Shown piece by piece: positions 1 through 64,000 of a stretch of 64,000 nucleotides of DNA (position 1 is its first letter; the number at the start of each line of letters is the position of its first letter). Location of the stretch: positions 1,862,345 to 1,926,344 of the forward strand of contig NZ_DF968182.1 of assembly GCF_001192835.1 (NCBI RefSeq), written 5' to 3'. Made by a program: the position numbers and the translations under genes. This DNA comes from Lentimicrobium saccharophilum. GTDB lineage: Bacteria; Bacteroidota; Bacteroidia; Bacteroidales; Lentimicrobiaceae. A model generated the notes under the pieces. It saw nothing but the letters and a program-made list of their open reading frames with translations. It was not told where the DNA came from and did no database searches.

Positions 1-14
1 TTCATGCCAGAATA

Positions 15-1616
15 TCAAAACCCCCGGCCGAACATTTCCCAGAATTTAGCTTCCATGGCAGTCCAGCGCTGCATGGTGGCACCGGAGAAATCATTGCTGT
101 AGTTCGTGAGCAGGGCACGGGCTTCATCATTTTTACCGGTCTTTATCAGCTCAGCGGCATTCTTCTCAAGTGCGGGCATCTCCAGCCTGGCTTTTGCTTC
201 AAAACTGAGCACCTGCTCCAGCATTTGCTTCTTTGTCTTACCCCACGATACCGTCGCCAGTTTATTGGCTTTACGGTAGCTCCACAGTGCAGCATCCTCG
301 CGATAAGACTTCTGTCCGCAGATTTCCCATTTTGAGGGTACCTGTTTTACTCCTGCATAGATGGGTACACGCGGACTCTGGCCCGGATTATCGAATGAAA
401 ACCAGGAAACGCCGCCGACTTCATCGGGCAACCAGTCGCGAAGAACGGTTATATGCGAATAAGAGCACCATGAAACCGATACGGTCCGCTGAAAATCTAC
501 CGTACCGGGCGCAATATAGTTGAGCGTGTTGCGCATATCTCCCGTGAGCCAGGGATTGGCAACCGGGCTGACGATTGTATCCCTGCCAATCACGTTTCTT
601 TTCTTGTCGTAACGGGTATTGACCATTTTAACGTGCCGGGTCATATCGTAGCTGCTGCCCTCATAAGACGAGCGGTACAATTCCGTCAGCACCTCCATGC
701 TTACCTTCTTTTCCGGTTTTACCGAAAACGGAAGTTCATCCATATCAATGCTCAGGTTAAGGGATGGCGCCAGGGTGCTTAGCACAAAGAACTCCCTGAT
801 TTTGAATGGCTTTTCGGCATTGGCATAAGCTTTCCAGAACTTAAAGGGCTCCTTGCCATCCCACAGGCCAAACTCTCTGGCAACCTCCTTTACATTCGGG
901 CTGGCCATAAAAAAATCGGGATTGCTGAAATCGATGATTCCGATACGGGATATGTTTGCCGATATACCCACATGATCGTCGGGGACACGTTGTGCAGCCC
1001 AGACCCCTCCGATCCGCTCCTTCCCTTCTCCAAGTATTTCCATCTGCCAGACCTCACGGGTATCGGCAATGGTAATGCATTCACCGTAATCGCCATAACC
1101 GTATTCTTTGATCAGCTCTCCGATCAGGCGGATGGCATCGCGGGCATTGTCGCAGCGCTGCAAGGCGACGCGCTGCAACTCTTCGATAAGAAACATTCCC
1201 TTCTTATTTACGAGTGTATCTGGTCCCACGAAAGTAGTTTCACCCATGGCCAGCTGCTTTTCGTTCAGCGAAGGATAGGCGGTATTGAGGTACGCATAGG
1301 TATGCTTTACCTGGGGGATGCGTCCGGCCACGGTAAGTTTCCGCATATCGTCAGGCGTTTCGGTATGCAGTGTGCCTTTGTATACCGTATGCAACGCAGT
1401 GTCAGCATGATCCGCTGCCTTTTCCATTCTCACCCAGGTACGGTAATTGCCATCGCAGGTATGGGCGGTAATCACCGAGCCATCGGCCGAAGCCATTTTC
1501 CCGACCATAATGGAGGTGCAGCTCTCGCCAAACCAGGGATCGCCGGGATTTACCTGCGCGGATAGGATGATGCTGCTCAAAGTCAGCAATGATGCAAAAA
1601 TGATACGTTTGTCCAT
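15..1616 (-). CDS. Secreted peptidase family C69 dipeptidase
   Basis: Predicted N-terminal-nucleophile dipeptidase (family C69, PepD-like) of 533 residues, expected to cleave dipeptides outside the cytoplasm. A signal peptide fills about residues 1-21. The mature part carries ESCTSIMVGK, whose Cys33 is the expected nucleophile after processing, followed by the family signature ADGSVITAHTCDG. Length fits the family. The frame stays open 42 codons upstream to 1742, but the hydrophobic signal sequence begins at the ATG at 1614-1616, so I use that start. The stop codon is inside the window at 15-17, so the gene is complete. It is divergent from the next gene with a 478-base gap. Family assignment is firm; the natural substrate is unknown. 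Confidence 0.88.
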   Translation of the reverse strand: MDKRIIFASLLTLSSIILSAQVNPGDPWFGESCTSIMVGKMASADGSVITAHTCDGNYRTWVRMEKAADHADTALHTVYKGTLHTETPDDMRKLTVAGRIPQVKHTYAYLNTAYPSLNEKQLAMGETTFVGPDTLVNKKGMFLIEELQRVALQRCDNARDAIRLIGELIKEYGYGDYGECITIADTREVWQMEILGEGKERIGGVWAAQRVPDDHVGISANISRIGIIDFSNPDFFMASPNVKEVAREFGLWDGKEPFKFWKAYANAEKPFKIREFFVLSTLAPSLNLSIDMDELPFSVKPEKKVSMEVLTELYRSSYEGSSYDMTRHVKMVNTRYDKKRNVIGRDTIVSPVANPWLTGDMRNTLNYIAPGTVDFQRTVSVSWCSYSHITVLRDWLPDEVGGVSWFSFDNPGQSPRVPIYAGVKQVPSKWEICGQKSYREDAALWSYRKANKLATVSWGKTKKQMLEQVLSFEAKARLEMPALEKNAAELIKTGKNDEARALLTNYSNDFSGATMQRWTAMEAKFWEMFGRGF

Positions 1617-2094
1617 AATCAGTCCGTTTGGTGGCAGTGCCGGTTTCAGTTGATTTAATACCGGCCGGTGTGCTTTGGTTAGTGAAACTTTTCCGGAACC
1701 GTCGTTGCCCGTCCGGGCGGTAAATTTAGTAAGGGTTTTCAAAATAATCTAATCCCGGGCAGGTGGCAAATTAAAATCCGCTGGACGATAATCTGAGTTT
1801 CCTGATCAACACCTTGCTAAGGCTATATTCAATCTTCCTGAAAATCGTCTGAAAAAAGGGATATTTCAACCGGAGAAAAGGATATTTCGTCTAAAATATT
1901 CGTTTATCAGTCCGTAATACCCTTATTTTGAAAAACCAACCGGATTAAGCTGCTGGAGTGAATGTCTGTGATAGCCGGGATCTTATTTAAACAAATCCCG
2001 GTTGCTGAAGGAAATGTTCATTTCACAGCAGATTCTGGTTACTTGTACCTATAAGATCATTCACAAATATATCACGAACGGCAAATCAAACAAT
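1617..2094. other. Intergenic region between divergent genes
   Basis: This 478-base gap separates the divergent C69 dipeptidase and the T9SS small-protein gene, so promoters for both should lie here. I find no clean TAnnTTTG element on either strand. The only structure I can point to is a 7-bp inverted repeat (CCGGGAT at 1975-1981 and ATCCCGG at 1995-2001, 13-base loop) in the likely leader of the rightward gene. No tRNA or further gene is visible. Confidence 0.4.
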
Positions 2095-2577
2095 ATGAAA
2101 CAAAAACAATTGCTGCTGATCTTTCTGACTTTGTTTTTCTTCCCTTTGGGAATTCAGGCTCAGTCACTGATCGTGCAGGAAACTGACGGGTACGAAACCA
2201 GCGAAGCACTGAGTCTAGTCAGGAAACTCACTTTTGAGCAGAACAACCTGCATGTTCACTTAAAATCGGGTATTATTGAAAGTTACGGACTTCAGCAGGT
2301 ACGGAAGCTTTACTTTGACACCCTGACTACCGCAGCCAGCCTCGTTCCGGGCACTGATGAACACCTGATTGTTTATCCTAACCCTGCCGGCAACCTGATT
2401 ATGGTCGATCACATACCATCAGGCACCAAAGAACTCTCCGTTTTCTGCGCTGAGGGGAGTCTGGCAATGCAGGTCCGGGTCAATATGCAGAAGGAAACCA
2501 TCAACCTCGACGGGCTTAAGAGCGGCATCTATTACATTTTTGCAAATGGCCGGGCGGCAAAATTTATCAGGCTATGA
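2095..2577 (+). CDS. Small secreted protein with T9SS type A sorting domain
   Basis: A 160-residue protein of unknown function. It begins with a signal peptide (about residues 1-22, ending IQAQ). A short module follows with two beta-rich segments (LVRKLTF and QQVRKLYF) that resemble the N-terminal part of the next protein. The last 75 or so residues are a T9SS type A sorting domain, seen from VYPNPAGN and LKSGIYYIFANG, so it should be exported and anchored or released at the cell surface. The frame is open upstream to 2002, but the signal peptide starts at the ATG at 2095. Its TGA stop overlaps the ATG of the next gene (ATGA at 2574-2577), so translation is probably coupled. It has no recognisable catalytic domain and may be a minimal cargo or partner of its neighbour. 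Confidence 0.8.
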   Translation: MKQKQLLLIFLTLFFFPLGIQAQSLIVQETDGYETSEALSLVRKLTFEQNNLHVHLKSGIIESYGLQQVRKLYFDTLTTAASLVPGTDEHLIVYPNPAGNLIMVDHIPSGTKELSVFCAEGSLAMQVRVNMQKETINLDGLKSGIYYIFANGRAAKFIRL

Positions 2578-4808
2578 AAAAACACATTATTACGCTGGCC
2601 CTGGCAATTGCCGGTCTGGCAGTTATGGCTCAGGAAAAAATGTACATCCATAAAGCGGATCATTTCACCCTGGGAGCCCTTGTCACTTCAACTGACAGTA
2701 TTTATTTCAGCAACGACCAGAGCACCATCTTATTCAGCATTGGCGACACCCTGGACTCATACGCCGTATCAGAGATTGACAGTATCACTTTTGGCGCGAA
2801 TTCAACCATTATCAGCATCTTCTATGAAGGGAACTACGTCAGGGTTATAAACCCGCTTGCTTATGAAGGGGTTTCAGTTTCAACTGACGGAGCAAATGTA
2901 ACCGTAACCTCAACCAGCCAAATACAGGATATTGGTTACCGTCTTTCAGGGAGCACCCATGGAGGCTCGTTTAAAATATACAGCCAGCAGCCTTTCGAGC
3001 TGATGCTTAACGGGGTGCAGATAACCAATACCAATGGGCCGGCCATAAACATTCAATCCGGGAATACAGTTACCGTCGACATCATGAACGGAACAACAAA
3101 TGCGCTTACCGACGGCGGCTCTTACAGCAATCCTGCCAAGGCACCTGACGGTAAATCAGAGGATCAGAAGGGCGCTTTCTTCAGTGAAACCACACTGATA
3201 TTCACCGGCACCGGTAATCTGACCATCAACGGCCTGGGTTCTGCAAAGCATGGCCTGTGCAGCGACAGCAACATTGAGATCAATGGCTGCAGCATTAACA
3301 TTGCAAGTGCAGCAAAAGACGGGATACATGCGAAGACCGGATTCGAAATGATAAACGGTTCACTTAATATAACTGCGACGGGTGATGCCATTGACGGAGA
3401 TGCTGGAAATGTGACCATCACAGGCGGAAATATTACGACCCTGAATGATGCAGATGATGTAAAAGGCATAACCTGCGACGGAACCATGTCCATTTCGGGC
3501 GGGGTGCTCATGCTTACGGTCAACGGAGATCAGTCAAAAGCCATGAAGAGCGAATCGGACATTACCATCAGCGGAGGCAGCATTACTATAATTACAACAG
3601 GTGATGCAGTGCTTGAAGCTTCAGGATCCGGATTTGACCCTTCCTATTGCACAGCTATCAAATGCGATGCAAATATTAATATCAGCGGGGGGAGCATAGA
3701 CATCATAAGCACGGGAATCGCCGGTAAAGGTATTTCATCGGATGCTGACATCACTATTGCAAACGGAACCATAACCATAACCTGTTCGGGGAACGGAGCA
3801 AGATACACGAATACCGAAGGTGCTTATGACGCTTATGTTTCCACCTGCATCACATCCGACGGAAATACCCTGATTAACGGAGGTAACATTACCACCAGCA
3901 GTTCCGGTTCAGGCGGGAAAAGTATTTCAGTGGACGGAACTCTGAACATAGAAAACAGTAACTCACCCCCTGTAATAAACCTGACTACAACAGGAAACAG
4001 GATTTACATCAGTGGCTCCGGTGAAAATGCGGAATATGCAGAGGCCAAAACCGTCAAGAGCGATGGCGACATCGTAATTGAAAGCGGAAACATCACGCTT
4101 AATTCAGCGGATGACGGGTTGAAATCAGAAACATCCATTACCATATCCACCTCCATTATCAACATTACCAACTCAGTTGAAGGCATAGAGGCTCCATTTA
4201 TCAACATAAACAGCGGGGAAATAACTATTAAGTCATCTGATGACTGTATCAACACTACATTTGGCCTGGGCGGAGAACAAAACGACGGGAGCATCATGAC
4301 CTTTAACGGAGGCTTTGTGGCGGTAAATACAACCGGAGGCGACGGGCTGGATGCCAATGGCAATATTGTCATTAACGGAGGAACCATCGTTGTACACGGG
4401 CCGCCCAATGCCCCTGAAGTTGGCATGGATTACAACGGCTCCTGTAATATGAACGGCGGATTCCTGGCCGTTTCAGGGCCTAACTCAAATATGCTTCAGG
4501 CGCCCAGCAACAGTTCCACACAGAACTGCCTGAAGGCGGTTACTTACAGCGGGTTATCAGCATCTACCTTGTTCCATATCCAGGATGCTTCCGGTGTTAA
4601 TATCTTAACATTCCAGCCTCTCCGCACTTACTACTCTGTCATCTTTTCTTCTTCTGAACTGCTGACAGGCTCCACTTACTCAATCTATACCGGGGGAAGT
4701 TGCAACGGGACCATTAATAACGGGCTTTACACCGGCGGAACGTACTCGGGAGGTACATTCAGGAAATCCTTTACGATTAATAACAGGATTACAAGTGTAA
4801 ACTTTTGA
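2574..4808 (+). CDS. Cthe_2159-like carbohydrate-binding beta-helix protein
   Basis: A 744-residue secreted protein. After a signal peptide (about residues 1-19) a short module carries the pair DSIYF and EIDSITF. From about residue 120 to the end there are many beta-helix turns rich in ITISGG, NINSGEITI and DGIHA-type motifs, alternating with short Asp/Gly loops. This pattern matches my memory of the Cthe_2159 family, whose founding member binds acidic plant polysaccharide. Binding of a glycan or of calcium is therefore an inference. It ends in NNRITSVNF and has no T9SS tail of its own, whereas the overlapping upstream gene has one. A strong terminator follows at 4833-4869. DUF-level identification is good; the ligand is unknown. 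Confidence 0.78.
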   Translation: MKKHIITLALAIAGLAVMAQEKMYIHKADHFTLGALVTSTDSIYFSNDQSTILFSIGDTLDSYAVSEIDSITFGANSTIISIFYEGNYVRVINPLAYEGVSVSTDGANVTVTSTSQIQDIGYRLSGSTHGGSFKIYSQQPFELMLNGVQITNTNGPAINIQSGNTVTVDIMNGTTNALTDGGSYSNPAKAPDGKSEDQKGAFFSETTLIFTGTGNLTINGLGSAKHGLCSDSNIEINGCSINIASAAKDGIHAKTGFEMINGSLNITATGDAIDGDAGNVTITGGNITTLNDADDVKGITCDGTMSISGGVLMLTVNGDQSKAMKSESDITISGGSITIITTGDAVLEASGSGFDPSYCTAIKCDANINISGGSIDIISTGIAGKGISSDADITIANGTITITCSGNGARYTNTEGAYDAYVSTCITSDGNTLINGGNITTSSSGSGGKSISVDGTLNIENSNSPPVINLTTTGNRIYISGSGENAEYAEAKTVKSDGDIVIESGNITLNSADDGLKSETSITISTSIINITNSVEGIEAPFININSGEITIKSSDDCINTTFGLGGEQNDGSIMTFNGGFVAVNTTGGDGLDANGNIVINGGTIVVHGPPNAPEVGMDYNGSCNMNGGFLAVSGPNSNMLQAPSNSSTQNCLKAVTYSGLSASTLFHIQDASGVNILTFQPLRTYYSVIFSSSELLTGSTYSIYTGGSCNGTINNGLYTGGTYSGGTFRKSFTINNRITSVNF

Positions 4809-4832
4809 ATATCTTGCACTTATGGAGGGATG

Positions 4833-4869
4833 AAAAAGTGCCTTTACCGTTCCGGTAAAGGCACTTTTT
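4833..4869 (+). terminator. Intrinsic terminator after the beta-helix gene
   Basis: A perfect 16-bp stem (4833-4848 with 4854-4869) closes a 5-base loop GTTCC and ends in a T run. It begins 24 bases after the stop codon at 4808. The mirror A run on the left arm means it could work in both directions. Confidence 0.9.
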
Positions 4870-4939
4870 CATTGTCATTTCACAACATACTCAAGGGAAA
4901 CGTAAAAATTTTTCAGGTAACCGTTCGTCAGATAGTACT

Positions 4940-4947
4940 TACCTTTG
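4940..4947 (+). promoter_or_regulatory. Bacteroidota -7 promoter element (TACCTTTG)
   Basis: TACCTTTG matches the TAnnTTTG -7 consensus of the Bacteroidota primary sigma factor and lies 22 bases before the methyltransferase ATG. No good TTTG -33 element is at the usual distance. Confidence 0.55.
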
Positions 4948-4969
4948 CAGAAGCAATCCAGAATAAGTT

Positions 4970-6148
4970 ATGCCTTCAGAAGAGAATATTATCAGACTGC
5001 TTTCACTGCTGAACGAAAGTTATGGCAATTCAACACTGATAAAGCTGACGCTGAGCAACAAGCGCTCAAGATCATCGGATCTGAACAATGTATTTATCCG
5101 TCCGGTAGTGATCAGGGAACAGGCTTTACTGCAATTTACCTACCGGCATGCAACCCGGGACATCACCTCGAACTACCCGGCCGGAGAAGCTGCAGGGAAA
5201 ATTGAAGAGCTGCTGAAGGAGACCTTTATGAATGCGGATCTTTTCACTGCTGAAGCCGATTACACTTTGCTGAGCAACAAAAAAGGCAACAGCAAACTAC
5301 TGAAAAAGGCTGCTTCATCATCAGAGTTACCGTTATACCGTCACGACAAACTGAAGCGCAGGCTGATTCCGACTGAAAACAACGTTTACCTGCGCGAGTT
5401 GGGTGTATTAACGAATGACTGGAAGGTGAAAGCCGGGATGGAGGATAAATTCAGGCAAATCAACCGTTACGTTGAGCTGGTTGAGGATGTACTACGTAAT
5501 GCGGCCTTACCCGGGCATTTTTCAATCGCCGATATGGGCTCAGGAAAGGGATATCTGACCTTTGCCCTTTATGACCATCTGAGCCGGAACAGCGGGGCAT
5601 CCTTCAGCATAACAGGGGTTGAACTGAGGCAGGCGCTTGTTGACACATGCAATAACATCGCAAAGAAGGCCGGTTTTGATCACCTTCATTTTATTACCGG
5701 ATCGATCGCAGAAGCCGGACTGACTGAACCCAACGTTCTGATTGCCCTGCATGCCTGTGATACGGCAACTGACGAGGCCTTATACAGGGGTATTACATCG
5801 GGGGCGGAAGTGATTATGGTAGCCCCCTGCTGCCATAAACAGATCAGGAAACAGATCAACCCTCCGAATGTACTGAAGGAAATCACCCGCTATGGTATTT
5901 TTGAAGAACGTCAGGCTGAAACACTTACGGATACGATCCGGGCCCTGATTCTTGAAGCCTGGGGATATAAAACAAGCGTTGCAGAGTTTATCTCCACCGA
6001 ACATACCCCCAAAAACGTAATGCTTTCGGGACTGCGAAAGAAAGTCCGGACTTTACCCGACCCCGCCGTGGTGAAAAAAATATCGGAACTGAAGCAGCAA
6101 TTCGGAATAAAATATCATCATCTTGAGCAGTTGCTTGGTATGCTCTAG
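4970..6148 (+). CDS. Class I SAM-dependent methyltransferase (Methyltransf_32 type)
   Basis: A 392-residue cytoplasmic protein. The SAM-binding motif I is DMGSGKG at residues 188-194 within a Rossmann-like domain of about residues 160-300. It also has LHACDTATDEAL (from about residue 260) and APCCHKQIR (285-293), which are characteristic of the Methyltransf_32 family that includes RRNAD1/METTL25-like proteins. Residues 1-150 form an N-terminal extension without a motif I recognise. The ATG at 4970 follows a -7 promoter element by 22 bases, giving a very short leader. Neighbours are unrelated, so it is probably transcribed alone. The substrate (RNA, protein or small molecule) is not evident. 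Confidence 0.82.
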   Translation: MPSEENIIRLLSLLNESYGNSTLIKLTLSNKRSRSSDLNNVFIRPVVIREQALLQFTYRHATRDITSNYPAGEAAGKIEELLKETFMNADLFTAEADYTLLSNKKGNSKLLKKAASSSELPLYRHDKLKRRLIPTENNVYLRELGVLTNDWKVKAGMEDKFRQINRYVELVEDVLRNAALPGHFSIADMGSGKGYLTFALYDHLSRNSGASFSITGVELRQALVDTCNNIAKKAGFDHLHFITGSIAEAGLTEPNVLIALHACDTATDEALYRGITSGAEVIMVAPCCHKQIRKQINPPNVLKEITRYGIFEERQAETLTDTIRALILEAWGYKTSVAEFISTEHTPKNVMLSGLRKKVRTLPDPAVVKKISELKQQFGIKYHHLEQLLGML

Positions 6149-6491
6149 TCCTGCGCTGTCATTTTGAACAGATTAATTCAATGGCCAGGTAGTTTTTCAG
6201 CTCCGTAAAAGTTTCGAACTCTGGTGCTTACAATTCCGGATCAATATAATATTCACCGATAAGGCACAAACATAATTTCCTGTTTAGCAATCATTTATTG
6301 ATCTGAATACTTGCTTAAAACCGGTAAGTTGCTTACATTTGTGTTTCACCAATAAACAGGTTTAACACTCCAGAAAATCCGAATCTACGGGCATCAGACC
6401 AGACCGGAAAGCACAATATCCCGGTTGGTGTAACTCACAGCGATAAAGGGCCGGATATTCAGGTCACTCTTGCATCTCAACACAAGGATCC
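6149..6491. other. Intergenic region with promoter and long leader
   Basis: A 343-base gap. It holds the promoter at 6311-6341 and then a leader of roughly 145 bases before the next ATG, much longer than most leaders here. I see only a weak inverted repeat in the leader and no riboswitch I recognise. Confidence 0.4.
6311..6341 (+). promoter_or_regulatory. Bacteroidota promoter (TTGC-N19-TACATTTG)
   Basis: TTGC at 6311-6314 and TACATTTG at 6334-6341 are 19 bases apart, which fits the Bacteroidota -33/-7 consensus. It should drive the YCF48-like gene at 6492. Confidence 0.7.
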
Positions 6492-7679
6492 ATGAAAAAA
6501 TCAGCATTGTTGTTTCACTTGCTCCTGCCGGTGTGTTTTTCCTGCTTTTCGCAAACCTGGGTTAAACAGGAATCAAATACTACTTCCGATTTATACAGTT
6601 TATACTTCATTAATACTGATACCGGATTTGCCTCAGGTTCAAACGGAACAATTATTAAGACTAATGATGGCGGATCTAACTGGTTATCTGTAAATTCAAA
6701 CACTTCCGAAAGGATTGGCTCAATTCATTTTACAAATATTCTGACAGGCTTTGCAGTTTGCGGGAGCGGACTATTAAAAACCACCGATGCCGGAGAAAAC
6801 TGGTTTATTCAGGATACGGCTTCCTGGTTAACAGGAATAAGTTTTATTAACCAGGATACAGGCTTTGCCTGCGGGAGCGGTGTACTATTAAAAACTGCAA
6901 ACGGAGGCAATACCTGGGTCAGACAACAGAGTATCGGCGGGACAGTTATCAGCTTTTATGCGGCAGACGCTGATATTTTCTATATTGGCGCCGACTGTTC
7001 TTACATATATAAAACTATAAATGGCGGGACCAACTGGGATGTAATATACGGCCCCGGATTTCCCGTATCTTATTATGACTTATATTTTATGGACCGGGAT
7101 ACCGGCTTTGCGGCAGGCGGAGGCTGGGCGCAGGGATCGGAGGCTGGCATTATTATGAAAACAACCAATGGAGGAATGTCATGGGATGGATTTTCATTCG
7201 ATAAAACCGTCCGGTCCGTGCACTTCGTAAATAAAACAAGTGGTTATGCAGCGGGTAATTATGGAACCATATTTAAAACCACTGACACAGGGAATAACTG
7301 GTCACAATTGAATTCAGGCGTTACCGAAAATCTGACCCACATCTGGTTTACAGATGCATCAACCGGTTATGCCGTCGGTGAAAACGGAGTCATCCTGAAA
7401 ACCACAAACGGCGGACTGGGCATTATTACACCGGATAACAATGAGAAAGATTTCAGCCTTTTTCCTAATCCATTTATAAATTATATCACAATTAATGCGT
7501 CACAGTTAACTGATAATGCGGAAATCAGTATTTACACCATCCAAGGATTATTGATTTACAAACAATCATTGCGAAAAACGGCAACTCAACTTGATTTATC
7601 ATTCATGAAACCAGGAATTTATTTTGCTGCATTTACAAGCGGGCAAAGAACCGGAATTATTAAAATGATCAAGAAGTAA
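6492..7679 (+). CDS. YCF48-like beta-propeller protein with T9SS sorting domain
   Basis: A 395-residue secreted protein. A signal peptide covers about residues 1-21 (ending FSQ). Then there are about seven blade-like repeats with the recurring pattern DTGFASG, IIKTNDGGSNW and LLKTTDAGENW, typical of YCF48/photosystem-II-stability-factor-like or BNR propellers. The last 75 residues (from LFPNPF to the end, with LKPG-like SFMKPGIYFA) form a T9SS type A sorting domain. In Bacteroidota such proteins are surface or secreted binding proteins, and no catalytic site is visible. The ATG at 6492 is preceded by a clear promoter at 6311-6341. Function is unknown beyond the fold. Confidence 0.85.
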   Translation: MKKSALLFHLLLPVCFSCFSQTWVKQESNTTSDLYSLYFINTDTGFASGSNGTIIKTNDGGSNWLSVNSNTSERIGSIHFTNILTGFAVCGSGLLKTTDAGENWFIQDTASWLTGISFINQDTGFACGSGVLLKTANGGNTWVRQQSIGGTVISFYAADADIFYIGADCSYIYKTINGGTNWDVIYGPGFPVSYYDLYFMDRDTGFAAGGGWAQGSEAGIIMKTTNGGMSWDGFSFDKTVRSVHFVNKTSGYAAGNYGTIFKTTDTGNNWSQLNSGVTENLTHIWFTDASTGYAVGENGVILKTTNGGLGIITPDNNEKDFSLFPNPFINYITINASQLTDNAEISIYTIQGLLIYKQSLRKTATQLDLSFMKPGIYFAAFTSGQRTGIIKMIKK

Positions 7680-8038
7680 TGCCAGTCACCGGCAACCGGA
7701 ACTAAAACCTCAATGAGTGTTATGATAACCGTACCTTATAAAAATGCTCCGTTGGTAAGCCGGCACTGCCCGAATTATTAAAATGTCTTACAATTTCTAT
7801 ATAATCCCAGTGTTTCTGATGTTCAAATACCCCTGCTATAACATGCTGGTTCCGGATTCCATCCGTTTCTGCTATGCTTCACTGCGGAATCACCAAAAAT
7901 GAAATCTCAAAAGCAATAGAAGTGCAAATACTTAAATATTAGTATTTTAAATACCAATTATCTTGCTTTTCTACCTGAAATTGATTATATTTGCTTTTTT
8001 TGGTTTTCATACCATTTATACACCCTAAGACCGGAGCT
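7680..8038. other. Intergenic region with promoter
   Basis: A 359-base gap between two rightward genes. Its right end carries the promoter at 7963-7993. I see no convincing terminator for the upstream gene and no other feature. Confidence 0.4.
7963..7993 (+). promoter_or_regulatory. Bacteroidota promoter (TTGC-N19-TATATTTG)
   Basis: TTGC at 7963-7966 and TATATTTG at 7986-7993 with a 19-base spacer, the same geometry as the promoter at 6311. It shows that the open frame reaching back to 7991 cannot be coding there, which supports the ATG start at 8039. Confidence 0.72.
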
Positions 8039-9706
8039 ATGCAGAAGTACAGGTTATGGGTTGTAATGTTATGCTGGGTTCTGGGCATCACTGCTGCAGC
8101 GCAAACTTTTATTGAAGCCGGCGATGTAAGCGGAAGCTGGACCAAGCACGGTTCGCCCTATATCATCAACGGCGCCATCACCATCCCTTCAGGCAGCGAA
8201 CTGATCATTGAACCCGGAGTTATGATCAGTTTTGCCGGACACTACAAATTTGTAGTTATGGGCAAGTTGTCTGCCATAGGAAATGAGACAGACAGCATTA
8301 TTTTTACAGTGAATGATCCGAAACAAGGCTGGCACGGTTTGCGGTTTCTGAACACCGTCACGGCAGAACAGGACACCTCGCGCCTGCAATTCTGCCGGAT
8401 TGAGTTTGGCCGGGTGTTTGGCGACTGTCCGGATAATCGCGGAGGTGCCATTTATGCCGAACTTGCAAGATTGAATATCAATAATTGCCTGATCCGTTAC
8501 AACAGGGCTGTATCCGGTGCAGCTGACTGGGGCGGCGGGGCAATTTACTGCGAGAAAACAAATGCCGTGATCACTGATAATCTGATTACGATGAACTATT
8601 CAGGCCATGACGGCGGCGGCATCTACTGCTCCTTTTCCAATCCGAAGATTATCCGGAATACCATAACCAATAATCAGGCGGCCTACCGGGGTGGCGGGAT
8701 AGCTGCTTTCTCCTTCTCCTCCCCTGTTATTCAGAACAACATCATTAATAAAAACACTGCTGCTGATCATGGTGGCGGGATCAATATATCGGGAGGCAAT
8801 CCGCTGGTTCAGCACAATTACATCGAAGAAAACCAGGCCGGGGCCGGCGGAGGCGGCATCAGTTGTTACCTGAGCAATGCCCGGATCATTAACAATCAGA
8901 TTGTTTCAAACACTGCCGGCAGCGGAGGCGCTTTAGACTTCAGGGGCAGCAGCCCTTCGGTTTTTGCCAACACCGTCTGCAACAACCAGGCTACCGGCAA
9001 TGGGGGCGGCATCAGCAACTCATTTGAGATGGTCGGGGTGCCGGTTTACAGTAACCCTGTCCTGACATCGAACATTATCTTTTACAATGCCGGCGGGCAG
9101 GGCAGCCAGATATGGTCAGCCTCAGGATGCGAGCCATTTGTCAGCTATTGTGCCATCGAGGATATGAACGGCGAAGGAATCTCAGGGGGCATGAATGACT
9201 CCGGGGCCAATACTGATCAGTCACCCATGTTCATCAGCCTGGGAGAGAATCCATGGGCGCTCAGCAGCAATTCGCCCTGTGTTGATGCCGGGCCGGCAGA
9301 ACTGAGCGGTACATTCTGGCCTGCCTGTGACCTGGGCGGATGTGTGCGCGTTTGGGACGGAAACGGCGACCAGCTCGCCGTGATTGACATAGGGGCCTGG
9401 GAATTCGGATCGCAGTCATTGGGCACCGAAGAAGCGAATCCTGCTAAAAAAGGCGTATTTTCATGCATTCCCTGCCCCAATCCGGCCGGGGAATCAATTT
9501 CTTTCCTGATAAACACTCCGCAACCGGGAGAAATATACATCGTAATCACCCTGACTGACGGAAGAATTTTTCTGAAAACCTCTGCATACGTATCGGAAGA
9601 GGATCATCGTCAAATCATCTCTCTGAGCAGACTCCCTACCGGGGTTTACATCTATGAAGTTTACTACATGGGGCATAGGCTTAGTGGTCGTTTAGTACAC
9701 CTTTAG
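8039..9706 (+). CDS. Right-handed beta-helix protein with T9SS sorting domain
   Basis: A 555-residue secreted protein. A signal peptide (about residues 1-20, ending AAAQ) is followed by a parallel beta-helix region of about residues 40-380. Its coils show the repeated pattern GGGIYC, NNLI-like NNCLIRYN, and IINNQIVSN, as in Pfam Beta_helix polysaccharide lyase-like or adhesin folds. No lyase active-site motif can be named with confidence. The end (CIPCPNPAGE to LSRLPTGVYIYEV) is a T9SS type A sorting domain. The start is the ATG at 8039, because an alternative TTG at 7991 lies inside the -7 promoter box. A terminator follows at 9725-9773. Likely a surface polysaccharide-binding or -degrading protein. 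Confidence 0.84.
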   Translation: MQKYRLWVVMLCWVLGITAAAQTFIEAGDVSGSWTKHGSPYIINGAITIPSGSELIIEPGVMISFAGHYKFVVMGKLSAIGNETDSIIFTVNDPKQGWHGLRFLNTVTAEQDTSRLQFCRIEFGRVFGDCPDNRGGAIYAELARLNINNCLIRYNRAVSGAADWGGGAIYCEKTNAVITDNLITMNYSGHDGGGIYCSFSNPKIIRNTITNNQAAYRGGGIAAFSFSSPVIQNNIINKNTAADHGGGINISGGNPLVQHNYIEENQAGAGGGGISCYLSNARIINNQIVSNTAGSGGALDFRGSSPSVFANTVCNNQATGNGGGISNSFEMVGVPVYSNPVLTSNIIFYNAGGQGSQIWSASGCEPFVSYCAIEDMNGEGISGGMNDSGANTDQSPMFISLGENPWALSSNSPCVDAGPAELSGTFWPACDLGGCVRVWDGNGDQLAVIDIGAWEFGSQSLGTEEANPAKKGVFSCIPCPNPAGESISFLINTPQPGEIYIVITLTDGRIFLKTSAYVSEEDHRQIISLSRLPTGVYIYEVYYMGHRLSGRLVHL

Positions 9707-9724
9707 GATCCATACTCAAAGAGT

Positions 9725-9773
9725 ACTCCCCCGGAAACACTGCATAACGCCGTGTCCTCCGGGGGAGTTTTTC
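9725..9773 (+). terminator. Intrinsic terminator between convergent genes
   Basis: A 10-bp GC-rich stem (ACTCCCCCGG at 9725-9734 with its complement at 9759-9768) has a smaller inner ACAC/GTGT stem and is followed by a run of five T. It follows the beta-helix gene by 18 bases. It may also stop the convergent purine permease, although its T run on the other side is poor. Confidence 0.85.
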
Positions 9774-9814
9774 TTATCTCAGGAAAATAAAAGCCTGACG
9801 CTGTTTGCCGGGGC

Positions 9815-11110
9815 TTACTTTGTGAAGAAGCTGAGGACAAACAATACTGCAAGCACATACATCACCGGGGTGACTTCGCGGTATTTTCCGGTCAGCAGTT
9901 TGAGCAGCACATACGAAAGCATTCCAAACACGATACCTTCGGCAATAGAATAGCTCAGGGGCATCATGATAATGGTAAAGAAAGCCGGAATCGCTTCGGT
10001 GAAATCATTGAGATTGATTTTAAGAATGGGAGACATCATGAACAATCCCACCAGGAAAAGTACCGGAGCGGTTGCGGCAGCCGGAATCATAAGGAAAAGC
10101 GGGGCAAAGAAGAGCGCCAGCAGGAACAATCCTGCCACCGAAAGAGAAGTAAGTCCGGTACGCCCGCCTTCAGCTACGCCCGAAGCACTTTCAACGTAAG
10201 TGGTTACTGTACTGGTTCCCAGCATGGCTCCGAAAGTCGTTCCGAAAGCATCGGCAAAGAGTGCCTGCTTGGCATTGGGAATTTTACCGTCTTTTGTTAG
10301 CATTCCGGCTTTATCGCTGACGCCAACGAGTGTTCCAACCGTATCAAACATATCCACAAACAAAAAAGTAAACACCACTACCAGCATATCTGCAGTAAAA
10401 ATCTCATGAAATTCAAGTTTCATGAAGATGGGAGACAAAGAAGGCGGCAAGGATACCAGATGTCCTTTCGGTATCTGGGTGACCCCCAATGGCAATCCGA
10501 TAATGGTGGCTGCAAAAATCCCGATCAGCAGGGCTCCCTTAACATTTTTTGCAAGCAGCACCCCGGTAATGATAATTCCTGACAGTGCAACAATCACGGC
10601 CGGTGATTTGACCGATCCAAGCCCCAGCAGTACAGCATCGTTGTTGACAATGATCCCGGCATTCTGCAGACCAATAAAGGCAATAAAGAGTCCGATACCC
10701 GCCGAAACGGCGTGCTTCATATTCATAGGTATGCTGTTGACGATCAGTTCCCGGATATTGAATGCGGTGAGCAGAATAAAAATAATCCCTTCGATAAATA
10801 CCGCGGTCAGGGCAAACTGCCATGAATGTCCCATGCCCAGCACAACAGTGAAAGCAAAGAAAGCGTTCAGGCCCATACCGGGGGCAAGGGCAAACGGCAG
10901 TTTCGCATAGAGCGCCATTACAAGGGTGGCAGCCAGGGATGCCAGGGCAGTAGCCGTAAAAAGCGCATTTTTATCCATGCCGGTGGCACTCAGTATAGAA
11001 GGATTCACGGCCAGGATATAGGCCATGGTCATAAAAGTGGTAAGACCCGCCAGCACTTCGGTGCGGATGGTGGTCTTATTTTCTGAAATTCTGAAGAATT
11101 TTTCTAACAT
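9815..11110 (-). CDS. AzgA-type (NCS2) purine permease
   Basis: A 431-residue inner-membrane transporter for hypoxanthine, guanine or adenine, driven by proton symport as in the AzgA/PbuG/GhxP group. The signature near the N-terminus is FMTMAYILAVNP, and the substrate region includes APGMGLNAFF and GTSTVTTYVESASGVAEGG, all typical of the family. About 12-14 hydrophobic segments span the protein, and the length is typical. The ATG at 11110 is 19 bases after the stop of the DUF5020 gene on the same strand, so the two form an operon in which the outer-membrane protein is made first. Which purine is carried cannot be told from the sequence. Confidence 0.92.
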   Translation of the reverse strand: MLEKFFRISENKTTIRTEVLAGLTTFMTMAYILAVNPSILSATGMDKNALFTATALASLAATLVMALYAKLPFALAPGMGLNAFFAFTVVLGMGHSWQFALTAVFIEGIIFILLTAFNIRELIVNSIPMNMKHAVSAGIGLFIAFIGLQNAGIIVNNDAVLLGLGSVKSPAVIVALSGIIITGVLLAKNVKGALLIGIFAATIIGLPLGVTQIPKGHLVSLPPSLSPIFMKLEFHEIFTADMLVVVFTFLFVDMFDTVGTLVGVSDKAGMLTKDGKIPNAKQALFADAFGTTFGAMLGTSTVTTYVESASGVAEGGRTGLTSLSVAGLFLLALFFAPLFLMIPAAATAPVLFLVGLFMMSPILKINLNDFTEAIPAFFTIIMMPLSYSIAEGIVFGMLSYVLLKLLTGKYREVTPVMYVLAVLFVLSFFTK

Positions 11111-11129
11111 AGTGATCCGGTTTCAGGGG

Positions 11130-11825
11130 TTAAAAGGTCCACTTCGCGGCAAGGGTCGGATTGACTGCAAAGCCCTTGACACCACCAAAGTTGCTGCTCA
11201 ATTCAATCTCTGTGCCCAGAGAAATATTCTGGGTAAAGTTATACCACAACTGGGGTTCCGATAAAAATATAAATTTGGTTTCATCCAATGATTCATCATC
11301 ATTTACAAACGCATTATCCTCTCTCCAGAAATCGGCAAAACCACTGAATGTCATTTTCTTGTTCAGGAAATGCATATACCAGACACCGGTGAGCTGAAAA
11401 GCGGCATCGTGCTTATCGCGGATATATTTGTACAACACCTGAAAAGTAAATCCGCGTGAAAAGTCTCCGTTGTTCCAGACATAATCCAGACCTCCCAGCC
11501 AGGCGTCATTGATCTGATAGGCTCCACCTGGCATAAACTGGCCAAACCCGCCGTTATACTCGGCATGAAATGCCAAAGGGGTTTTACCCAGATTGAAAGC
11601 TCGGGCAATTTCCCAGTAAGCCATACTGACTCCCTTTACATCATTGACGTTATAATCCATATCCACAAAGAAAAAAGTTGAGCCCCATTTATCGGGCCTG
11701 AACATCTCAACTGTGGTGGTGGGATACTGACGATCCTTACCAAAATCGTAATGTAACTGCACATTCTGGGCAAAAGTCCCCGTTACCGCAAAGACCAGCA
11801 GTAAGATCAGATAGTTTTTTTTCAT
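11130..11825 (-). CDS. DUF5020 outer-membrane beta-barrel (Tsx-like)
   Basis: A 231-residue outer-membrane protein. It has a signal peptide (about residues 1-19, ending TFAQ), alternating aromatic beta-strands throughout (FFFVDMDYN, WYMHFLNKKMTFSGFADFW) and a C-terminal strand ending in Trp-Thr-Phe, which suits insertion by the BAM complex. The sequence matches my memory of DUF5020, a Bacteroidota family related to the nucleoside channel Tsx. The downstream gene in the same operon is a purine permease, which supports a role in passing nucleosides or bases across the outer membrane. That role is an inference from context. A good promoter lies 30 bases upstream. Confidence 0.8.
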   Translation of the reverse strand: MKKNYLILLLVFAVTGTFAQNVQLHYDFGKDRQYPTTTVEMFRPDKWGSTFFFVDMDYNVNDVKGVSMAYWEIARAFNLGKTPLAFHAEYNGGFGQFMPGGAYQINDAWLGGLDYVWNNGDFSRGFTFQVLYKYIRDKHDAAFQLTGVWYMHFLNKKMTFSGFADFWREDNAFVNDDESLDETKFIFLSEPQLWYNFTQNISLGTEIELSSNFGGVKGFAVNPTLAAKWTF

Positions 11826-11855
11826 GTGATAAGTGGTTTTAGTTTAAAGCGCAGG

Positions 11856-11885
11856 CAAAAATAAAGCATAGCATGAATTTTCAAA
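11856..11885 (-). promoter_or_regulatory. Bacteroidota promoter (TTTG-N18-TATTTTTG)
   Basis: On the minus strand TTTG (11882-11885) and TATTTTTG (11856-11863) are separated by 18 bases. It should drive the DUF5020-purine permease operon with a leader of about 25 bases. Confidence 0.72.
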
Positions 11886-11979
11886 ATTCACCGGTTTTGA
11901 AATAAAAACCTCCGAAAACCGCGTCAATACAGAACATTGGTCGTTTTCGCCTGTTTATAGTGAACCAATTGTTCATAAA

Positions 11980-12402
11980 ATGTTAAAAACAATATCTGAA
12001 ACCCGGCACGGGAGGTTTACGGATGCCGGACTGTTGCTTGCACGCGTGGCCGCAGGCGCCATGATGTTGACACACGGTATTCCGAAAATCCTGAACTATT
12101 CTGCGATCGTTGCTTCCGGAAAATTCCCGGCCATATTTGGCAGTGCGGAGCTGGGACTCTCCCTGGCGATTATAGCAGAGGTGGGGATGTCGATATTGCT
12201 GATCTTCGGATTGCTGAGCCGGCTGAGCACCATCCCGCTGATCATCACCATGCTTGTAGCCGCCTTCTATGCCCATGCCGGTGACCCCTTCAATGCCAGA
12301 GAGCCTGCTTTGCTATATCTTACAATGTATCTGATGATTTTACTGGCGGGGCCCGGAAGATACTCGGCAGACCATCTTATTCGCAGCAAATACCGGAATT
12401 GA
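11980..12402 (+). CDS. DoxX family membrane protein
   Basis: A 140-residue inner-membrane protein with four hydrophobic helices (about residues 17-35, 55-75, 80-100 and 110-128). The pattern LLLARVAAGAMMLTHGIPKI near the start and HAGDPFNAREPALLYL are typical of DoxX/DoxD-like proteins. Members have been tied to thiosulphate-quinone reduction or to redox stress, but most, including this one, have no known function. It is divergent from the purine operon and converges on the next gene with only 18 bases between stops, so there is no room for a large terminator. It is probably transcribed alone. Confidence 0.82.
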   Translation: MLKTISETRHGRFTDAGLLLARVAAGAMMLTHGIPKILNYSAIVASGKFPAIFGSAELGLSLAIIAEVGMSILLIFGLLSRLSTIPLIITMLVAAFYAHAGDPFNAREPALLYLTMYLMILLAGPGRYSADHLIRSKYRN

Positions 12403-12420
12403 AATCCGTGAAGCGGAGTC

Positions 12421-12891
12421 TTAAAGAAGTTTTAACTCCTCCTGGTAATCATGCCTCAGGTCTTCGTGCAGCGATGGCAGCAGCTTCCTGACCTTTTCGA
12501 GCTGCCCGGCGTAAAGATTGACAATTGAAGTAACCTCAGGCAACAACATGCCGGTGTTTTTCATGGTACGGCAGAAAAACAGCCGCATTTCCACTTCAAA
12601 CTGCTTTGAACCTGAAAAGCGAATGAATTTGTTGACGGTGCGGAGTATTTTGCGGATGCTTTTCCGGATGTAATAACTGCTGGCGGGATTGATTTCGCTG
12701 AAGGATTGTGTGATTTCGTGCTTAACCGACCGGAGAAAATCTTCTTCATCCCCGGTTTCGAACAACAGGTATGACATCAGCTCTTTGTTTTCGTTCCGGA
12801 ATCTGGCCAGGCGAAGGCAAATCTGCACCAGTTCCTTTTGCGGCAGGCGGTTCAGCTCCTGCCTGATCAGGGTGACTGATGCAGGTTTCAT
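12421..12891 (-). CDS. Conserved hypothetical alpha-helical protein
   Basis: A 156-residue soluble, mainly alpha-helical protein rich in Lys, Arg, Glu and Leu with no signal peptide or membrane segment. I do not recognise a family. Its start codon overlaps the stop of the DUF3820 gene by four bases (12888-12891), so the two are translated together and likely act in one process. Charged helical segments such as SYYIRKSIRKILRTVNKFI would suit a nucleic-acid or protein-binding role, but this is a guess. Codon use resembles the neighbours. Confidence 0.65.
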   Translation of the reverse strand: MKPASVTLIRQELNRLPQKELVQICLRLARFRNENKELMSYLLFETGDEEDFLRSVKHEITQSFSEINPASSYYIRKSIRKILRTVNKFIRFSGSKQFEVEMRLFFCRTMKNTGMLLPEVTSIVNLYAGQLEKVRKLLPSLHEDLRHDYQEELKLL

Positions 12892-13115
12892 GACAGTTTC
12901 CCTTTTTTGATCGGATCCAGCAGATACTCCAGTCCGTTCAGCTTAATTTCATAAATTGTATGCAGCAACATGCCAAGTTTGCCTTCCGGGAAGCCTTTGC
13001 GCCCGAACCACTCCAGATAGGAAACCGGCAGATTGCAGAGCAACGTGCCTTTGTATTTCCCGAAAGGCATCGGCATGGTAACTAGTTGAACAAGTATCTG
13101 AGGATCAGGATACAT
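12888..13115 (-). CDS. DUF3820 family small protein
   Basis: A 75-residue cytoplasmic protein. MPFGKYKGTLLCNLPVSYL followed by EWFGRKGFPEGKLGMLL is the signature of DUF3820 (also called putative quorum-sensing-regulated virulence factor). The family is short and this copy is full length. The GKYKG...LP..YLxW pattern resembles small modules found attached to exonucleases and helicases, which hints at DNA or RNA binding, without proof. It is the first gene of a two-gene unit with the helical hypothetical protein and overlaps it by four bases. Confidence 0.8.
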   Translation of the reverse strand: MYPDPQILVQLVTMPMPFGKYKGTLLCNLPVSYLEWFGRKGFPEGKLGMLLHTIYEIKLNGLEYLLDPIKKGKLS

Positions 13116-13240
13116 AATCTAAACAATGTTTTTTATCAGGGTTCCGGCTGAGAAACCCCATCTGTTTCAACCGGATTCCGGACTCCGCGCCGGAATGCCG
13201 GGAGACAACCCTGTCTGACGCATCAAAGACTGCCACAGGT

Positions 13241-15118
13241 TTATTTTTCAAGCTTAAGAATCAGTGATTCGAGCGGTTCCACGGCAACTTTTACCGTACC
13301 CAATCCGTCCGTGACAATCAGTTCATATTTTTTTTCCTGGTAGAGCTGATCTGTAAGCTGATATTTACCATCCGCCAGTTGCCACTCCATTATAAGGTCC
13401 GAAGGAATTTTAAGTTCATACTCATCGGCGACCCAGTCTTTGAAATTTACAAGTATCAGCAGGTGTTCATCTTCAGACCAGCGGGCAAAGGCATATCCTT
13501 TCTCATAGTAACCGGGGCTGTTGGCGCGGTTGTAGGAATGCAGTTCCTGATACTTACCCATCAACGCGGAGCTGTTGATGGTAAAGTTGAGCAGGCGCTT
13601 GTAAAAATCGCGCAGTGCGGATTCTTCTGCGGTCAGTAAACCTCCGTCGAATTTTCCGTTGTTCATCCAGCGCTGGTGGGCAGGAACGCCCCAATAATCG
13701 AAAATGGTAGTCCTTGTTTCGCTGCCAAACCCTGCATTTCCTTCGCCGTGCTCCCCTACCTCCTGACCAAAATAGATCATGGTAGGCGCCGTGCTGATGG
13801 TGGCGCTCAGGGTCATCGCCGGTTTGCCTTTCAATGCATTGCCGGCGAAAGCCGGGCTGGGCAACCGCTGTTCGTCATGGTTCTCAAGAAAATGGAGCAT
13901 ATGATGCTCAATATCTGCCAGACCGGCCTGAATACCGGCAATATGGTCGGCCGAACCGTGGCCCTGTATGATATTTTTCAGCGTATCGTAAAGTTCCACC
14001 TTGTCATAGAGATAATCCATCTTACCCAGGTGAAGATAATCGCGATAGAGGGACGGATTGTAGACTTCGGCCAGGAGGAATGCATCGGGATTGGCATTTT
14101 TGATGGCTGAATTCATATAACTCCAGAATTCCACCGGCACCATTTCGGCCATATCAAAGCGAAAGCCGTCCACACCAAAACTGACCCAATAGAGTGCAAT
14201 ATCCCGGAACTTTTTCCAGCTGTCAGGCACATCTTTTCCTTGCCAGAAGTTATAATGATCGCTTACAGACTTTTGCCCGAAACCGGCCGGCAGGGTATCG
14301 AAATCTTTGGTGCCATCCGGTCTGACTCCATAATTAATTTTCACTGTCTCGTACCAGTCGTTGAAATCTGGCCGGGTCATTCTTGAACCGTTTCCGGTCC
14401 ATTTCGCGGGAAATTCCTCAAACTTCCCGTCGGCCATAGGATGCGGCTCGCCTCCCAGGGGCTTGTACCAGTCAGGAAATTCCGGGACACTGAATGGCTG
14501 CCCGGGAATATAATAAAAGTTATTGTTGCGTGCATATTCAACCGTTACATCGTCGGATACACCGAAATCCTCCGTTCCGGGAGGGTTGGAGAGCGATTTA
14601 TAATGCCTGGCCACATGGTTCGGCACAATGTCCATGATGGCCTTCAGGCCCTGCCGGTGGGTGCGTTCAAGCAAGGCCCTGAACTCATCAAGCCTTTTGG
14701 CAGGATCAACGGCCAGATCCGGGTTTACGTTGTAATAATCCTTAACGGCATAAGGAGAACCCGCCCGGCCTTTCACCACATCAGGGTCGTCGTTTGATAT
14801 TCCGTATGCTGTATAATCGCGGATCACGGCATGGTGCGGCACTCCGGTGTACCAGATATGGGTAACGCCCAGCGCCCTGATCTCTTCCAGTGCTTTGTCA
14901 GTGAAGTCATTAAACTTCCCTACCCCGTTATCTTCAATTGTCCCCCAGGGAATGTTTGCAGTATTGGTATTCCCGAATAACCGGGTAAATACCTGATAAA
15001 CTACTATTTTCTTATCAGATTGATCCATGGTTTGAGATTTTGTTTTGTCAGAAGTTCCTTTACAGGACAACAACACTGCCGGAGCAAGTAACGGAAAAAT
15101 CCAGCGAAACACTTTCAT
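13241..15118 (-). CDS. GH13 alpha-amylase family lipoprotein
   Basis: A 625-residue glycoside hydrolase family 13 enzyme expected to act on alpha-1,4-glucans. The N-terminus is a lipoprotein signal with lipobox LLSC (Cys19), so it should be membrane anchored. The four GH13 regions are present: DIVPNH (163-168), GFRFD with nucleophile Asp322, LLAEVYN with acid/base Glu351, and ENHD with transition-state Asp415. A C-terminal beta domain follows (about 530-625). No SusC/SusD genes are nearby, so this is not a standard polysaccharide utilisation locus. A TonB-dependent receptor gene lies upstream on the same strand and an esterase with a starch-binding module is close by. A -7 element lies 25 bases before the ATG. 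Confidence 0.93.
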   Translation of the reverse strand: MKVFRWIFPLLAPAVLLSCKGTSDKTKSQTMDQSDKKIVVYQVFTRLFGNTNTANIPWGTIEDNGVGKFNDFTDKALEEIRALGVTHIWYTGVPHHAVIRDYTAYGISNDDPDVVKGRAGSPYAVKDYYNVNPDLAVDPAKRLDEFRALLERTHRQGLKAIMDIVPNHVARHYKSLSNPPGTEDFGVSDDVTVEYARNNNFYYIPGQPFSVPEFPDWYKPLGGEPHPMADGKFEEFPAKWTGNGSRMTRPDFNDWYETVKINYGVRPDGTKDFDTLPAGFGQKSVSDHYNFWQGKDVPDSWKKFRDIALYWVSFGVDGFRFDMAEMVPVEFWSYMNSAIKNANPDAFLLAEVYNPSLYRDYLHLGKMDYLYDKVELYDTLKNIIQGHGSADHIAGIQAGLADIEHHMLHFLENHDEQRLPSPAFAGNALKGKPAMTLSATISTAPTMIYFGQEVGEHGEGNAGFGSETRTTIFDYWGVPAHQRWMNNGKFDGGLLTAEESALRDFYKRLLNFTINSSALMGKYQELHSYNRANSPGYYEKGYAFARWSEDEHLLILVNFKDWVADEYELKIPSDLIMEWQLADGKYQLTDQLYQEKKYELIVTDGLGTVKVAVEPLESLILKLEK

Positions 15119-15143
15119 AGCGGCTGATCTTTGGTTGATTATT

Positions 15144-15151
15144 CAAAGATA
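15144..15151 (-). promoter_or_regulatory. Bacteroidota -7 promoter element (TATCTTTG)
   Basis: On the minus strand TATCTTTG lies 25 bases before the ATG of the GH13 gene. The -33 element is not obvious. Confidence 0.52.
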
Positions 15152-15238
15152 AATAAAGTTTCCCAGCCGCAGATTGTTACCCGGAAATCCTTCTGCGACT
15201 TCCCTGCCGTTATATTAAAGATGAATCCGGAGGGTGAC

Positions 15239-17293
15239 TTACTTAAGTTGCAGCTGATATTTTACTCCGGCCAGCATCCAGCGTCCCGGCTGAAGTACAT
15301 TGGCATGATCCATCACTTTGGTATTCAATATATTACTGACTTCTGCAAACACCTGAAATGCGCCAGGGTTCCAGAATGCTTTTACATAGGCCAGCAACAC
15401 CGGGTGATAAGGAATTTCATCAACATATGCACCATCGACATAAGGCTGATAGCCACCGGAACGATCCTGAAAAGAAAGCTTCCAGTCGATACCGCTCTTT
15501 GAAGTAATTGAGTGGCCAAGGCTCATATCCACTTTGTGTTTGAGGATATCCAGCGCATAAAGCGAGGTAAAACCCCTGCTGTGCTTATCTGCCTTTGTCC
15601 AGGAATAATGCAGGCCGATATGCCTGACCACCTTTTGGCTGCCCGATTTCCGGAGGTCGAAATCCGCACCGGCTTCAATCCCGGCAACATGAATCATGGT
15701 ATGATTGAGGCTCTGCCAGATTTCGTTTCCGGCAGGTTTTACCCAGTCTATCATATTTTTTCCCCATTGCCGGTAAACGGATATCTCAGCATTTACAGCG
15801 CCTTTATTCAGCTTAAAACCCGATTCCAGCGCAAGCGCTTCTTCCGGTTTCAGATCAGGATTGCCGGCATTGGTCGGGCTGTTGTAGAACAGGTCGGTGA
15901 ATGTGGGCAATCGCAGTGTTCTGTTGGCCGTGGCGTACCATCTGATTAATTTATGCACCTGCCACCCGAGATCAATTCCCGGATAAATACTGATGCCATT
16001 TGGCAGTGAAGCATTCAGATGCATCAGCAAACCGGCGGAAACGGAGAAATTTTCAAGAAATACCGATTGCTCTGCCATCATACTGAGGGACTGCCGCTGA
16101 TACGATCTGGTAAATTCCTCTCCCGGTTCACCCGGAACAGACCTTGGCACGGCCATCGGATTCCCCAGCACATTGCTGAAAATATGCTCAAAACGGTAAT
16201 CGGCGCCCAGCGACAACCGGCCATAACCGGCTACATGCATCCAGTTAACGGTAGCTCCGGCAACATCTGTCATGTGATAATTGTGACCGGGATACCACAG
16301 CGGGGCATCATCACGGAAAAGTTCAAAACGGTCATGATGCCTTCTCCAGTAGACTGCCGGATTCAGGTTAATCCGCCTGCCAGGCTTATATTTAACGGAT
16401 ATAAATGCGGCACGGGTTTCCTCGGCCTGAGCCGGAAACCTGGGCGAATAAAAACTGTTTGCCCCGAAGGCGCGCTGTGTAAAGCCGGCCTGCATATCAA
16501 AGGAACCCGGTCCGGAAGGGACAACAGCCCTGTAAAACATATTGAGGTTACTGAAATCAGTATTTTCCTGATATCCGTTGCTCCTGTTCCAACCAAGTGA
16601 AATGTGCTGATTTATTTTACCCAATGCAAGCACTGCCGATACAGATGATTGAAAAAGACCGAATTCTCCGCCCGAGAGCGTTGCGGTGATTCCCCGCCTG
16701 TCCGGATCTGCCGTAATGATGTTGATGGCACCGTTAAATGCGTTCGGGCCGAAAATCCGGGCCCCGGGCCCCTGGAGCACCTCTATACGCTCAACCGAAG
16801 ATAAGTCAACCGGGAGATTCAGGTTGTGATGTCCCGTCTGGGGATCGGTCAGATTGATCCCGTTCAGTAAAATTAATGTCTGATCGAATGTTCCGCCCCT
16901 GATGCTGATGTCGGCCTGGATCCCGAAAGCTCCCCGCTGCCTGATATCCACACCGCGCAGATGTTCGAGCAATCCTGCCAGTCCGGCTGAGGAATGCTGG
17001 GCAATCTCCGTAAGGGTGACCACCTGAACAACGCGCATCAGCTCCGACTGAACGACCGGAGTACGTTGGGCGCTGACAACAACTTCTTCAAGTTCAATTT
17101 CACGCCCGGATGATGAGGATGGGATGGAATCCGGCTGCTCCTGGCTATGACCCGGCAGCACAAGTATGGAACACGACAGACTGAGCACGCCGATACGGAT
17201 GCTGCGTCCAAGGCTGCTGAATACCGCCCATGAACTGCGGCTCCAGCGCCGGAAGCTTATCACACCCGTCACTCCGGACTGAAGGTTTTCCAT
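15239..17293 (-). CDS. TonB-dependent receptor (BtuB/FepA type)
   Basis: A 684-residue outer-membrane receptor that would import a substrate using TonB energy. After a long, positively charged N-region and a hydrophobic stretch ending PGHSQ comes IELEEVVVSAQRTP, a TonB-box-like segment. The plug domain (about residues 75-185) shows GVDIRQRGAFGIQADISIRG and VERIEVLQGPGARIFGPNAF, and the rest is a barrel. It has no carboxypeptidase-like N-terminal domain and no SusD partner, so it is more like vitamin or siderophore receptors than SusC. I start at the ATG at 17293, because the longer frame to 17317 runs into the -7 promoter box. The ligand is unknown; no cobalamin riboswitch is present upstream. 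Confidence 0.9.
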   Translation of the reverse strand: MENLQSGVTGVISFRRWSRSSWAVFSSLGRSIRIGVLSLSCSILVLPGHSQEQPDSIPSSSSGREIELEEVVVSAQRTPVVQSELMRVVQVVTLTEIAQHSSAGLAGLLEHLRGVDIRQRGAFGIQADISIRGGTFDQTLILLNGINLTDPQTGHHNLNLPVDLSSVERIEVLQGPGARIFGPNAFNGAINIITADPDRRGITATLSGGEFGLFQSSVSAVLALGKINQHISLGWNRSNGYQENTDFSNLNMFYRAVVPSGPGSFDMQAGFTQRAFGANSFYSPRFPAQAEETRAAFISVKYKPGRRINLNPAVYWRRHHDRFELFRDDAPLWYPGHNYHMTDVAGATVNWMHVAGYGRLSLGADYRFEHIFSNVLGNPMAVPRSVPGEPGEEFTRSYQRQSLSMMAEQSVFLENFSVSAGLLMHLNASLPNGISIYPGIDLGWQVHKLIRWYATANRTLRLPTFTDLFYNSPTNAGNPDLKPEEALALESGFKLNKGAVNAEISVYRQWGKNMIDWVKPAGNEIWQSLNHTMIHVAGIEAGADFDLRKSGSQKVVRHIGLHYSWTKADKHSRGFTSLYALDILKHKVDMSLGHSITSKSGIDWKLSFQDRSGGYQPYVDGAYVDEIPYHPVLLAYVKAFWNPGAFQVFAEVSNILNTKVMDHANVLQPGRWMLAGVKYQLQLK

Positions 17294-17314
17294 ATACTGT
17301 TTGTTTTTGAGCGG

Positions 17315-17322
17315 CAAAGGTA
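17315..17322 (-). promoter_or_regulatory. Bacteroidota -7 promoter element (TACCTTTG)
   Basis: On the minus strand TACCTTTG lies 21 bases before the ATG at 17293 of the TonB-dependent receptor. It overlaps the alternative upstream start codon and so rules that start out. Confidence 0.58.
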
Positions 17323-17472
17323 GTCTAATTAAAGTTACATGGCTGATCAGCCATCATTCCGGTTATGGCAGAAAAACCGGATCTGCCTGTAAAGACAATA
17401 TTAACAGGCTGTTATGGCCAAAACCGGTATTTATCAGAAAAAACATACTTTTACAAAAAATTGACAACTGCC

Positions 17473-18879
17473 ATGAAAAAAGCATTCACACTGGTTTGCC
17501 TTATTTTACTGCTTCTGACTGGAATCGTCCGGGGCCAGGTAACTTTTCTGGTGACCTCACTGCCGGAAAATACGCCGGCACAGGACAACCTCTATATTGC
17601 AGGGGATTTTACCGGGTGGAATCCCGGATCGCCCGCTTATGCCATGCAGAAAAATACAGACGGCAACTGGTATATTACCCTTGCTGAGGAGGCGGAGGGG
17701 ACAGAGATCAGGTATAAATTTACCCGTGGCAGTTGGGCTACCGTTGAAAAAGGCCCGTCAGGGGAAGAGATTGCTGACCGCAGATTCACATTCGGCAACG
17801 GACAGACCGTTGAAGTCACCATACATAACTGGGCCGACGGCGGCAGCGGAAACAACTCTACTGCGGCCCCGAATGTGTATATAATGGATGAGGACTTCAT
17901 GATTCCTCAACTCAACCGGTCACGGAGAGTATGGATTTACCTGCCGCCTGATTACGACACCTCAGGCAAAGATTATCCTGTGTTGTATATGCATGACGGG
18001 CAGAATCTTTTTGATTCGAATACTTCATTTTCAGGAGAATGGCAGGTGGATGAAACACTGAACGCTATGGCCGGCGAAGGAATTGATGTGCCGGTAGTCG
18101 TTGGCATAGACAATGGCGGCATATACCGTATTGCGGAATACACCCCATGGGCCAGTCAGCAGTATGGCGGAGGAGATGGAGAGGCGTATGTCCGTTTTAT
18201 TGTTGAAACGCTTAAACCTTATATTGACCAAAATTACCGCACGCTCCCCGGAAGGGAGCATACCGGCATCATGGGAAGCTCCCTGGGCGGACTGATTTCC
18301 CATTACGGGGCCCTGCGGTATCAGCAGACTTTCAGCAAAGCCGGAATATTTTCGCCTTCCTACTGGTTCTCCGACAGCGTATGGTCATTCATCCAGAACA
18401 GCCCGAAACAGGCAAACATGAAGTTTTACCAGTTATGCGGCACCCTCGAAGGTGAAAACACGGTGGCACACATGCTCAGAATGAGCGATTCCCTTGAATC
18501 TGCCGGCTTTTCGCAGGAAGAAATCTTTAACAAAGTTGTTGAAGGGGGGCAGCACAACGAAGCACTCTGGCGCGATAATTTCAGGGAGGCCGTGCTATGG
18601 CTTTTCGGCAATGGCCCGGCGTCAGTTCAGGAACAGGCAGCAGTCAGAAAGCTGATCCTTTCTCCGAATCCTGCACATGAATATTTCCGCATCCTTAATC
18701 AGGAATCGTTGAATGCCGACAGTCTGATTATTATGGATATCAGCGGACAGGTTGCAAAAGAAATGAAGTATAAAACCAAAGGGCATTATGATATCCGCAA
18801 CCTGAAACCGGGAACATACCTTATCAGATTGCATTCAGAAGGATATTTGTATGAAGGTAAACTGATCAGGGGTAAATAA
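17473..18879 (+). CDS. Secreted esterase with starch-binding module and T9SS tail
   Basis: A 468-residue multidomain secreted protein. Residues 1-22 are a signal peptide. Residues 23-120 resemble a CBM20-type starch-binding domain (NLYIAGDFTGWNPG, GNWYITL, IRYKFTRGSW). Residues 140-390 are an esterase D-like alpha/beta hydrolase with RRVWIYLPPDY, YMHDGQNLFD, nucleophile Ser270 in GSSLGG and a late histidine in EGGQHNEALW. The end (ILSPNPAHE to LKPGTYLIRLHSEG) is a T9SS type A sorting domain. It is divergent from the TonB-dependent receptor. The nearby GH13 enzyme suggests work on decorated starch-like glycans, which is an inference. The frame is open back to 17365, but the signal peptide starts at the ATG at 17473. 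Confidence 0.88.
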   Translation: MKKAFTLVCLILLLLTGIVRGQVTFLVTSLPENTPAQDNLYIAGDFTGWNPGSPAYAMQKNTDGNWYITLAEEAEGTEIRYKFTRGSWATVEKGPSGEEIADRRFTFGNGQTVEVTIHNWADGGSGNNSTAAPNVYIMDEDFMIPQLNRSRRVWIYLPPDYDTSGKDYPVLYMHDGQNLFDSNTSFSGEWQVDETLNAMAGEGIDVPVVVGIDNGGIYRIAEYTPWASQQYGGGDGEAYVRFIVETLKPYIDQNYRTLPGREHTGIMGSSLGGLISHYGALRYQQTFSKAGIFSPSYWFSDSVWSFIQNSPKQANMKFYQLCGTLEGENTVAHMLRMSDSLESAGFSQEEIFNKVVEGGQHNEALWRDNFREAVLWLFGNGPASVQEQAAVRKLILSPNPAHEYFRILNQESLNADSLIIMDISGQVAKEMKYKTKGHYDIRNLKPGTYLIRLHSEGYLYEGKLIRGK

Positions 18880-18930
18880 TTCATGACTCAATAAAATGGC
18901 CATACCGGCGTTAGCAATGCCGGTTAATCC

Positions 18931-18938
18931 TATCTTTG
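18931..18938 (+). promoter_or_regulatory. Bacteroidota -7 promoter element (TATCTTTG)
   Basis: TATCTTTG lies 22 bases before the ATG of the putative porin. A 6-bp hairpin (18904-18909 with 18919-18924) sits just before it and could weakly end the upstream transcript. Confidence 0.55.
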
Positions 18939-18960
18939 CAACTGCAATACCGCACGCTTC

Positions 18961-20937
18961 ATGCGCAGATTCACGCTTATCCTGACCATTATTCTCTTAA
19001 GCATCCGGGGCATCATGGCCCAGGAAGCCGCTGCAGACAAAGAAGATCAGCAATCACCGGACACGGCATCGGTTTTCTTTTTTCATGCGGATCAGCGCTG
19101 GCCGGGGGAATCAGCACTAAAACGTACAGCCGATACCCTGCTTACAGGATTTCAGTTTTACGATCCTGCCGAAGGGACAGATCTGTTGAATGCCGTAAAT
19201 GGAAACATCGGCCTTGCCTACAAAACGTTAATTTTTAATCCCCGGAGAAGTTCCGGATTCAGGTTTTCTCCATACAATTTCGATGCGTATATACTGAATA
19301 ACGCGAACATCCGGTATTACCGGAGTTTTGCACCTTACACCAACATTGCATATTCCTTTGGCAAAGGCAAAGAGCAATTATTCAGCGTTACCCACAGCCA
19401 GCATCTGGCCAGGGGACTGAGCTTCGGCGTTGACCTTCGTATCATTAATTCGGTCGGGCTTTATAACCGGCAAAAGTCAGACAATTCTTCCTTAGCCCTA
19501 CAAGGGCAGTTTGTTACGGATAACGAACGCTATGCCGTGTTGGCCAACTACCGGAACAACCGTTTTAAATGGCGTGAAAACGGAGGCATTGTTTATGATT
19601 CTGTTTTTACCACCAACTATGAAGCCGACCGCAAGCGCATTGCCACATGGCTGAGCAATGCAGATAACCTTATAAAGGAAAGCGGGTTTCAGATAAATCA
19701 GTTTTATTACTTCGGACGCAACCCAAGGCTCATTGAAAATCCTGATGCGGTCAGCGACACGTTGCTTAACATGATCAAAGCAGATACCGGATCACAAATC
19801 CGGACAGCACCGCCCGGTAAACTGTTTTTCAATCCGGAGCGTACCAATTTTTTCCGGCATACCTTCACCTACACACGCAACGCCCTGCTTTATACCGATG
19901 CCAATCCGCGATCGGGTTTTTATCCCGAAATATATGCCGATTCCGTAAGCACCTTCGATTCTGTCTTTTTTCATGAGTTCACCAACGAGCTGATTTTCGA
20001 AGGCGGCGTGGGCAAAGCCAGGGGCAGCGGCAAGGCTGTATTACTGAGGGCTGGTATCGAACATGCTTTCAGCACCTATAAAAACGATACCATCATCCGG
20101 AGATTCAACCGTCTCACCCCTTTTGCCTATATTTCAGCCAATACCTTTGGCATCGCAAAAGCCGAGGGTAAAATATGGTTCAGTAACGGAGCGCCTTTCA
20201 ATGGCGAGAAAGGGATTGCCGCCATGCTCACCCTGCCCGCTTTCGACAATTCCACATCCTGGGGAAATCTTTACGCGTCTCTGGCACTGGATGCCCTTCA
20301 ACCCGAATATCTCTATCAGTTTCATACCTCCAATCACTTCCGCTGGGAAAACAGTTTCGGGCAACAGACCATCCTTAGCGGAAAAGTGATGTACAAGCGG
20401 AAATATTTTCAGACCGGATTTAACTTCTACAACCTGGATGGTTGGGTCTATTTCAACGAAAACGCCCATCCGGCCAGGGCAGACGGCTCCATCACGATAA
20501 GCCAGCTATACGGACTTGCCGATATCACCCTGGGCAGCATCGGACTACAGGCATTCGCCATCTGGCAAAATGCTTCAAAGTCCGACATACTGCGCTTGCC
20601 CGATCTTGCCGGCAGGGCAACAGCCACATATTCGGTTGCCTTGTTCAAAAGGGCGCTTTATCTGCAAACAGGGCTTTCGCTGATGTTTAACACGGCATTC
20701 TATGCCGATGCCTATATGCCTGCACTGAGGTCTTACTACCTGCAGAACAGGGTGGAAACAGGGAACTATCCTTATGTGGACGGATTTGTCAACCTCAGGG
20801 TAAAACGGGCACGCCTGTTCCTGGTAATGAAGCACCTGAACAGCGGACTATCGGGATATAACTACATTATGGTTCCCTCCTACCCCATGCCTGACCGCGG
20901 ATTGCGTTTCGGGGTATCGTGGAACTTCTTTGACTAA
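18961..20937 (+). CDS. Putative porin (Bacteroidota outer-membrane barrel)
   Basis: A 658-residue outer-membrane protein. It has a signal peptide (about residues 1-20, ending IMAQ), then a short Asp/Gln-rich linker, then a large beta-barrel rich in alternating aromatic residues. Segments such as NNANIRYYRSFAPYTNIAYS and FSVTHSQHLARGLSFG match the Bacteroidota 'putative porin' family (Pfam Porin_10 as I recall it). Substrate specificity is unknown. It is the first gene of a probable two-gene unit, 30 bases before the alpha/beta hydrolase. The ATG at 18961 follows a -7 element by 22 bases. Confidence 0.83.
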   Translation: MRRFTLILTIILLSIRGIMAQEAAADKEDQQSPDTASVFFFHADQRWPGESALKRTADTLLTGFQFYDPAEGTDLLNAVNGNIGLAYKTLIFNPRRSSGFRFSPYNFDAYILNNANIRYYRSFAPYTNIAYSFGKGKEQLFSVTHSQHLARGLSFGVDLRIINSVGLYNRQKSDNSSLALQGQFVTDNERYAVLANYRNNRFKWRENGGIVYDSVFTTNYEADRKRIATWLSNADNLIKESGFQINQFYYFGRNPRLIENPDAVSDTLLNMIKADTGSQIRTAPPGKLFFNPERTNFFRHTFTYTRNALLYTDANPRSGFYPEIYADSVSTFDSVFFHEFTNELIFEGGVGKARGSGKAVLLRAGIEHAFSTYKNDTIIRRFNRLTPFAYISANTFGIAKAEGKIWFSNGAPFNGEKGIAAMLTLPAFDNSTSWGNLYASLALDALQPEYLYQFHTSNHFRWENSFGQQTILSGKVMYKRKYFQTGFNFYNLDGWVYFNENAHPARADGSITISQLYGLADITLGSIGLQAFAIWQNASKSDILRLPDLAGRATATYSVALFKRALYLQTGLSLMFNTAFYADAYMPALRSYYLQNRVETGNYPYVDGFVNLRVKRARLFLVMKHLNSGLSGYNYIMVPSYPMPDRGLRFGVSWNFFD

Positions 20938-20967
20938 ATAAGCACATCCATTTCAAACGGATTCAGG

Positions 20968-21690
20968 ATGAAAAATTTTTCAGTTATTCTGCTATTGCTG
21001 CTCCTGGCAGGGATCGGCACTCAGGCTCAGACAGTTCTGCATGAGGGATCATTTACCGGAACCGTGATCCGCCAGGTATCCCTGGATTACCTGCTGTACC
21101 TCCCTGATAATTATAATTCGGAAAAGGATAAGACATGGCCCCTGCTGATATTCCTGCATGGATCAGGTGAACGTGGCAACGATCCTGAGAAAATCAAGGT
21201 TCACGGACCTCCAAAACTTATAGAAGCCGGGCAGCACTTTCCATTTATGGTGCTTTCGCCCCAGTGCCCCGACAAGCGCGACTGGGATGCAGAAACCATT
21301 TATGCACTGGTGAAAAATATTGCCGGTCGTTACAGGGTTGATGAAAACAGGATTTATGTTACCGGCCTGAGCATGGGCGGCTGGGCAGCCTGGGATCTGG
21401 CGATGGCTTATCCCGGCTATTTTGCCGCGATTGCCCCGGTTTGCGGGAGGATTGACCGTAATTATCCGCGCAGGGCAGATGAACTGAAATCAATGCCCGT
21501 ATGGGCATTTCACGGCGCCGCAGATGATGTGGTCCCCGTTACCGATGCGGCAAAAATGATCAGACTCCTTCAGGATGCAGGGGGTAATGCAAGGATCACT
21601 ATATATCCCGGCGCCAACCACGACAGCTGGACGGAAACCTACAACAATCCGGAACTGTATGAATGGCTGCTGAAACAGAGCAGGCCTTAA
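20968..21690 (+). CDS. Secreted alpha/beta hydrolase (esterase or peptidase-like)
   Basis: A 240-residue exported hydrolase. The signal peptide covers about residues 1-21 (ending TQAQ). The catalytic triad can be read as Ser135 in GLSMGG, an Asp at 186-187 in GAADDVVPV and His218 in GANHDSW. FLHGSGERG near residue 62 forms the oxyanion-hole side. The layout resembles the dienelactone hydrolase, prolyl oligopeptidase and polyhydroxybutyrate depolymerase-like groups, so an ester is a more likely substrate than a peptide. It follows the putative porin by 30 bases and is probably co-transcribed with it. A weak hairpin lies after it. Confidence 0.85.
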   Translation: MKNFSVILLLLLLAGIGTQAQTVLHEGSFTGTVIRQVSLDYLLYLPDNYNSEKDKTWPLLIFLHGSGERGNDPEKIKVHGPPKLIEAGQHFPFMVLSPQCPDKRDWDAETIYALVKNIAGRYRVDENRIYVTGLSMGGWAAWDLAMAYPGYFAAIAPVCGRIDRNYPRRADELKSMPVWAFHGAADDVVPVTDAAKMIRLLQDAGGNARITIYPGANHDSWTETYNNPELYEWLLKQSRP

Positions 21691-21713
21691 ACTGTCCGGT
21701 GCAATTAACGTGA

Positions 21714-21734
21714 AACCTGCCTATACAACAGGTT
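21714..21734 (+). terminator. Possible weak terminator hairpin
   Basis: AACCTG (21714-21719) and CAGGTT (21729-21734) form a 6-bp stem with a 9-base loop, followed by CCGCTTTTAAATT. It lies between convergent genes. The stem is short and the T run is offset, so the call is tentative. Confidence 0.3.
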
Positions 21735-21764
21735 CCGCTTTTAAATTATTCCGGCAGGTATAAA

Positions 21765-22259
21765 TCAGAAAGTATAACGGATCGAGAGTGCCACCCCATC
21801 TCCCCACCAGTGCCGGTCGCCGATCAGGTTAAAGGCCGGCTTCCAGTCAAGGCTGAAATTGAAGGGGACTTCCTGCAGGGTGTATTCCAGTCCGGCGATA
21901 AAATCAACCCCCACAATGCTGAAATGGCCATCGCGGCGATCACCATCATACCAGTAATAACGATCGTTATGCCACACACCGATGTGTCCGCCAAGCCCGA
22001 GAAAATAGTCAAGTCCGGGAGCCCCTTTAATGGGTTTCTGCCATTCGTACAAGCCTGTAAGGGCAAATCCTCCCCAACGGAAAGTTGCAATGCCCTCGAT
22101 GGCGTTCGAATTACCTACAAAGTGCTTTACCGTGATTCCGTTGAAAAAACCCAGCCTGGCACCCAGACCGGTCCGGTAATTCTGTGCCTGTAATGATAAA
22201 GTGGCTGTTAACGTCAGCAACAGGGCAACAATAATCACTTTAGATTTCATAGTCTGCAT
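21765..22259 (-). CDS. Small outer-membrane beta-barrel protein
   Basis: A 164-residue protein of unknown function. A signal peptide ends at SLQAQ. The rest is a short barrel of about eight strands (TGLGARLGFFNGITVKHF, FALTGLYEWQKP, GLGGHIGVWHN), ending SIRYTF with a C-terminal Phe for outer-membrane insertion. The longest frame reaches 22400, but that extension has no coding character. The start is ATG 22259 or ATG 22250 (three codons later), and I cannot decide between them. It resembles small OmpA-barrel or OmpW-like structural proteins. It is separated from both neighbours, so it is probably a single-gene unit. Confidence 0.72.
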   Translation of the reverse strand: MQTMKSKVIIVALLLTLTATLSLQAQNYRTGLGARLGFFNGITVKHFVGNSNAIEGIATFRWGGFALTGLYEWQKPIKGAPGLDYFLGLGGHIGVWHNDRYYWYDGDRRDGHFSIVGVDFIAGLEYTLQEVPFNFSLDWKPAFNLIGDRHWWGDGVALSIRYTF

Positions 22260-22654
22260 GTTTAATTTGGCAAATGATATTTGTCTGACGGTTGAAATAC
22301 TAAATTCCGTGCCATAATTAATGGATATTGATCGCGATAAACCAAAAAGCAATCGAATCAGAATTCCGCACAATAGTATTTCATGATGAATATTCGGCAT
22401 CTGCGACTGTTAAAATACTGTTATACAAATCGTTACATAAATCCGGAATCCCATGAAAATATTTATTCTAAACTGCATACAAGCGTGTCCTGGATTAAAC
22501 AATGTATTATCTTGCATGCACCATTGTAAGTAAGGAAAACACATCGTATTTGCTGAACCGGTATGGGTTCATGAATTCGCGGATTCAAGGCAACCACACA
22601 GTAATATATAATCCGATAATGCTATATAACATTGAATTATAACATCTTACCTGA
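22260..22654. other. AT-rich intergenic region between divergent genes
   Basis: A 395-base gap between the small barrel and the lipoprotein gene. It is AT-rich near its right end. I find only near-matches to the -7 consensus (for example TATCATTTG on the minus strand, with one extra base) and no gene or RNA. Confidence 0.35.
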
Positions 22655-24493
22655 ATGAACCAAATCCATTCAACCACAATTTCACCGAGCAGGGTTTTAT
22701 TGCCATTTCTGATCTTTGTAATGTTACTGGCCGTTAACTCGTGCGAATATCCGCTCACTGATGACGAATTTACACAGATTGACCCTCCGGCCGCCAGTCA
22801 TCCTTTACAGATCGAACTGGAGGATTCAGGCGACACCTTGTTTATTTTCAACAGGCTCCGGCTCAATTACAGGCTGAGTGCATTCGGGCTGGATATCCAT
22901 GCCGGTGAGATGCTGCTGTCTGATGACCGGTGGGAATTATATAACGATACGGGTGAGGTGGAAATTGATCCGTTTGAATACAATCCGGGCATCTACAAGC
23001 TTTCGGTCAATATGTTTACTTCAACCGGCACCGGCAGCCTTGCCGATCTGTCGGGTTACGAATATTATGCCGGAACCCGCGAATGGGTAGCGCTGATCGA
23101 CACCAGACCGGCCGGGTACCTTCAGATGACGGCAGACACCGATGAGAACGGATTTTTACGCATCAGCTGGCAGCCTTCATTAAATTTTAACTCGCAGTCG
23201 CTCCGCTTAAACAGGAGTTTCAGTTTTAACAGCTCCCAGAGGTATTTCAATCCCAGGCTTCCCGGTCAATTCATCGACAGTTGCTATACCTGTGGTGAGG
23301 TCAATTACTCGCTTTACCACACCGTATACACCGAATCCGCCTCGCCAAGTTACACATCGCTTCAAATACAGCGCGAACCGCCTGTCCCCTCAGCCTCGTT
23401 TGCCAATCTTGACAGTGTGACATTTTCGTGGAATAAAACGGGATACCCCACGCATTATACGTTCACCAGAACGGATGGATACCCCAATCCGGTTTATCTT
23501 GAAAACTCGCCGGATACCAGCATTACCATCGCACAGCCCGGCTTTGGCAGCTGGGGGCAGTACAAACTTGACAGTAAACCGATGTATTCCAGTAAGTGTG
23601 ATGAAACATACTATCCTTATTCGTATGTTACCTTCACACTCGGCGAAAATGTTGCGCCCAATTGGCCGGAATACGCCTACAATTCAGTTGAAAAAGCATT
23701 TTACACCTCTGTGTATGACGACATGAAGGCCTTCGACATTTTCAGCCTGAATGCAATGGCTTCATACCGTATCCCGAATTTACTGTATGACGCGGTTTAT
23801 GCCTGTCCGCCCAATTCAACCAGGGTCGGCGTTGCCACCAGGCAGGCACTTTACCTGTTCGAAAACCGGCAACTGACGAATCCGGCCATCATCCCGTACG
23901 GCACACCATCGGCCAATTCGGATCATTTATGCCTGACGACGGTCAATACAGCAGCCCTGATATTGGGTGGGGATTACAGCATTATTGACCTGAATACCGG
24001 AGAAATCACCGCAACGCTGGATATTGAAGATTATCCCTATTACAGCAAATGGGCGTGTATTTCCACAGCTCCCGCCGGGGATCAGTGTGTAATAGTTACC
24101 CGGAACGGAATCTGGCTCTACAATATTGCGAACAACACCTTCGAAACCGCTTACCGCGATCAGCGTTCCTACAAGTCGGCCCTGTTTGACGATCTGCATC
24201 CGGACCGGCTTTTTCTGACGCTGGAGGAATCACCAGTGCTTGAGCTGAGAAACCCCCGTGATTTCAGCCTGATCCGGTCAGTAATCTTACCCGGGAAATG
24301 CGTGCTGCGCAATATTGATCCGGAAAGCGGATACCTGCTGCTTACCGATTACACCCATCTGTATGTAATGGACATCAATACCTTTCAAATTGTACTGAAA
24401 GTTCCCAGCACCGATTCAATGCCGAAACTGTATAACAAACGCCTGTTTTCCCATTCGGGATATGTTTTTGATATAACACCGTATCTGCCATGA
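22655..24493 (+). CDS. Large lipoprotein with C-terminal propeller-like domain
   Basis: A 612-residue lipoprotein of unknown function. The signal ends in lipobox VNSC (Cys30). Residues 40-330 look like immunoglobulin or fibronectin type beta-sandwich material (LQIELEDSGDTLFIFNRL, VTFSWNKTGYPTHYTFTR). Residues 360-610 have repeated short strands typical of a beta-propeller (LGGDYSIIDLNTGEITATL, NGIWLYNIANNTFE, TDYTHLYVMDINTFQ). No catalytic motif is seen. Its stop overlaps the ATG of the next gene by four bases, so the two are translationally coupled and probably form an outer-membrane complex of lipoprotein and barrel. I do not recognise a named family. Confidence 0.72.
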   Translation: MNQIHSTTISPSRVLLPFLIFVMLLAVNSCEYPLTDDEFTQIDPPAASHPLQIELEDSGDTLFIFNRLRLNYRLSAFGLDIHAGEMLLSDDRWELYNDTGEVEIDPFEYNPGIYKLSVNMFTSTGTGSLADLSGYEYYAGTREWVALIDTRPAGYLQMTADTDENGFLRISWQPSLNFNSQSLRLNRSFSFNSSQRYFNPRLPGQFIDSCYTCGEVNYSLYHTVYTESASPSYTSLQIQREPPVPSASFANLDSVTFSWNKTGYPTHYTFTRTDGYPNPVYLENSPDTSITIAQPGFGSWGQYKLDSKPMYSSKCDETYYPYSYVTFTLGENVAPNWPEYAYNSVEKAFYTSVYDDMKAFDIFSLNAMASYRIPNLLYDAVYACPPNSTRVGVATRQALYLFENRQLTNPAIIPYGTPSANSDHLCLTTVNTAALILGGDYSIIDLNTGEITATLDIEDYPYYSKWACISTAPAGDQCVIVTRNGIWLYNIANNTFETAYRDQRSYKSALFDDLHPDRLFLTLEESPVLELRNPRDFSLIRSVILPGKCVLRNIDPESGYLLLTDYTHLYVMDINTFQIVLKVPSTDSMPKLYNKRLFSHSGYVFDITPYLP

Positions 24494-25203
24494 GAAAAGT
24501 GCTAGCCAATCTGATTGCATCCCTGATACTGATTACCGGATACCAGTCGTCAGCCCAGGAGCTGAAGGCCGGAATTTATGGCGGGTACGGGTCATACAAC
24601 CTGAAGGATCTGAAAGCTTTTCAGGACGAAATCAGTAACTATCCCAACCTGCCTGCCCTGTCACAAACAGCCTCTTTTCCGGGTTATATAACCTACAGCG
24701 GTTTTATGGCATTAACTATGAAAGACTTTTCAGAAATGGTATTCGATATCAGTTATCAATACACCGGTGCCCGCAATTTTTACGGAGATTATTCGGGTTA
24801 TTACCGGATGAGTATGCAGCTGAAGGGTTTACGCACAGGCATGCAGTATCGTATACCGGTTCATCATGGCGGGCAATGGGGGTGCCATTTTGCCGTTGGA
24901 GGCGGAACTACTTCAGGCTGGCTTGATTTCAATGAAGACTTTGAGATTACAGGAGCGGAAGAGTTCCGTGAAGACCTTACATTCGTTTCCCTGAATTTCT
25001 TTGGTGAAGTTGCGCTGTCAGGATATTATCACATATCAGACAAAATCAGCCTGGAAATGCTGGCCGGCTATGAATATAACATCCCCGGTCGCCTGAGATG
25101 GTCAGAAAATAAAAAAGCCTATTTACAAAACCAGGAAAAGCAGCCGGTCAGGGTCGACTGGTCGGGAATCAGATTCAGGATGGGGGCTGCCTATCATTTT
25201 TAG
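24490..25203 (+). CDS. Outer-membrane beta-barrel protein coupled to lipoprotein
   Basis: A 237-residue outer-membrane protein. A signal peptide ends near SSAQ (about residue 23). The rest shows amphipathic strands (LKAGIYGGYGSYN, EMVFDISYQYTGARN, FAVGGGTTSGWLDF, GIRFRMGAAYHF) ending in a C-terminal Phe, as expected for a BAM-inserted barrel of eight to ten strands. It overlaps the upstream lipoprotein by four bases, which implies a joint role. A bidirectional terminator follows and separates it from the convergent gyrB. The function is unknown. Confidence 0.78.
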   Translation: MRKVLANLIASLILITGYQSSAQELKAGIYGGYGSYNLKDLKAFQDEISNYPNLPALSQTASFPGYITYSGFMALTMKDFSEMVFDISYQYTGARNFYGDYSGYYRMSMQLKGLRTGMQYRIPVHHGGQWGCHFAVGGGTTSGWLDFNEDFEITGAEEFREDLTFVSLNFFGEVALSGYYHISDKISLEMLAGYEYNIPGRLRWSENKKAYLQNQEKQPVRVDWSGIRFRMGAAYHF

Positions 25204-25236
25204 CAAGAATGAGCGTTTAGCTCTACAACCCTTACA

Positions 25237-25267
25237 AAAAAACCGGAGCAATGAACTCCGGTTTTTT
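25237..25267 (+). terminator. Bidirectional terminator between a barrel gene and gyrB
   Basis: A perfect 12-bp stem (25237-25248 with 25256-25267) closes the loop CAATGAA. The outer bases are an A run on one side and a T run on the other, so it can end transcription of the rightward gene and of the leftward gyrB. Confidence 0.9.
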
Positions 25268-25289
25268 CGTTTTGATCCGCCTGCAAATA

Positions 25290-27308
<2,019 letters not shown>

Positions 27309-27316
27309 TTAACAAG

Positions 27317-27324
27317 CAAAGGTA
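27317..27324 (-). promoter_or_regulatory. Bacteroidota -7 promoter element for gyrB (TACCTTTG)
   Basis: TACCTTTG on the minus strand, 33 bases before the gyrB ATG. A TTTG at 27340-27343 could be the -33 element, but its 15-base spacer is shorter than usual. Confidence 0.55.
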
Positions 27325-27382
27325 ATCATTTAATCAATTCAAATCACGGAATCATTGACCCTGATTTGTGCAAGTTATTAAC

Positions 27383-27412
27383 AAAAAAAGGCCGCGTTAC
27401 ATTACGGCCTTT
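27383..27412 (-). terminator. Terminator after the plug-less barrel gene
   Basis: Reading the minus strand, AAAGGCCG (27405-27412) pairs with CGGCCTTT (27387-27394) around a 10-base loop, and the T run extends to 27383. It ends the leftward transcription unit upstream of gyrB. Confidence 0.85.
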
Positions 27413-27504
27413 CTGGTTCAGCGGTATTGCCCTCCGACAGTGCTTTTACGACAATCTGATTCCGGAAAATCGAAAAAAATTCTGATGCGGATCTGATGCT
27501 TTGG

Positions 27505-29205
27505 TTAAAATGAATAAGCTATTCCGCCAAGCAGGTTAAAACGGTATCCCGGATAATTATACCATTTATAGGCACGCACACCGGTAACGTTATTCAGATT
27601 AAGAAAAGCCGACAACTGGCGGGTATAACGGTACTCCAGGCCCAGGCTGACATCGGTGTAGCCCTTGATCCGGTAAGCCCTGACTTCTCCATCCTCATCC
27701 TCCAGCCTTGCATATTGTTTACCGCTGGCGGTAACCGAGGCACGTGCAATAATTTTATTCCCGATATTGTAATAGGCTTCCGCACCCAGGGTGCTTGCCG
27801 GTTTATGCCAGGGTTGAAGTTCATGCTGCACTTTCCATTTTTCAAAAGCAGCAAAAGCTTTAACTTTCAGGCGTTCAGCAGTGTGATATTCTGCCTCGAA
27901 CCTGCCCGCAAGCAAATTGGCGTCGTCGTATAGCGGAACAAAGCGGTTGAACGGTGCCTGAGAAAAATCATTCACGAAAAAGGCTTCATGCTCGATGACG
28001 CCTGTCCGGAAAGAGGCATAAAGGTTGATGTGCTTCCCGGCCCTGGCCGAAGCTCCGGCATAAAAAGCAAACCGCTCACGGGTATATTGCAAAGGCAGCA
28101 CCGATTGAATAAACGGATTTTGTTCGGCAAGCAAATCAAATCCCTTCCTTTGCAGACCTCCAGTGATTCCGGCATAGATATTCAAGGCATCTTCAATCAC
28201 GCTTAACCTGGCTTCGGCAAAGGGAAACAGATAGGCCTTGGAAACGGAATCACCCTGAAACGTAAAATTCAGGCCCAGTTTAAATGTGTATTCATTAAAT
28301 CCTGTTGCGATAAACGGCCGTACACTGACCAATGTGCTGCTTTGTTTCAGTGTAGAATCCATGTATCCCGCGAAGTCCATAGATGTTTCAAGACCCAGTT
28401 GCTGGAAATCCGTAATATCAAACAGTTCAAACCGCTTATCTGCCGCTCCCTGCAGGCTGAATGTTGTTTCCCGAGTTTTGAATTTGTCAGCAATGTTTCT
28501 GAAGCCCAAAGTAAGCTGATGATTCAGTTTATCTTCATCCGCATAGTTCGACCTGATGGCAACAGAGGCATTGAGCCGGTTAAACCGTTGTTTCAGCATA
28601 TCATCCGGGAAGAAGCCTTCAGATTCTGCAGGTTTAAAGCCATAATGGTGTACTGCATTTCGCCTGAAACCCAGTCCGGCGCTCAGGGTGTGCTGCCCGA
28701 AAAACTTCCTGCCCTGCAGTTGTATCAGGTTAACGCTGTTTCCGCTTTCGGCATAATCCTTTATCTCACCCGAAGATGACAAATGCTTGAAGTGTAAGCC
28801 GAGCTGGTAAGATTTTGAGCGGAGTGAGTTTGCCCAGAATTCCGCGTAAGGGGTGGTATAGTTTCCGAACCCGAGGCGGGCATAGTTCCTTAAAAGCTTT
28901 TTCTGAGGCTCGCCCACCAGCCGCACAGCCGGAATCGATTCAGGACTCAGCTTTGTTTCCATCTGCACGGGCGTCACCGAATAGGACATTACAGGCAGTT
29001 TTACTTCAGTTTCGGAAGCTGCCGGATTTAGATTGATCTTATTGACATCCGGAATGGAGGGTTCATAAGCTGCCACCACAGTCACCTGCTCATTGATTCC
29101 CTGTCCTGATAGAAGATTCCAGGCACCATTGATCATCACAAGCATGGCCAGCAAAAAGGGTTTAACTGACCTGATCCGGGATTTGGCATTCATATATTCT
29201 TTCAT
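27505..29205 (-). CDS. Outer-membrane barrel without plug, TPR-associated
   Basis: A 566-residue outer-membrane protein. A signal peptide covers about residues 5-36. Residues 37-105 are a periplasmic segment (VTVVAAYEPSIPDVNKIN, VMSYSVTPVQMETKLSP) and the remainder is a large beta-barrel in TonB-dependent receptor style, ending GGIAYSF. I see no plug domain, so it should not be a classic TonB-gated importer. A second in-frame ATG lies at 29193. The TPR gene ends 52 bases upstream, so the two probably share an operon. A periplasmic TPR protein plus outer-membrane barrel recalls export systems for polymers, but no synthase gene is nearby. The role is unknown. A terminator follows at 27383-27412. 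Confidence 0.75.
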   Translation of the reverse strand: MKEYMNAKSRIRSVKPFLLAMLVMINGAWNLLSGQGINEQVTVVAAYEPSIPDVNKINLNPAASETEVKLPVMSYSVTPVQMETKLSPESIPAVRLVGEPQKKLLRNYARLGFGNYTTPYAEFWANSLRSKSYQLGLHFKHLSSSGEIKDYAESGNSVNLIQLQGRKFFGQHTLSAGLGFRRNAVHHYGFKPAESEGFFPDDMLKQRFNRLNASVAIRSNYADEDKLNHQLTLGFRNIADKFKTRETTFSLQGAADKRFELFDITDFQQLGLETSMDFAGYMDSTLKQSSTLVSVRPFIATGFNEYTFKLGLNFTFQGDSVSKAYLFPFAEARLSVIEDALNIYAGITGGLQRKGFDLLAEQNPFIQSVLPLQYTRERFAFYAGASARAGKHINLYASFRTGVIEHEAFFVNDFSQAPFNRFVPLYDDANLLAGRFEAEYHTAERLKVKAFAAFEKWKVQHELQPWHKPASTLGAEAYYNIGNKIIARASVTASGKQYARLEDEDGEVRAYRIKGYTDVSLGLEYRYTRQLSAFLNLNNVTGVRAYKWYNYPGYRFNLLGGIAYSF

Positions 29206-29257
29206 TTTTTTACCGCTTTATCGTCAAAACACATTTTAAAAGAAACCCTGGCAGCAG

Positions 29258-32200
29258 CTATCTGATGATAATGCCTTCCTCATCATCGAATGTCTTTGTG
29301 GCCGGTTGGGATGAAGATTCCCCCTGATTTATCAGGTCAAGCTTGTCAGCAGCGATTTTCCTGAGGTCTCCCCCTTCATAATTATCGATGATACTCTGAA
29401 GGGTTTGTCTGGCCTGGAATACATTGCCGGTCTTTATGTATACATCCGAGAGGAGGATAAACGAGCGTGCCACCCAATAGTCATAAGATGCGTAATCACT
29501 GCTGAGCCTGAAAATCTGCGATTCAGCGTTTGTATAATCCTTTTGTTCATAACTGATCGCAGCCAGGTTATAAAGTGCTTCGGCACCGGTTTCGCCCTGC
29601 GAAATTTTCAGAACATTTTCAAAAGAAGCCCTGGCAGCTTCATACCGTTGTAGGGACATGTAGGATTTTCCGGTAATCAGATGGGTTTCTGCTGCAAGAT
29701 TGGGAGAAAGCCGCTCTGTCTCAAGCACTTTTTGCCCCATCTGAACGGCAATCCCGTGATTCCCCAGATAGAAGTTACAGCGCATCTGCCCGAGGTATGA
29801 CTCCTGCAGACTAGCCGGGTTTTCTGCATTTTCTTCCAGCAGCTCATACATCTGAAGGGCTTTCGCGTAATCCTTCATGCTGAAGAGGATTTCAGAGGCT
29901 TTCAGTGCCGAATTTTCGGTGTACCCGGTACGCGGTTTTGAGAGGATAAATTCATAGCTTTTCAGTGCTTCAGCATGATTGCCGGCGCGGCTTTCACAAT
30001 CTGCTTTAAAATAATGCGCTTTCACCGAAAAGATTCCATTCGGGAATTTATCGAGATATGAAGCAAAGCCCGGGATGGCTTTACTGCAATCCCCGGCCAT
30101 ATACCTGCCTTCAACTGCAATAAACGTTAGGGAATCCTGCTCCGAACGGGTAATGTTTGCAAAAGGAATATCCTGTGAATAAGCAACATAGTCATCAACC
30201 CGGTTCATATCAACATAGATGTTTTTCATTACCGCCAGGGCTTCGCGCGATTCAGGTGTGGCAGGATAATCCCTGACTACTTTTTTGAAAGTCTCCAGGG
30301 CTTGCTGATTGCGGTCCGTATTGTAATAGATCAGGCCCGTGTTCAGCAGCGAGCGCTTGACAAAACTGCTGTTCGGATGATCGGCAACCAGTTTTATGAA
30401 CGTCTGCAGCGCGTCCTCATGCTGATTAAGGGTCATTTGTGCCTGGCCGATTTCAAAACGGGCATCATCGTTGTAAGGGGATCTCGGAAAATCGGCGACC
30501 AGCTTCTGAAGAGAAGCTATTTTCTGCCTGATATTACCGGTAACGCCAACAGCAAGTGATTTCTGATAGAGGGCATAATCACCATCGGCAGCCTTTGCAC
30601 CGATCACCTTATCATAACCTGCAATGGCATCCTGATATTGCTTCAGCATGAAAAAAGCATCGGCCTGACGCAACCTGGCATCGTTCAGCATTTTCTTATC
30701 CGCCGGGCGGCTATCGATAAACCGGTTGAATGCCTGGGCGGCCTGGCTGTAGTTCTTCTGCTTGAGCATGGTATACCCCAGGCTGTAATTGGCCGACGTG
30801 TAAGCGGTGTGATTTTTAGCCCCCGGAGCATTTTGAAAATCCCTGTAATAAGTCGCTGCCTTATCGTACTGCCCCAGCCTGTAATAGGACTCTCCGGCCC
30901 AGAAGGTGGCGCCCGCAGCAATCAGTTCATCACTTTTATGCTCGGCAGACTTTTTAAACATCCCGATGGCATCAAAAAACTGATTATCTGCAAACAGTTC
31001 AAGCCCACGGTAATAGGTAATCTTCTGATAGATTTCATTCTGCGCCGGCGTACGCTTTTTGACGTTCTCAAGGGTTGAAAGAGCCTCCTTGTAATTACGC
31101 GTTACAAGATAGAGATTGGCAAGGTAGGTATAAGCTTCATCCCTGCGGGGTGATGAAGGGTATTCGGTAAGGTATTGCTGCAGTGCCCTGATGGCCTCAT
31201 TGTATGGATTGTATGACAGTTCTATCGACAGTTTGGCATAATTGAAGAGGGCATCTTCCGCCAGCGCTGACTTAACCGGCACTTTCCATGCCGACAAGAA
31301 GGCGTTGGAGGCAAATTGTTTTTGGGATGTTTTCAGGTAGCTGTCGCCGAGGTGATACCAGGCATTCTGAGACAGGCTGTCTTCTCCCCCGGCCACCAGC
31401 TGAAATTCAGGAATGGCTTTTGCATACTCACCTGTTCTGTAGTAAGAGAAGGCCAGGATATAACTTTCCTCGCGCGAAAATTTTCCCCTTGAAAGCTTCC
31501 TGTACTCTTCCAGAAGGTCAATGGCTTCCTGAAAATTGCCCCGTTTGTAATTCACATCGGCAACCAGCCGCAGAATTTCATTGGTTCGTTTGTTACGCTG
31601 ACCTTTCAGATATGGCCGGGCCACCTCGAGCAATTCATCATATTGGCCCCGGATGTAATGGATCTGGATGATATAGTAGGGCACTACCGACTTAAAAGTT
31701 TCATCTCTTTCCAGCCGCTGAAAATCCCGGAGGGCCGTTTCATATTTTCCGTCAGCATACATAATGTGTGCGTAATAATAGGTTGCAGGCCCGGTATATC
31801 GGGTCTGTTGTTCCTTGATGCTGTAAAAAGCATCTGCAGCCTTGTCAAAATCGTCCTGCTTAAAATGGCAGTATCCCTGTTTAAAGGTAAATTCGGCCAG
31901 TTCTTCAGGATTCATGTCAAACTTGTCCACCTGCTGGTAGGCGTCCAGCGCACTTCTGAAACTGTTATTGCGGAAGTACAGGTTACCCAGCTGAAACCAA
32001 ACGCGGTTGGTGCGGGTATTTTCAGGATGTTTCTCCAGGAACTCTTTAAGCAGGGCCGGGGCGTCGGCATGCTGCAATTCGGCTGCACTTGCGGCTGTAT
32101 AGTAGTCCTTTTCCACATCATAAGCAAGCAGCAGATCTGAAGGTGTCTGCAGCATGCTGTAGTGGTCCCGCACGGATCCGAATTTTTCATTATTAAATAA

Positions 32201-32320
32201 ATCTGTAGCTGCAGCGATTCCTGCTGCCTGATCCTGCCTGGCAACAGTTTGCTGGGCCATTCCATTGAAGCTGAAAAACAAAGGCAAAGCTGCAATGATG
32301 GCAATAAAATTCCTTCTCAT
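29258..32320 (-). CDS. Large periplasmic tetratricopeptide-repeat protein
   Basis: A 1,020-residue exported protein made almost wholly of TPR-type helical hairpins. The signal peptide covers residues 1-23 (ending GMAQ). From about residue 60 onward, repeated units such as GNLYFRNNSFRSALDAYQ, FKQGYCHFKQDDFDKAADAF, YHLGDSYLKTSQKQFA and LYNLAAISYEQKDYTNAES give about 20 or more repeats, some like YbgF/CpoB and BamD TPRs. It should sit in the periplasm and bind other proteins or a polymer. The frame extends to 32368, but the signal peptide starts at the ATG at 32318-32320. The outer-membrane barrel gene follows 52 bases downstream on the same strand. Partner and cargo are unknown. Confidence 0.85.
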   Translation of the reverse strand: MRRNFIAIIAALPLFFSFNGMAQQTVARQDQAAGIAAATDLFNNEKFGSVRDHYSMLQTPSDLLLAYDVEKDYYTAASAAELQHADAPALLKEFLEKHPENTRTNRVWFQLGNLYFRNNSFRSALDAYQQVDKFDMNPEELAEFTFKQGYCHFKQDDFDKAADAFYSIKEQQTRYTGPATYYYAHIMYADGKYETALRDFQRLERDETFKSVVPYYIIQIHYIRGQYDELLEVARPYLKGQRNKRTNEILRLVADVNYKRGNFQEAIDLLEEYRKLSRGKFSREESYILAFSYYRTGEYAKAIPEFQLVAGGEDSLSQNAWYHLGDSYLKTSQKQFASNAFLSAWKVPVKSALAEDALFNYAKLSIELSYNPYNEAIRALQQYLTEYPSSPRRDEAYTYLANLYLVTRNYKEALSTLENVKKRTPAQNEIYQKITYYRGLELFADNQFFDAIGMFKKSAEHKSDELIAAGATFWAGESYYRLGQYDKAATYYRDFQNAPGAKNHTAYTSANYSLGYTMLKQKNYSQAAQAFNRFIDSRPADKKMLNDARLRQADAFFMLKQYQDAIAGYDKVIGAKAADGDYALYQKSLAVGVTGNIRQKIASLQKLVADFPRSPYNDDARFEIGQAQMTLNQHEDALQTFIKLVADHPNSSFVKRSLLNTGLIYYNTDRNQQALETFKKVVRDYPATPESREALAVMKNIYVDMNRVDDYVAYSQDIPFANITRSEQDSLTFIAVEGRYMAGDCSKAIPGFASYLDKFPNGIFSVKAHYFKADCESRAGNHAEALKSYEFILSKPRTGYTENSALKASEILFSMKDYAKALQMYELLEENAENPASLQESYLGQMRCNFYLGNHGIAVQMGQKVLETERLSPNLAAETHLITGKSYMSLQRYEAARASFENVLKISQGETGAEALYNLAAISYEQKDYTNAESQIFRLSSDYASYDYWVARSFILLSDVYIKTGNVFQARQTLQSIIDNYEGGDLRKIAADKLDLINQGESSSQPATKTFDDEEGIIIR

Positions 32321-32518
32321 ACCGGACTTCTGTTTGGGCTTTAAAATTACACCTCCAGTGACTACCATGAAATGTGTTTAATGGGTAGTTTTCAACAGCA
32401 GGTGTTTGAAAACTAATGGTGAATAAACGCTTCAGGCTGCAGGATAGTATATACAACCTGAAAGCCCCTATAAAAACCGGCTAATGAAAGCTAGAATGAA
32501 TTTGTTGACCTGAAAAGA

Positions 32519-33445
32519 TTAGTTCTTAACAAATTTCACCACGTGCTGTAAACCTGAGGTATTTACATGGCGTACAATGTACATGGCCGGTTTCAGGCCA
32601 TATATGTCAATTATAACCGGAGTTTCACCCGGGGGTAATTGTTTTTGCTCCAGTAAGACTCCGTTCATATTTACCAATTGAAGAATGCCTCCATTATCAC
32701 CCGGGCACCTGATTTCCAGCTGCTCACCACCATTGACGGCATACACCCGCAAAGCAGCGTTCAGCCCCACATCGTTTACCGAAACTGTTCCGTATTCCAG
32801 CCAGAGGTCATCCACCCAGAGTTTGCTCCCGGTAACCGGACTGCCGGTAAGGAGGTTGGATGAAAAAAACATGATGTTCATGGTATCGGGTTGTTCGGGC
32901 AAAAGGTATTCAATCGGAAGGGAGAATTCCTCCCAGTCTGGGTTTTGCCCTCCGATTGTAAGGTAAGCATATGCCAATGTATCGCGTGAAGTTCCGTTCC
33001 AGCGCGAAAGCCCTATCCCCATTATACAGGAATCATTGGCAGAAGGTAGATAACGGAACCATCCCCTGAGCACAACCGGCGCCCCGCTGACCGGCACACC
33101 CCCTTCAACGGTTCCCGTCTGGTTGAGAATATCGAGCGTAATTTCGCCAAGCGAGAGCACACCCGGCATTGTTACCGGTCCCACAATAAAGATGTTATGG
33201 GTAATGGTTTCAAGTTTAGCCGAATAAGAACCTCCATGTGGGTTTGACTGCTCCCGGGTTACGGGAGTAAAAGTTGTTCCCAGAAAGGTTTGATTGATGG
33301 TATTCCATCCGTCAGGCTCACCGCCCGACCAGTTTTCGAAACCCGGGTTCGGAATGTCCTGCGCCCTCAAAACTTCCTCCGTAGAAGCTGAGATGCAAAA
33401 TATTAAAATGAGGATGAGATACTTTGACCGTTGCATTATTTTCAT
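32519..33445 (-). CDS. PCMD-like secreted protein with T9SS-type tail
   Basis: A 308-residue secreted protein. A signal peptide covers about residues 1-28 (ending VLRAQ). IPNPGFENWSGGEPDGWNT starts a jelly-roll-like domain resembling the PCMD (putative carbohydrate metabolism) or carbohydrate-binding type, with WVDDLWLEYG closing it at about residue 220. The last 75 residues (LRVYAVNGGEQLEIRC, GLKPAMYIVRHVN) resemble a T9SS type A tail but without the usual PNP motif. A -7 element 25 bases upstream supports the ATG at 33445, although a second ATG lies at 33436. It is near the TPR unit but separated by 198 bases. The ligand is unknown. Confidence 0.7.
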   Translation of the reverse strand: MKIMQRSKYLILILIFCISASTEEVLRAQDIPNPGFENWSGGEPDGWNTINQTFLGTTFTPVTREQSNPHGGSYSAKLETITHNIFIVGPVTMPGVLSLGEITLDILNQTGTVEGGVPVSGAPVVLRGWFRYLPSANDSCIMGIGLSRWNGTSRDTLAYAYLTIGGQNPDWEEFSLPIEYLLPEQPDTMNIMFFSSNLLTGSPVTGSKLWVDDLWLEYGTVSVNDVGLNAALRVYAVNGGEQLEIRCPGDNGGILQLVNMNGVLLEQKQLPPGETPVIIDIYGLKPAMYIVRHVNTSGLQHVVKFVKN

Positions 33446-33470
33446 GACGAGCGCTTGAGTGTGTAAGCAG

Positions 33471-33478
33471 CAAAAATA
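33471..33478 (-). promoter_or_regulatory. Bacteroidota -7 promoter element (TATTTTTG)
   Basis: TATTTTTG on the minus strand, 25 bases before the ATG of the PCMD-like gene. The -33 element is unclear. Confidence 0.48.
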
Positions 33479-33556
33479 ATCAGAAAAACAACCGCTTTGT
33501 TGATTCCTGGTTCAGGAGTCGCGCCCGATAAATTTATGGCGAAGGCCAGTCAGGGT

Positions 33557-33594
33557 AAAAAAGCAAAACCCCGGTTTGGCCGGGGATTTGCTTT
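33557..33594 (-). terminator. Terminator of rnpB
   Basis: Arms 33580-33594 and 33560-33574 form a 15-position stem with one A-A mismatch around the loop TTTGG (33575-33579, plus-strand letters). On the minus strand it is followed by a T run reaching 33557. It begins right after the P1 helix of the RNase P RNA. Confidence 0.88.
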
Positions 33595-33598
33595 AAAA

Positions 33599-34012
33599 AA
33601 CGGTGCCGTACAACGATGTAAGCGGGGTTCTGTTTCCCGCAAAAGCGGGACTTCTGTCATTTATCTGCACCTGATGTTGCCATCAGGTTCTAACGGCCTA
33701 CCCCCCGGAAAAGAGCGGGCAGCCCTTTGTTGCGCTTTGCGGCACAACGATCCGGTATATTTGGCCTTTCAACCCATAAGGTTTACCCGCGCAGGCTGTC
33801 ACCAACCTGAGCCGTGGGCTCTTACCCCACATTTTCACCCTTATCCTGTCATGATAAATCATGACAAGACGGTAATTTTCTGTGGCACTTGCTGTTTCCG
33901 CCGGCTGCAGAACCTTCCCGTTAGGAAGTATGGTGCCCTTTGTTGCCCCGACTTTCCTCTTTTAGTCTTTCGACCAAAAGCGACAGAACACGTTGCTTTT
34001 ACCGTTAAGAGA
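33599..34012 (-). ncRNA. rnpB: RNase P RNA component
   Basis: Catalytic RNA of ribonuclease P, which trims 5' leaders from pre-tRNA. On the minus strand I read the hallmarks of bacterial type A RNA in order: GAGGAAAGTC (conserved region I), CCACAGAAAA (P4 5' strand), GGGTAAGAGCCCACGG (conserved region III), a purine-rich P15-like segment with GGGGGGTAGGCCG, GATAAATGACAG, and the 3' conserved CAGAACCCCGCTTAC. The ends pair as helix P1: CAACG near 33991-33995 with CGTTG near 33611-33615, extended by AACGGT (34001-34006) with ACCGTT (33599-33604). A terminator follows directly and a -7 element precedes it. The exact ends are set from the pairing and may be off by several bases. Confidence 0.95.
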
Positions 34013-34024
34013 CCTAAGTTGATA

Positions 34025-34032
34025 CAAAAGTA
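34025..34032 (-). promoter_or_regulatory. Bacteroidota -7 promoter element for rnpB (TACTTTTG)
   Basis: TACTTTTG on the minus strand, 12 bases before the P1 helix of rnpB. A TTGG at 34048-34051 is a possible -33 element with a short spacer. Confidence 0.55.
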
Positions 34033-34210
34033 CAAAATTATTGGATACCAACGGAATATGAATATAAAATGATCACAAAAAGCCTGCCGCGACAAAACCG
34101 GTTACACCGGACATAAAGAAATGCAGGGCAGTTCACCCGAAAAATGACCATTTCAGTGATGTTCAATGATTGAATTTAGAAGAATTTCAGGTTATTCTGT
34201 CTGTTTCCGC

Positions 34211-35329
34211 TCAATTGCCTTTATGGATGATGATATCCACGGCGCCGTTTCCATACCTGGCAAAGGGTGCGTTTCTGAATTCGACATTCTCGTAATCGGC
34301 TATGGCCGATACTATTGCAGATTTGAGGGAACCATTCCCGATTCCATGAATAAAGGTAACCTTGTAATAATTATTGGTAATGGCACTGTCAAGCATTCGG
34401 GTAAAGAAATCAAGCTGATAACGCAGAATTTCGTTGTTCGACATTTCCGCATAATCTTCACGGAGTGAAGAAATGTGAAGATCTACTTCAGCTTCACGCG
34501 GGGCGGTGCGGAAACGGTCGATGTATGCCGGAGGGGCAATGGCCGAAATTTTCTGCCTTGCGGCCGGATCACTCACTGCGGCCATCAATGGATCGGTACC
34601 GGATATCAGCAGTTGTCCGGAGATATCCCCCAGATTCAACACCACCGACTTTAATCCTGCAAGCCTGAACTCCTGGTAACTTGTCTCCTTATAAAAACGG
34701 ACAGATTTGATCTTAAATGCAGCATGCAACGGACTCAAAACCGGTATACTCTCAGCACTGTGGAAAATAACCTGTACTATGCCTTCTGACCAACTGTCAA
34801 GGTCTTCACGGGTAATGGTTTCTATCAGCATTTTCGAATAAGGCGGGATCACGTCATAATTTACCCCTGAAAAAGCATCTCCCTCTTCCTTCAGCATAAA
34901 CGAGAAAATCGCCTCGTACCTGCTGTTGTTTACCAGGAAGATATCGAGATTCCCGGTCATCAGCCATTTCTGATCATGCGGGGCATAGATCAGGTAAATG
35001 CCTTCTGTAATTCCCGCCCCTGACTGCCTGAAGAGCGGTGAAATCCCGTCAGGCTGTTCGTCACCGGAGACAGTTTCAGTTTTTACAGGTTTTTCATTCC
35101 GCTCTTCAGCGGTTGCACTACCGGCAGGCAGCTCAACATTTACATTCCGGTCGAAAAAACGGCCTGCCATCCCCTGCGGCTCTATCCTGATCAGGTCACT
35201 GGCCAGCACCGGCACTTCAAAACCTTCTTCAATGGCCACATTGACCATGGTATTGCTGAGTATGCGCGTTACTATTCCTTCTCCTTTTTCGTTCAAGAAA
35301 CGAACCTTATCTCCAGTCCTGAGTTCCAT
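34211..35329 (-). CDS. DUF2027 and Smr domain protein
   Basis: A 372-residue cytoplasmic protein typical of Bacteroidota. The N-terminal part (about residues 1-60, GDKVRFLNEKGEGIVTRI) is a Tudor-like or KOW-like beta-barrel, the middle (about 100-270) is the DUF2027 region, and the C-terminal part (about 285-370) is a Smr domain with VDLHI and the loop FIHGIGNGSLKSAI. Smr domains of the MutS2 type nick DNA or RNA. The VDLHI and HGxGxG motifs needed for nuclease activity are present. A role in ribosome rescue or RNA cleavage is possible, but nothing nearby points to it. It is probably transcribed alone. Confidence 0.85.
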   Translation of the reverse strand: MELRTGDKVRFLNEKGEGIVTRILSNTMVNVAIEEGFEVPVLASDLIRIEPQGMAGRFFDRNVNVELPAGSATAEERNEKPVKTETVSGDEQPDGISPLFRQSGAGITEGIYLIYAPHDQKWLMTGNLDIFLVNNSRYEAIFSFMLKEEGDAFSGVNYDVIPPYSKMLIETITREDLDSWSEGIVQVIFHSAESIPVLSPLHAAFKIKSVRFYKETSYQEFRLAGLKSVVLNLGDISGQLLISGTDPLMAAVSDPAARQKISAIAPPAYIDRFRTAPREAEVDLHISSLREDYAEMSNNEILRYQLDFFTRMLDSAITNNYYKVTFIHGIGNGSLKSAIVSAIADYENVEFRNAPFARYGNGAVDIIIHKGN

Positions 35330-35403
35330 TTTAGTTCTTTAAGAAATTTATCCGGCAAAAAGAAGATTTTGCTGCCGGCTGTGTGCAGTAAATTTATCCC
35401 GCA

Positions 35404-35411
35404 CAAAATTA
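35404..35411 (-). promoter_or_regulatory. Candidate -7 promoter element (TAATTTTG)
   Basis: TAATTTTG on the minus strand, 74 bases before the ATG of the DUF2027-Smr gene. The distance is larger than for most genes here, so the call is tentative. Confidence 0.35.
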
Positions 35412-35568
35412 AACATTTGCTTTGAATCCCTTCAGATTAAGTTGCTTAAGCATAAGGCCGCAAGCTTAACTTTCCGGGTATACTTCATGTTATTAAACAC
35501 TTAAGATAACAGTTTTTCTTTTCCGGTCGACCGATATTTTGTAATTTTATGGTCTGATCCTGCTTGTC

Positions 35569-36771
35569 ATGTCTCAAAACACTTTTATACACCTCAGGTT
35601 CCTCCTCTTTGTCACACTGTTTCTCACCGGTGCAGCGGGTTGTGGCGATAAAGAACCTGATCCGGATAAACATAAACCAACGCCCTATCAGATACAGGTA
35701 CCGCGGTTTTTCCCTACCCTGCTGAATATCCCTTCCGACAATCCTATGACCGTTGAAGGTATAGAATTGGGACGTTATCTTTTCTATGACGGGCGTTTAT
35801 CCGGCCGGACCCATGCCGACTCGCTGATGAGTTGCGGGAGTTGTCACCGGCAGTCACGTAACTTTGAACCGGGGATTGACCACCCGGTATTTCAGGGAGG
35901 GATGACTTTCGGACTGAGCGGTGCACCCACCCCTCATGCGCCCCTTCCCCTGGTTAACCTTGTATGGAATCCAAACGGATATCTCTGGAATGGCCTGATC
36001 AGGGAGGATAATCCTGATGTTTCACGCCGCAGGCTCGAAGACCTGGTTTGGATGGGTGTTGTGGCTCCCCATGAAATGAGTGGAGACACCAACCGCACCA
36101 AAACCCTGATTCAGAACACCCCCGGCTACCCGGAACTTTTCCTGAAAGCTTTCGGATCGTCAACGGTTACCATGGAAAATATCAGTAAAGCAATAGCGCA
36201 GTTTGTCAGGACACTGATTTCAGCCAACTCAAGGTTCGACAAATACATGCGCGGGGAGTTGCAACTCACCCAGCAGGAACTGAACGGTTTCATCCTTTTT
36301 ACCACGGAGGAAGGGGCTGATTGTTTCCATTGCCATGGAAGCAGCGGAAACCCGCTGTTTACGACCAACCTCTTCTATAATAACGGCAAAGACACTGAAT
36401 TCAACGATCCCCGCGACCGGTATGCAATCACCGGCATCGAAACTGATAAAGGAGCTTACAAAGCGACCACCCTGAGAAACATTGCCCTCGGCGGGCCCTA
36501 TATGCATGATGGACGCTATGAAACCCTGGACGAAGTCATCGATTTTTACTCCCACAACCTGAAGATGTCGCCCTATGTCAACCCGCTGATGCACCATATT
36601 GCAAACAACGGCGTGCAGCTGACTCCTGTCGAAAAAGCTGAACTTAAGGCCTTTATTCTCAGCCTTCAGGATGATGAATTTCTGGCCAATCCGGATTTCA
36701 GCCCACCGGCAATTTTCCCCGACGGCTCAACTTACGGGCAGGTTTCCGGCAGGTTTGGCAACCTCAGGTAA
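35569..36771 (+). CDS. Di-haem cytochrome c peroxidase lipoprotein
   Basis: A 400-residue periplasmic protein of the bacterial di-haem cytochrome c peroxidase (MauG-like) family, which reduces hydrogen peroxide with electrons from cytochrome c. The N-terminus has lipobox GAAGC (Cys25), so it is probably membrane anchored. Two haem c sites are CGSCH (89-93) and CFHCH (252-256). ELGRYLFYDGRLS and TLRNIALGGPYMHDGRYETL are family signatures, with the Met in PYMHDG a likely axial ligand. Length is slightly above the usual 330-350 because of the lipoprotein leader. It has no operon partners. Confidence 0.92.
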   Translation: MSQNTFIHLRFLLFVTLFLTGAAGCGDKEPDPDKHKPTPYQIQVPRFFPTLLNIPSDNPMTVEGIELGRYLFYDGRLSGRTHADSLMSCGSCHRQSRNFEPGIDHPVFQGGMTFGLSGAPTPHAPLPLVNLVWNPNGYLWNGLIREDNPDVSRRRLEDLVWMGVVAPHEMSGDTNRTKTLIQNTPGYPELFLKAFGSSTVTMENISKAIAQFVRTLISANSRFDKYMRGELQLTQQELNGFILFTTEEGADCFHCHGSSGNPLFTTNLFYNNGKDTEFNDPRDRYAITGIETDKGAYKATTLRNIALGGPYMHDGRYETLDEVIDFYSHNLKMSPYVNPLMHHIANNGVQLTPVEKAELKAFILSLQDDEFLANPDFSPPAIFPDGSTYGQVSGRFGNLR

Positions 36772-36913
36772 AGTAATGACCGGATATGCAATAGCTGATC
36801 ACTTGCATCAGCAACTAACCGCATTCATTCAGGGTGATCAGTAAACTGATTTCAGTTCGAGCAGACCTACAACAACCCGCTAAAGGTTAATAGAGGTTTG
36901 AAGATGCCGGATG

Positions 36914-38119
36914 CTAGCGCTTTCCGATCATGGTCAGCAGTTCAAGATCAAAGGTTATCCCGAAGTAGGGTTTAACTTTCCATTCCTTCGTGGTTGGGAT
37001 AGCGATTCCGGCATCCAGTTTATCCCCTACATTAAATCCTTCCTTCAGTGCTTCATATTCCCTGATATTGGCACCCAGATTCACATGCAGCACATCGAAC
37101 AGCTTAAAGTTCGGACCCAGATAGAAGTTCTTGAAAAGGTTATTCCCGCCGAAACCCAGGAAAAACCCGACATCATAGGTCAGACTCGCATTGGGTTTTG
37201 AGAGGTCTTTGAGCATAAAACTTGCTCCGGTGACGTAGTCGAACTCAACATCACTTGTATTATTATTGGTAATCACATACACCCCCGGGTTATTGGCATC
37301 TTTGGGCGCCAGGGCAAAATCCGGAGTGCGGTAACCTTTGATGGCAAAACCCTGCACAACACGGGTTTTCTTCTTCTTGTTGGTGACAGTTGAATATCTG
37401 TTCTCGCAATCCTTGAGCTTCAGTTCTGTATATTTCAGCTGCTCCCCGGTGCGCACCAGGTTCTTCTCCGTCTCAGTCAGGGTGGTTCGCAGGGTGTCGA
37501 TGCGACGGTCAGCAGCAGCCTTGTCGGCAATAATCTTCTGAATCTCGCTATTGCGACTGGCAATGTCACGGTTCTTCTCATCAATGCTCTGCTGCAACAG
37601 GCCGATCTCCCGTTCTTTGCCTTCAAGGCGTGAGTCCTTGGCCGAAATCAGGCCTTCCAGCTTAACTTTGTCAATCAGGCTCGAATTAACGGCATCCTTG
37701 TAAATCTGCTCTTTCTCTGCAAAGAGTTGCTCCTTCTCTTTCTGCAGCCTGAGCTGCTCTTCCAGAAAAAGATTCTTGGCATGCAATTCCGCGCCGAGTT
37801 CAACGATTTTCCGGTTCAATGCCTCATTGAGCGGCACCAGTTCCCGTTCACGCTGTTTCAGCTGATCCACCTGAACAGACAGCTTATCAAGATTTATTCT
37901 CAGGGAGTCATTCTCCAGAGAAAGCAAATGATTACGCCCCTGTTCCTGTTCGAGCATAAACCTGAAAGTCTCCAGTGAATCTGCCGTACTCATTGCGAGG
38001 GTGTCAATTATACCAGGGCCACCCTGAGGCGTCTGGGCTGAAATAAAAACAGGAAAGAAAAACAAGGCAAAAAAGCGTAATGCAGACAAGCCTGTACTCT
38101 GAGAAATACTTTTAATCAT
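36914..38119 (-). CDS. Coiled-coil protein with C-terminal barrel-like domain
   Basis: A 401-residue exported protein of unknown function. A signal peptide reaches about residue 28 (ending FISAQ). Residues 55-235 form a long coiled coil with heptads rich in Leu, Glu, Lys and Arg (LEEQLRLQKEKEQLFAEK, LLQQSIDEKNRDIASR). Residues 250-400 are beta-rich (ASLTYDVGFFLGFGGNN, FYLGPNFKLFDVLHVNLG, VKPYFGITFDLELL) and may be an outer-membrane barrel or a surface domain. The frame goes on to 38158, but the better start is the ATG at 38117-38119. It is convergent with the cytochrome c peroxidase. It might link the outer membrane to the peptidoglycan, as other coiled-coil barrels do, but this is only an inference. 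Confidence 0.68.
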   Translation of the reverse strand: MIKSISQSTGLSALRFFALFFFPVFISAQTPQGGPGIIDTLAMSTADSLETFRFMLEQEQGRNHLLSLENDSLRINLDKLSVQVDQLKQRERELVPLNEALNRKIVELGAELHAKNLFLEEQLRLQKEKEQLFAEKEQIYKDAVNSSLIDKVKLEGLISAKDSRLEGKEREIGLLQQSIDEKNRDIASRNSEIQKIIADKAAADRRIDTLRTTLTETEKNLVRTGEQLKYTELKLKDCENRYSTVTNKKKKTRVVQGFAIKGYRTPDFALAPKDANNPGVYVITNNNTSDVEFDYVTGASFMLKDLSKPNASLTYDVGFFLGFGGNNLFKNFYLGPNFKLFDVLHVNLGANIREYEALKEGFNVGDKLDAGIAIPTTKEWKVKPYFGITFDLELLTMIGKR

Positions 38120-38218
38120 CAGACAAACAATGGGTTTAAATAAGATCCGGCAAACCATTCCGCGCTAAATATTACTGCTATCAATGCGGCATGGTTTACC
38201 GGACAGAAAATATTCCGG

Positions 38219-40336
38219 CTACTTAAACGCGGGTTTCATGCCTAAATTGTACATGGTAAATGCCCAGATATCGGTAGCCTCGTCAATCAGTTTGGAGATG
38301 GGTTTTCCGGCACCATGACCGGCATTGGTTTCAATCCGGATCAAAGCCGGGTTGTTGCACGACTGGCATTCCTGCAGGGTAGCGGCAAATTTGAACGAAT
38401 GGGCGGGCACCACCCTGTCGTCGTGGTCGGCAGTGGTTACCAGGGTTGCGGGATAGCAGGTAGCCGGCTTCAGGTTATGCAGCGGGGAATACCCGAGCAA
38501 ATACCTGAACTGAGTTGAATCCTCACTTGATCCATAGTCTTCGGTCCATGCCCATCCAATCGTAAACTTATGAAAACGCAGCATATCCATCACACCGACA
38601 GCGGGCAGCGCCACCGCAAAAAGATCAGGCCGCTGGGTCATACAGGCACCAACCAGCAAACCTCCGTTAGAGCCGCCAGCAATGGCAATTTTTTTAGGGT
38701 TGGTGTATTTCTCAGAAACAAGGTATTCGGCAGCGGCAATAAAATCATCAAAAACATTCTGTTTCTGCAGCTTTGTTCCGGCCCTGTGCCATTCTTCGCC
38801 ATATTCGCCGCCACCTCGCAGATTGGCCACAGCTATGATCCCTCCCTGCTCAAGGAAAAGCAGCCGGCTGACGCTGAAAGCCGGAGTAATGCTCACATTA
38901 AATCCTCCATAGCCATAGAGATAAACAGGATTCTTGCCATCTTTTTTCAGGCCGGACTTGTAAACCAGAAACATGGGCACCTTTGTGCCATCCTTGCTGG
39001 TATAGAATATCTGCTCTGTGGTATAGCCGGAAGCATCAAAGTTTATTTCAGACGCATACAGCACCTCTGATTTGTTGGCGGCAATATCATAGGTATAAAC
39101 AGTTGAAGGAAAGGTAAAAGAAGTAAAAGAGTAAAACGCCTGGTTATCCTCCCTGTTTCCTTCAAAACCGGCGATGGTGCCCAGTCCCGGCAAGCTCAGT
39201 TCATGCATAAGGGTTCCGTCCATATTATGGACAAAAACCTTGCTTACCGCATCCATCATATACTGGCAGATAATCTTTCCTCCGGCAACTTCCGCCGATT
39301 TCAACACTTCTTCTTTTTCAGGAATAATGGTCAGCCAGTTCTCCTTTGCGGGGTTTTTAAGGTCAACCTGCACCAGCCGGTAGCGCGGGGCTCCGTCGTT
39401 GGTGAGGATATAAAAACGCTCTCCATCGTTACTGATCACATTGTAATCGAAGCGGAAGCCATCGGCTATCTTCACAAAGCCTGAGGCGGGGTTTCTTAAA
39501 TCCTTGACATAAAGCGCATTTCCACTGGTGCTTTCCGACTCACCAAGGATCAGGAACTGTTCGTCCTCGGTTGTGCTACCACCGTAATTGCGTAAAGGAT
39601 AAGCGCGGTTTTCATATACCAGCACATCTTTATCCTGGGGGTCGCCCACTTTGTGATAATATACTTTCTGGAATTCATTTTTCGAAGAAAGCTCTCCACC
39701 GCCGGCGGGTTTGTCGTAACGGCTGTAATAAAATCCGTCACCGCGCCACGATATTCCTGAAAACTTAACCCACTCAAGCTTGTCGCTCAACTGCTGGCCG
39801 GTCGCGGTTTCCATGACATAGATTTCATTCCAGTCGGAACCGGCTTTTGAGATGGCATAAGCAAAATATTTTCCGTCTTTTGAAACGGAATAGGTCCCCA
39901 GCGAGGTGGTTCCATCAGCGGAAAGCTTGTTTGGATCAAGAAAAACCCTCGGCGTTCCGGTTAATGAATCCTGAATATACAAAACGCTCTGGTTCTGTAT
40001 TCCGTCGTTCTTAAAAAAGAAGAAATGGTTCCCCTTGTGGAAAGGAACACCATAACGGGGATAATTCCAGAGCCCGGTCAGGCGTTCCCTGATCTGGTCG
40101 CGAAAAGGGATTTTAGCCAGATAAGCGTTGGTCACATCATTCTGGGCTTTCACCCATTCCGCCGTTTCGGCGGAGTTATCATCTTCGAGCCAGCGATATG
40201 GATCGGCTACTTCAGTGCCGAAATAGACATCTACTGTGTCGGTTTTACGGGTTTCAGGATAGTTGATTCTCTCCTGTGTAGTGCAACTGTTCATAATCAG
40301 TAATGCTGAAACCAGAGTATACAGCAGGTTTTTCAT
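38219..40336 (-). CDS. Prolyl oligopeptidase family S9 lipoprotein
   Basis: A 705-residue S9A serine peptidase that cleaves peptides after proline. Lipobox MNSC (Cys17) suggests a membrane-anchored exported form. An N-terminal seven-bladed propeller (about residues 80-420) precedes the alpha/beta hydrolase domain. The triad is the Ser in GGSNGG, the Asp in TADHDDRVVP and the His in NAGHGAGKP. YPETRKTDTVDVYFGTEVADPYRWLE at the start of the mature part is characteristic of the family. The frame extends to 40381, but the signal begins at the ATG at 40336. It is probably a single-gene unit. Confidence 0.93.
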   Translation of the reverse strand: MKNLLYTLVSALLIMNSCTTQERINYPETRKTDTVDVYFGTEVADPYRWLEDDNSAETAEWVKAQNDVTNAYLAKIPFRDQIRERLTGLWNYPRYGVPFHKGNHFFFFKNDGIQNQSVLYIQDSLTGTPRVFLDPNKLSADGTTSLGTYSVSKDGKYFAYAISKAGSDWNEIYVMETATGQQLSDKLEWVKFSGISWRGDGFYYSRYDKPAGGGELSSKNEFQKVYYHKVGDPQDKDVLVYENRAYPLRNYGGSTTEDEQFLILGESESTSGNALYVKDLRNPASGFVKIADGFRFDYNVISNDGERFYILTNDGAPRYRLVQVDLKNPAKENWLTIIPEKEEVLKSAEVAGGKIICQYMMDAVSKVFVHNMDGTLMHELSLPGLGTIAGFEGNREDNQAFYSFTSFTFPSTVYTYDIAANKSEVLYASEINFDASGYTTEQIFYTSKDGTKVPMFLVYKSGLKKDGKNPVYLYGYGGFNVSITPAFSVSRLLFLEQGGIIAVANLRGGGEYGEEWHRAGTKLQKQNVFDDFIAAAEYLVSEKYTNPKKIAIAGGSNGGLLVGACMTQRPDLFAVALPAVGVMDMLRFHKFTIGWAWTEDYGSSEDSTQFRYLLGYSPLHNLKPATCYPATLVTTADHDDRVVPAHSFKFAATLQECQSCNNPALIRIETNAGHGAGKPISKLIDEATDIWAFTMYNLGMKPAFK

Positions 40337-40398
40337 ATTGTTAGAGGTTAAGGTGTTCTGATGGTCAGAAGAAATCAGCAATGGTATTTCCCGGGCTT

Positions 40399-40406
40399 CA
40401 AAATTA
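40399..40406 (-). promoter_or_regulatory. Candidate -7 promoter element (TAATTTTG)
   Basis: TAATTTTG on the minus strand, 62 bases before the ATG of the prolyl oligopeptidase gene. The -33 element is not clear. Confidence 0.4.
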
Positions 40407-40601
40407 ATAATTTATAATGAAAACAGGCTTATCCCCGCTGATTGCAAAATTTTCACATCCAGGGCACTCCCAAGAAATAACTCACGGCACCAGGCTCTCC
40501 GGCCGTATTACAAATACAGAATAAGCCGCACAAAAATCGCCATGAAATATCCGCCGGTTTTATTTAATTTGCAGCCGGATAATGTTTAAATAAAAATTGA
40601 A

Positions 40602-41498
40602 ATGGAAAAGCAAGTGAGGGAAATTACTTTATATCGTACCAACCTGGTTCTAGCCGATCCGGATGATGATGGTTTACTGTCCGAAGAAATCCTGGTTAAC
40701 CGGGTGGTTATGGATGAAGATGGCCATGAAGTGGAAAGGATAAGTTACAACGCGTATGGCGAACCGGAGGAACGGATAATAATTAAATGGGAAAACGGGC
40801 ATCCGGTGGAAGAACTTCTGGAGTTGGAAGGAGAGACTGCCGAAAGAACCACCCGTGAATTTGATGAAAAAGGCAGGATTCTTAAAGAATGGAGGCATTA
40901 TCTCGAAGGAGGAACGGATGAAATCAGGTATATTTACGAGAATGACCTGCTGATCATGAAACAGACCTTCGACAGTGAAGGAGATGAAGGTGAGAAGCAT
41001 TACCGGACTTATGAAGATGGTCTGCTGATAAAGGAAGAAACCTTTGATGCCGACGGTGAGCCGGAAATGAAGAAGACCTATATCTATGCCGAAAACGGCC
41101 GGCTTGACGAAACCATTGAATTGCAGATAAACAGTGACGGGGAATCAAAACTGGTTTCCGTTATGGATGAAGCCGGGCATATTGTGCTTGAAAAACGTTA
41201 CGATACCCGCGGCAACCTGATTGCCCGCAACACAATCACGATAGGCGATAACGGCCATCCTGTAAAAATGGAGGAAGAAACCGTGAGGGGAAAATCAATC
41301 GTTCACCTTGAGTATGACGGGCAGGGCAACAATGTGCTTTACAGGGAGGAGTCGGGTGATGGCAGCCTGCTTTCTCTGATTACCCGTGAATACGATGCTG
41401 ACGGCAGGAATACCGGCTCCGAGATCAGAATAGAACCTCAGGCACAGCGCCCCGGCCAGCATTACCGTTTGAGGTATGAATACCGCTTTTATGAATAA
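40602..41498 (+). CDS. YD-like repeat protein, probably cytoplasmic
   Basis: A 298-residue very acidic protein with no signal peptide or membrane segment. It consists of about ten short repeats such as EFDEKGRILKEWRHY, TFDADGEPEMKKTYIY, RYDTRGNLIARNTI and EYDGQGNNVLYREE. They resemble YD/RHS-type beta repeats (x-Y-D-x-x-G-x-L), which more often occur in secreted proteins. The ATG at 40602 is the only good start. I do not recognise a defined family and no toxin domain follows the repeats. Neighbours are unrelated. Confidence 0.7.
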   Translation: MEKQVREITLYRTNLVLADPDDDGLLSEEILVNRVVMDEDGHEVERISYNAYGEPEERIIIKWENGHPVEELLELEGETAERTTREFDEKGRILKEWRHYLEGGTDEIRYIYENDLLIMKQTFDSEGDEGEKHYRTYEDGLLIKEETFDADGEPEMKKTYIYAENGRLDETIELQINSDGESKLVSVMDEAGHIVLEKRYDTRGNLIARNTITIGDNGHPVKMEEETVRGKSIVHLEYDGQGNNVLYREESGDGSLLSLITREYDADGRNTGSEIRIEPQAQRPGQHYRLRYEYRFYE

Positions 41499-41570
41499 GA
41501 ACCTTATGAAGCTTACTGCTCAGGAGGGATGAACTGCCCGGAGCAGGATTATATTCCGGCTTCGGGTGGA

Positions 41571-42917
41571 TTAGTGGCCTTTCCTGAACTTTACCACCGT
41601 TTTTGTCTTCCATTTACCGGTTCTGTAGTACAGGAACGACAGCGTCATTCCCATAAACCAGGCGATGGGAATGGCCCACCAAATTCCGTCGACCCCGATA
41701 CTGCGGGAGAGTATTGCTGCAAGGGGAATGCGGAATAACCAGAGGGAAAGTAAGGTAATAAACATCGGAACAATGGTATCGCCGGCGCCGCGCATCACAC
41801 CGCCTATAACGAACATGGATGAAAACAACACATAAAAGCCGCCGACAATCAGCAGATAGCGGGCGCCGATCTGAATCACCTCCGGGTCACTGGTAAAAAG
41901 CGTCATTAATGGCTCACGAAAAATCATGATAATCAGTGAGGTAACAACAGCCACGACGCTTGACATGCGAAGGGTGGCCCGTAAGCCCTCCCCCACCCGG
42001 TTGATTTTGCGTGCCCCGATATTCTGACCGGTATAAGTCGACAATGCCTGACCGAAATTCATGGCAGGCAGGGAAGCCAGGCCATCAATGCGGCCCGCGA
42101 CGCTGTACGCGGCTACCGTATCCGTCCCGAAATCATTGACAATTCTCAGCAGGGCCAGCATCCCCAGTGATACAAATGTCTGCTGAAACCCCGTGGGAAC
42201 CCCGATGCGGATGCTTTCACGAAACACCTCACGGTCCCATGCCAGCTTTCGCCATGACAAATTGATCAACGGATGCTTTTTGTTAAGATAAATCACCAGC
42301 GTTACAAACGCCCCGGCCTGAGAAAGCACGGTAGCCATTGCAGCTCCTGCAATGCCCCACTTAAAGACCACGACAAACAACAAATCAAAAACGATGTTGG
42401 TAAGCGTGGAAATAATCAGAAAATAGAGCGGGGTTTTCGAATCGCCCAGGCCGCGCAACACCGCGCTTGTTCCGTTAAATCCGAAGAAAAAAAGAATCCC
42501 TGTAAAATAAACCTGCATATAAAGGGCCGCCTGCGGAATTACCTCCTCCGGCAGCCGGATGAGCCTGAAGATCGGTTCACTGAAAGCGATGCCAAGTATT
42601 CCGACCAGCAATGAAGCGAAGAAGAGAAAAATATACATGGTATCCATCGACCGCCTGACTTTGGCCATATCCTTAGCGCCGAAATACTGGGCGATGATGA
42701 TGGTGGAGCCTGAAGCAATGCCGATGATAAAAGAAACCAGCATGAAAATAAGCGGGAATGAAGCGCCCACGGCTGCCAGCGCCTCTTTGCCGAGAAATCT
42801 GCCGACGATGATGCTGTCGGTGACATTGTATAACTGCTGGAAAACATTGCCCAAAAGCATGGGTGTGGCAAACCTCAGGATCAATCCCGCCGGGCGGCCG
42901 GTAGTAAGATCATGCAT
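41571..42917 (-). CDS. MATE family efflux transporter
   Basis: A 448-residue inner-membrane transporter with 12 predicted helices that would export drugs or metabolites by sodium or proton antiport. The N-terminus LILRFATPMLLGNVFQQLYN followed by VTDSIIVGRFLGKEALAAVG is the family signature, and the second half repeats it as MNFGQALSTYTGQNIGARK. The length is typical. It is convergent with the YD-like gene and probably transcribed alone. I cannot tell NorM-type from DinF-type substrate choice. Confidence 0.92.
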   Translation of the reverse strand: MHDLTTGRPAGLILRFATPMLLGNVFQQLYNVTDSIIVGRFLGKEALAAVGASFPLIFMLVSFIIGIASGSTIIIAQYFGAKDMAKVRRSMDTMYIFLFFASLLVGILGIAFSEPIFRLIRLPEEVIPQAALYMQVYFTGILFFFGFNGTSAVLRGLGDSKTPLYFLIISTLTNIVFDLLFVVVFKWGIAGAAMATVLSQAGAFVTLVIYLNKKHPLINLSWRKLAWDREVFRESIRIGVPTGFQQTFVSLGMLALLRIVNDFGTDTVAAYSVAGRIDGLASLPAMNFGQALSTYTGQNIGARKINRVGEGLRATLRMSSVVAVVTSLIIMIFREPLMTLFTSDPEVIQIGARYLLIVGGFYVLFSSMFVIGGVMRGAGDTIVPMFITLLSLWLFRIPLAAILSRSIGVDGIWWAIPIAWFMGMTLSFLYYRTGKWKTKTVVKFRKGH

Positions 42918-43083
42918 TGACAGTCATGATTTTAATCCGGTATTTAATTTTAATTTCCAGTAACCTCTTCATTTTCCTCCTCAGTAAAACCGGAATATCT
43001 GACACGCTTCACAAAATATTTCAAGCTTAATTATCGCTTTTGATTCAGTTAGAACCATTTAACCAGAGAAAAAACAGACCTTG

Positions 43084-44124
43084 TCAGAAGTCCTCCTTTT
43101 GGGCTTTGACCAGTTCCTTTGTTGACAATAATCCGCACGCGGCTTCAATATCCTGGCCTCTTGAAGCCCTCAGGGTGGTTACAATGCCCTTGTCGTTCAA
43201 TGCCTGCTGAAAATCAAGGATGGTAGCTTCGTCAGAGCACATCAGCGGAGTCCCGGGTATGGGATGAAAGCGGATAAGGTTGATGCGGCTCTTTACTTTA
43301 TTGAGCAGACGGGCAAGTTCATTGACATGCCTGCGGGTATCATTCACCCCTTTAAACATGATATATTCAAAGGAAACCCGGCGATACCGGCCGATGTCAT
43401 ACTCCTGAATGGTGGCAATCACATCCCTGAGCGGATAGACGTTCTGAATCGGCATTAACCGCCGGCGCTCATCCTCGAAAGGCGTATGCAGGCTCACGGC
43501 AAGGTTGCATTTGCTCTTTTCCAGAAAAACCCGCATCGCGGGAACAATTCCGATGGTTGATACGGTCACCTTGCGGACACTGATGGCAAATCCATATTCG
43601 GCCGTAAGAATTTCCTGGCTTTGCATCACGGCATCCAGGTTGTCAAAAGGTTCACCCATGCCCATGTATACGATGTTGGTCATGAGTTTGCGCTCGGGAA
43701 TGCTCCGCAGCTGATTGAGGATTTCCCCCGCGCTCAGGTGCCCCTGAAAACCCTGCTTGCCGGTCATGCAAAACAAACAACCCATCTTACACCCCACCTG
43801 TGAAGACACGCAGAGGGTATGTCTTTTCCCGTCAGGGATATAAGCCGCTTCAATGAATTTTCCGTTACCGGCGGTAAAAAGATATTTTTTGGTACCATCG
43901 GCCGATTCGTTGACCTTCACGGGAGCCTTAACCCCGAACTCAAAGTGTCCGGCAAGCAGAGAGCGTACCTTCTTCGAGACATTGGTCATGTCATCAAAGG
44001 TGGTGATATCGGTTTTGTAAAGCCAATAGGCAATCTGAGTAGCGGTATAGGCAGGCAGGCCGAGTGATAAGACCACCTGCCTGATTTCATCCAGTGTTTT
44101 TCCGAACAGGGCTTCCTTGTGCAT
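43084..44124 (-). CDS. rlmN: 23S rRNA (adenine2503-C2)-methyltransferase RlmN
   Basis: A radical SAM enzyme that adds a methyl group to C2 of A2503 in 23S rRNA and to A37 of some tRNAs, 346 residues. The 4Fe-4S cluster cysteines are Cys112, Cys116 and Cys119 (CKMGCLFC). The two catalytic cysteines are Cys105, seven residues before the cluster as in E. coli, and Cys330 in IEAACGLL. MGMGEPFDN, VSLHTPFEDERRRLMP and RFHPIPGTP are also typical. Its ATG is 8 bases after the stop of a ferredoxin-NADP-reductase-like gene on the same strand, so they share an operon. Confidence 0.95.
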   Translation of the reverse strand: MHKEALFGKTLDEIRQVVLSLGLPAYTATQIAYWLYKTDITTFDDMTNVSKKVRSLLAGHFEFGVKAPVKVNESADGTKKYLFTAGNGKFIEAAYIPDGKRHTLCVSSQVGCKMGCLFCMTGKQGFQGHLSAGEILNQLRSIPERKLMTNIVYMGMGEPFDNLDAVMQSQEILTAEYGFAISVRKVTVSTIGIVPAMRVFLEKSKCNLAVSLHTPFEDERRRLMPIQNVYPLRDVIATIQEYDIGRYRRVSFEYIMFKGVNDTRRHVNELARLLNKVKSRINLIRFHPIPGTPLMCSDEATILDFQQALNDKGIVTTLRASRGQDIEAACGLLSTKELVKAQKEDF

Positions 44125-44132
44125 AATCAGGA

Positions 44133-44792
44133 TCAGAAATAGATCTCCGAGATGATGTGGTCGAAGGGAATACCCCTGGAAATAAGGATATCACGCACAT
44201 CCACAACCATTTCGGCGCTGCCGCAAAGGTAATACTTTTCTGAAGGCGACAGGTCGGGATGTTCAGTCAGGTACTGAGTAAGACGTCCGTGATAGATGTC
44301 TTGTCCCTGTTCCCGGGAGCAGCAGCGAACATAGTTTTCACCCAACTCCGTCCCGAACATCTCACTGAAATAAAATGATTTAAGGTCACGGCCTCCGTGG
44401 AGCAATTTTTTCCCCGCCGTTAAACCGGTGCGAAACATCGCGCTGAAAGGGGCTATTCCTGTGCCGGAAGCAATCCACCATCCGGCTTCCCCGCTTCCGG
44501 TAAAGGAGCCGAAAGGCTCGCTTACCCAGATCGTGTCCGCGGTATTCAGCTGGGCCATCCATGGGGTAAGTTTACCCTCCGGATTAATGTTGTACAGGAT
44601 ATCCACTTCATCATCGAGTTCTCCGCTGGCAATGCTGTAAAGGCGGGCTTCAGCGGTTTCGTGCCCGCTGATTCCTATGACCTGTCCGGCCGTAAAATCC
44701 CAGGGACGCGGAAATGAGAGCACAAAAACGCCCGGAGCAATCTCACGCTGACGGCTTACTTTTACTTTCTTAAGATTCAGTTTTCGTTTCAT
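44133..44792 (-). CDS. Ferredoxin-NADP reductase-like flavoprotein
   Basis: A 219-residue cytoplasmic oxidoreductase of the FNR family. RLYSIAS (about residues 51-57) is the FAD-binding RxYS motif. GTGIAPF (about 110-116) contacts FAD or NAD(P), and YLCGSAEMV (about 190) contacts NAD(P). The C-terminal aromatic end (SEIYF) is also typical. It could supply electrons from NADPH to ferredoxin or flavodoxin. The frame is open to 44972, but homology begins at the ATG at 44792. rlmN follows by 8 bases, and RlmN needs a flavodoxin or ferredoxin reductant, so this reductase may serve it. That link is an inference. Confidence 0.85.
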   Translation of the reverse strand: MKRKLNLKKVKVSRQREIAPGVFVLSFPRPWDFTAGQVIGISGHETAEARLYSIASGELDDEVDILYNINPEGKLTPWMAQLNTADTIWVSEPFGSFTGSGEAGWWIASGTGIAPFSAMFRTGLTAGKKLLHGGRDLKSFYFSEMFGTELGENYVRCCSREQGQDIYHGRLTQYLTEHPDLSPSEKYYLCGSAEMVVDVRDILISRGIPFDHIISEIYF

Positions 44793-45025
44793 AATATTTT
44801 GTGTAACCGGGATCAGGTTGGAACCACCCGGATTCGTATAATGTTTTGAGAAAAAACTTAAACAACAGAAAAAGACAAAAGTTTTTCGTGGCTCACGAAT
44901 CCTTTGACCGCAATGCAATGGCTGCGGTAAACCCGGATTCTGTCTATAAAGCAGGGCTTCTGATTTTGTCATTCATTGCTGATTTGAGCCCGGATTATTA
45001 GTAATTTAGCTGAAAATTCAATAAT

Positions 45026-48000
45026 ATGGATCAGCGGAATGCCCTGAAATCGGATGCGCTGGCAGCCAACCTTCAGGAGACCAGGACAGGAAAAATCGAG
45101 ATACCGGAAAACCACCTGGCTTTCAGAGACCTGTCGCTTGAATATTACAGCATACATGCACGGGCGGTCGACTGCCTTAACGAATATAACCATCCTTTCT
45201 CGAACAGCGGATACGTGATCGGGCAACTGAGGAACATCGCACTCGGCGATTTCTGGTTTTACGACAAACACGAAGAAGCTGTTTTTGCCTGGGATGTGGT
45301 ACTCGGCCTTTTTGAAGGAATTTTTGAACGGGTGACCACACCTGAACTCGGTGAAGACGCTGTTCACTCCCTGCTCGAGATGGCAGAAAAACTGCTTCAG
45401 TCAGAACTAAACAGGGAGCAAAGTCTGATAAGGCTGCTCGATGTCATTGCAAAAACACCGGCACAGCACCCTTTGGCACTGATCCTGAATTCAACTTTTA
45501 TGCAGCGGGTGTTCACCCGCGGCAACTGGCCCGGCCAGAGCAGGGAAAAGGCATTCGAAGTATTACGCAATACCCTGATACTGAACGCTAAATACTGGAA
45601 AAACACCACCAACGCGGAAGCCTGGCTGGCTGAAAGAAAGAAGCTTTTCTCAGCCGGAAGCAGGCAATGCATCTCCTCCATCGGAAATGCATATTTTGAC
45701 AACATCATCACTTCAGCTGAAAATGCCGCAGATCCTGAAAGCCTGCTGGCCATCCCCGGTTTCAATGAAATAGCCTTGCATATCAGGCAGCTGCACCACA
45801 GTTTCGGGCGTTTCCACGAGAAATTCTTTTACCTTCTGTTTCTGCTTCATCTCGAAGGGATGCAGAATCAGAAAGAATTGCTGCTCCGCGATTTCAACAA
45901 CCTGCTCCGCAACATTAAGAACGAGTTGTCGAGTGATGAGGTATTTGGGTTTCTCGATAATATCTTCAGGCTTTTCGCTGACCTTAAAACCAGCAACCCG
46001 GGAACCGTTCTTGACTGCATTCTTACGCTGGGTAAAGAAATTTTCCGCACTGAGAATGACCGCCATATATCACACTTCGAAAAACTGCTGATCCGCTACG
46101 GGTTTATTGCACCGGGGCTTGTTTACATCAGCGACGACTGGCAACTCAGGGTTAACGAATACCACATCAAGAACATACGGGTGTGGATGGAGCTGATCGA
46201 ATACTCCCCCCTTACTTTCCGCGACCTGCTCTCCGCGCTGATTATCCACCTTCGGCTGGGCGGCGTATTCGTGGCCGATACCGACCTGTTTCAACGCGAT
46301 GTTACCGCTCTGCTCAACTCCGACATCAAGCCGATCTTCAAGCACATCAAGCAGCTGGCAAGGCTTTTTCCGGTATATTTCAATGAAATCGGCGCCGAAG
46401 GGGAGCTTCGCGAAGTCACCACCGCTATGGATGAACTTTCGCACCGCAACGACAGGCTGATCCATTTCCTGCGGAAACAGGTCCATACGGAAAGCAACAA
46501 TACCCATATTGAACTAACCCGCAATATCATTAGATACTGGTACGACGGGAGCCCCGCCCACCTGCATGCGCTGCTGCCCAAGGATGTCGAGCTCAGCCTG
46601 TCACCGGAATCGAGGTGGTTTACCGGTATCAACAGCCTGATGCACCAGCTTTGCGAAACCTTCAACTGTATGCCGGAAATCCTGATGAACCTGCCTGCAG
46701 ACAAAATCAGAAAAAATATCGAAAGCATTGCTTCTGACAACACCCTCGACAAACAGCGGCTGCTTTATATTTTCCGACTGCTCGAACTCCTGAAGGAAAA
46801 GTACTCATTCAATACGGTCAATCTCGGGGTATTGATGCGGAAATTCAGTTTCTTCAACCAAAGTGACATTGACGGATTACTGCAGCTGCTCGAAAGGCCT
46901 GCACCCGACCGGGCATTGAGGCAGGTGTATATATTTATGCGCCAGCTCAATACCATCATTATGTCGGCCGAAAAAACCGAAGGCTGGGAAGATATTTATC
47001 ATAAGCGCCACATCGCCATCGGCATCCCGAGCATGTACGGAAAATACCGGGAGCCCAAGTTCGAGGCCATGGGGCTTACCTTCCGGCTCGAAAAGGTTGC
47101 TGCAGCCCTGATGGAACAGCTGATTGCCAGTATCAACCTTGATTATATCACGGCCAAGACCCTCAGAAGGATTCATGTGGTGCTGGAACTCTTCCGTCAG
47201 GGCCTCGAACTCGACGGCATCAGCGATCAGGGGTTCAACTCAAACCTGAAGATGTTTCGTTTCAGCCTGAATTCAGCCAGCTTCTCGGTGGGTCAGTACA
47301 TCAACATTCTTCAGTTCATGCTCTCGAGTGTGCGCGAAATCATCAGTAAGTATTTCCTGCGTATCTATGACAGCCAGCTGAAGGTAGTAATTCCGCAGAT
47401 CTATCCGCAGGAGATCAAAGAGGATCCGGGGAAGCAGTTTGTGATGAAAAAGTCCGAGCAGTTTTACCGTGAGATGCTCTCTTCGGCGTTTCTGGTGCAA
47501 TCGCTCGACAATTTTCTTGTCCGTATTCTGGGGTCATTCAGACAGATGGTGGATAATTACTCCGAAGAAACGATCAGGAGCATTATGTCATACAACACCG
47601 ACCTGGTTATCTCGCTGCTGAATCGCGAAACGCCCGAAATGGACAATCAGATTTTCCTGGGTTCGAAGGCTTACTTTCTGAAAAAGCTATCATTGCTTGA
47701 TTTTCCGATTCCACCGGGATTTGTGCTGACTACCGAAATTTTCCGCCGCCGCGAAGCCATTCTCCAGAATCCCTTTATCGAAAAAGAGCTTGACCTGATG
47801 CTGCGCCGGCAGATTGCCAACCTGGAGCGGACTACCGGACAGCAGTTTGGCAACCCCGACAATCCGCTGCTGCTTTCAGTACGTTCAGGTACTGCCATTT
47901 CGATGCCCGGCGCCATGAATACCTACCTTAATGTCGGCCTCAACGACAAAATCGTGGAAGCGCTGAGTAAAAAAGAGAATTTTGGCTGGACATCATGGGA

Positions 48001-49117
48001 TTGTTACCGCCGCTTTCTCCAGTCGTGGGGCATGGCTTTCGGTGTTTCGCGCGATGAATTTGACCAGGTGATGATCGACTTCAAGACACGTTACGGCATC
48101 GGCCAGAAAATTGATTTCAGTCCGGCCCAGATGCGTGAGATGGCCATTGCATATAAGAACATCCTGCACAACCACAACATTCATTTCAAGGATGAACCTT
48201 ATGAACAGCTCAAGCAGGTTATTTTCAACGTATTGCAGTCGTGGGACAGCGAAAGGGCGAAAGTCTACCGCGAATACCTGCAGATAGCCGATGAGTGGGG
48301 AACTGCCGTGATTGTTCAGAAAATGGTACTGGGAAATCTACACCGCACTTCGGGCACCGGGGTGCTGTTTACGCACGCACCAGACTTTGAGCAGCCCGGC
48401 ATTCATCTGTATGGCGACTTTACCCTCTGCAGCCAGGGAGAGGATATTGTTGCAGGGCTGGTACACCCCTGGCCGGTAACCGAGCGGCAACGTAAAAAGT
48501 TGTTTGGCGACAAGGGCGTTTCTTTGCAGAAGGGCTTTCCGGGCATTTACGAGAAACTGTTGAAAATTACCGAAGCGCTGACAGAGACCCACGGCTTCAG
48601 CCACCAGGAGATAGAGTTTACCTTCGAAAGCGAAAACCCGGATGATTTGTATATTCTGCAAACCCGCGACCAGGAAATCCGCAAGCCGGACCTGAGTTTT
48701 GTATTCAACTGCAAGACCTCAGAACTTGACCTGCTGGGCCGTGGCATCGGCCTGGGCAAGGGGGTGATGAACGGTATTCTTGCATTCGACATGAAAGACC
48801 TGGAAGCGTTCAGCGCATTGCCTGATCAGAAGATCCTGGTGCGGCCGGATACGGTGCCCGATGACATCGGGATGATCTTTGCCTGCGACGGGCTGATCAC
48901 AGCCAGGGGGGGCGCCACCTCGCATGCGGCAGTAACGGCGGTCCGCCTCGACAAAACATGTGTGGTCAACTGCTCCGAACTGATTGTGAATGAACGGGAT
49001 AAAATCTGCACCATCAACGGCCGGACACTGAAACCCGGAGACAAAATCGCCATCGACGGCAACCTTGGCAATATCTATGCAGGAAACTACCCCGTTAAGC
49101 TGGCCGAACTCGGGTAA
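45026..49117 (+). CDS. PPDK-like PEP/pyruvate-binding protein, lacks PEP barrel
   Basis: A 1,363-residue cytoplasmic protein. Residues 1-860 are helical and I recognise no family. From about residue 870 it matches the nucleotide-binding half of pyruvate phosphate dikinase (GSKAYFLKKLSLLDFPIPPG, SVRSGTAISMPGAMNTYL, QKMVLGNL, SGTGVLFT, GEDIVAGLVHPWPV, LYILQTRD). The phosphohistidine domain follows with TARGGATSHAAV, His1300 as the catalytic residue. The protein ends 63 residues later, so the C-terminal PEP/pyruvate TIM barrel of true PPDK is absent. It could be a dikinase that phosphorylates another target, as glucan water dikinases do, but the substrate is unknown. Confidence 0.85.
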   Translation: MDQRNALKSDALAANLQETRTGKIEIPENHLAFRDLSLEYYSIHARAVDCLNEYNHPFSNSGYVIGQLRNIALGDFWFYDKHEEAVFAWDVVLGLFEGIFERVTTPELGEDAVHSLLEMAEKLLQSELNREQSLIRLLDVIAKTPAQHPLALILNSTFMQRVFTRGNWPGQSREKAFEVLRNTLILNAKYWKNTTNAEAWLAERKKLFSAGSRQCISSIGNAYFDNIITSAENAADPESLLAIPGFNEIALHIRQLHHSFGRFHEKFFYLLFLLHLEGMQNQKELLLRDFNNLLRNIKNELSSDEVFGFLDNIFRLFADLKTSNPGTVLDCILTLGKEIFRTENDRHISHFEKLLIRYGFIAPGLVYISDDWQLRVNEYHIKNIRVWMELIEYSPLTFRDLLSALIIHLRLGGVFVADTDLFQRDVTALLNSDIKPIFKHIKQLARLFPVYFNEIGAEGELREVTTAMDELSHRNDRLIHFLRKQVHTESNNTHIELTRNIIRYWYDGSPAHLHALLPKDVELSLSPESRWFTGINSLMHQLCETFNCMPEILMNLPADKIRKNIESIASDNTLDKQRLLYIFRLLELLKEKYSFNTVNLGVLMRKFSFFNQSDIDGLLQLLERPAPDRALRQVYIFMRQLNTIIMSAEKTEGWEDIYHKRHIAIGIPSMYGKYREPKFEAMGLTFRLEKVAAALMEQLIASINLDYITAKTLRRIHVVLELFRQGLELDGISDQGFNSNLKMFRFSLNSASFSVGQYINILQFMLSSVREIISKYFLRIYDSQLKVVIPQIYPQEIKEDPGKQFVMKKSEQFYREMLSSAFLVQSLDNFLVRILGSFRQMVDNYSEETIRSIMSYNTDLVISLLNRETPEMDNQIFLGSKAYFLKKLSLLDFPIPPGFVLTTEIFRRREAILQNPFIEKELDLMLRRQIANLERTTGQQFGNPDNPLLLSVRSGTAISMPGAMNTYLNVGLNDKIVEALSKKENFGWTSWDCYRRFLQSWGMAFGVSRDEFDQVMIDFKTRYGIGQKIDFSPAQMREMAIAYKNILHNHNIHFKDEPYEQLKQVIFNVLQSWDSERAKVYREYLQIADEWGTAVIVQKMVLGNLHRTSGTGVLFTHAPDFEQPGIHLYGDFTLCSQGEDIVAGLVHPWPVTERQRKKLFGDKGVSLQKGFPGIYEKLLKITEALTETHGFSHQEIEFTFESENPDDLYILQTRDQEIRKPDLSFVFNCKTSELDLLGRGIGLGKGVMNGILAFDMKDLEAFSALPDQKILVRPDTVPDDIGMIFACDGLITARGGATSHAAVTAVRLDKTCVVNCSELIVNERDKICTINGRTLKPGDKIAIDGNLGNIYAGNYPVKLAELG

Positions 49118-49172
49118 ACTTCCGTTCTGCTCATTCCGGATTACGACCAACCCTGAAAACCGGGCTTTGTTA

Positions 49173-49180
49173 TACCTTTG
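49173..49180 (+). promoter_or_regulatory. Bacteroidota -7 promoter element (TACCTTTG)
   Basis: TACCTTTG lies 57 bases before the ATG of the YgjV-like gene. No good -33 element is at the expected distance. Confidence 0.48.
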
Positions 49181-49237
49181 CAAATCTTTCTGCACCCTGA
49201 AACAGGGCAGAGGTCATCTTTTAATACAGATTAAATA

Positions 49238-49861
49238 ATGGATATTAATATTTTGCAATGGATCGGATACCTGGCCAGCGGCATTATTGCACTTTCCATG
49301 ACGATGAACTCCATTCTGAAGTTCCGCTGGATCAACCTTGCCGGTGCCCTCACGTTCTCAACTTATGGATTCCTGATCGGCGCATTGCCTGTCGGATTTT
49401 TGAATGCCTTTATTGCCTGCGTCGACATCTACTACCTCTATACCATCTATTCGAAAAAGGAGGTCTTCGAAATCCTGGAAGTCAGGGCCGACAACCGCTA
49501 CCTGCTCCGCTTTCTGAAGTTTCATGAAAAAGATATACAAAAGTTCTTTCCCGGATTCATTTATAAACCAGAAATTAATACCGTCAGCTTTTTTGTTTTG
49601 CGGGATATGGCTGTGGCAGGGGTTTTCCTGGCTCACAGGGAAAAAGACCATTGCCTGGTGGTAGGGCTGGATTATGTACTGCCCGAATACCGGGATTTCA
49701 AAAACGGGAAATTCATTTACTTCAGGTTAAAAGACCGGTTTGTTGTTGAAGGATACAAAAAGGTGATCTCAGAAGGGAAAAGCGAGAAATATTCTGCCTA
49801 TCTGAGGAAGCTGGGATTCGCGCCCGGACCTGAAGGATTGTATGAAAAATCATTCGAATGA
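49238..49861 (+). CDS. YgjV-like membrane protein with soluble C-terminal domain
   Basis: A 207-residue protein. Three hydrophobic segments (about residues 5-22, 32-50 and 55-72) match the YgjV family (IGYLASGIIALSMTMNSI, LRWINLAGA-like RWINLAGALTF). The soluble rest (about residues 85-207) has FVLRDMAVAGVFLAHREKD and LVVGLDYVLPEYRDFKNGKF, which look like a GNAT-type acyltransferase core. If so, it is a membrane-tethered acetyltransferase fusion. The YgjV family has no known function. It is probably transcribed from its own -7 element. Confidence 0.72.
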   Translation: MDINILQWIGYLASGIIALSMTMNSILKFRWINLAGALTFSTYGFLIGALPVGFLNAFIACVDIYYLYTIYSKKEVFEILEVRADNRYLLRFLKFHEKDIQKFFPGFIYKPEINTVSFFVLRDMAVAGVFLAHREKDHCLVVGLDYVLPEYRDFKNGKFIYFRLKDRFVVEGYKKVISEGKSEKYSAYLRKLGFAPGPEGLYEKSFE

Positions 49862-49926
49862 CGTTCATTAGTTGAATACAATACAATGGTTTGTCGCAGT
49901 TTCCGTGCAGAATAACATCCGGAGAG

Positions 49927-49956
49927 AGTTGATCGCAACTTAATTTTATGTAACTT
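49927..49956 (+). promoter_or_regulatory. Bacteroidota-type promoter (TTGA-N18-TAACTTTA)
   Basis: TTGA at 49927-49930 and TAACTTTA at 49949-49956 with an 18-base spacer. The -7 box has one mismatch to TAnnTTTG. It lies 32 bases before the dihydropyrimidinase ATG. Confidence 0.48.
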
Positions 49957-49988
49957 TACTACGCTAACAATCATATCCTGTTGCTTTC

Positions 49989-51302
49989 ATGCAGTCGGTG
50001 TTAATCGTCAACGGAACCCTGATTTCGGATGAATCCATAAAGCAGGAAGATATCCTGATCGTGGACGGCAGAATTATATCCACCGGCAGAAACCTGCCCG
50101 GGCTGCCCCTGGAAACCAACATCATTGAAGCCAGCGGAAAATATATTATTCCGGGTGGCATTGACCCTCATGTTCATTTTGCCTTGCCAACCCCGGCGGG
50201 GCCCTCATGCGACGATTTCAGATCAGGAAGCCTGGCCGCAATGGCCGGTGGCACTACTTTCATTATGGATTTTGTAACGCCAGCGCCCGGTCAGGACCTT
50301 ATTGAAGCCCTGGCAATCAGGCGTCAGGAAGCTGAAAGCAGTCTTATACCATACAAGCTTCATGCAGGCATAACCTGGTACGATGATTCCATACCTGCAC
50401 AAATGCAACGCTGTGTGGAAGAAGAAGGCATTGCCTCCTTCAAGGCTTACCTGGCTTACAAAGGCAGCATCGGAATAGAGTACCATGAGCTGGAAAAGGT
50501 GATGCATGCCGCAGCGGCGCTTAATGCCATTGTGCTGGTGCATTGCGAGGAGGGAGATATTATCCTGAAAAAACAACAGGAATTTGTTGCCGCCGGCAAA
50601 ACAAGTCCGCTTTATCATGCCCTGTCGCGCCCCCCTGAAGCGGAAGCCAGTGCCGTAAAAAAGGTCATTGACCTCTGCCGCAAAACCGGATGCCGCACGT
50701 ACATCGTGCATACCTCTGCCGCGGAGTCTCTGCAATATATCCGGGAAGCCAAAGCCGAAGGATTGCCGCTTTATTGCGAAACCTGCCCCCAGTATCTTCT
50801 GCTTGACGAAAGCGTTTACCGGGAGCCGCTGCCCGGTTCACTGAAATATGTGATCAGTCCGCCAATCCGTGGCAGGGAGGATCGTGAAGCACTCTGGCTT
50901 GCCCTCCGCGATGGCACCGTGGATGTGGTTGCGACGGATCATTGCCCGTTCAATACTTTCGGGCAGAAAGACAGGGGAGCTGACAATTTCACACTTATCC
51001 CGAACGGGGCCGGCGGTGTTGAACACCGGCTGGAGCTGCTGTATACCTATGGTGTGCTGTCAAAAAGGATCAGCCTGCAGCAGTTTGTCAAACTGACATC
51101 GGCCAACGCGGCAAAAATATTCGGACTCTTCCCCGAAAAAGGATCCCTGCTTCCTGGATCAGTCGCTGATTTAGTGCTGCTTGACCCGGATTATACTTCA
51201 GTAATCAGCGCCAATAATGGCATGCAGCAATGTGATTCGGATATTTATGAAGGAATGCCCATCAGCGGGAAATTCACTGTGGTAAAAACACCATCGTTAT
51301 AA
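49989..51302 (+). CDS. Dihydropyrimidinase / D-hydantoinase
   Basis: A 437-residue cytoplasmic zinc amidohydrolase that opens dihydropyrimidine or hydantoin rings. The metal ligands are His61 and His63 (DPHVHF), the carbamylated Lys152 (SFKAYLAYKG), His185 (LVHCEE), His241 (YIVHTSA) and Asp317 (ATDHCPF). The length is slightly short compared with the usual 460. No other pyrimidine catabolism genes are next to it, so its true substrate could be a hydantoin instead. It could also be an inactive or alternative cyclic amidase, but all key residues are present. Probably transcribed alone. Confidence 0.9.
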   Translation: MQSVLIVNGTLISDESIKQEDILIVDGRIISTGRNLPGLPLETNIIEASGKYIIPGGIDPHVHFALPTPAGPSCDDFRSGSLAAMAGGTTFIMDFVTPAPGQDLIEALAIRRQEAESSLIPYKLHAGITWYDDSIPAQMQRCVEEEGIASFKAYLAYKGSIGIEYHELEKVMHAAAALNAIVLVHCEEGDIILKKQQEFVAAGKTSPLYHALSRPPEAEASAVKKVIDLCRKTGCRTYIVHTSAAESLQYIREAKAEGLPLYCETCPQYLLLDESVYREPLPGSLKYVISPPIRGREDREALWLALRDGTVDVVATDHCPFNTFGQKDRGADNFTLIPNGAGGVEHRLELLYTYGVLSKRISLQQFVKLTSANAAKIFGLFPEKGSLLPGSVADLVLLDPDYTSVISANNGMQQCDSDIYEGMPISGKFTVVKTPSL

Positions 51303-51370
51303 TCAATTCTGCTGTCATCACTCCTTTTAGTGTCCGGGAAGACTTGATAAATCAAAGGAGTACTCTTTAC

Positions 51371-52195
51371 TCAGGCTGTCGATGATAACCGGTAGTCACG
51401 CTCCCGGTTCAAAGGATCCTGGTTCAGCATTCTGCTGAGCAATCCGTAAATTTCAGGTTTGTGTTGCTTCAGCAGTTCCGGCACCTCAAAAAAATATTCC
51501 ACACATACCGAAAAGAATTCTTCGTCATTGACATAGGCATACTCCCTGAGCAGGCCGGGGACACCTCTTGCCGCCAGCTCCTTTTCTTCCGGAAACCTAC
51601 GGTCCATCTCATCGCTCCTCAGCTGCACCATCAGCCCGGTTTCGCGGGTAGTCTCCAGTTCAAGGCGCAAAGCATGGGCCATCTCATGCAGGCCAAGGTT
51701 GTAATTGTCGTTATGCACAAGGTAGCCTTCCTGAAAATCAGCCCAGGACAATGTAATGAAACCTGCTCCAGAGGTTAATCCCTTCAGATCGCTGTTAAAG
51801 AACCTTGAATAAAAGGATTCAGGATAAAGAATATACCGCCTGAACCTTTCAAAAAAGAACAACTTCATCCCGAAAGTAAGCTGAATCTGCGCAAATATCA
51901 CACAGATTTTCATCTCTTCAGTGACTTCGAGCCCTGCATGACCCGTAAATGAAACCTTTCCCATCACCTTGCACAGGCGAGCCATAAAGCGGTTTCTCGC
52001 CGGAGGTGAAAGGTGACGATAGTAGAGAAACCTGTCATTCAGCAGGGTGTCAATCGATTGCCGGTTATTGCGGAACTTCCGTTTTACGCTGTAACGGTCA
52101 AAATAATCCCCTGTGATCAGGAATAAAATATATCCATGATATTGTATCAACATCAGCAGGAGGAAGTATAGGAATACAAAGTACAATGAGTTCAT
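51371..52195 (-). CDS. MtfA-like M90 zinc peptidase
   Basis: A 274-residue protein with one N-terminal membrane helix (about residues 3-27). The zinc motif is HEMAH (170-174) with a downstream NDEEFFSVCVEYFFE (from 223) whose glutamate is the third ligand. This matches peptidase family M90, the MtfA group, whose E. coli member binds the glucose repressor Mlc and has aminopeptidase activity. Unlike E. coli MtfA this form has a membrane anchor. It follows the radical SAM gene on the same strand after a 369-base gap, so they may not share a transcript. Substrate unknown. Confidence 0.83.
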   Translation of the reverse strand: MNSLYFVFLYFLLLMLIQYHGYILFLITGDYFDRYSVKRKFRNNRQSIDTLLNDRFLYYRHLSPPARNRFMARLCKVMGKVSFTGHAGLEVTEEMKICVIFAQIQLTFGMKLFFFERFRRYILYPESFYSRFFNSDLKGLTSGAGFITLSWADFQEGYLVHNDNYNLGLHEMAHALRLELETTRETGLMVQLRSDEMDRRFPEEKELAARGVPGLLREYAYVNDEEFFSVCVEYFFEVPELLKQHKPEIYGLLSRMLNQDPLNRERDYRLSSTA

Positions 52196-52564
52196 TGCAA
52201 TGATTTAGAACATACCCGGATCAGCAGTCTTTGACCCGCCAACACTGCTTGAACGGATTCCGGCTCCGGCTGACAAATAATTTTAAGAGAGTGGGGTCAA
52301 TACTTTTCTGTGCATACACAAATTCTGCCAATGCCATATCCCAGAAGCAGATCAACATAGAAAACTGAATCGGTAATGCTGCGCCAAATTAATAAAAATA
52401 CAGAGTAATCATGTTTTCGCTCTCTTGAAAACGACATATTCTCCCGGCGGGAGAGGCAGGAATAAGCCGCCGACCATCCAACACCAGCACGCCCCGTCAT
52501 ATAACATCAACTCCAGGTTAATACAAAACTGTGTTTTTCAGCATCCTATACAATTACGATAAAA
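52196..52564. other. Intergenic region with a dyad element
   Basis: A 369-base gap between the MtfA-like gene and the radical SAM gene, both leftward. A near-perfect dyad TCTCCCGGCGGGAGA lies at 52440-52454 and could be an operator or a hairpin. I see no promoter that matches the consensus well. A 67-codon open frame here (52297-52500, minus strand) has no coding character that I trust. Confidence 0.35.
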
Positions 52565-53635
52565 TCAATGCTGATTTTTTGTAGCATGCTCAATTTTCTC
52601 CTTATGGCAAACCAGCACATCATTCATATCTCCGTGCCAGTTATGAAATCCATTTCCCCAACAATCTTTATAATCCTTGCAAGATGCACATTTCCCTTTT
52701 TTCGTCCATTCCCGGTTTCTGAAGGGCAGAAACTTATTCAGCCATACTTCATAAAGATTATCCCGGTAAATATTCCCCTGTGTGAAGGACCGGTTAATAT
52801 TCGGGCAGGCTGAAATGGAACCGTCAATCAGGACAGACCCGATATTGATCCCCGCCCTGCAGAAAAAATAGCTGTCCCTGACCAATGGTTCATATTTACC
52901 CACATATCCTTCACAACTGAATTTTACATCAATCTGTTTTCCTTTACGCTGTAAGGCAATAAAATCCATCAGTTCAGCAAACTGATTATCCGTCAGTTGC
53001 AGTTCCTGATCGCCGGCGGCCCGCCCTATCGGAATAATGGTAAACAATCTCCAGGACTTTACATTTGCTGAAACAAGCAAATCCCTGATTTGGGCTAACT
53101 CACTTATGTTCTTCTGATTCACACAGGTTACAACGTCGAAGCTGAGTCTTCCGGAAGAGGCTGCCAGCTCAATGGCATGAATGACTTTTGTAAAACTCTT
53201 ATCATTGTTCCGCAGCCAGTTATGAGATGCTTCAAGACCGTCAAGACTGATTGTCAGCGCGCCAAGACCTGCATTCAATAAAGAGATATGCCTTTGCTCA
53301 TCGTAAAGGTGGCCGTTGGTGACCAGTGACCACCGTAATCCTCTTTTACGCAGCGCACGGCCGCACAACTCAAGGTCTTTCCTCAGAAGGGGTTCGCCTC
53401 CGGTAAAAACCACGGTAAAATTTTCAGGCCTCTCCTTTATTGTATCAACCGCTGCCAGAAAATCATCCACAGGCATGTCGGGAAAACTATAATCTTGGGA
53501 ACAATCGCTGCCGCAGTGCCTGCAGTTTAAATTGCATCGTGTGGTACACTCCCAGAACAAATAATTCAATTCATGCAACTGTACTTCCGATTCCCTGAAC
53601 TTTCTGAAAGCAACCCTTTTCAGCGATGAGATCAT
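52565..53635 (-). CDS. Radical SAM/SPASM enzyme of the rSAM/lipoprotein system
   Basis: A 356-residue cytoplasmic radical SAM enzyme. The cluster motif is Cys34-x3-Cys38-x2-Cys41 (CNLNCRHC), with GGEP at 79-82 for SAM binding. The SPASM C-terminal region holds cysteines 241, 259, 277, 316, 319, 325 and 343 (FFCRAG, SACPNI, KCASCKDYKDC, LVCHKE), enough for auxiliary clusters, as in enzymes that modify peptides. Its ATG immediately follows the stop of the small lipoprotein, with no bases between. This arrangement and the lipoprotein's CYGTP motif match my memory of the Bacteroidota 'rSAM/lipoprotein system' (NCBIfam TIGR04133 with TIGR04134). The likely role is modifying the lipoprotein, but the chemistry is unknown. 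Confidence 0.88.
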   Translation of the reverse strand: MISSLKRVAFRKFRESEVQLHELNYLFWECTTRCNLNCRHCGSDCSQDYSFPDMPVDDFLAAVDTIKERPENFTVVFTGGEPLLRKDLELCGRALRKRGLRWSLVTNGHLYDEQRHISLLNAGLGALTISLDGLEASHNWLRNNDKSFTKVIHAIELAASSGRLSFDVVTCVNQKNISELAQIRDLLVSANVKSWRLFTIIPIGRAAGDQELQLTDNQFAELMDFIALQRKGKQIDVKFSCEGYVGKYEPLVRDSYFFCRAGINIGSVLIDGSISACPNINRSFTQGNIYRDNLYEVWLNKFLPFRNREWTKKGKCASCKDYKDCWGNGFHNWHGDMNDVLVCHKEKIEHATKNQH

Positions 53636-54001
53636 CTATTTTTCTTCAAGAATGATATCCAGATAAACATTTTCGTTAACATCAGCCAGCACAGTATCTT
53701 TACCTGCGTATAGTCCGTTCAGCGTTGAGTCCGTGTCCTGAAATTTCAGTGCCAGATGCTGAATCATCTCCGTGTAGAATGAAAACTTACCATCTTCATC
53801 TGTTATTACATATTGCAAATTATCCGCGACTGAAACTTTAATCCCTTTAATGGGCAATCCTGAAGTTTTTGCTTTTACCTGACCTTCGACAAACAAATCA
53901 TTTCCAAAATCCTGGGGTGTGCCATAACATGCCTGAAAGACAAACAGAGCAGAGGTAAGGCTTAATCCTCCGAGAATTTTTCTTATAAAGCGGCTTTTCA
54001 T
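53636..54001 (-). CDS. Radical SAM-associated putative lipoprotein
   Basis: A 121-residue exported lipoprotein. The signal ends in a lipobox with FQAC (Cys25), directly followed by the conserved CYGTP stretch (25-29). Residues 40-120 look like a carboxypeptidase-regulatory-like (transthyretin/Ig) fold: VEGQVKAKTSGLPIKGIKV and VITDEDGKFSFYTEM. It is the first gene of a two-gene unit with the radical SAM/SPASM enzyme, and its stop is adjacent to that gene's ATG. In this family the residues just after the lipobox are the best conserved, which suggests that they are the modification site. That is an inference; no product of such a system has been described to my knowledge. Confidence 0.86.
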   Translation of the reverse strand: MKSRFIRKILGGLSLTSALFVFQACYGTPQDFGNDLFVEGQVKAKTSGLPIKGIKVSVADNLQYVITDEDGKFSFYTEMIQHLALKFQDTDSTLNGLYAGKDTVLADVNENVYLDIILEEK

Positions 54002-54431
54002 AGGTTCTGGTTTTTAAGTGCAATACTTGAGTTTATTAAGGCATTTTTTCAATAAAACCGGCCGTTAAAAATCAACAGTATTTCCTCTCTGGCAGCCTGA
54101 AATGATTGAAAACGGTCCGCCCCGCAATCATCAATAAATTCTGCCTGTTTATGATGTATAAAGATACGAAGAAATCAAGGATTTATAACTCCAGATTAAT
54201 CAACAGGAAGCCCGGAAGGACTGAACCATTGATTCTATAAGGGTAATCCCTGAAAATCATTCCATAAACCCTGCCCCAGGAGAAGCAACCTTTTTGTCAG
54301 GGAGGGATGAAACAAATAACCGCCCGCCGAAACGGGGGCTTTTCAACAAATCAGGGCTGAGTCTGTTATAGAGATTAAAGACAGGCTTATCTTTGCATCT
54401 TCAAACGGACTCCTTCCATTCCGGAAAAGAT
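54002..54431. other. Intergenic region with a hairpin and the metH promoter
   Basis: This gap separates the leftward radical SAM/lipoprotein unit from the riboswitch of metH. It holds a GC-rich inverted repeat near 54321-54340 followed by CTTTTC, which may be a weak terminator. The -7 element for metH is at 54388-54395. I find no clear promoter for the lipoprotein gene. Confidence 0.4.
54388..54395 (+). promoter_or_regulatory. Bacteroidota -7 promoter element for metH (TATCTTTG)
   Basis: TATCTTTG lies 37 bases before the start of the SAM riboswitch and so fits transcription that includes the aptamer. The -33 region is weak. Confidence 0.58.
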
Positions 54432-54550
54432 GTTTGAGTTATAGAGAAGAGGGGAGAGAACAGGCTCCGTGAACCTCTGGCAACCCTCCGCTGTTTGGCG
54501 GAAACGGTGCCAATACCTGTTCCCCGCAAGGGGAAGCTTATAATTGAAAC
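54432..54550 (+). promoter_or_regulatory. SAM-I (S-box) riboswitch upstream of metH
   Basis: A leader RNA that should bind S-adenosylmethionine and turn down metH. Conserved S-box features are visible: AGAGAAGAGGGGAGAG at the 5' side, GTGAACCTCTGGCAACC in the middle, and GGTGCCAATACC in the 3' part. Helix P1 is formed by TTATA (54439-54443) with TATAA (54539-54543) and by GTTT (54432-54435) with AAAC (54547-54550). The metH ATG is 101 bases after the aptamer. After P1, AAACACA (54547-54553) can pair with TGTGTTT (54583-54589) instead, a possible expression platform that competes with P1. No strong terminator T run is present. Confidence 0.9.
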
Positions 54551-54651
54551 ACACCTGCGTTGCGCTTTCCGGCCTTCCTGATTGTGTTTTACCATGTGTA
54601 AACTGCGGATTGTGCAGCCATGCTGCTGAATCCTGTTAAAATGCAAGAACG

Positions 54652-57600
54652 ATGACAAAATCGATAGTCCGCGAACTGGAGCAGCGGGTACTGGTGCTCG
54701 ATGGCGCCATGGGCACCATGATACAGCGTTACAAACTTGAAGAGCGGGACTTCCGCGGCGAACGCTTCCCTGATCACCCCTGCGACCTGAAGGGCAACAA
54801 CGACCTGCTCTGCCTCACCCGGCCCGATATTATCCATGAAATCCACACCGCATACCTTGAAGCGGGTGCCGACATCATTGAAACCAACACCTTTAACGCC
54901 ACCTCGGTTTCGATGGCTGACTACCGGATGGAGCCGCTGGTATATGAAATCAACAAAGCTGCCGCGGAGATCGCGCGGAAGGCTGCCGATGCCTTTACCC
55001 TCCGCAATCCTGACAAGCCCAGGTTTGTCGCCGGAGCCATGGGCCCCACCAACAAAACGGCGTCCATGTCGCCCGACGTGAATGACCCCGGTTACCGGGC
55101 CGTGCATTACGACGACCTGGTGGAAGCCTACACCGGACAGGCCCTCGGGCTGATCGACGGCGGGGTTGACCTGCTGCTGGTAGAAACTATTTTCGACACC
55201 CTGAATGCCAAAGCCGCCCTGTTTGCCATCAACGAGCTGCTGCGCCGGCGCGGCATCCGCATGCCGGTGATGGTATCGGGTACCATTACCGATCTCAGCG
55301 GCCGCACACTCTCCGGACAAACGCTGGAAGCCTTTCTGAATTCCGTATCGCACATCGATATGCTGAGCATAGGTTTCAACTGTTCCCTGGGGGCAGAACA
55401 GCTCCGTCCCTTTATTGAAGAATTGTCCGGGAAATCGCCTTTTTATGTAAGCGCCTACCCCAATGCCGGCCTGCCGAATCAATTCGGTGAATATGACGAA
55501 ACTCCGGCCGAGATGGCAGCACATGTAAAACCCATCATTGACGGCCGGGCGGTCAATATCATCGGCGGCTGCTGCGGAACCACACCGGACCATATCCGCG
55601 AACTGAGCAGGCTTGCTTCACAGGCGAAGGTCAGAAAACGCCCCGTATTGCCCAAAAGCCTCAAACTAAGCGGGCTGGAGCCCCTGCAGGTGTTTGCAGG
55701 AAGCAATTTTATCAACATCGGAGAGCGCACCAATGTCTCCGGCTCGAAGAAATTCGCCCGCCTTATCCGCGAAGAGAAATATGACGAAGCGCTGGCCATT
55801 GCCCGGCAACAGGTCGAAAACGGCGCACAGGCCATCGACATCAATATGGACGATGCCCTGCTCGATGCCGAAAAAGCGATGGTGCGTTTTCTCCACCTTG
55901 CCATGGCCGAGCCGGAGATCGCGAAAGTACCGGTGATGCTGGACTCCTCGCGCTGGGAGGTGATAGAGGCCGGGCTGAAATGTGTTCAGGGCAAAGCCAT
56001 CGTGAACTCCATCAGCATGAAAGAGGGAGAAGCGGTATTCAAAGAACATGCCCGCCTGGTGAGGGCATATGGAGCCGCTGTGGTGGTGATGGCATTCGAC
56101 GAGAAAGGGCAGGCCGCCTCTCTGGAAAGGCGGATTGAAATCTGCCGCAGGGCTTATGATATCCTGACCAATGAAGTCGGTTTCCCTGCCGAAGACATCA
56201 TCTTTGACCCGAATATCCTCACGATAGCCACAGGCATTGAAGAGCACAACAACTATGCGCTTGACTTTCTGGAAGCCGTGAAGTGGATAAAGCAAAACCT
56301 GCCTGACGCGCGGGTAAGCGGGGGCATCAGCAACCTCTCGTTTTCGTTCAGGGGAAATGAAAAGCTGCGCGAAGCCATGCATTCGGCATTTCTCTATCAT
56401 GCCGTGAAAGCCGGGCTCGACATGGGCATCGTAAACGCGGGAAATCTTCCGGTATATGACGACATTGATCCTGCAGAACTTGAACTTATTGAGGATGTGC
56501 TTTTTAACCGGCGACCGGATGCCACGGAGCGCCTTACGGCTTATGCAGCCGGCATGGATAAAACGGAAAAAAAAGAAGACAAAACGGAAAGCTGGCGCAG
56601 CCTGCCGCTGAACGAACGTCTCTCCTACGCCCTGGTGCACGGCATCGACAGTCACATTGCCGGAGATGTGGAGCTTGCCAGACACGGTTATGACAAAGCC
56701 CTTGAAGTGATCGAAGGGCCCCTGATGGCCGGAATGAATATCGTGGGGGATTTATTTGGTTCGGGAAAGATGTTCCTGCCCCAGGTGGTGAAAAGTGCCC
56801 GGGTGATGAAAAAGGCCGTGGCTGTGCTTTTGCCCTATCTTGAAGCGGAAAAGACTGCCGGCGAAAACCGCTCTGCCGGCCGTGTGCTGATGGCCACCGT
56901 GAAAGGCGATGTGCATGACATCGGAAAGAACATCGTGGGCGTGGTGCTGGGTTGCAATAATTACGAAGTGATCGACCTCGGGGTGATGGTGCCCGCCGCC
57001 AGGATTCTGGATGAGGCGAAACGGCACAAGGCGGACATCATCGGACTCAGCGGGCTGATTACACCCTCGCTTGAGGAGATGGCCCATGTTGCGCGGGAGC
57101 TGGAAAAATCAGGCTTTACCACACCCCTGCTGATCGGCGGGGCCACCACCAGCGAAATGCACACAGCGGTGAAAATAGCCCCCGAATATTCGCATCCTGT
57201 AGTTCATGTTCGTGATGCAAGCCGGGCAACCTCGGTGGTGGCAAGCCTGCTTTCGTCAGATCAGCAACCCGCTTTCGTCCGGTCGCTGAATGAGCGCTAC
57301 AGCAACCTAAGAACCAAGCACCTCAATACAAAAGCAGGGGTCACCTATATTTCCCTCGAAGCAGCCAGAAACAACCGTTTTAATCCCGGATGGGAAGGTT
57401 ATCAGCCACCTGTTCCTGCCAAAACGGGCGTCACCCGCTTTTCCGGATGGCCTTTGGAAGAAATCAGCCGCTATATCGACTGGACTTATTTCTTTTATGC
57501 CTGGAAAATCGGCGCTAAATACCCCGAAATTTTTGATGATCCCGAAAAAGGTAAAGAAGCGCGTAAACTTTACGATGACGCACAGGTAATTCTCCGGCGG

Positions 57601-58314
57601 ATGATTGATGAAAAGATGGTTCAGGCCGACGGGGTTATCGGCATCTTCCCGGCGCGTTCGCTTGATGAAAGCATTGAAATTTATGATGCAGACACGGGCA
57701 GGACATTAGAAACATTCCACTTCCTCAGGAACCAGGAAGAGAAGGAAGCGGGCAAGCCAAACCTCTGCCTTTCAGACTTTGTTGCACCTGCCGGCAGCGG
57801 AATCCGTGATTATGCAGGATTCTTCGCCGTAACGGCAGGACTGGGTGTGGAGAAACACGCCCAACGGTTTACCGATGAAAATGACGATTACAATGCGATC
57901 ATGGTCAAGATACTGGCCGACCGCCTGGCCGAAGCATTCGCCGAGGTGCTGCATCTTTATGTCCGGAAGGAATACTGGGGATATGCCCCTGATGAAAATA
58001 TGGCCCTGCCGGATATACTGGCAGAAAAATACCAGGGAACCAGGCCCGCTCCGGGATATCCCGCCTGCCCCGAGCACAGCGAAAAGCGCAGGATTTTCGA
58101 TCTGTTAAAGGCGGAAGAGTCGGGAATTCATCTTACGGAAAACTACGCCATGATGCCTGTGGCTTCGGTATGCGGATACTATTTTTCGCATCCCGGATCG
58201 CAATACTTCAATGCCGGCCGGATCAGCAGGGATCAGATTGAAGCCTATGCATCGCGCAAAGGCCTGTCACCGGTGGAAATCGAAAAACTGCTGGCCCAGA
58301 ACCTGAATTACTGA
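54652..58314 (+). CDS. metH: Cobalamin-dependent methionine synthase
   Basis: Transfers a methyl group from 5-methyltetrahydrofolate to homocysteine, giving methionine, through enzyme-bound cobalamin. The 1,220-residue protein has all four modules. The homocysteine domain (about 1-325) has zinc ligands Cys244 (GFNCS) and Cys307/Cys308 (GGCCGT). The pterin domain (about 340-610) includes [11 protein letters not shown]. The cobalamin domain (about 640-870) has DVHDIGKN with axial His755, and the activation domain (about 880-1220) ends the protein. The length agrees with E. coli MetH (1,227). It is preceded by a SAM riboswitch and followed by metF. The ATG at 54652 is the only good start. Confidence 0.98.
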
Positions 58315-58467
58315 AGACTTTAACATCGCTGATTCAGGGGATAAACAGGGAAACAAACCCAGGGAGTAAAAACCACTGCAGATCAACCATTTGAGTTTAT
58401 CTGTTTAACAGCTCAGACTTACGGACACGAACTTAAAACCGCGTCATCCATCAAAGATGGCAAAACA

Positions 58468-59424
58468 ATGAAAATTACCGAACATATTGCAAACCGCCGG
58501 GGCAAAACGCTATTCAGTTTCGAACTGCTGCCTCCGCTTAAAGGTGAAAACTTCGAAGGCATCAGTCAGGCAATTGATCCGCTGGTGGAATTCAATCCCG
58601 TGGCGGTGGATGTAACCTATCACCGCGAGGAGATTGTTTACAGGGAGCGGCCCGACGGCCTGATCGAAAAAAGGACCATAAGGAAACGTCCCGGTACCGT
58701 AGGAATCTCTGCCGCCATAAAATTCAAGTACAATATTGATGTGGTGCCCCACCTGATATGCGGTGGTTTTACCCGGGAGGAAACCGAGAACGCATTGATA
58801 GACCTGTATTTCCTGGGCATCGACAATATATTGCTTGTGCGGGGTGACAACCCGGCCGGCGAAAAGGTTTTCCGGGCCGAACCCGGCGGCAATTATTACG
58901 CCCTCGAACTGGTAAAACAGGCGGTCAATATGAACCGGGGCATCTACCTCGAAGAGGAAATCATCAATGCGAATCCCACGAACTTCTGCATCGGGGTAGC
59001 AGGTTACCCGGAGAAACATGCCGAATCGCCGAATATGGCTGCCGATATTGTTCATCTGAAAGAGAAGGTGGACGCCGGCGCCGATTACATCGTTACACAG
59101 ATGTTTTTCGACAATGCGGATTTTTTCCGGTTCGAAAAGGCATGCCGTGAAGCCGGCATCACGGTGCCGATAATTCCGGGGATTAAACCACTCTCCCTGA
59201 AATCACAACTCTCAGCCCTTCCCAGGACCTTCTCCATCGACCTGCCGGAAGCCCTGGTCAGAGAGGCTGAAAAATGCGCCAGTAATCAGCAGGTCAGGCA
59301 GCTTGGGGTAGAATGGGCCATCAGCCAGAGCCGCGAACTGATCCGGCACGGGGTGCCCTGTCTGCATTTTTATTCAATGGGGAAAAGCGACAACATCCGG
59401 GCGATCGCCAGGGAGGTTTTTTGA
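58468..59424 (+). CDS. metF: Methylenetetrahydrofolate reductase
   Basis: Reduces 5,10-methylene- to 5-methyl-tetrahydrofolate, the methyl donor used by MetH, 318 residues with FAD. The N-terminal FSFELLPP, VDVTYH, LLVRGDNP and the region AADIVHLKEKVDAGADYIVTQ are typical of the bacterial type (TIM barrel). Length is in the normal range (290-320). It lies 153 bases after metH on the same strand, without a visible terminator or promoter between them, so co-transcription under the same SAM riboswitch is likely. Confidence 0.95.
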   Translation: MKITEHIANRRGKTLFSFELLPPLKGENFEGISQAIDPLVEFNPVAVDVTYHREEIVYRERPDGLIEKRTIRKRPGTVGISAAIKFKYNIDVVPHLICGGFTREETENALIDLYFLGIDNILLVRGDNPAGEKVFRAEPGGNYYALELVKQAVNMNRGIYLEEEIINANPTNFCIGVAGYPEKHAESPNMAADIVHLKEKVDAGADYIVTQMFFDNADFFRFEKACREAGITVPIIPGIKPLSLKSQLSALPRTFSIDLPEALVREAEKCASNQQVRQLGVEWAISQSRELIRHGVPCLHFYSMGKSDNIRAIAREVF

Positions 59425-59494
59425 AATTAAGTGCTTTATCTATCAGCTATTTCTGAACAATTAAAACTCCTTTCACCCTGAAACCAAAACAGGG

Positions 59495-60559
59495 TCAACG
59501 GCTTAGCAGGGTGACACTATCCTGCAACTCCCCGCTGAGCAGTTTAACCAGGCTTTCCTCCAGCCGCAGCTTACCCAGGCTTTTGCCGATAAAAATCAAC
59601 CGGCTGGCCCGCTCCTCATCTTCATTCCACGGCTCCCCGGCCGAGATCATGATATGGTCTCGCACCGACTGCACCACAACCTTCTGAGGCACTTTGTCGA
59701 AACTTACAATGCCTTTGATGCGGTAAATACCGGCGCCATAGTATTCGACCAGGTGATCGAGCCAGAAATTAAACTGATGGGGATCGAAATTGCGGGTGAA
59801 AGTGTAACTGTGCGATTCAATATCATGCAGGGCAGGACGCTGATCTTTCTGCACCAGGGCAAAACCTGCGGGTTTCATCACCCCGGATGAAAGCCTGAGT
59901 TTTCCTGCATTGATACTGAAGTCCTCGATCACTTTCGGCGCGTAGGTGTATGTATCAAGCAGGCTGGAACCGTTGACACTTCCAAAACTTGAATAAACCA
60001 ATTCTGCAAAGGGATTGAACGACTTTACCAGCTCAGCGGCGCCGGCCATCTCCGCTTCAGTAACCAGATCCGTTTTATTCAGCACAACTATATCCGCGTA
60101 GCTGATCTGTTTGGCAGCCATGGCCGTATCGGCAGCAATGGGCCCGATATTCCTGGCATCCACCAGACACACCACGCTGTCGATGCGGTAAAACATTTCA
60201 ATCTGCTCCGACGACATGAACGCTTGCACTACCGTGGTTGGATCGGCAATACCGGTGGTTTCCACAACCAGATGCGTCAGTTTGTGCCGGATATTGAGCA
60301 GATCAAACAGCAGCTCAGCCAGTTCGCCGTTGAGCGTACAACAGATGCATCCGTTCGACATTTCATAGATATTATCGCTTTCCACACCAACGATCAGATC
60401 GTTGTCGATCGGAATCTCCCCGAATTCATTTTCAATGACCGCGAATTTATGCTGCGGGTAGTTTTTAATCAGGTTGTTAAGCAGGGTGGTTTTCCCGGCT
60501 CCGAGAAATCCGGTCAGTATGGTTACCGGCAGCCGGTCGTCATCCATGTAGTCTTCCAT
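59495..60559 (-). CDS. CobW-family (COG0523) GTP-binding metallochaperone
   Basis: A 354-residue cytoplasmic GTPase. The Walker A motif is GFLGAGKTT (about residues 13-21), the metal-binding motif is CICC (from about residue 67, in NGCICCTL), VIENEFGE contributes to the switch region and NKTD (VLNKTDL) gives GTP specificity. A CobW C-terminal domain covers about residues 240-350. Proteins of this group deliver zinc or cobalt to enzymes or to cobalamin biosynthesis. It converges on metF and next to the B12- and zinc-dependent MetH, which may reflect a functional link. The frame extends to 60583, but this lies in the -7 box, so I start at the ATG at 60559 (another ATG is at 60547). Confidence 0.88.
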   Translation of the reverse strand: MEDYMDDDRLPVTILTGFLGAGKTTLLNNLIKNYPQHKFAVIENEFGEIPIDNDLIVGVESDNIYEMSNGCICCTLNGELAELLFDLLNIRHKLTHLVVETTGIADPTTVVQAFMSSEQIEMFYRIDSVVCLVDARNIGPIAADTAMAAKQISYADIVVLNKTDLVTEAEMAGAAELVKSFNPFAELVYSSFGSVNGSSLLDTYTYAPKVIEDFSINAGKLRLSSGVMKPAGFALVQKDQRPALHDIESHSYTFTRNFDPHQFNFWLDHLVEYYGAGIYRIKGIVSFDKVPQKVVVQSVRDHIMISAGEPWNEDEERASRLIFIGKSLGKLRLEESLVKLLSGELQDSVTLLSR

Positions 60560-60580
60560 CAGGGTTAAATTTGGCCTGCG

Positions 60581-60588
60581 CAAAGGTA
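60581..60588 (-). promoter_or_regulatory. Bacteroidota -7 promoter element (TACCTTTG)
   Basis: TACCTTTG on the minus strand, 21 bases before the ATG at 60559 of the CobW-family gene. It overlaps the alternative upstream start and rules it out. Confidence 0.57.
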
Positions 60589-60745
60589 ATCATTTGCCAT
60601 GCTTAAACACCCGTGGCAGACCCGCGAAAGATGTCAGGATGGATTGATCAGATATTCGGCCATTTTCGTGTAATATGTTGCAAAACATTCTGAAACCATG
60701 ACAGAAAGCATTAAATTTAATCCTGATTTCTAAAACCAAACGATC

Positions 60746-61195
60746 ATGCTCAATCAATTAATCAACCTGGTGAAGGAAAATGCCGGGGATGCCATTGTCA
60801 ATAACCCCTCCATTCCCAACGAGCGCAACAACGAAGCCATTCAGACGGCCGCAAGATCATTGCTCAACAGCCTTCAGGGCCAGGCAAAGGGAGGCAACCT
60901 CAATGCCGTGCTCGATATGTTCAAAGGAAACGACAATGCCTCCTCCAATCCGATGGTAAATATTATCAGTTCGGGTGTCGCCGGCGACCTGATGAAGAAA
61001 TTCGGCCTCGACAATGCCGCGGCAGCCAACATCGTCAACCAGCTTATTCCTGCCGTGATGGACAAACTGAAAAACAAGACCAACGATCCCAACGATAGCA
61101 GCATCAACCTGGATCAGATCATTGGCGCACTTTCCGGAAAGAAAGGCGGCGGACTGCTGGGATCACTGGCCGGCATGCTTTTCAAAAGAAAATAG
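60746..61195 (+). CDS. DUF937-like small soluble protein
   Basis: A 149-residue cytoplasmic helical protein. The region of about residues 1-110 (LINLVKENAGDAIVNNPSIP, LLNSLQG, VNIISSGVAGDLMKKFGLDN, IVNQLIPAVMDKL) resembles DUF937/YidB-type proteins, and a glycine-rich GKKGGGLLGSLAGMLFKRK tail ends it. No signal or membrane segment is clear. The function of such proteins is unknown. It is divergent from the CobW gene and convergent with the gamma-glutamyltransferase gene. Confidence 0.7.
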   Translation: MLNQLINLVKENAGDAIVNNPSIPNERNNEAIQTAARSLLNSLQGQAKGGNLNAVLDMFKGNDNASSNPMVNIISSGVAGDLMKKFGLDNAAAANIVNQLIPAVMDKLKNKTNDPNDSSINLDQIIGALSGKKGGGLLGSLAGMLFKRK

Positions 61196-61303
61196 AATTT
61201 CAGATATTTAGCCCGGAACAGCCTGCCCACTGCAGGCTTGCGGGGTTTACACTTACCGGCAGGAAAAAAAAACAACATCAGTGGCCTTATCAACCGGCAT
61301 TTA

Positions 61304-62992
61304 TTAATAGCCGGCCGCCTGCCCGTCTTTTCTTGACTCGGAAGCCCCGTAATAAACTTTTTTCACCGGGTCGGCCATGATTGCCTGATAACCGCCGAAG
61401 TCGCCATACGACCACCCGGCTTTATGCCCCATCTGCATCAGTTCGCGGATGGTTTCATAGCCGAACCCGCTTTCAAGCAGAATTTCGCCCCGGCCGGCCT
61501 TTCGCAACCCGGTCGGATCCGAAGATCCGGCATGGCTGATCCTGGGGGCATCGCCCGCCTCCTGCAGGTTCATCCCGAAATCCACCAGGTTCATGATGAT
61601 CTGTACATGTCCCATTGGCTGGAAATCTCCGCCCATCACGCCGAAACTTACATACGGCCTGCCATCTTTGGTGATGAAGCAGGGGATAATGGTGTGAAAC
61701 GGCCGCTTGCCCGGCGCGTAAACGTTCGGATGTCCCTCTTCCAGACTGAAAAGCTCTCCCCTGTCCTGCAGCATAAAACCCAGTCCGGGCGGCACCATGC
61801 CCGATCCCAGCCCCCGGTAATTGCTTTGTATCAGCGAAATGATATTGCCATCACGGTCAGCCACGGTCAGGTAGATGGTACCGCCTTCCATAGGCTCGCC
61901 TGCCTCAAAATCTCCGGCCCTTGATTCGTCAATCAACGCCCTCCGGCCGGCCGCATATTTTTCGGAGATCAACTCCTCAACCGGAACACGGGAAAAATCC
62001 ATATCGGCATAATACCTGGCACGGTCTTCAAACACGAGCTTTTTAGCTTCCGTAAAAAGATGAATATGCCTGGCCGATCCGAAAGGAATCTGCGAAAAAT
62101 CGTATCCTTCGAGGATATTCAACATCTGAAGTGCCGCGATGCCCTGACCGGAAGGGGGAAGCTCCCACACATCGTATCCCCGGTAATTCACCGAAACAGG
62201 GTCCACCCACCCGGAACGGTGTGACGCCAGGTCTTCGCGCGAAAGAAATCCGCCCTGACTCTTTATAAAATCAGCGATCACCCCGGCAATTTCCCCTTTG
62301 TAGAAGGCATCCCGTCCTCCCTCTATCAGTTTGCGGTAGGTTGCGGCCAGGGCCGGATTCCTGAATATATCCCCCTTTCCGGGAACGGTTTTTCCGTCAA
62401 GTGTATAGGTTTGCATTACATTCGGGAAGCGGCTTCCCAGCGAGGGGACCGAACGGCCCAGATACCAGGACACGAGTTCCGTCACCGGAAATCCTTTTTC
62501 CGCATACTCAACCGAGGGCATCAGAATATCCTGCACCGGCAGCTTTCCGAAGCGCGCATGCAGCTCGAACCAGCCGTCGACACACCCGGGAACGCTTACC
62601 GGCAGCGGCCCGTGCGACGGGATTCTGCCGATATTCAGGCTTTTGAGATGCTCAAGGGTAAGTCCCTGCGGGGAACGGCCGGAAGCATTCAGGCCGTAGA
62701 GCCTGCCACTTTTGGCATCCCACACGATGGCAAACAGGTCACCACCAATCCCGCAGCCGGTGGGCTCCATCAGCCCCAGTGCCGCATTGGCGGCAATGGC
62801 CGCATCCACCGCCGTTCCGCCCTTTTTCAGGATATCAATCCCGATCTGGGTTGCTAACGGATGACTGGTGGCCACCATCCCCTGCTGTCCAATGACTTCG
62901 GAACGGGTCGCGAAGGTTTTGCCGGTTATCCGGTCCTGCGCGGAAACACAGGTTGCAAGTATTGTTGTTAACAGCAAAAAAAATATCTTCAT
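61304..62992 (-). CDS. Secreted gamma-glutamyltransferase family protein (YwrD-like)
   Basis: A 562-residue exported N-terminal nucleophile hydrolase that cleaves gamma-glutamyl bonds such as that of glutathione. The signal peptide covers about residues 1-18 (ending VSAQ). MVATSHPLATQIGIDILKKG and EPTGCGIGGDLFAI are family signatures. The autoprocessing site is GGTIYLTVADRDG, where the Thr (about residue 368) becomes the nucleophile. The usual Thr-Thr-His context is Thr-Ile-Tyr here, as in YwrD-like members, so the substrate may differ from glutathione. GSGMVPPGLGFMLQDRG follows. It is probably transcribed alone. Confidence 0.9.
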   Translation of the reverse strand: MKIFFLLLTTILATCVSAQDRITGKTFATRSEVIGQQGMVATSHPLATQIGIDILKKGGTAVDAAIAANAALGLMEPTGCGIGGDLFAIVWDAKSGRLYGLNASGRSPQGLTLEHLKSLNIGRIPSHGPLPVSVPGCVDGWFELHARFGKLPVQDILMPSVEYAEKGFPVTELVSWYLGRSVPSLGSRFPNVMQTYTLDGKTVPGKGDIFRNPALAATYRKLIEGGRDAFYKGEIAGVIADFIKSQGGFLSREDLASHRSGWVDPVSVNYRGYDVWELPPSGQGIAALQMLNILEGYDFSQIPFGSARHIHLFTEAKKLVFEDRARYYADMDFSRVPVEELISEKYAAGRRALIDESRAGDFEAGEPMEGGTIYLTVADRDGNIISLIQSNYRGLGSGMVPPGLGFMLQDRGELFSLEEGHPNVYAPGKRPFHTIIPCFITKDGRPYVSFGVMGGDFQPMGHVQIIMNLVDFGMNLQEAGDAPRISHAGSSDPTGLRKAGRGEILLESGFGYETIRELMQMGHKAGWSYGDFGGYQAIMADPVKKVYYGASESRKDGQAAGY

Positions 62993-63039
62993 TGGTTCTG
63001 TTTTTTAAGTTTTATACTTCACTACCTCTGATACCGGCT

Positions 63040-64000
63040 TTATTTCTTCTTATTACGGGCCGTTTTCTTACGACCGGCTTTGAGTGCCTGCATGGCCTGC
63101 TCCAATTTCGTCATCAGTGTCCGAAGCTCCGTTTCATAATCCGGTTCCGGCAGCACGATTCCAAAACGCGCTTTCAGCCTGTCCGAAAGATCGATACATG
63201 CCTGAACGGCTTTCAGTTGTTCCTTTATGCCGGACGTCAGTTTCCGGATTTCCTTCCGGAGTTCTGCGCCGGCTTCAGGATCAGCGGCCGGATGATCCGG
63301 CCTGGATTGCCGGTTTTCAGCATTCAGAAGTACCGGAACTTTTGCGATCAGTTGTTTTCCTTTCCTCAGCTGGCGGCCGGCTGCATAAGCACCCAGTACC
63401 AGCGCCCTGCTCCGGCCCTTGCCGTTAAGTTGTTCCACCGCCGACAGCAGCATCAGCACGGCTTTGTTGTAATCGCGGTTGAGATAAGCGGCCAGGGCGC
63501 GTTTCAGATAATTGGTTGCCTTCCCCGATTCCAGCTCACTGACCAGAAGGGTTTCGGGGGTTTCCTGTCTGGCAAACTCCAGCACCACGGGATCGGTTTT
63601 TATGGAACGCGCATTCAGCGGGGTTTTCAGAAGCAATCCGTTAAACGCTGTACACCGGCTGAGGGCAACGTACACCTGCCCCGGGGCAAAAGCTTCCTCC
63701 AGGTCGGCAATGATTTTCTCAAAAGTAAGCCCCTGGCTCTTGTGCACGGTAATGGCCCAGGCCAGCTTCAGCGGATACTGCACAAATGTACCGATGGTCT
63801 CCTCCACCACCTTGCTTTCCTTGCTGTCCCATGAGTAACGGATATTCCCCCACTCCTCCCGTTCCACGGCAATGATATCGCCTTCTGGCAACTCCACGAA
63901 TAGTCCCTCTTCCGATATCTCGATCACATGGCCTATCTTGCCGTTGTAGAAGCGTTTGTTCCTGTCGTTGCGCAGAAACATCACCTGGGCTCCCTCTTTC
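63040..64000 (-). CDS. Pif1/RecD-like helicase, C-terminal part (cut by window edge)
   Basis: The C-terminal part of an SF1B DNA helicase, at least 320 residues, with the 5' end beyond base 64000. The frame runs on to the edge (KEGAQVMFLRND begins the visible part). YPLKLAWAITVHKSQGLTF (motif V) and GQVYVALSRCT (motif VI) are those of Pif1-type and RecD2-like helicases. After the helicase core a region of about 190 residues rich in Lys and Arg (ending KKTARNKKK) may bind DNA. The stop is at 63040. Because the ATPase motifs lie outside the window, the subfamily is not certain. Confidence 0.82.
   Translation of the reverse strand, partial: KEGAQVMFLRNDRNKRFYNGKIGHVIEISEEGLFVELPEGDIIAVEREEWGNIRYSWDSKESKVVEETIGTFVQYPLKLAWAITVHKSQGLTFEKIIADLEEAFAPGQVYVALSRCTAFNGLLLKTPLNARSIKTDPVVLEFARQETPETLLVSELESGKATNYLKRALAAYLNRDYNKAVLMLLSAVEQLNGKGRSRALVLGAYAAGRQLRKGKQLIAKVPVLLNAENRQSRPDHPAADPEAGAELRKEIRKLTSGIKEQLKAVQACIDLSDRLKARFGIVLPEPDYETELRTLMTKLEQAMQALKAGRKKTARNKKK

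Follow-up and report, generated by a model that had tools for sequence, protein, structure and literature searches.

The window, a stretch of 64,000 nucleotides from the genome of Lentimicrobium saccharophilum, carries two adjacent genes on its minus strand. The upstream gene (53636..54001) encodes a lipoprotein of 121 amino acids. It comprises a signal peptide (residues 1–24, codons at 53930..54001), the lipid-bearing Cys25, a tag formed by Y26-G27-T28-P29 and a transthyretin-like domain at about residues 36–118. The codons of Cys25 and the tag occupy 53915..53929 (minus strand). The downstream gene (52565..53635) encodes a radical SAM/SPASM enzyme of 356 amino acids. At the junction (53633..53638) the stop codon TAG of the lipoprotein gene (53638–53636) is followed by the ATG of the enzyme gene, which starts at 53635. 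The direct abutment described in the sequence-only reading is therefore exact, with zero gap. Among 85 same-strand F[QE]ACYG genes located upstream of distinct enzymes, including that of the window, 38 abut exactly and 21 overlap by four bases, which indicates gene coupling beyond chance. Each gene is present in the genome as a single copy, besides a weak partial match of the lipoprotein and weak partial matches of the enzyme. The closest named relative is a Lentimicrobium MAG, whose enzyme is 98% identical. About 370 bases downstream of the pair, a gene for an M90/MtfA-like peptidase is located on the same strand (51371–52195); the ten neighbour families listed as most often shared by the pair do not include this peptidase.

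The radical SAM domain of the enzyme is found by Pfam, and the complete protein matches TIGR04133 (rSAM_w_lipo) with 476.3 bits (cut-off 425) over profile positions 9–349 of 350. The cluster-binding CxxxCxxC motif expected from the sequence is formed by C34, C38 and C41. Likewise, the six or more SPASM cysteines are present as C259, C277, C316, C319, C325 and C343, in addition to the invariant C241. The canonical SPASM pattern is CX2CX5CX3C, and the SPASM domain of PlpX-type enzymes has seven cluster cysteines. The enzyme lacks the fourth cysteine of the canonical pattern, i.e. the seventh SPASM cysteine, at position 329. In the alignment this position is occupied by other residues in all 23 TIGR04133 rows and by cysteine in all nine rows of PlpX-type and GDL enzymes. 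C45, C171, C241 and H331 are invariant and peculiar to the TIGR04133 enzymes. The enzyme alignment A1 contains the window and 56 of the 78 eligible rows. No hydrophobic export signal is present at the N-terminus.

The AF2 model of the enzyme has a mean pLDDT of 92.8. Its nearest solved folds are SPASM enzymes, among them ChlB, SuiB, SkfB, anSME and a sactipeptide-type maturase. ChlB, SuiB, anSMEcpe and the thioether-forming maturase CteB (5why/5wgg) share the overall fold (Z 25–26.5 over 302–317 residues), but their sequence identity is 16–20% and their substrates and reactions are not alike. The fold matches of the model are thus a sign of SPASM architecture, not of chemistry. A sequence search of the PDB with the enzyme yielded distant radical SAM enzymes only.

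The lipoprotein scores 31.8 bits against TIGR04134 (lipo_with_rSAM), which is under the cut-off of 39.8. The originally proposed match of the pair to TIGR04133 and TIGR04134 consequently holds for the enzyme and falls short of the cut-off for the lipoprotein. The gene order is that of the TIGR04133/TIGR04134 pair. TIGR04134 is matched at E ≤ 0.001 by 39 of 48 scanned lipoproteins of the FQACYG class, a sample made up of that of the window and 47 of the 62 known from named loci. NCBIfam labels this family ‘radical SAM-associated putative lipoprotein’, and plasmids of Treponema saccharophilum and Parabacteroides distasonis carry members annotated with the names of both families. The domain behind the tag had been taken for an Ig-like domain. 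Pfam suggests CarboxypepD_reg-type domains, below threshold, and in the AF2 model residues 1–35 are unstructured and followed by a seven-strand domain. Teneurin is the top fold match of this domain, and carboxypeptidase and SusC N-terminal-extension domains are among the others. Thus, the domain is of the transthyretin/CarboxypepD_reg type rather than Ig-like.

A sample of 393 genomes of the order contains 96 with a TIGR04133 enzyme at E ≤ 1e-70, 87 of these above the cut-off; among 395 genomes drawn from the class, six have one at 1e-80. Carriers include species of Parabacteroides, Phocaeicola and Bacteroides. Among 60 near relatives, the own genome counted, the enzyme is present in 20, and its distribution is patchy even inside the genus. 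It also occurs in MAGs of Treponema and Spirochaetaceae and on a Treponema saccharophilum plasmid, which suggests lateral spread.

From 157 loci, 137 distinct full-length enzymes were kept, and 129 of these have at least 600 upstream bases. An adjacent lipoprotein was called at 127 of the 129 loci, a count made without choosing on YG, and in 126 of those YG follows the cysteine. The conserved pairing that had been anticipated is thereby borne out. The exceptions are L128, where an EYGTP lipoprotein is located further upstream, L081, where the lipoprotein copy is described as broken, and L025, where no lipoprotein was found. Long flanks are available for 48 loci; 47 of these have, within 1.6 kb upstream, a lipoprotein whose YG is at most 60 residues from the cysteine, and the corresponding numbers in three control stretches are 3, 2 and 6. 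For lipoproteins with YGxP the comparison gives 44 against 0, 0 and 1. Two enzymes may share a neighbourhood: at L052 an EYGVP lipoprotein, a first enzyme, a CYGTP lipoprotein and a second enzyme lie in a row, each enzyme with a lipoprotein class of its own, and two TIGR04133 enzymes are also close together at L069, G696:C2 and G758:C81.

The lipoprotein is the most frequent neighbour family (48 of 51 loci), followed by a family at eight loci and others at five and fewer. There is no conserved third gene at these 51 loci, and a third biosynthetic gene was dismissed, since none is conspicuous. The ten neighbour families that recur most often include no prominent protease or exporter family. This observation bears on the idea of a classical RiPP pathway, in which the lipoprotein would give rise to a small peptide that is released, its C-terminal domain being a passenger. 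The tiny substrates at L019, L022, L024 and L029, in which 23 to 70 residues follow the cysteine, would suit such a precursor. However, a protease or exporter does not stand out beside the pair and the named class A lipoproteins retain both a folded domain and the lipobox, so that a released peptide is extremely unlikely.

The lipoproteins fall into two classes. In class A, to which the window belongs, YG is located directly behind the lipobox cysteine in the context FQA-C-YG-TP. In class B (44 filtered rows) the cysteine is followed by a spacer and then by X-Y-G-x-P-x-A-x-[F/Y], with X mostly Glu. The tyrosine is mostly found 2 to 13 residues past the cysteine, but in some lipoproteins the distance is 24 to 50 residues or the tag is close to the C-terminus. 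Tandem tags are present at L123, L127 and L133, and the tag is also found on the lipoproteins of L019, L022, L024 and L029, which are too short for the transthyretin-like domain. In 148 distinct lipoprotein-like rows, which were selected by their YG and contain chance frames (e.g. L105 and, on the minus strand, L107, L018 and L142) as well as a few mis-called lipid cysteines (L006, L019, L138), position Y+3 is Pro in 131 and X is C in 92, E in 27, A in 8, M in 7, K in 5 and another residue in 9. Class A alone has Pro at Y+3 in 80 of 89 rows. The residue after YG can be T, S, V, M, C, A, P, G and others. Several ruminant-gut relatives lack the proline (CYGTD, CYGTN, CYGCM, CYGVY) and keep YG. 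Since Pro is lost in some relatives while YG stays, and since the position of the tag shifts and the tag is duplicated, the constant element is X-Y-G, usually followed by x-Pro, and the tag is movable.

This result corrects the proposal of a conserved CYGTP segment just after the lipobox. The cysteine of CYGTP is the lipobox Cys25 itself and not a later residue, and cysteine at this position is confined to one subclass. CYGTP as a conserved unit was therefore abandoned, the family-wide core being YG, usually YGxP. A modification tied to the lipobox cysteine as such was also rejected, because the class B tag sits away from the cysteine. Upstream of the enzymes at L026, L134 and L137 another lipoprotein scaffold with VYGSPE-type sites is present, with more than one site in L026 and L137.

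Lipoprotein export signals of Bacteroidota lie close to the anchor. A tag near the anchor occupies their place and could thus serve unmodified in lipoprotein sorting or surface display, the enzyme being merely co-expressed and acting on another target. Several observations argue against this explanation. The tag is also located dozens of residues away from the anchor, in tandem or near the C-terminus. An exact FQACYG DNA pattern occurs in 34 of the 393 genomes, 26 of which have the enzyme. The eight genomes without an enzyme match comprise seven chance frames and one real lipoprotein (L160), which lies beside a truncated enzyme. Furthermore, the class A label requires two changes on the enzyme tree, compared to an average of 34.3 for shuffled labels. 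Substrate class tracks the phylogeny of the enzyme, i.e. the pairing is cognate. A sorting tag independent of the enzyme is thus very unlikely.

The signal peptide of class A is unusually constrained. In the FQACYG set (81 rows), which was chosen by F[QE]ACYG and for which positions −3 to −1 were hence omitted, the mean identity is 77% for positions −14 to −4 of the signal peptide and 56% for the mature part, and the signal peptide is higher in 368 of 389 pairs. When positions −20 to −4 are taken and the pairs are chosen more narrowly, the values are 71% and 59% (252 of 286 pairs). Two control lipoproteins from the same window and their relatives, compared over positions −14 to −1, show the reverse with 21% vs 60% (1 of 202 pairs) and 25% vs 75% (0 of 104 pairs). 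For these controls 21 and 15 rows were obtained from 30 loci each, L236, L245, L249 and L252 being excluded. The information content of the signal peptide is 1.76 bits per column in class B and 2.84 in class A, where the rows are more alike, which alone raises the value. Because its signal peptide is more conserved than the mature domain, contrary to both controls, the class A signal peptide probably serves as the recognition leader of the enzyme. The simplest reading of the constraint is that the enzyme would read the stretch ahead of the tag.

An XYG target is known from the spliceases. TIGR04103, nif11-class peptide radical SAM maturase 3, is presumably the NCBI equivalent of IPR026482, and TIGR04103-like enzymes served as stand-ins for PlpX in the comparisons. 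In the accessible text of PMC11002830, IPR026482 is given as the family of the PlpX/PlpY splicease. PlpX, which was characterised together with the RRE protein PlpY, excises tyramine from Xaa-Tyr-Gly according to the parts seen of PMC11002830 and PMC10533398. Natural sites have M or L as X, and engineering to G is possible; several sites per precursor as well as sites within foreign proteins are reported (PMC10533398, PMC10373908, both as far as accessible). The tags described in the available portion of PMC10533398 include PIRPGYGLPI, which contains YGxP, and others with YGVV, so Pro is not required for splicing by PlpX. Of the 16 FtsZ tag constructs given in the same text, PlpXY accepted two and rejected both of those with LYGLP. 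Hence YGxP alone is no proof of splicing, and a short motif is not always sufficient.

A model built from 135 TIGR04133-type enzymes was compared with 15 other SPASM enzymes. The eight PlpX-type enzymes, retrieved through TIGR04103 or through their similarity to the enzyme of the window, score highest (168–193 bits), followed by the GDL-peptide enzyme (148 bits) and a NirJ2-like enzyme (146 bits); P. polymyxa 1, TIGR04053, MftC, NirJ and PqqE reach 85–122 bits. In a tree of 43 rows, in which the label ‘XYG’ also covers L183 with its cut gene and the PlpX-type enzymes L170, L172 and L174, beside which no XYG peptide was seen, TIGR04133 (23 rows) and the PlpX-type/GDL enzymes (9 rows) are split from 11 other SPASM enzymes with a support of 98/93. 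For four PlpX-type enzymes TIGR03913 and TIGR04103 are the top two NCBIfam models, and TIGR04133 ranks third in three cases and fourth in one. The enzyme of the window, in turn, scores 109.7 bits against TIGR04103 (cut-off 725) and is not a member. TIGR04103 ranks fifth among its NCBIfam models, behind NirJ2 (137.8 bits), AhbD and TIGR04053.

XYG peptides or proteins are located beside the PlpX-type or GDL enzymes of L169, L171, L173, L177 and L179. At L171 the motif is LYGTP next to a PlpX-type enzyme, and a homologue of this protein at L170 has no site. At L173, from the same order as the window, a TIGR03913/TIGR04103-like enzyme (1468–2919) is followed by a protein of 214 amino acids (2955–3599) with six KYGYP repeats. 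This protein has no match in Pfam or NCBIfam and is likely a multi-site XYG substrate, judging by its repeats. On a plasmid of Agathobacter rectalis, a radical SAM gene is closely preceded by a small ORF that ends with MYGTGVRM (L177:2713–2919) and is absent from the PLSDB gene table.

The maturases of GDL-motif (DUF1843) peptides, TIGR03913, share the tree group with TIGR04133. DUF1843-type peptides beside TIGR03913-type enzymes (L169:828–1251, L179:2153–2866) have 56–58 amino acids and, unlike the lipoprotein of the window, no lipobox. Three of five carry XYG near the N-terminus (LYG and PYG at L169, PYG at L179); the other two, both among the three Aureibacter peptides of L179, have YA in its place. 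This peptide family may be spliced as well.

The TIGR04133 unit resembles PlpX in having a SPASM radical SAM enzyme and an XYG target, and PlpX-type enzymes are nearest to it on the tree. It differs in that no conserved third gene suggests a PlpY/RRE partner, the seventh SPASM cysteine is missing, a signal peptide replaces the Nif11-type leader and the substrate is a lipid-anchored protein. The genome has a single PqqD-type match, located in another cluster. There (L194, C1:385500–393500) the PqqD-type RRE adjoins genes that, by their sequences, are ATP-grasp-like and decarboxylase-like. With TIGR04103 missed by far, the cysteine at position 329 absent and no RRE partner seen beside the pair, the TIGR04133 enzyme would, on present evidence, work like a splicease and yet not be a member of that family.

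Another radical reaction at the tyrosine or its neighbours has to be weighed against splicing, i.e. a cyclophane cross-link, an epimerisation or a C–C cleavage without rejoining. The nearest solved folds (ChlB, SuiB, the sactipeptide-type maturase, anSME and SkfB) represent several chemistries, and the SPASM ligation is unlike that of the PlpX types, so that the chemistry could differ as well. On the other hand, a three-residue cyclophane links an aromatic residue to a third one, which has to be fixed and to bear a side chain. The wide variation after YG leaves no such residue, and triceptide chemistry was discarded because the third position includes Gly and Pro. To our knowledge, epimerases need no fixed Tyr-Gly. 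In sactipeptide and ranthipeptide maturation the thioether donors are cysteines of the core. A cysteine adjoins YG in class A and in some class B rows and is missing there in many class B tags (X = E, A, M or K). The tyrosine modified by MftC is located at the C-terminus of the peptide. A mycofactocin-like reaction was rejected, since the tyrosine of the tag is internal and the enzyme reaches 99.3 bits against TIGR03962 (cut-off 265). The kinship with PlpX-type enzymes and the common XYG point to splicing, and a different radical reaction is considered rather unlikely.

The reading that probably applies is that the two genes form a lipoprotein-splicing system, in which the enzyme would splice the XYG tag of the preprolipoprotein before export. 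Its chemistry is proposed by analogy with PlpX; coupling and tag are read from the sequences. Of the original interpretation, the families and their pairing are retained. The CYGTP motif is replaced by X-Y-G(-x-P), which moves and duplicates and is the target motif of spliceases. Translation of both genes would be coupled and the enzyme would meet the unfolded preprolipoprotein. In the cytoplasm it would bind the nascent chain via the YG tag together with the signal peptide. A reaction that precedes export is plausible, given the constrained sequence of the signal peptide and the lack of a hydrophobic export signal at the N-terminus of the enzyme. The 5'-deoxyadenosyl radical would then act on Tyr26, and its tyramine part would be lost (C8H9NO, 135.07 Da), leaving a ketoamide at X. 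With Cys25 as X, the codons at 53915..53929 would encode the excision site, and Cys25 would be rejoined to Gly27 through the keto link. Subsequently, the spliced product would be exported, lipidated on Cys25 and cleaved. The β-homologated cysteine would have to pass Lgt and signal peptidase II. The mature protein would thus carry a backbone-edited, ketone-bearing anchor residue ahead of the transthyretin-like domain.

For a large group of Bacteroidales this would mean that the lipobox cysteine itself is the spliced residue. Tyr+2 would be mostly removed and Cys+1 fused to Gly+3 by an α-keto link before export, with the signal peptide as RiPP leader, and the backbone-edited, electrophilic anchor would then be lipidated on a folded protein that is ordinary in other respects. 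The odds for this more specific proposal appear evenly balanced. Spliced products are reported to inhibit proteases (PMC10373908, in the accessible part). On this basis one may guess that the ketoamide is a membrane-anchored electrophile, e.g. a protease inhibitor or a covalent attachment point.

The gene pair is already named in NCBIfam, and spliceases as such are known. Literature searches returned no paper on the TIGR04133/TIGR04134 pair or on a lipoprotein splicease among the matches listed, which did not cover the survey of Scott et al. 2022; the family names rSAM_w_lipo and lipo_with_rSAM were not found in the literature searched. In the accessible part of PMC10352776 no mention of a lipoprotein, of TIGR0413 or of splicing was found. 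The splicease survey of Scott et al. 2022 (Chem) comprises 939 predicted systems, as cited in the available text of PMC10533398. Its title, as given there, speaks of ‘peptides and proteins’, so the link between TIGR04133 and spliceases may already be in print in that work.

If the proposed reaction is correct, radical backbone splicing extends beyond peptide natural products that are secreted. In about a quarter of the sampled genomes of the order (96/393) it would be a step in lipoprotein maturation, and backbone editing would be routine there rather than a natural-product step. The signal peptide would double as a leader for enzyme recognition. The system could also offer an RRE-independent splicease, a simpler tool for installing ketones as handles on proteins. 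TIGR04133 and TIGR04134, two NCBI families for which no product is described, would thereby gain a specific reaction that is cheap to test (−135.07 Da).
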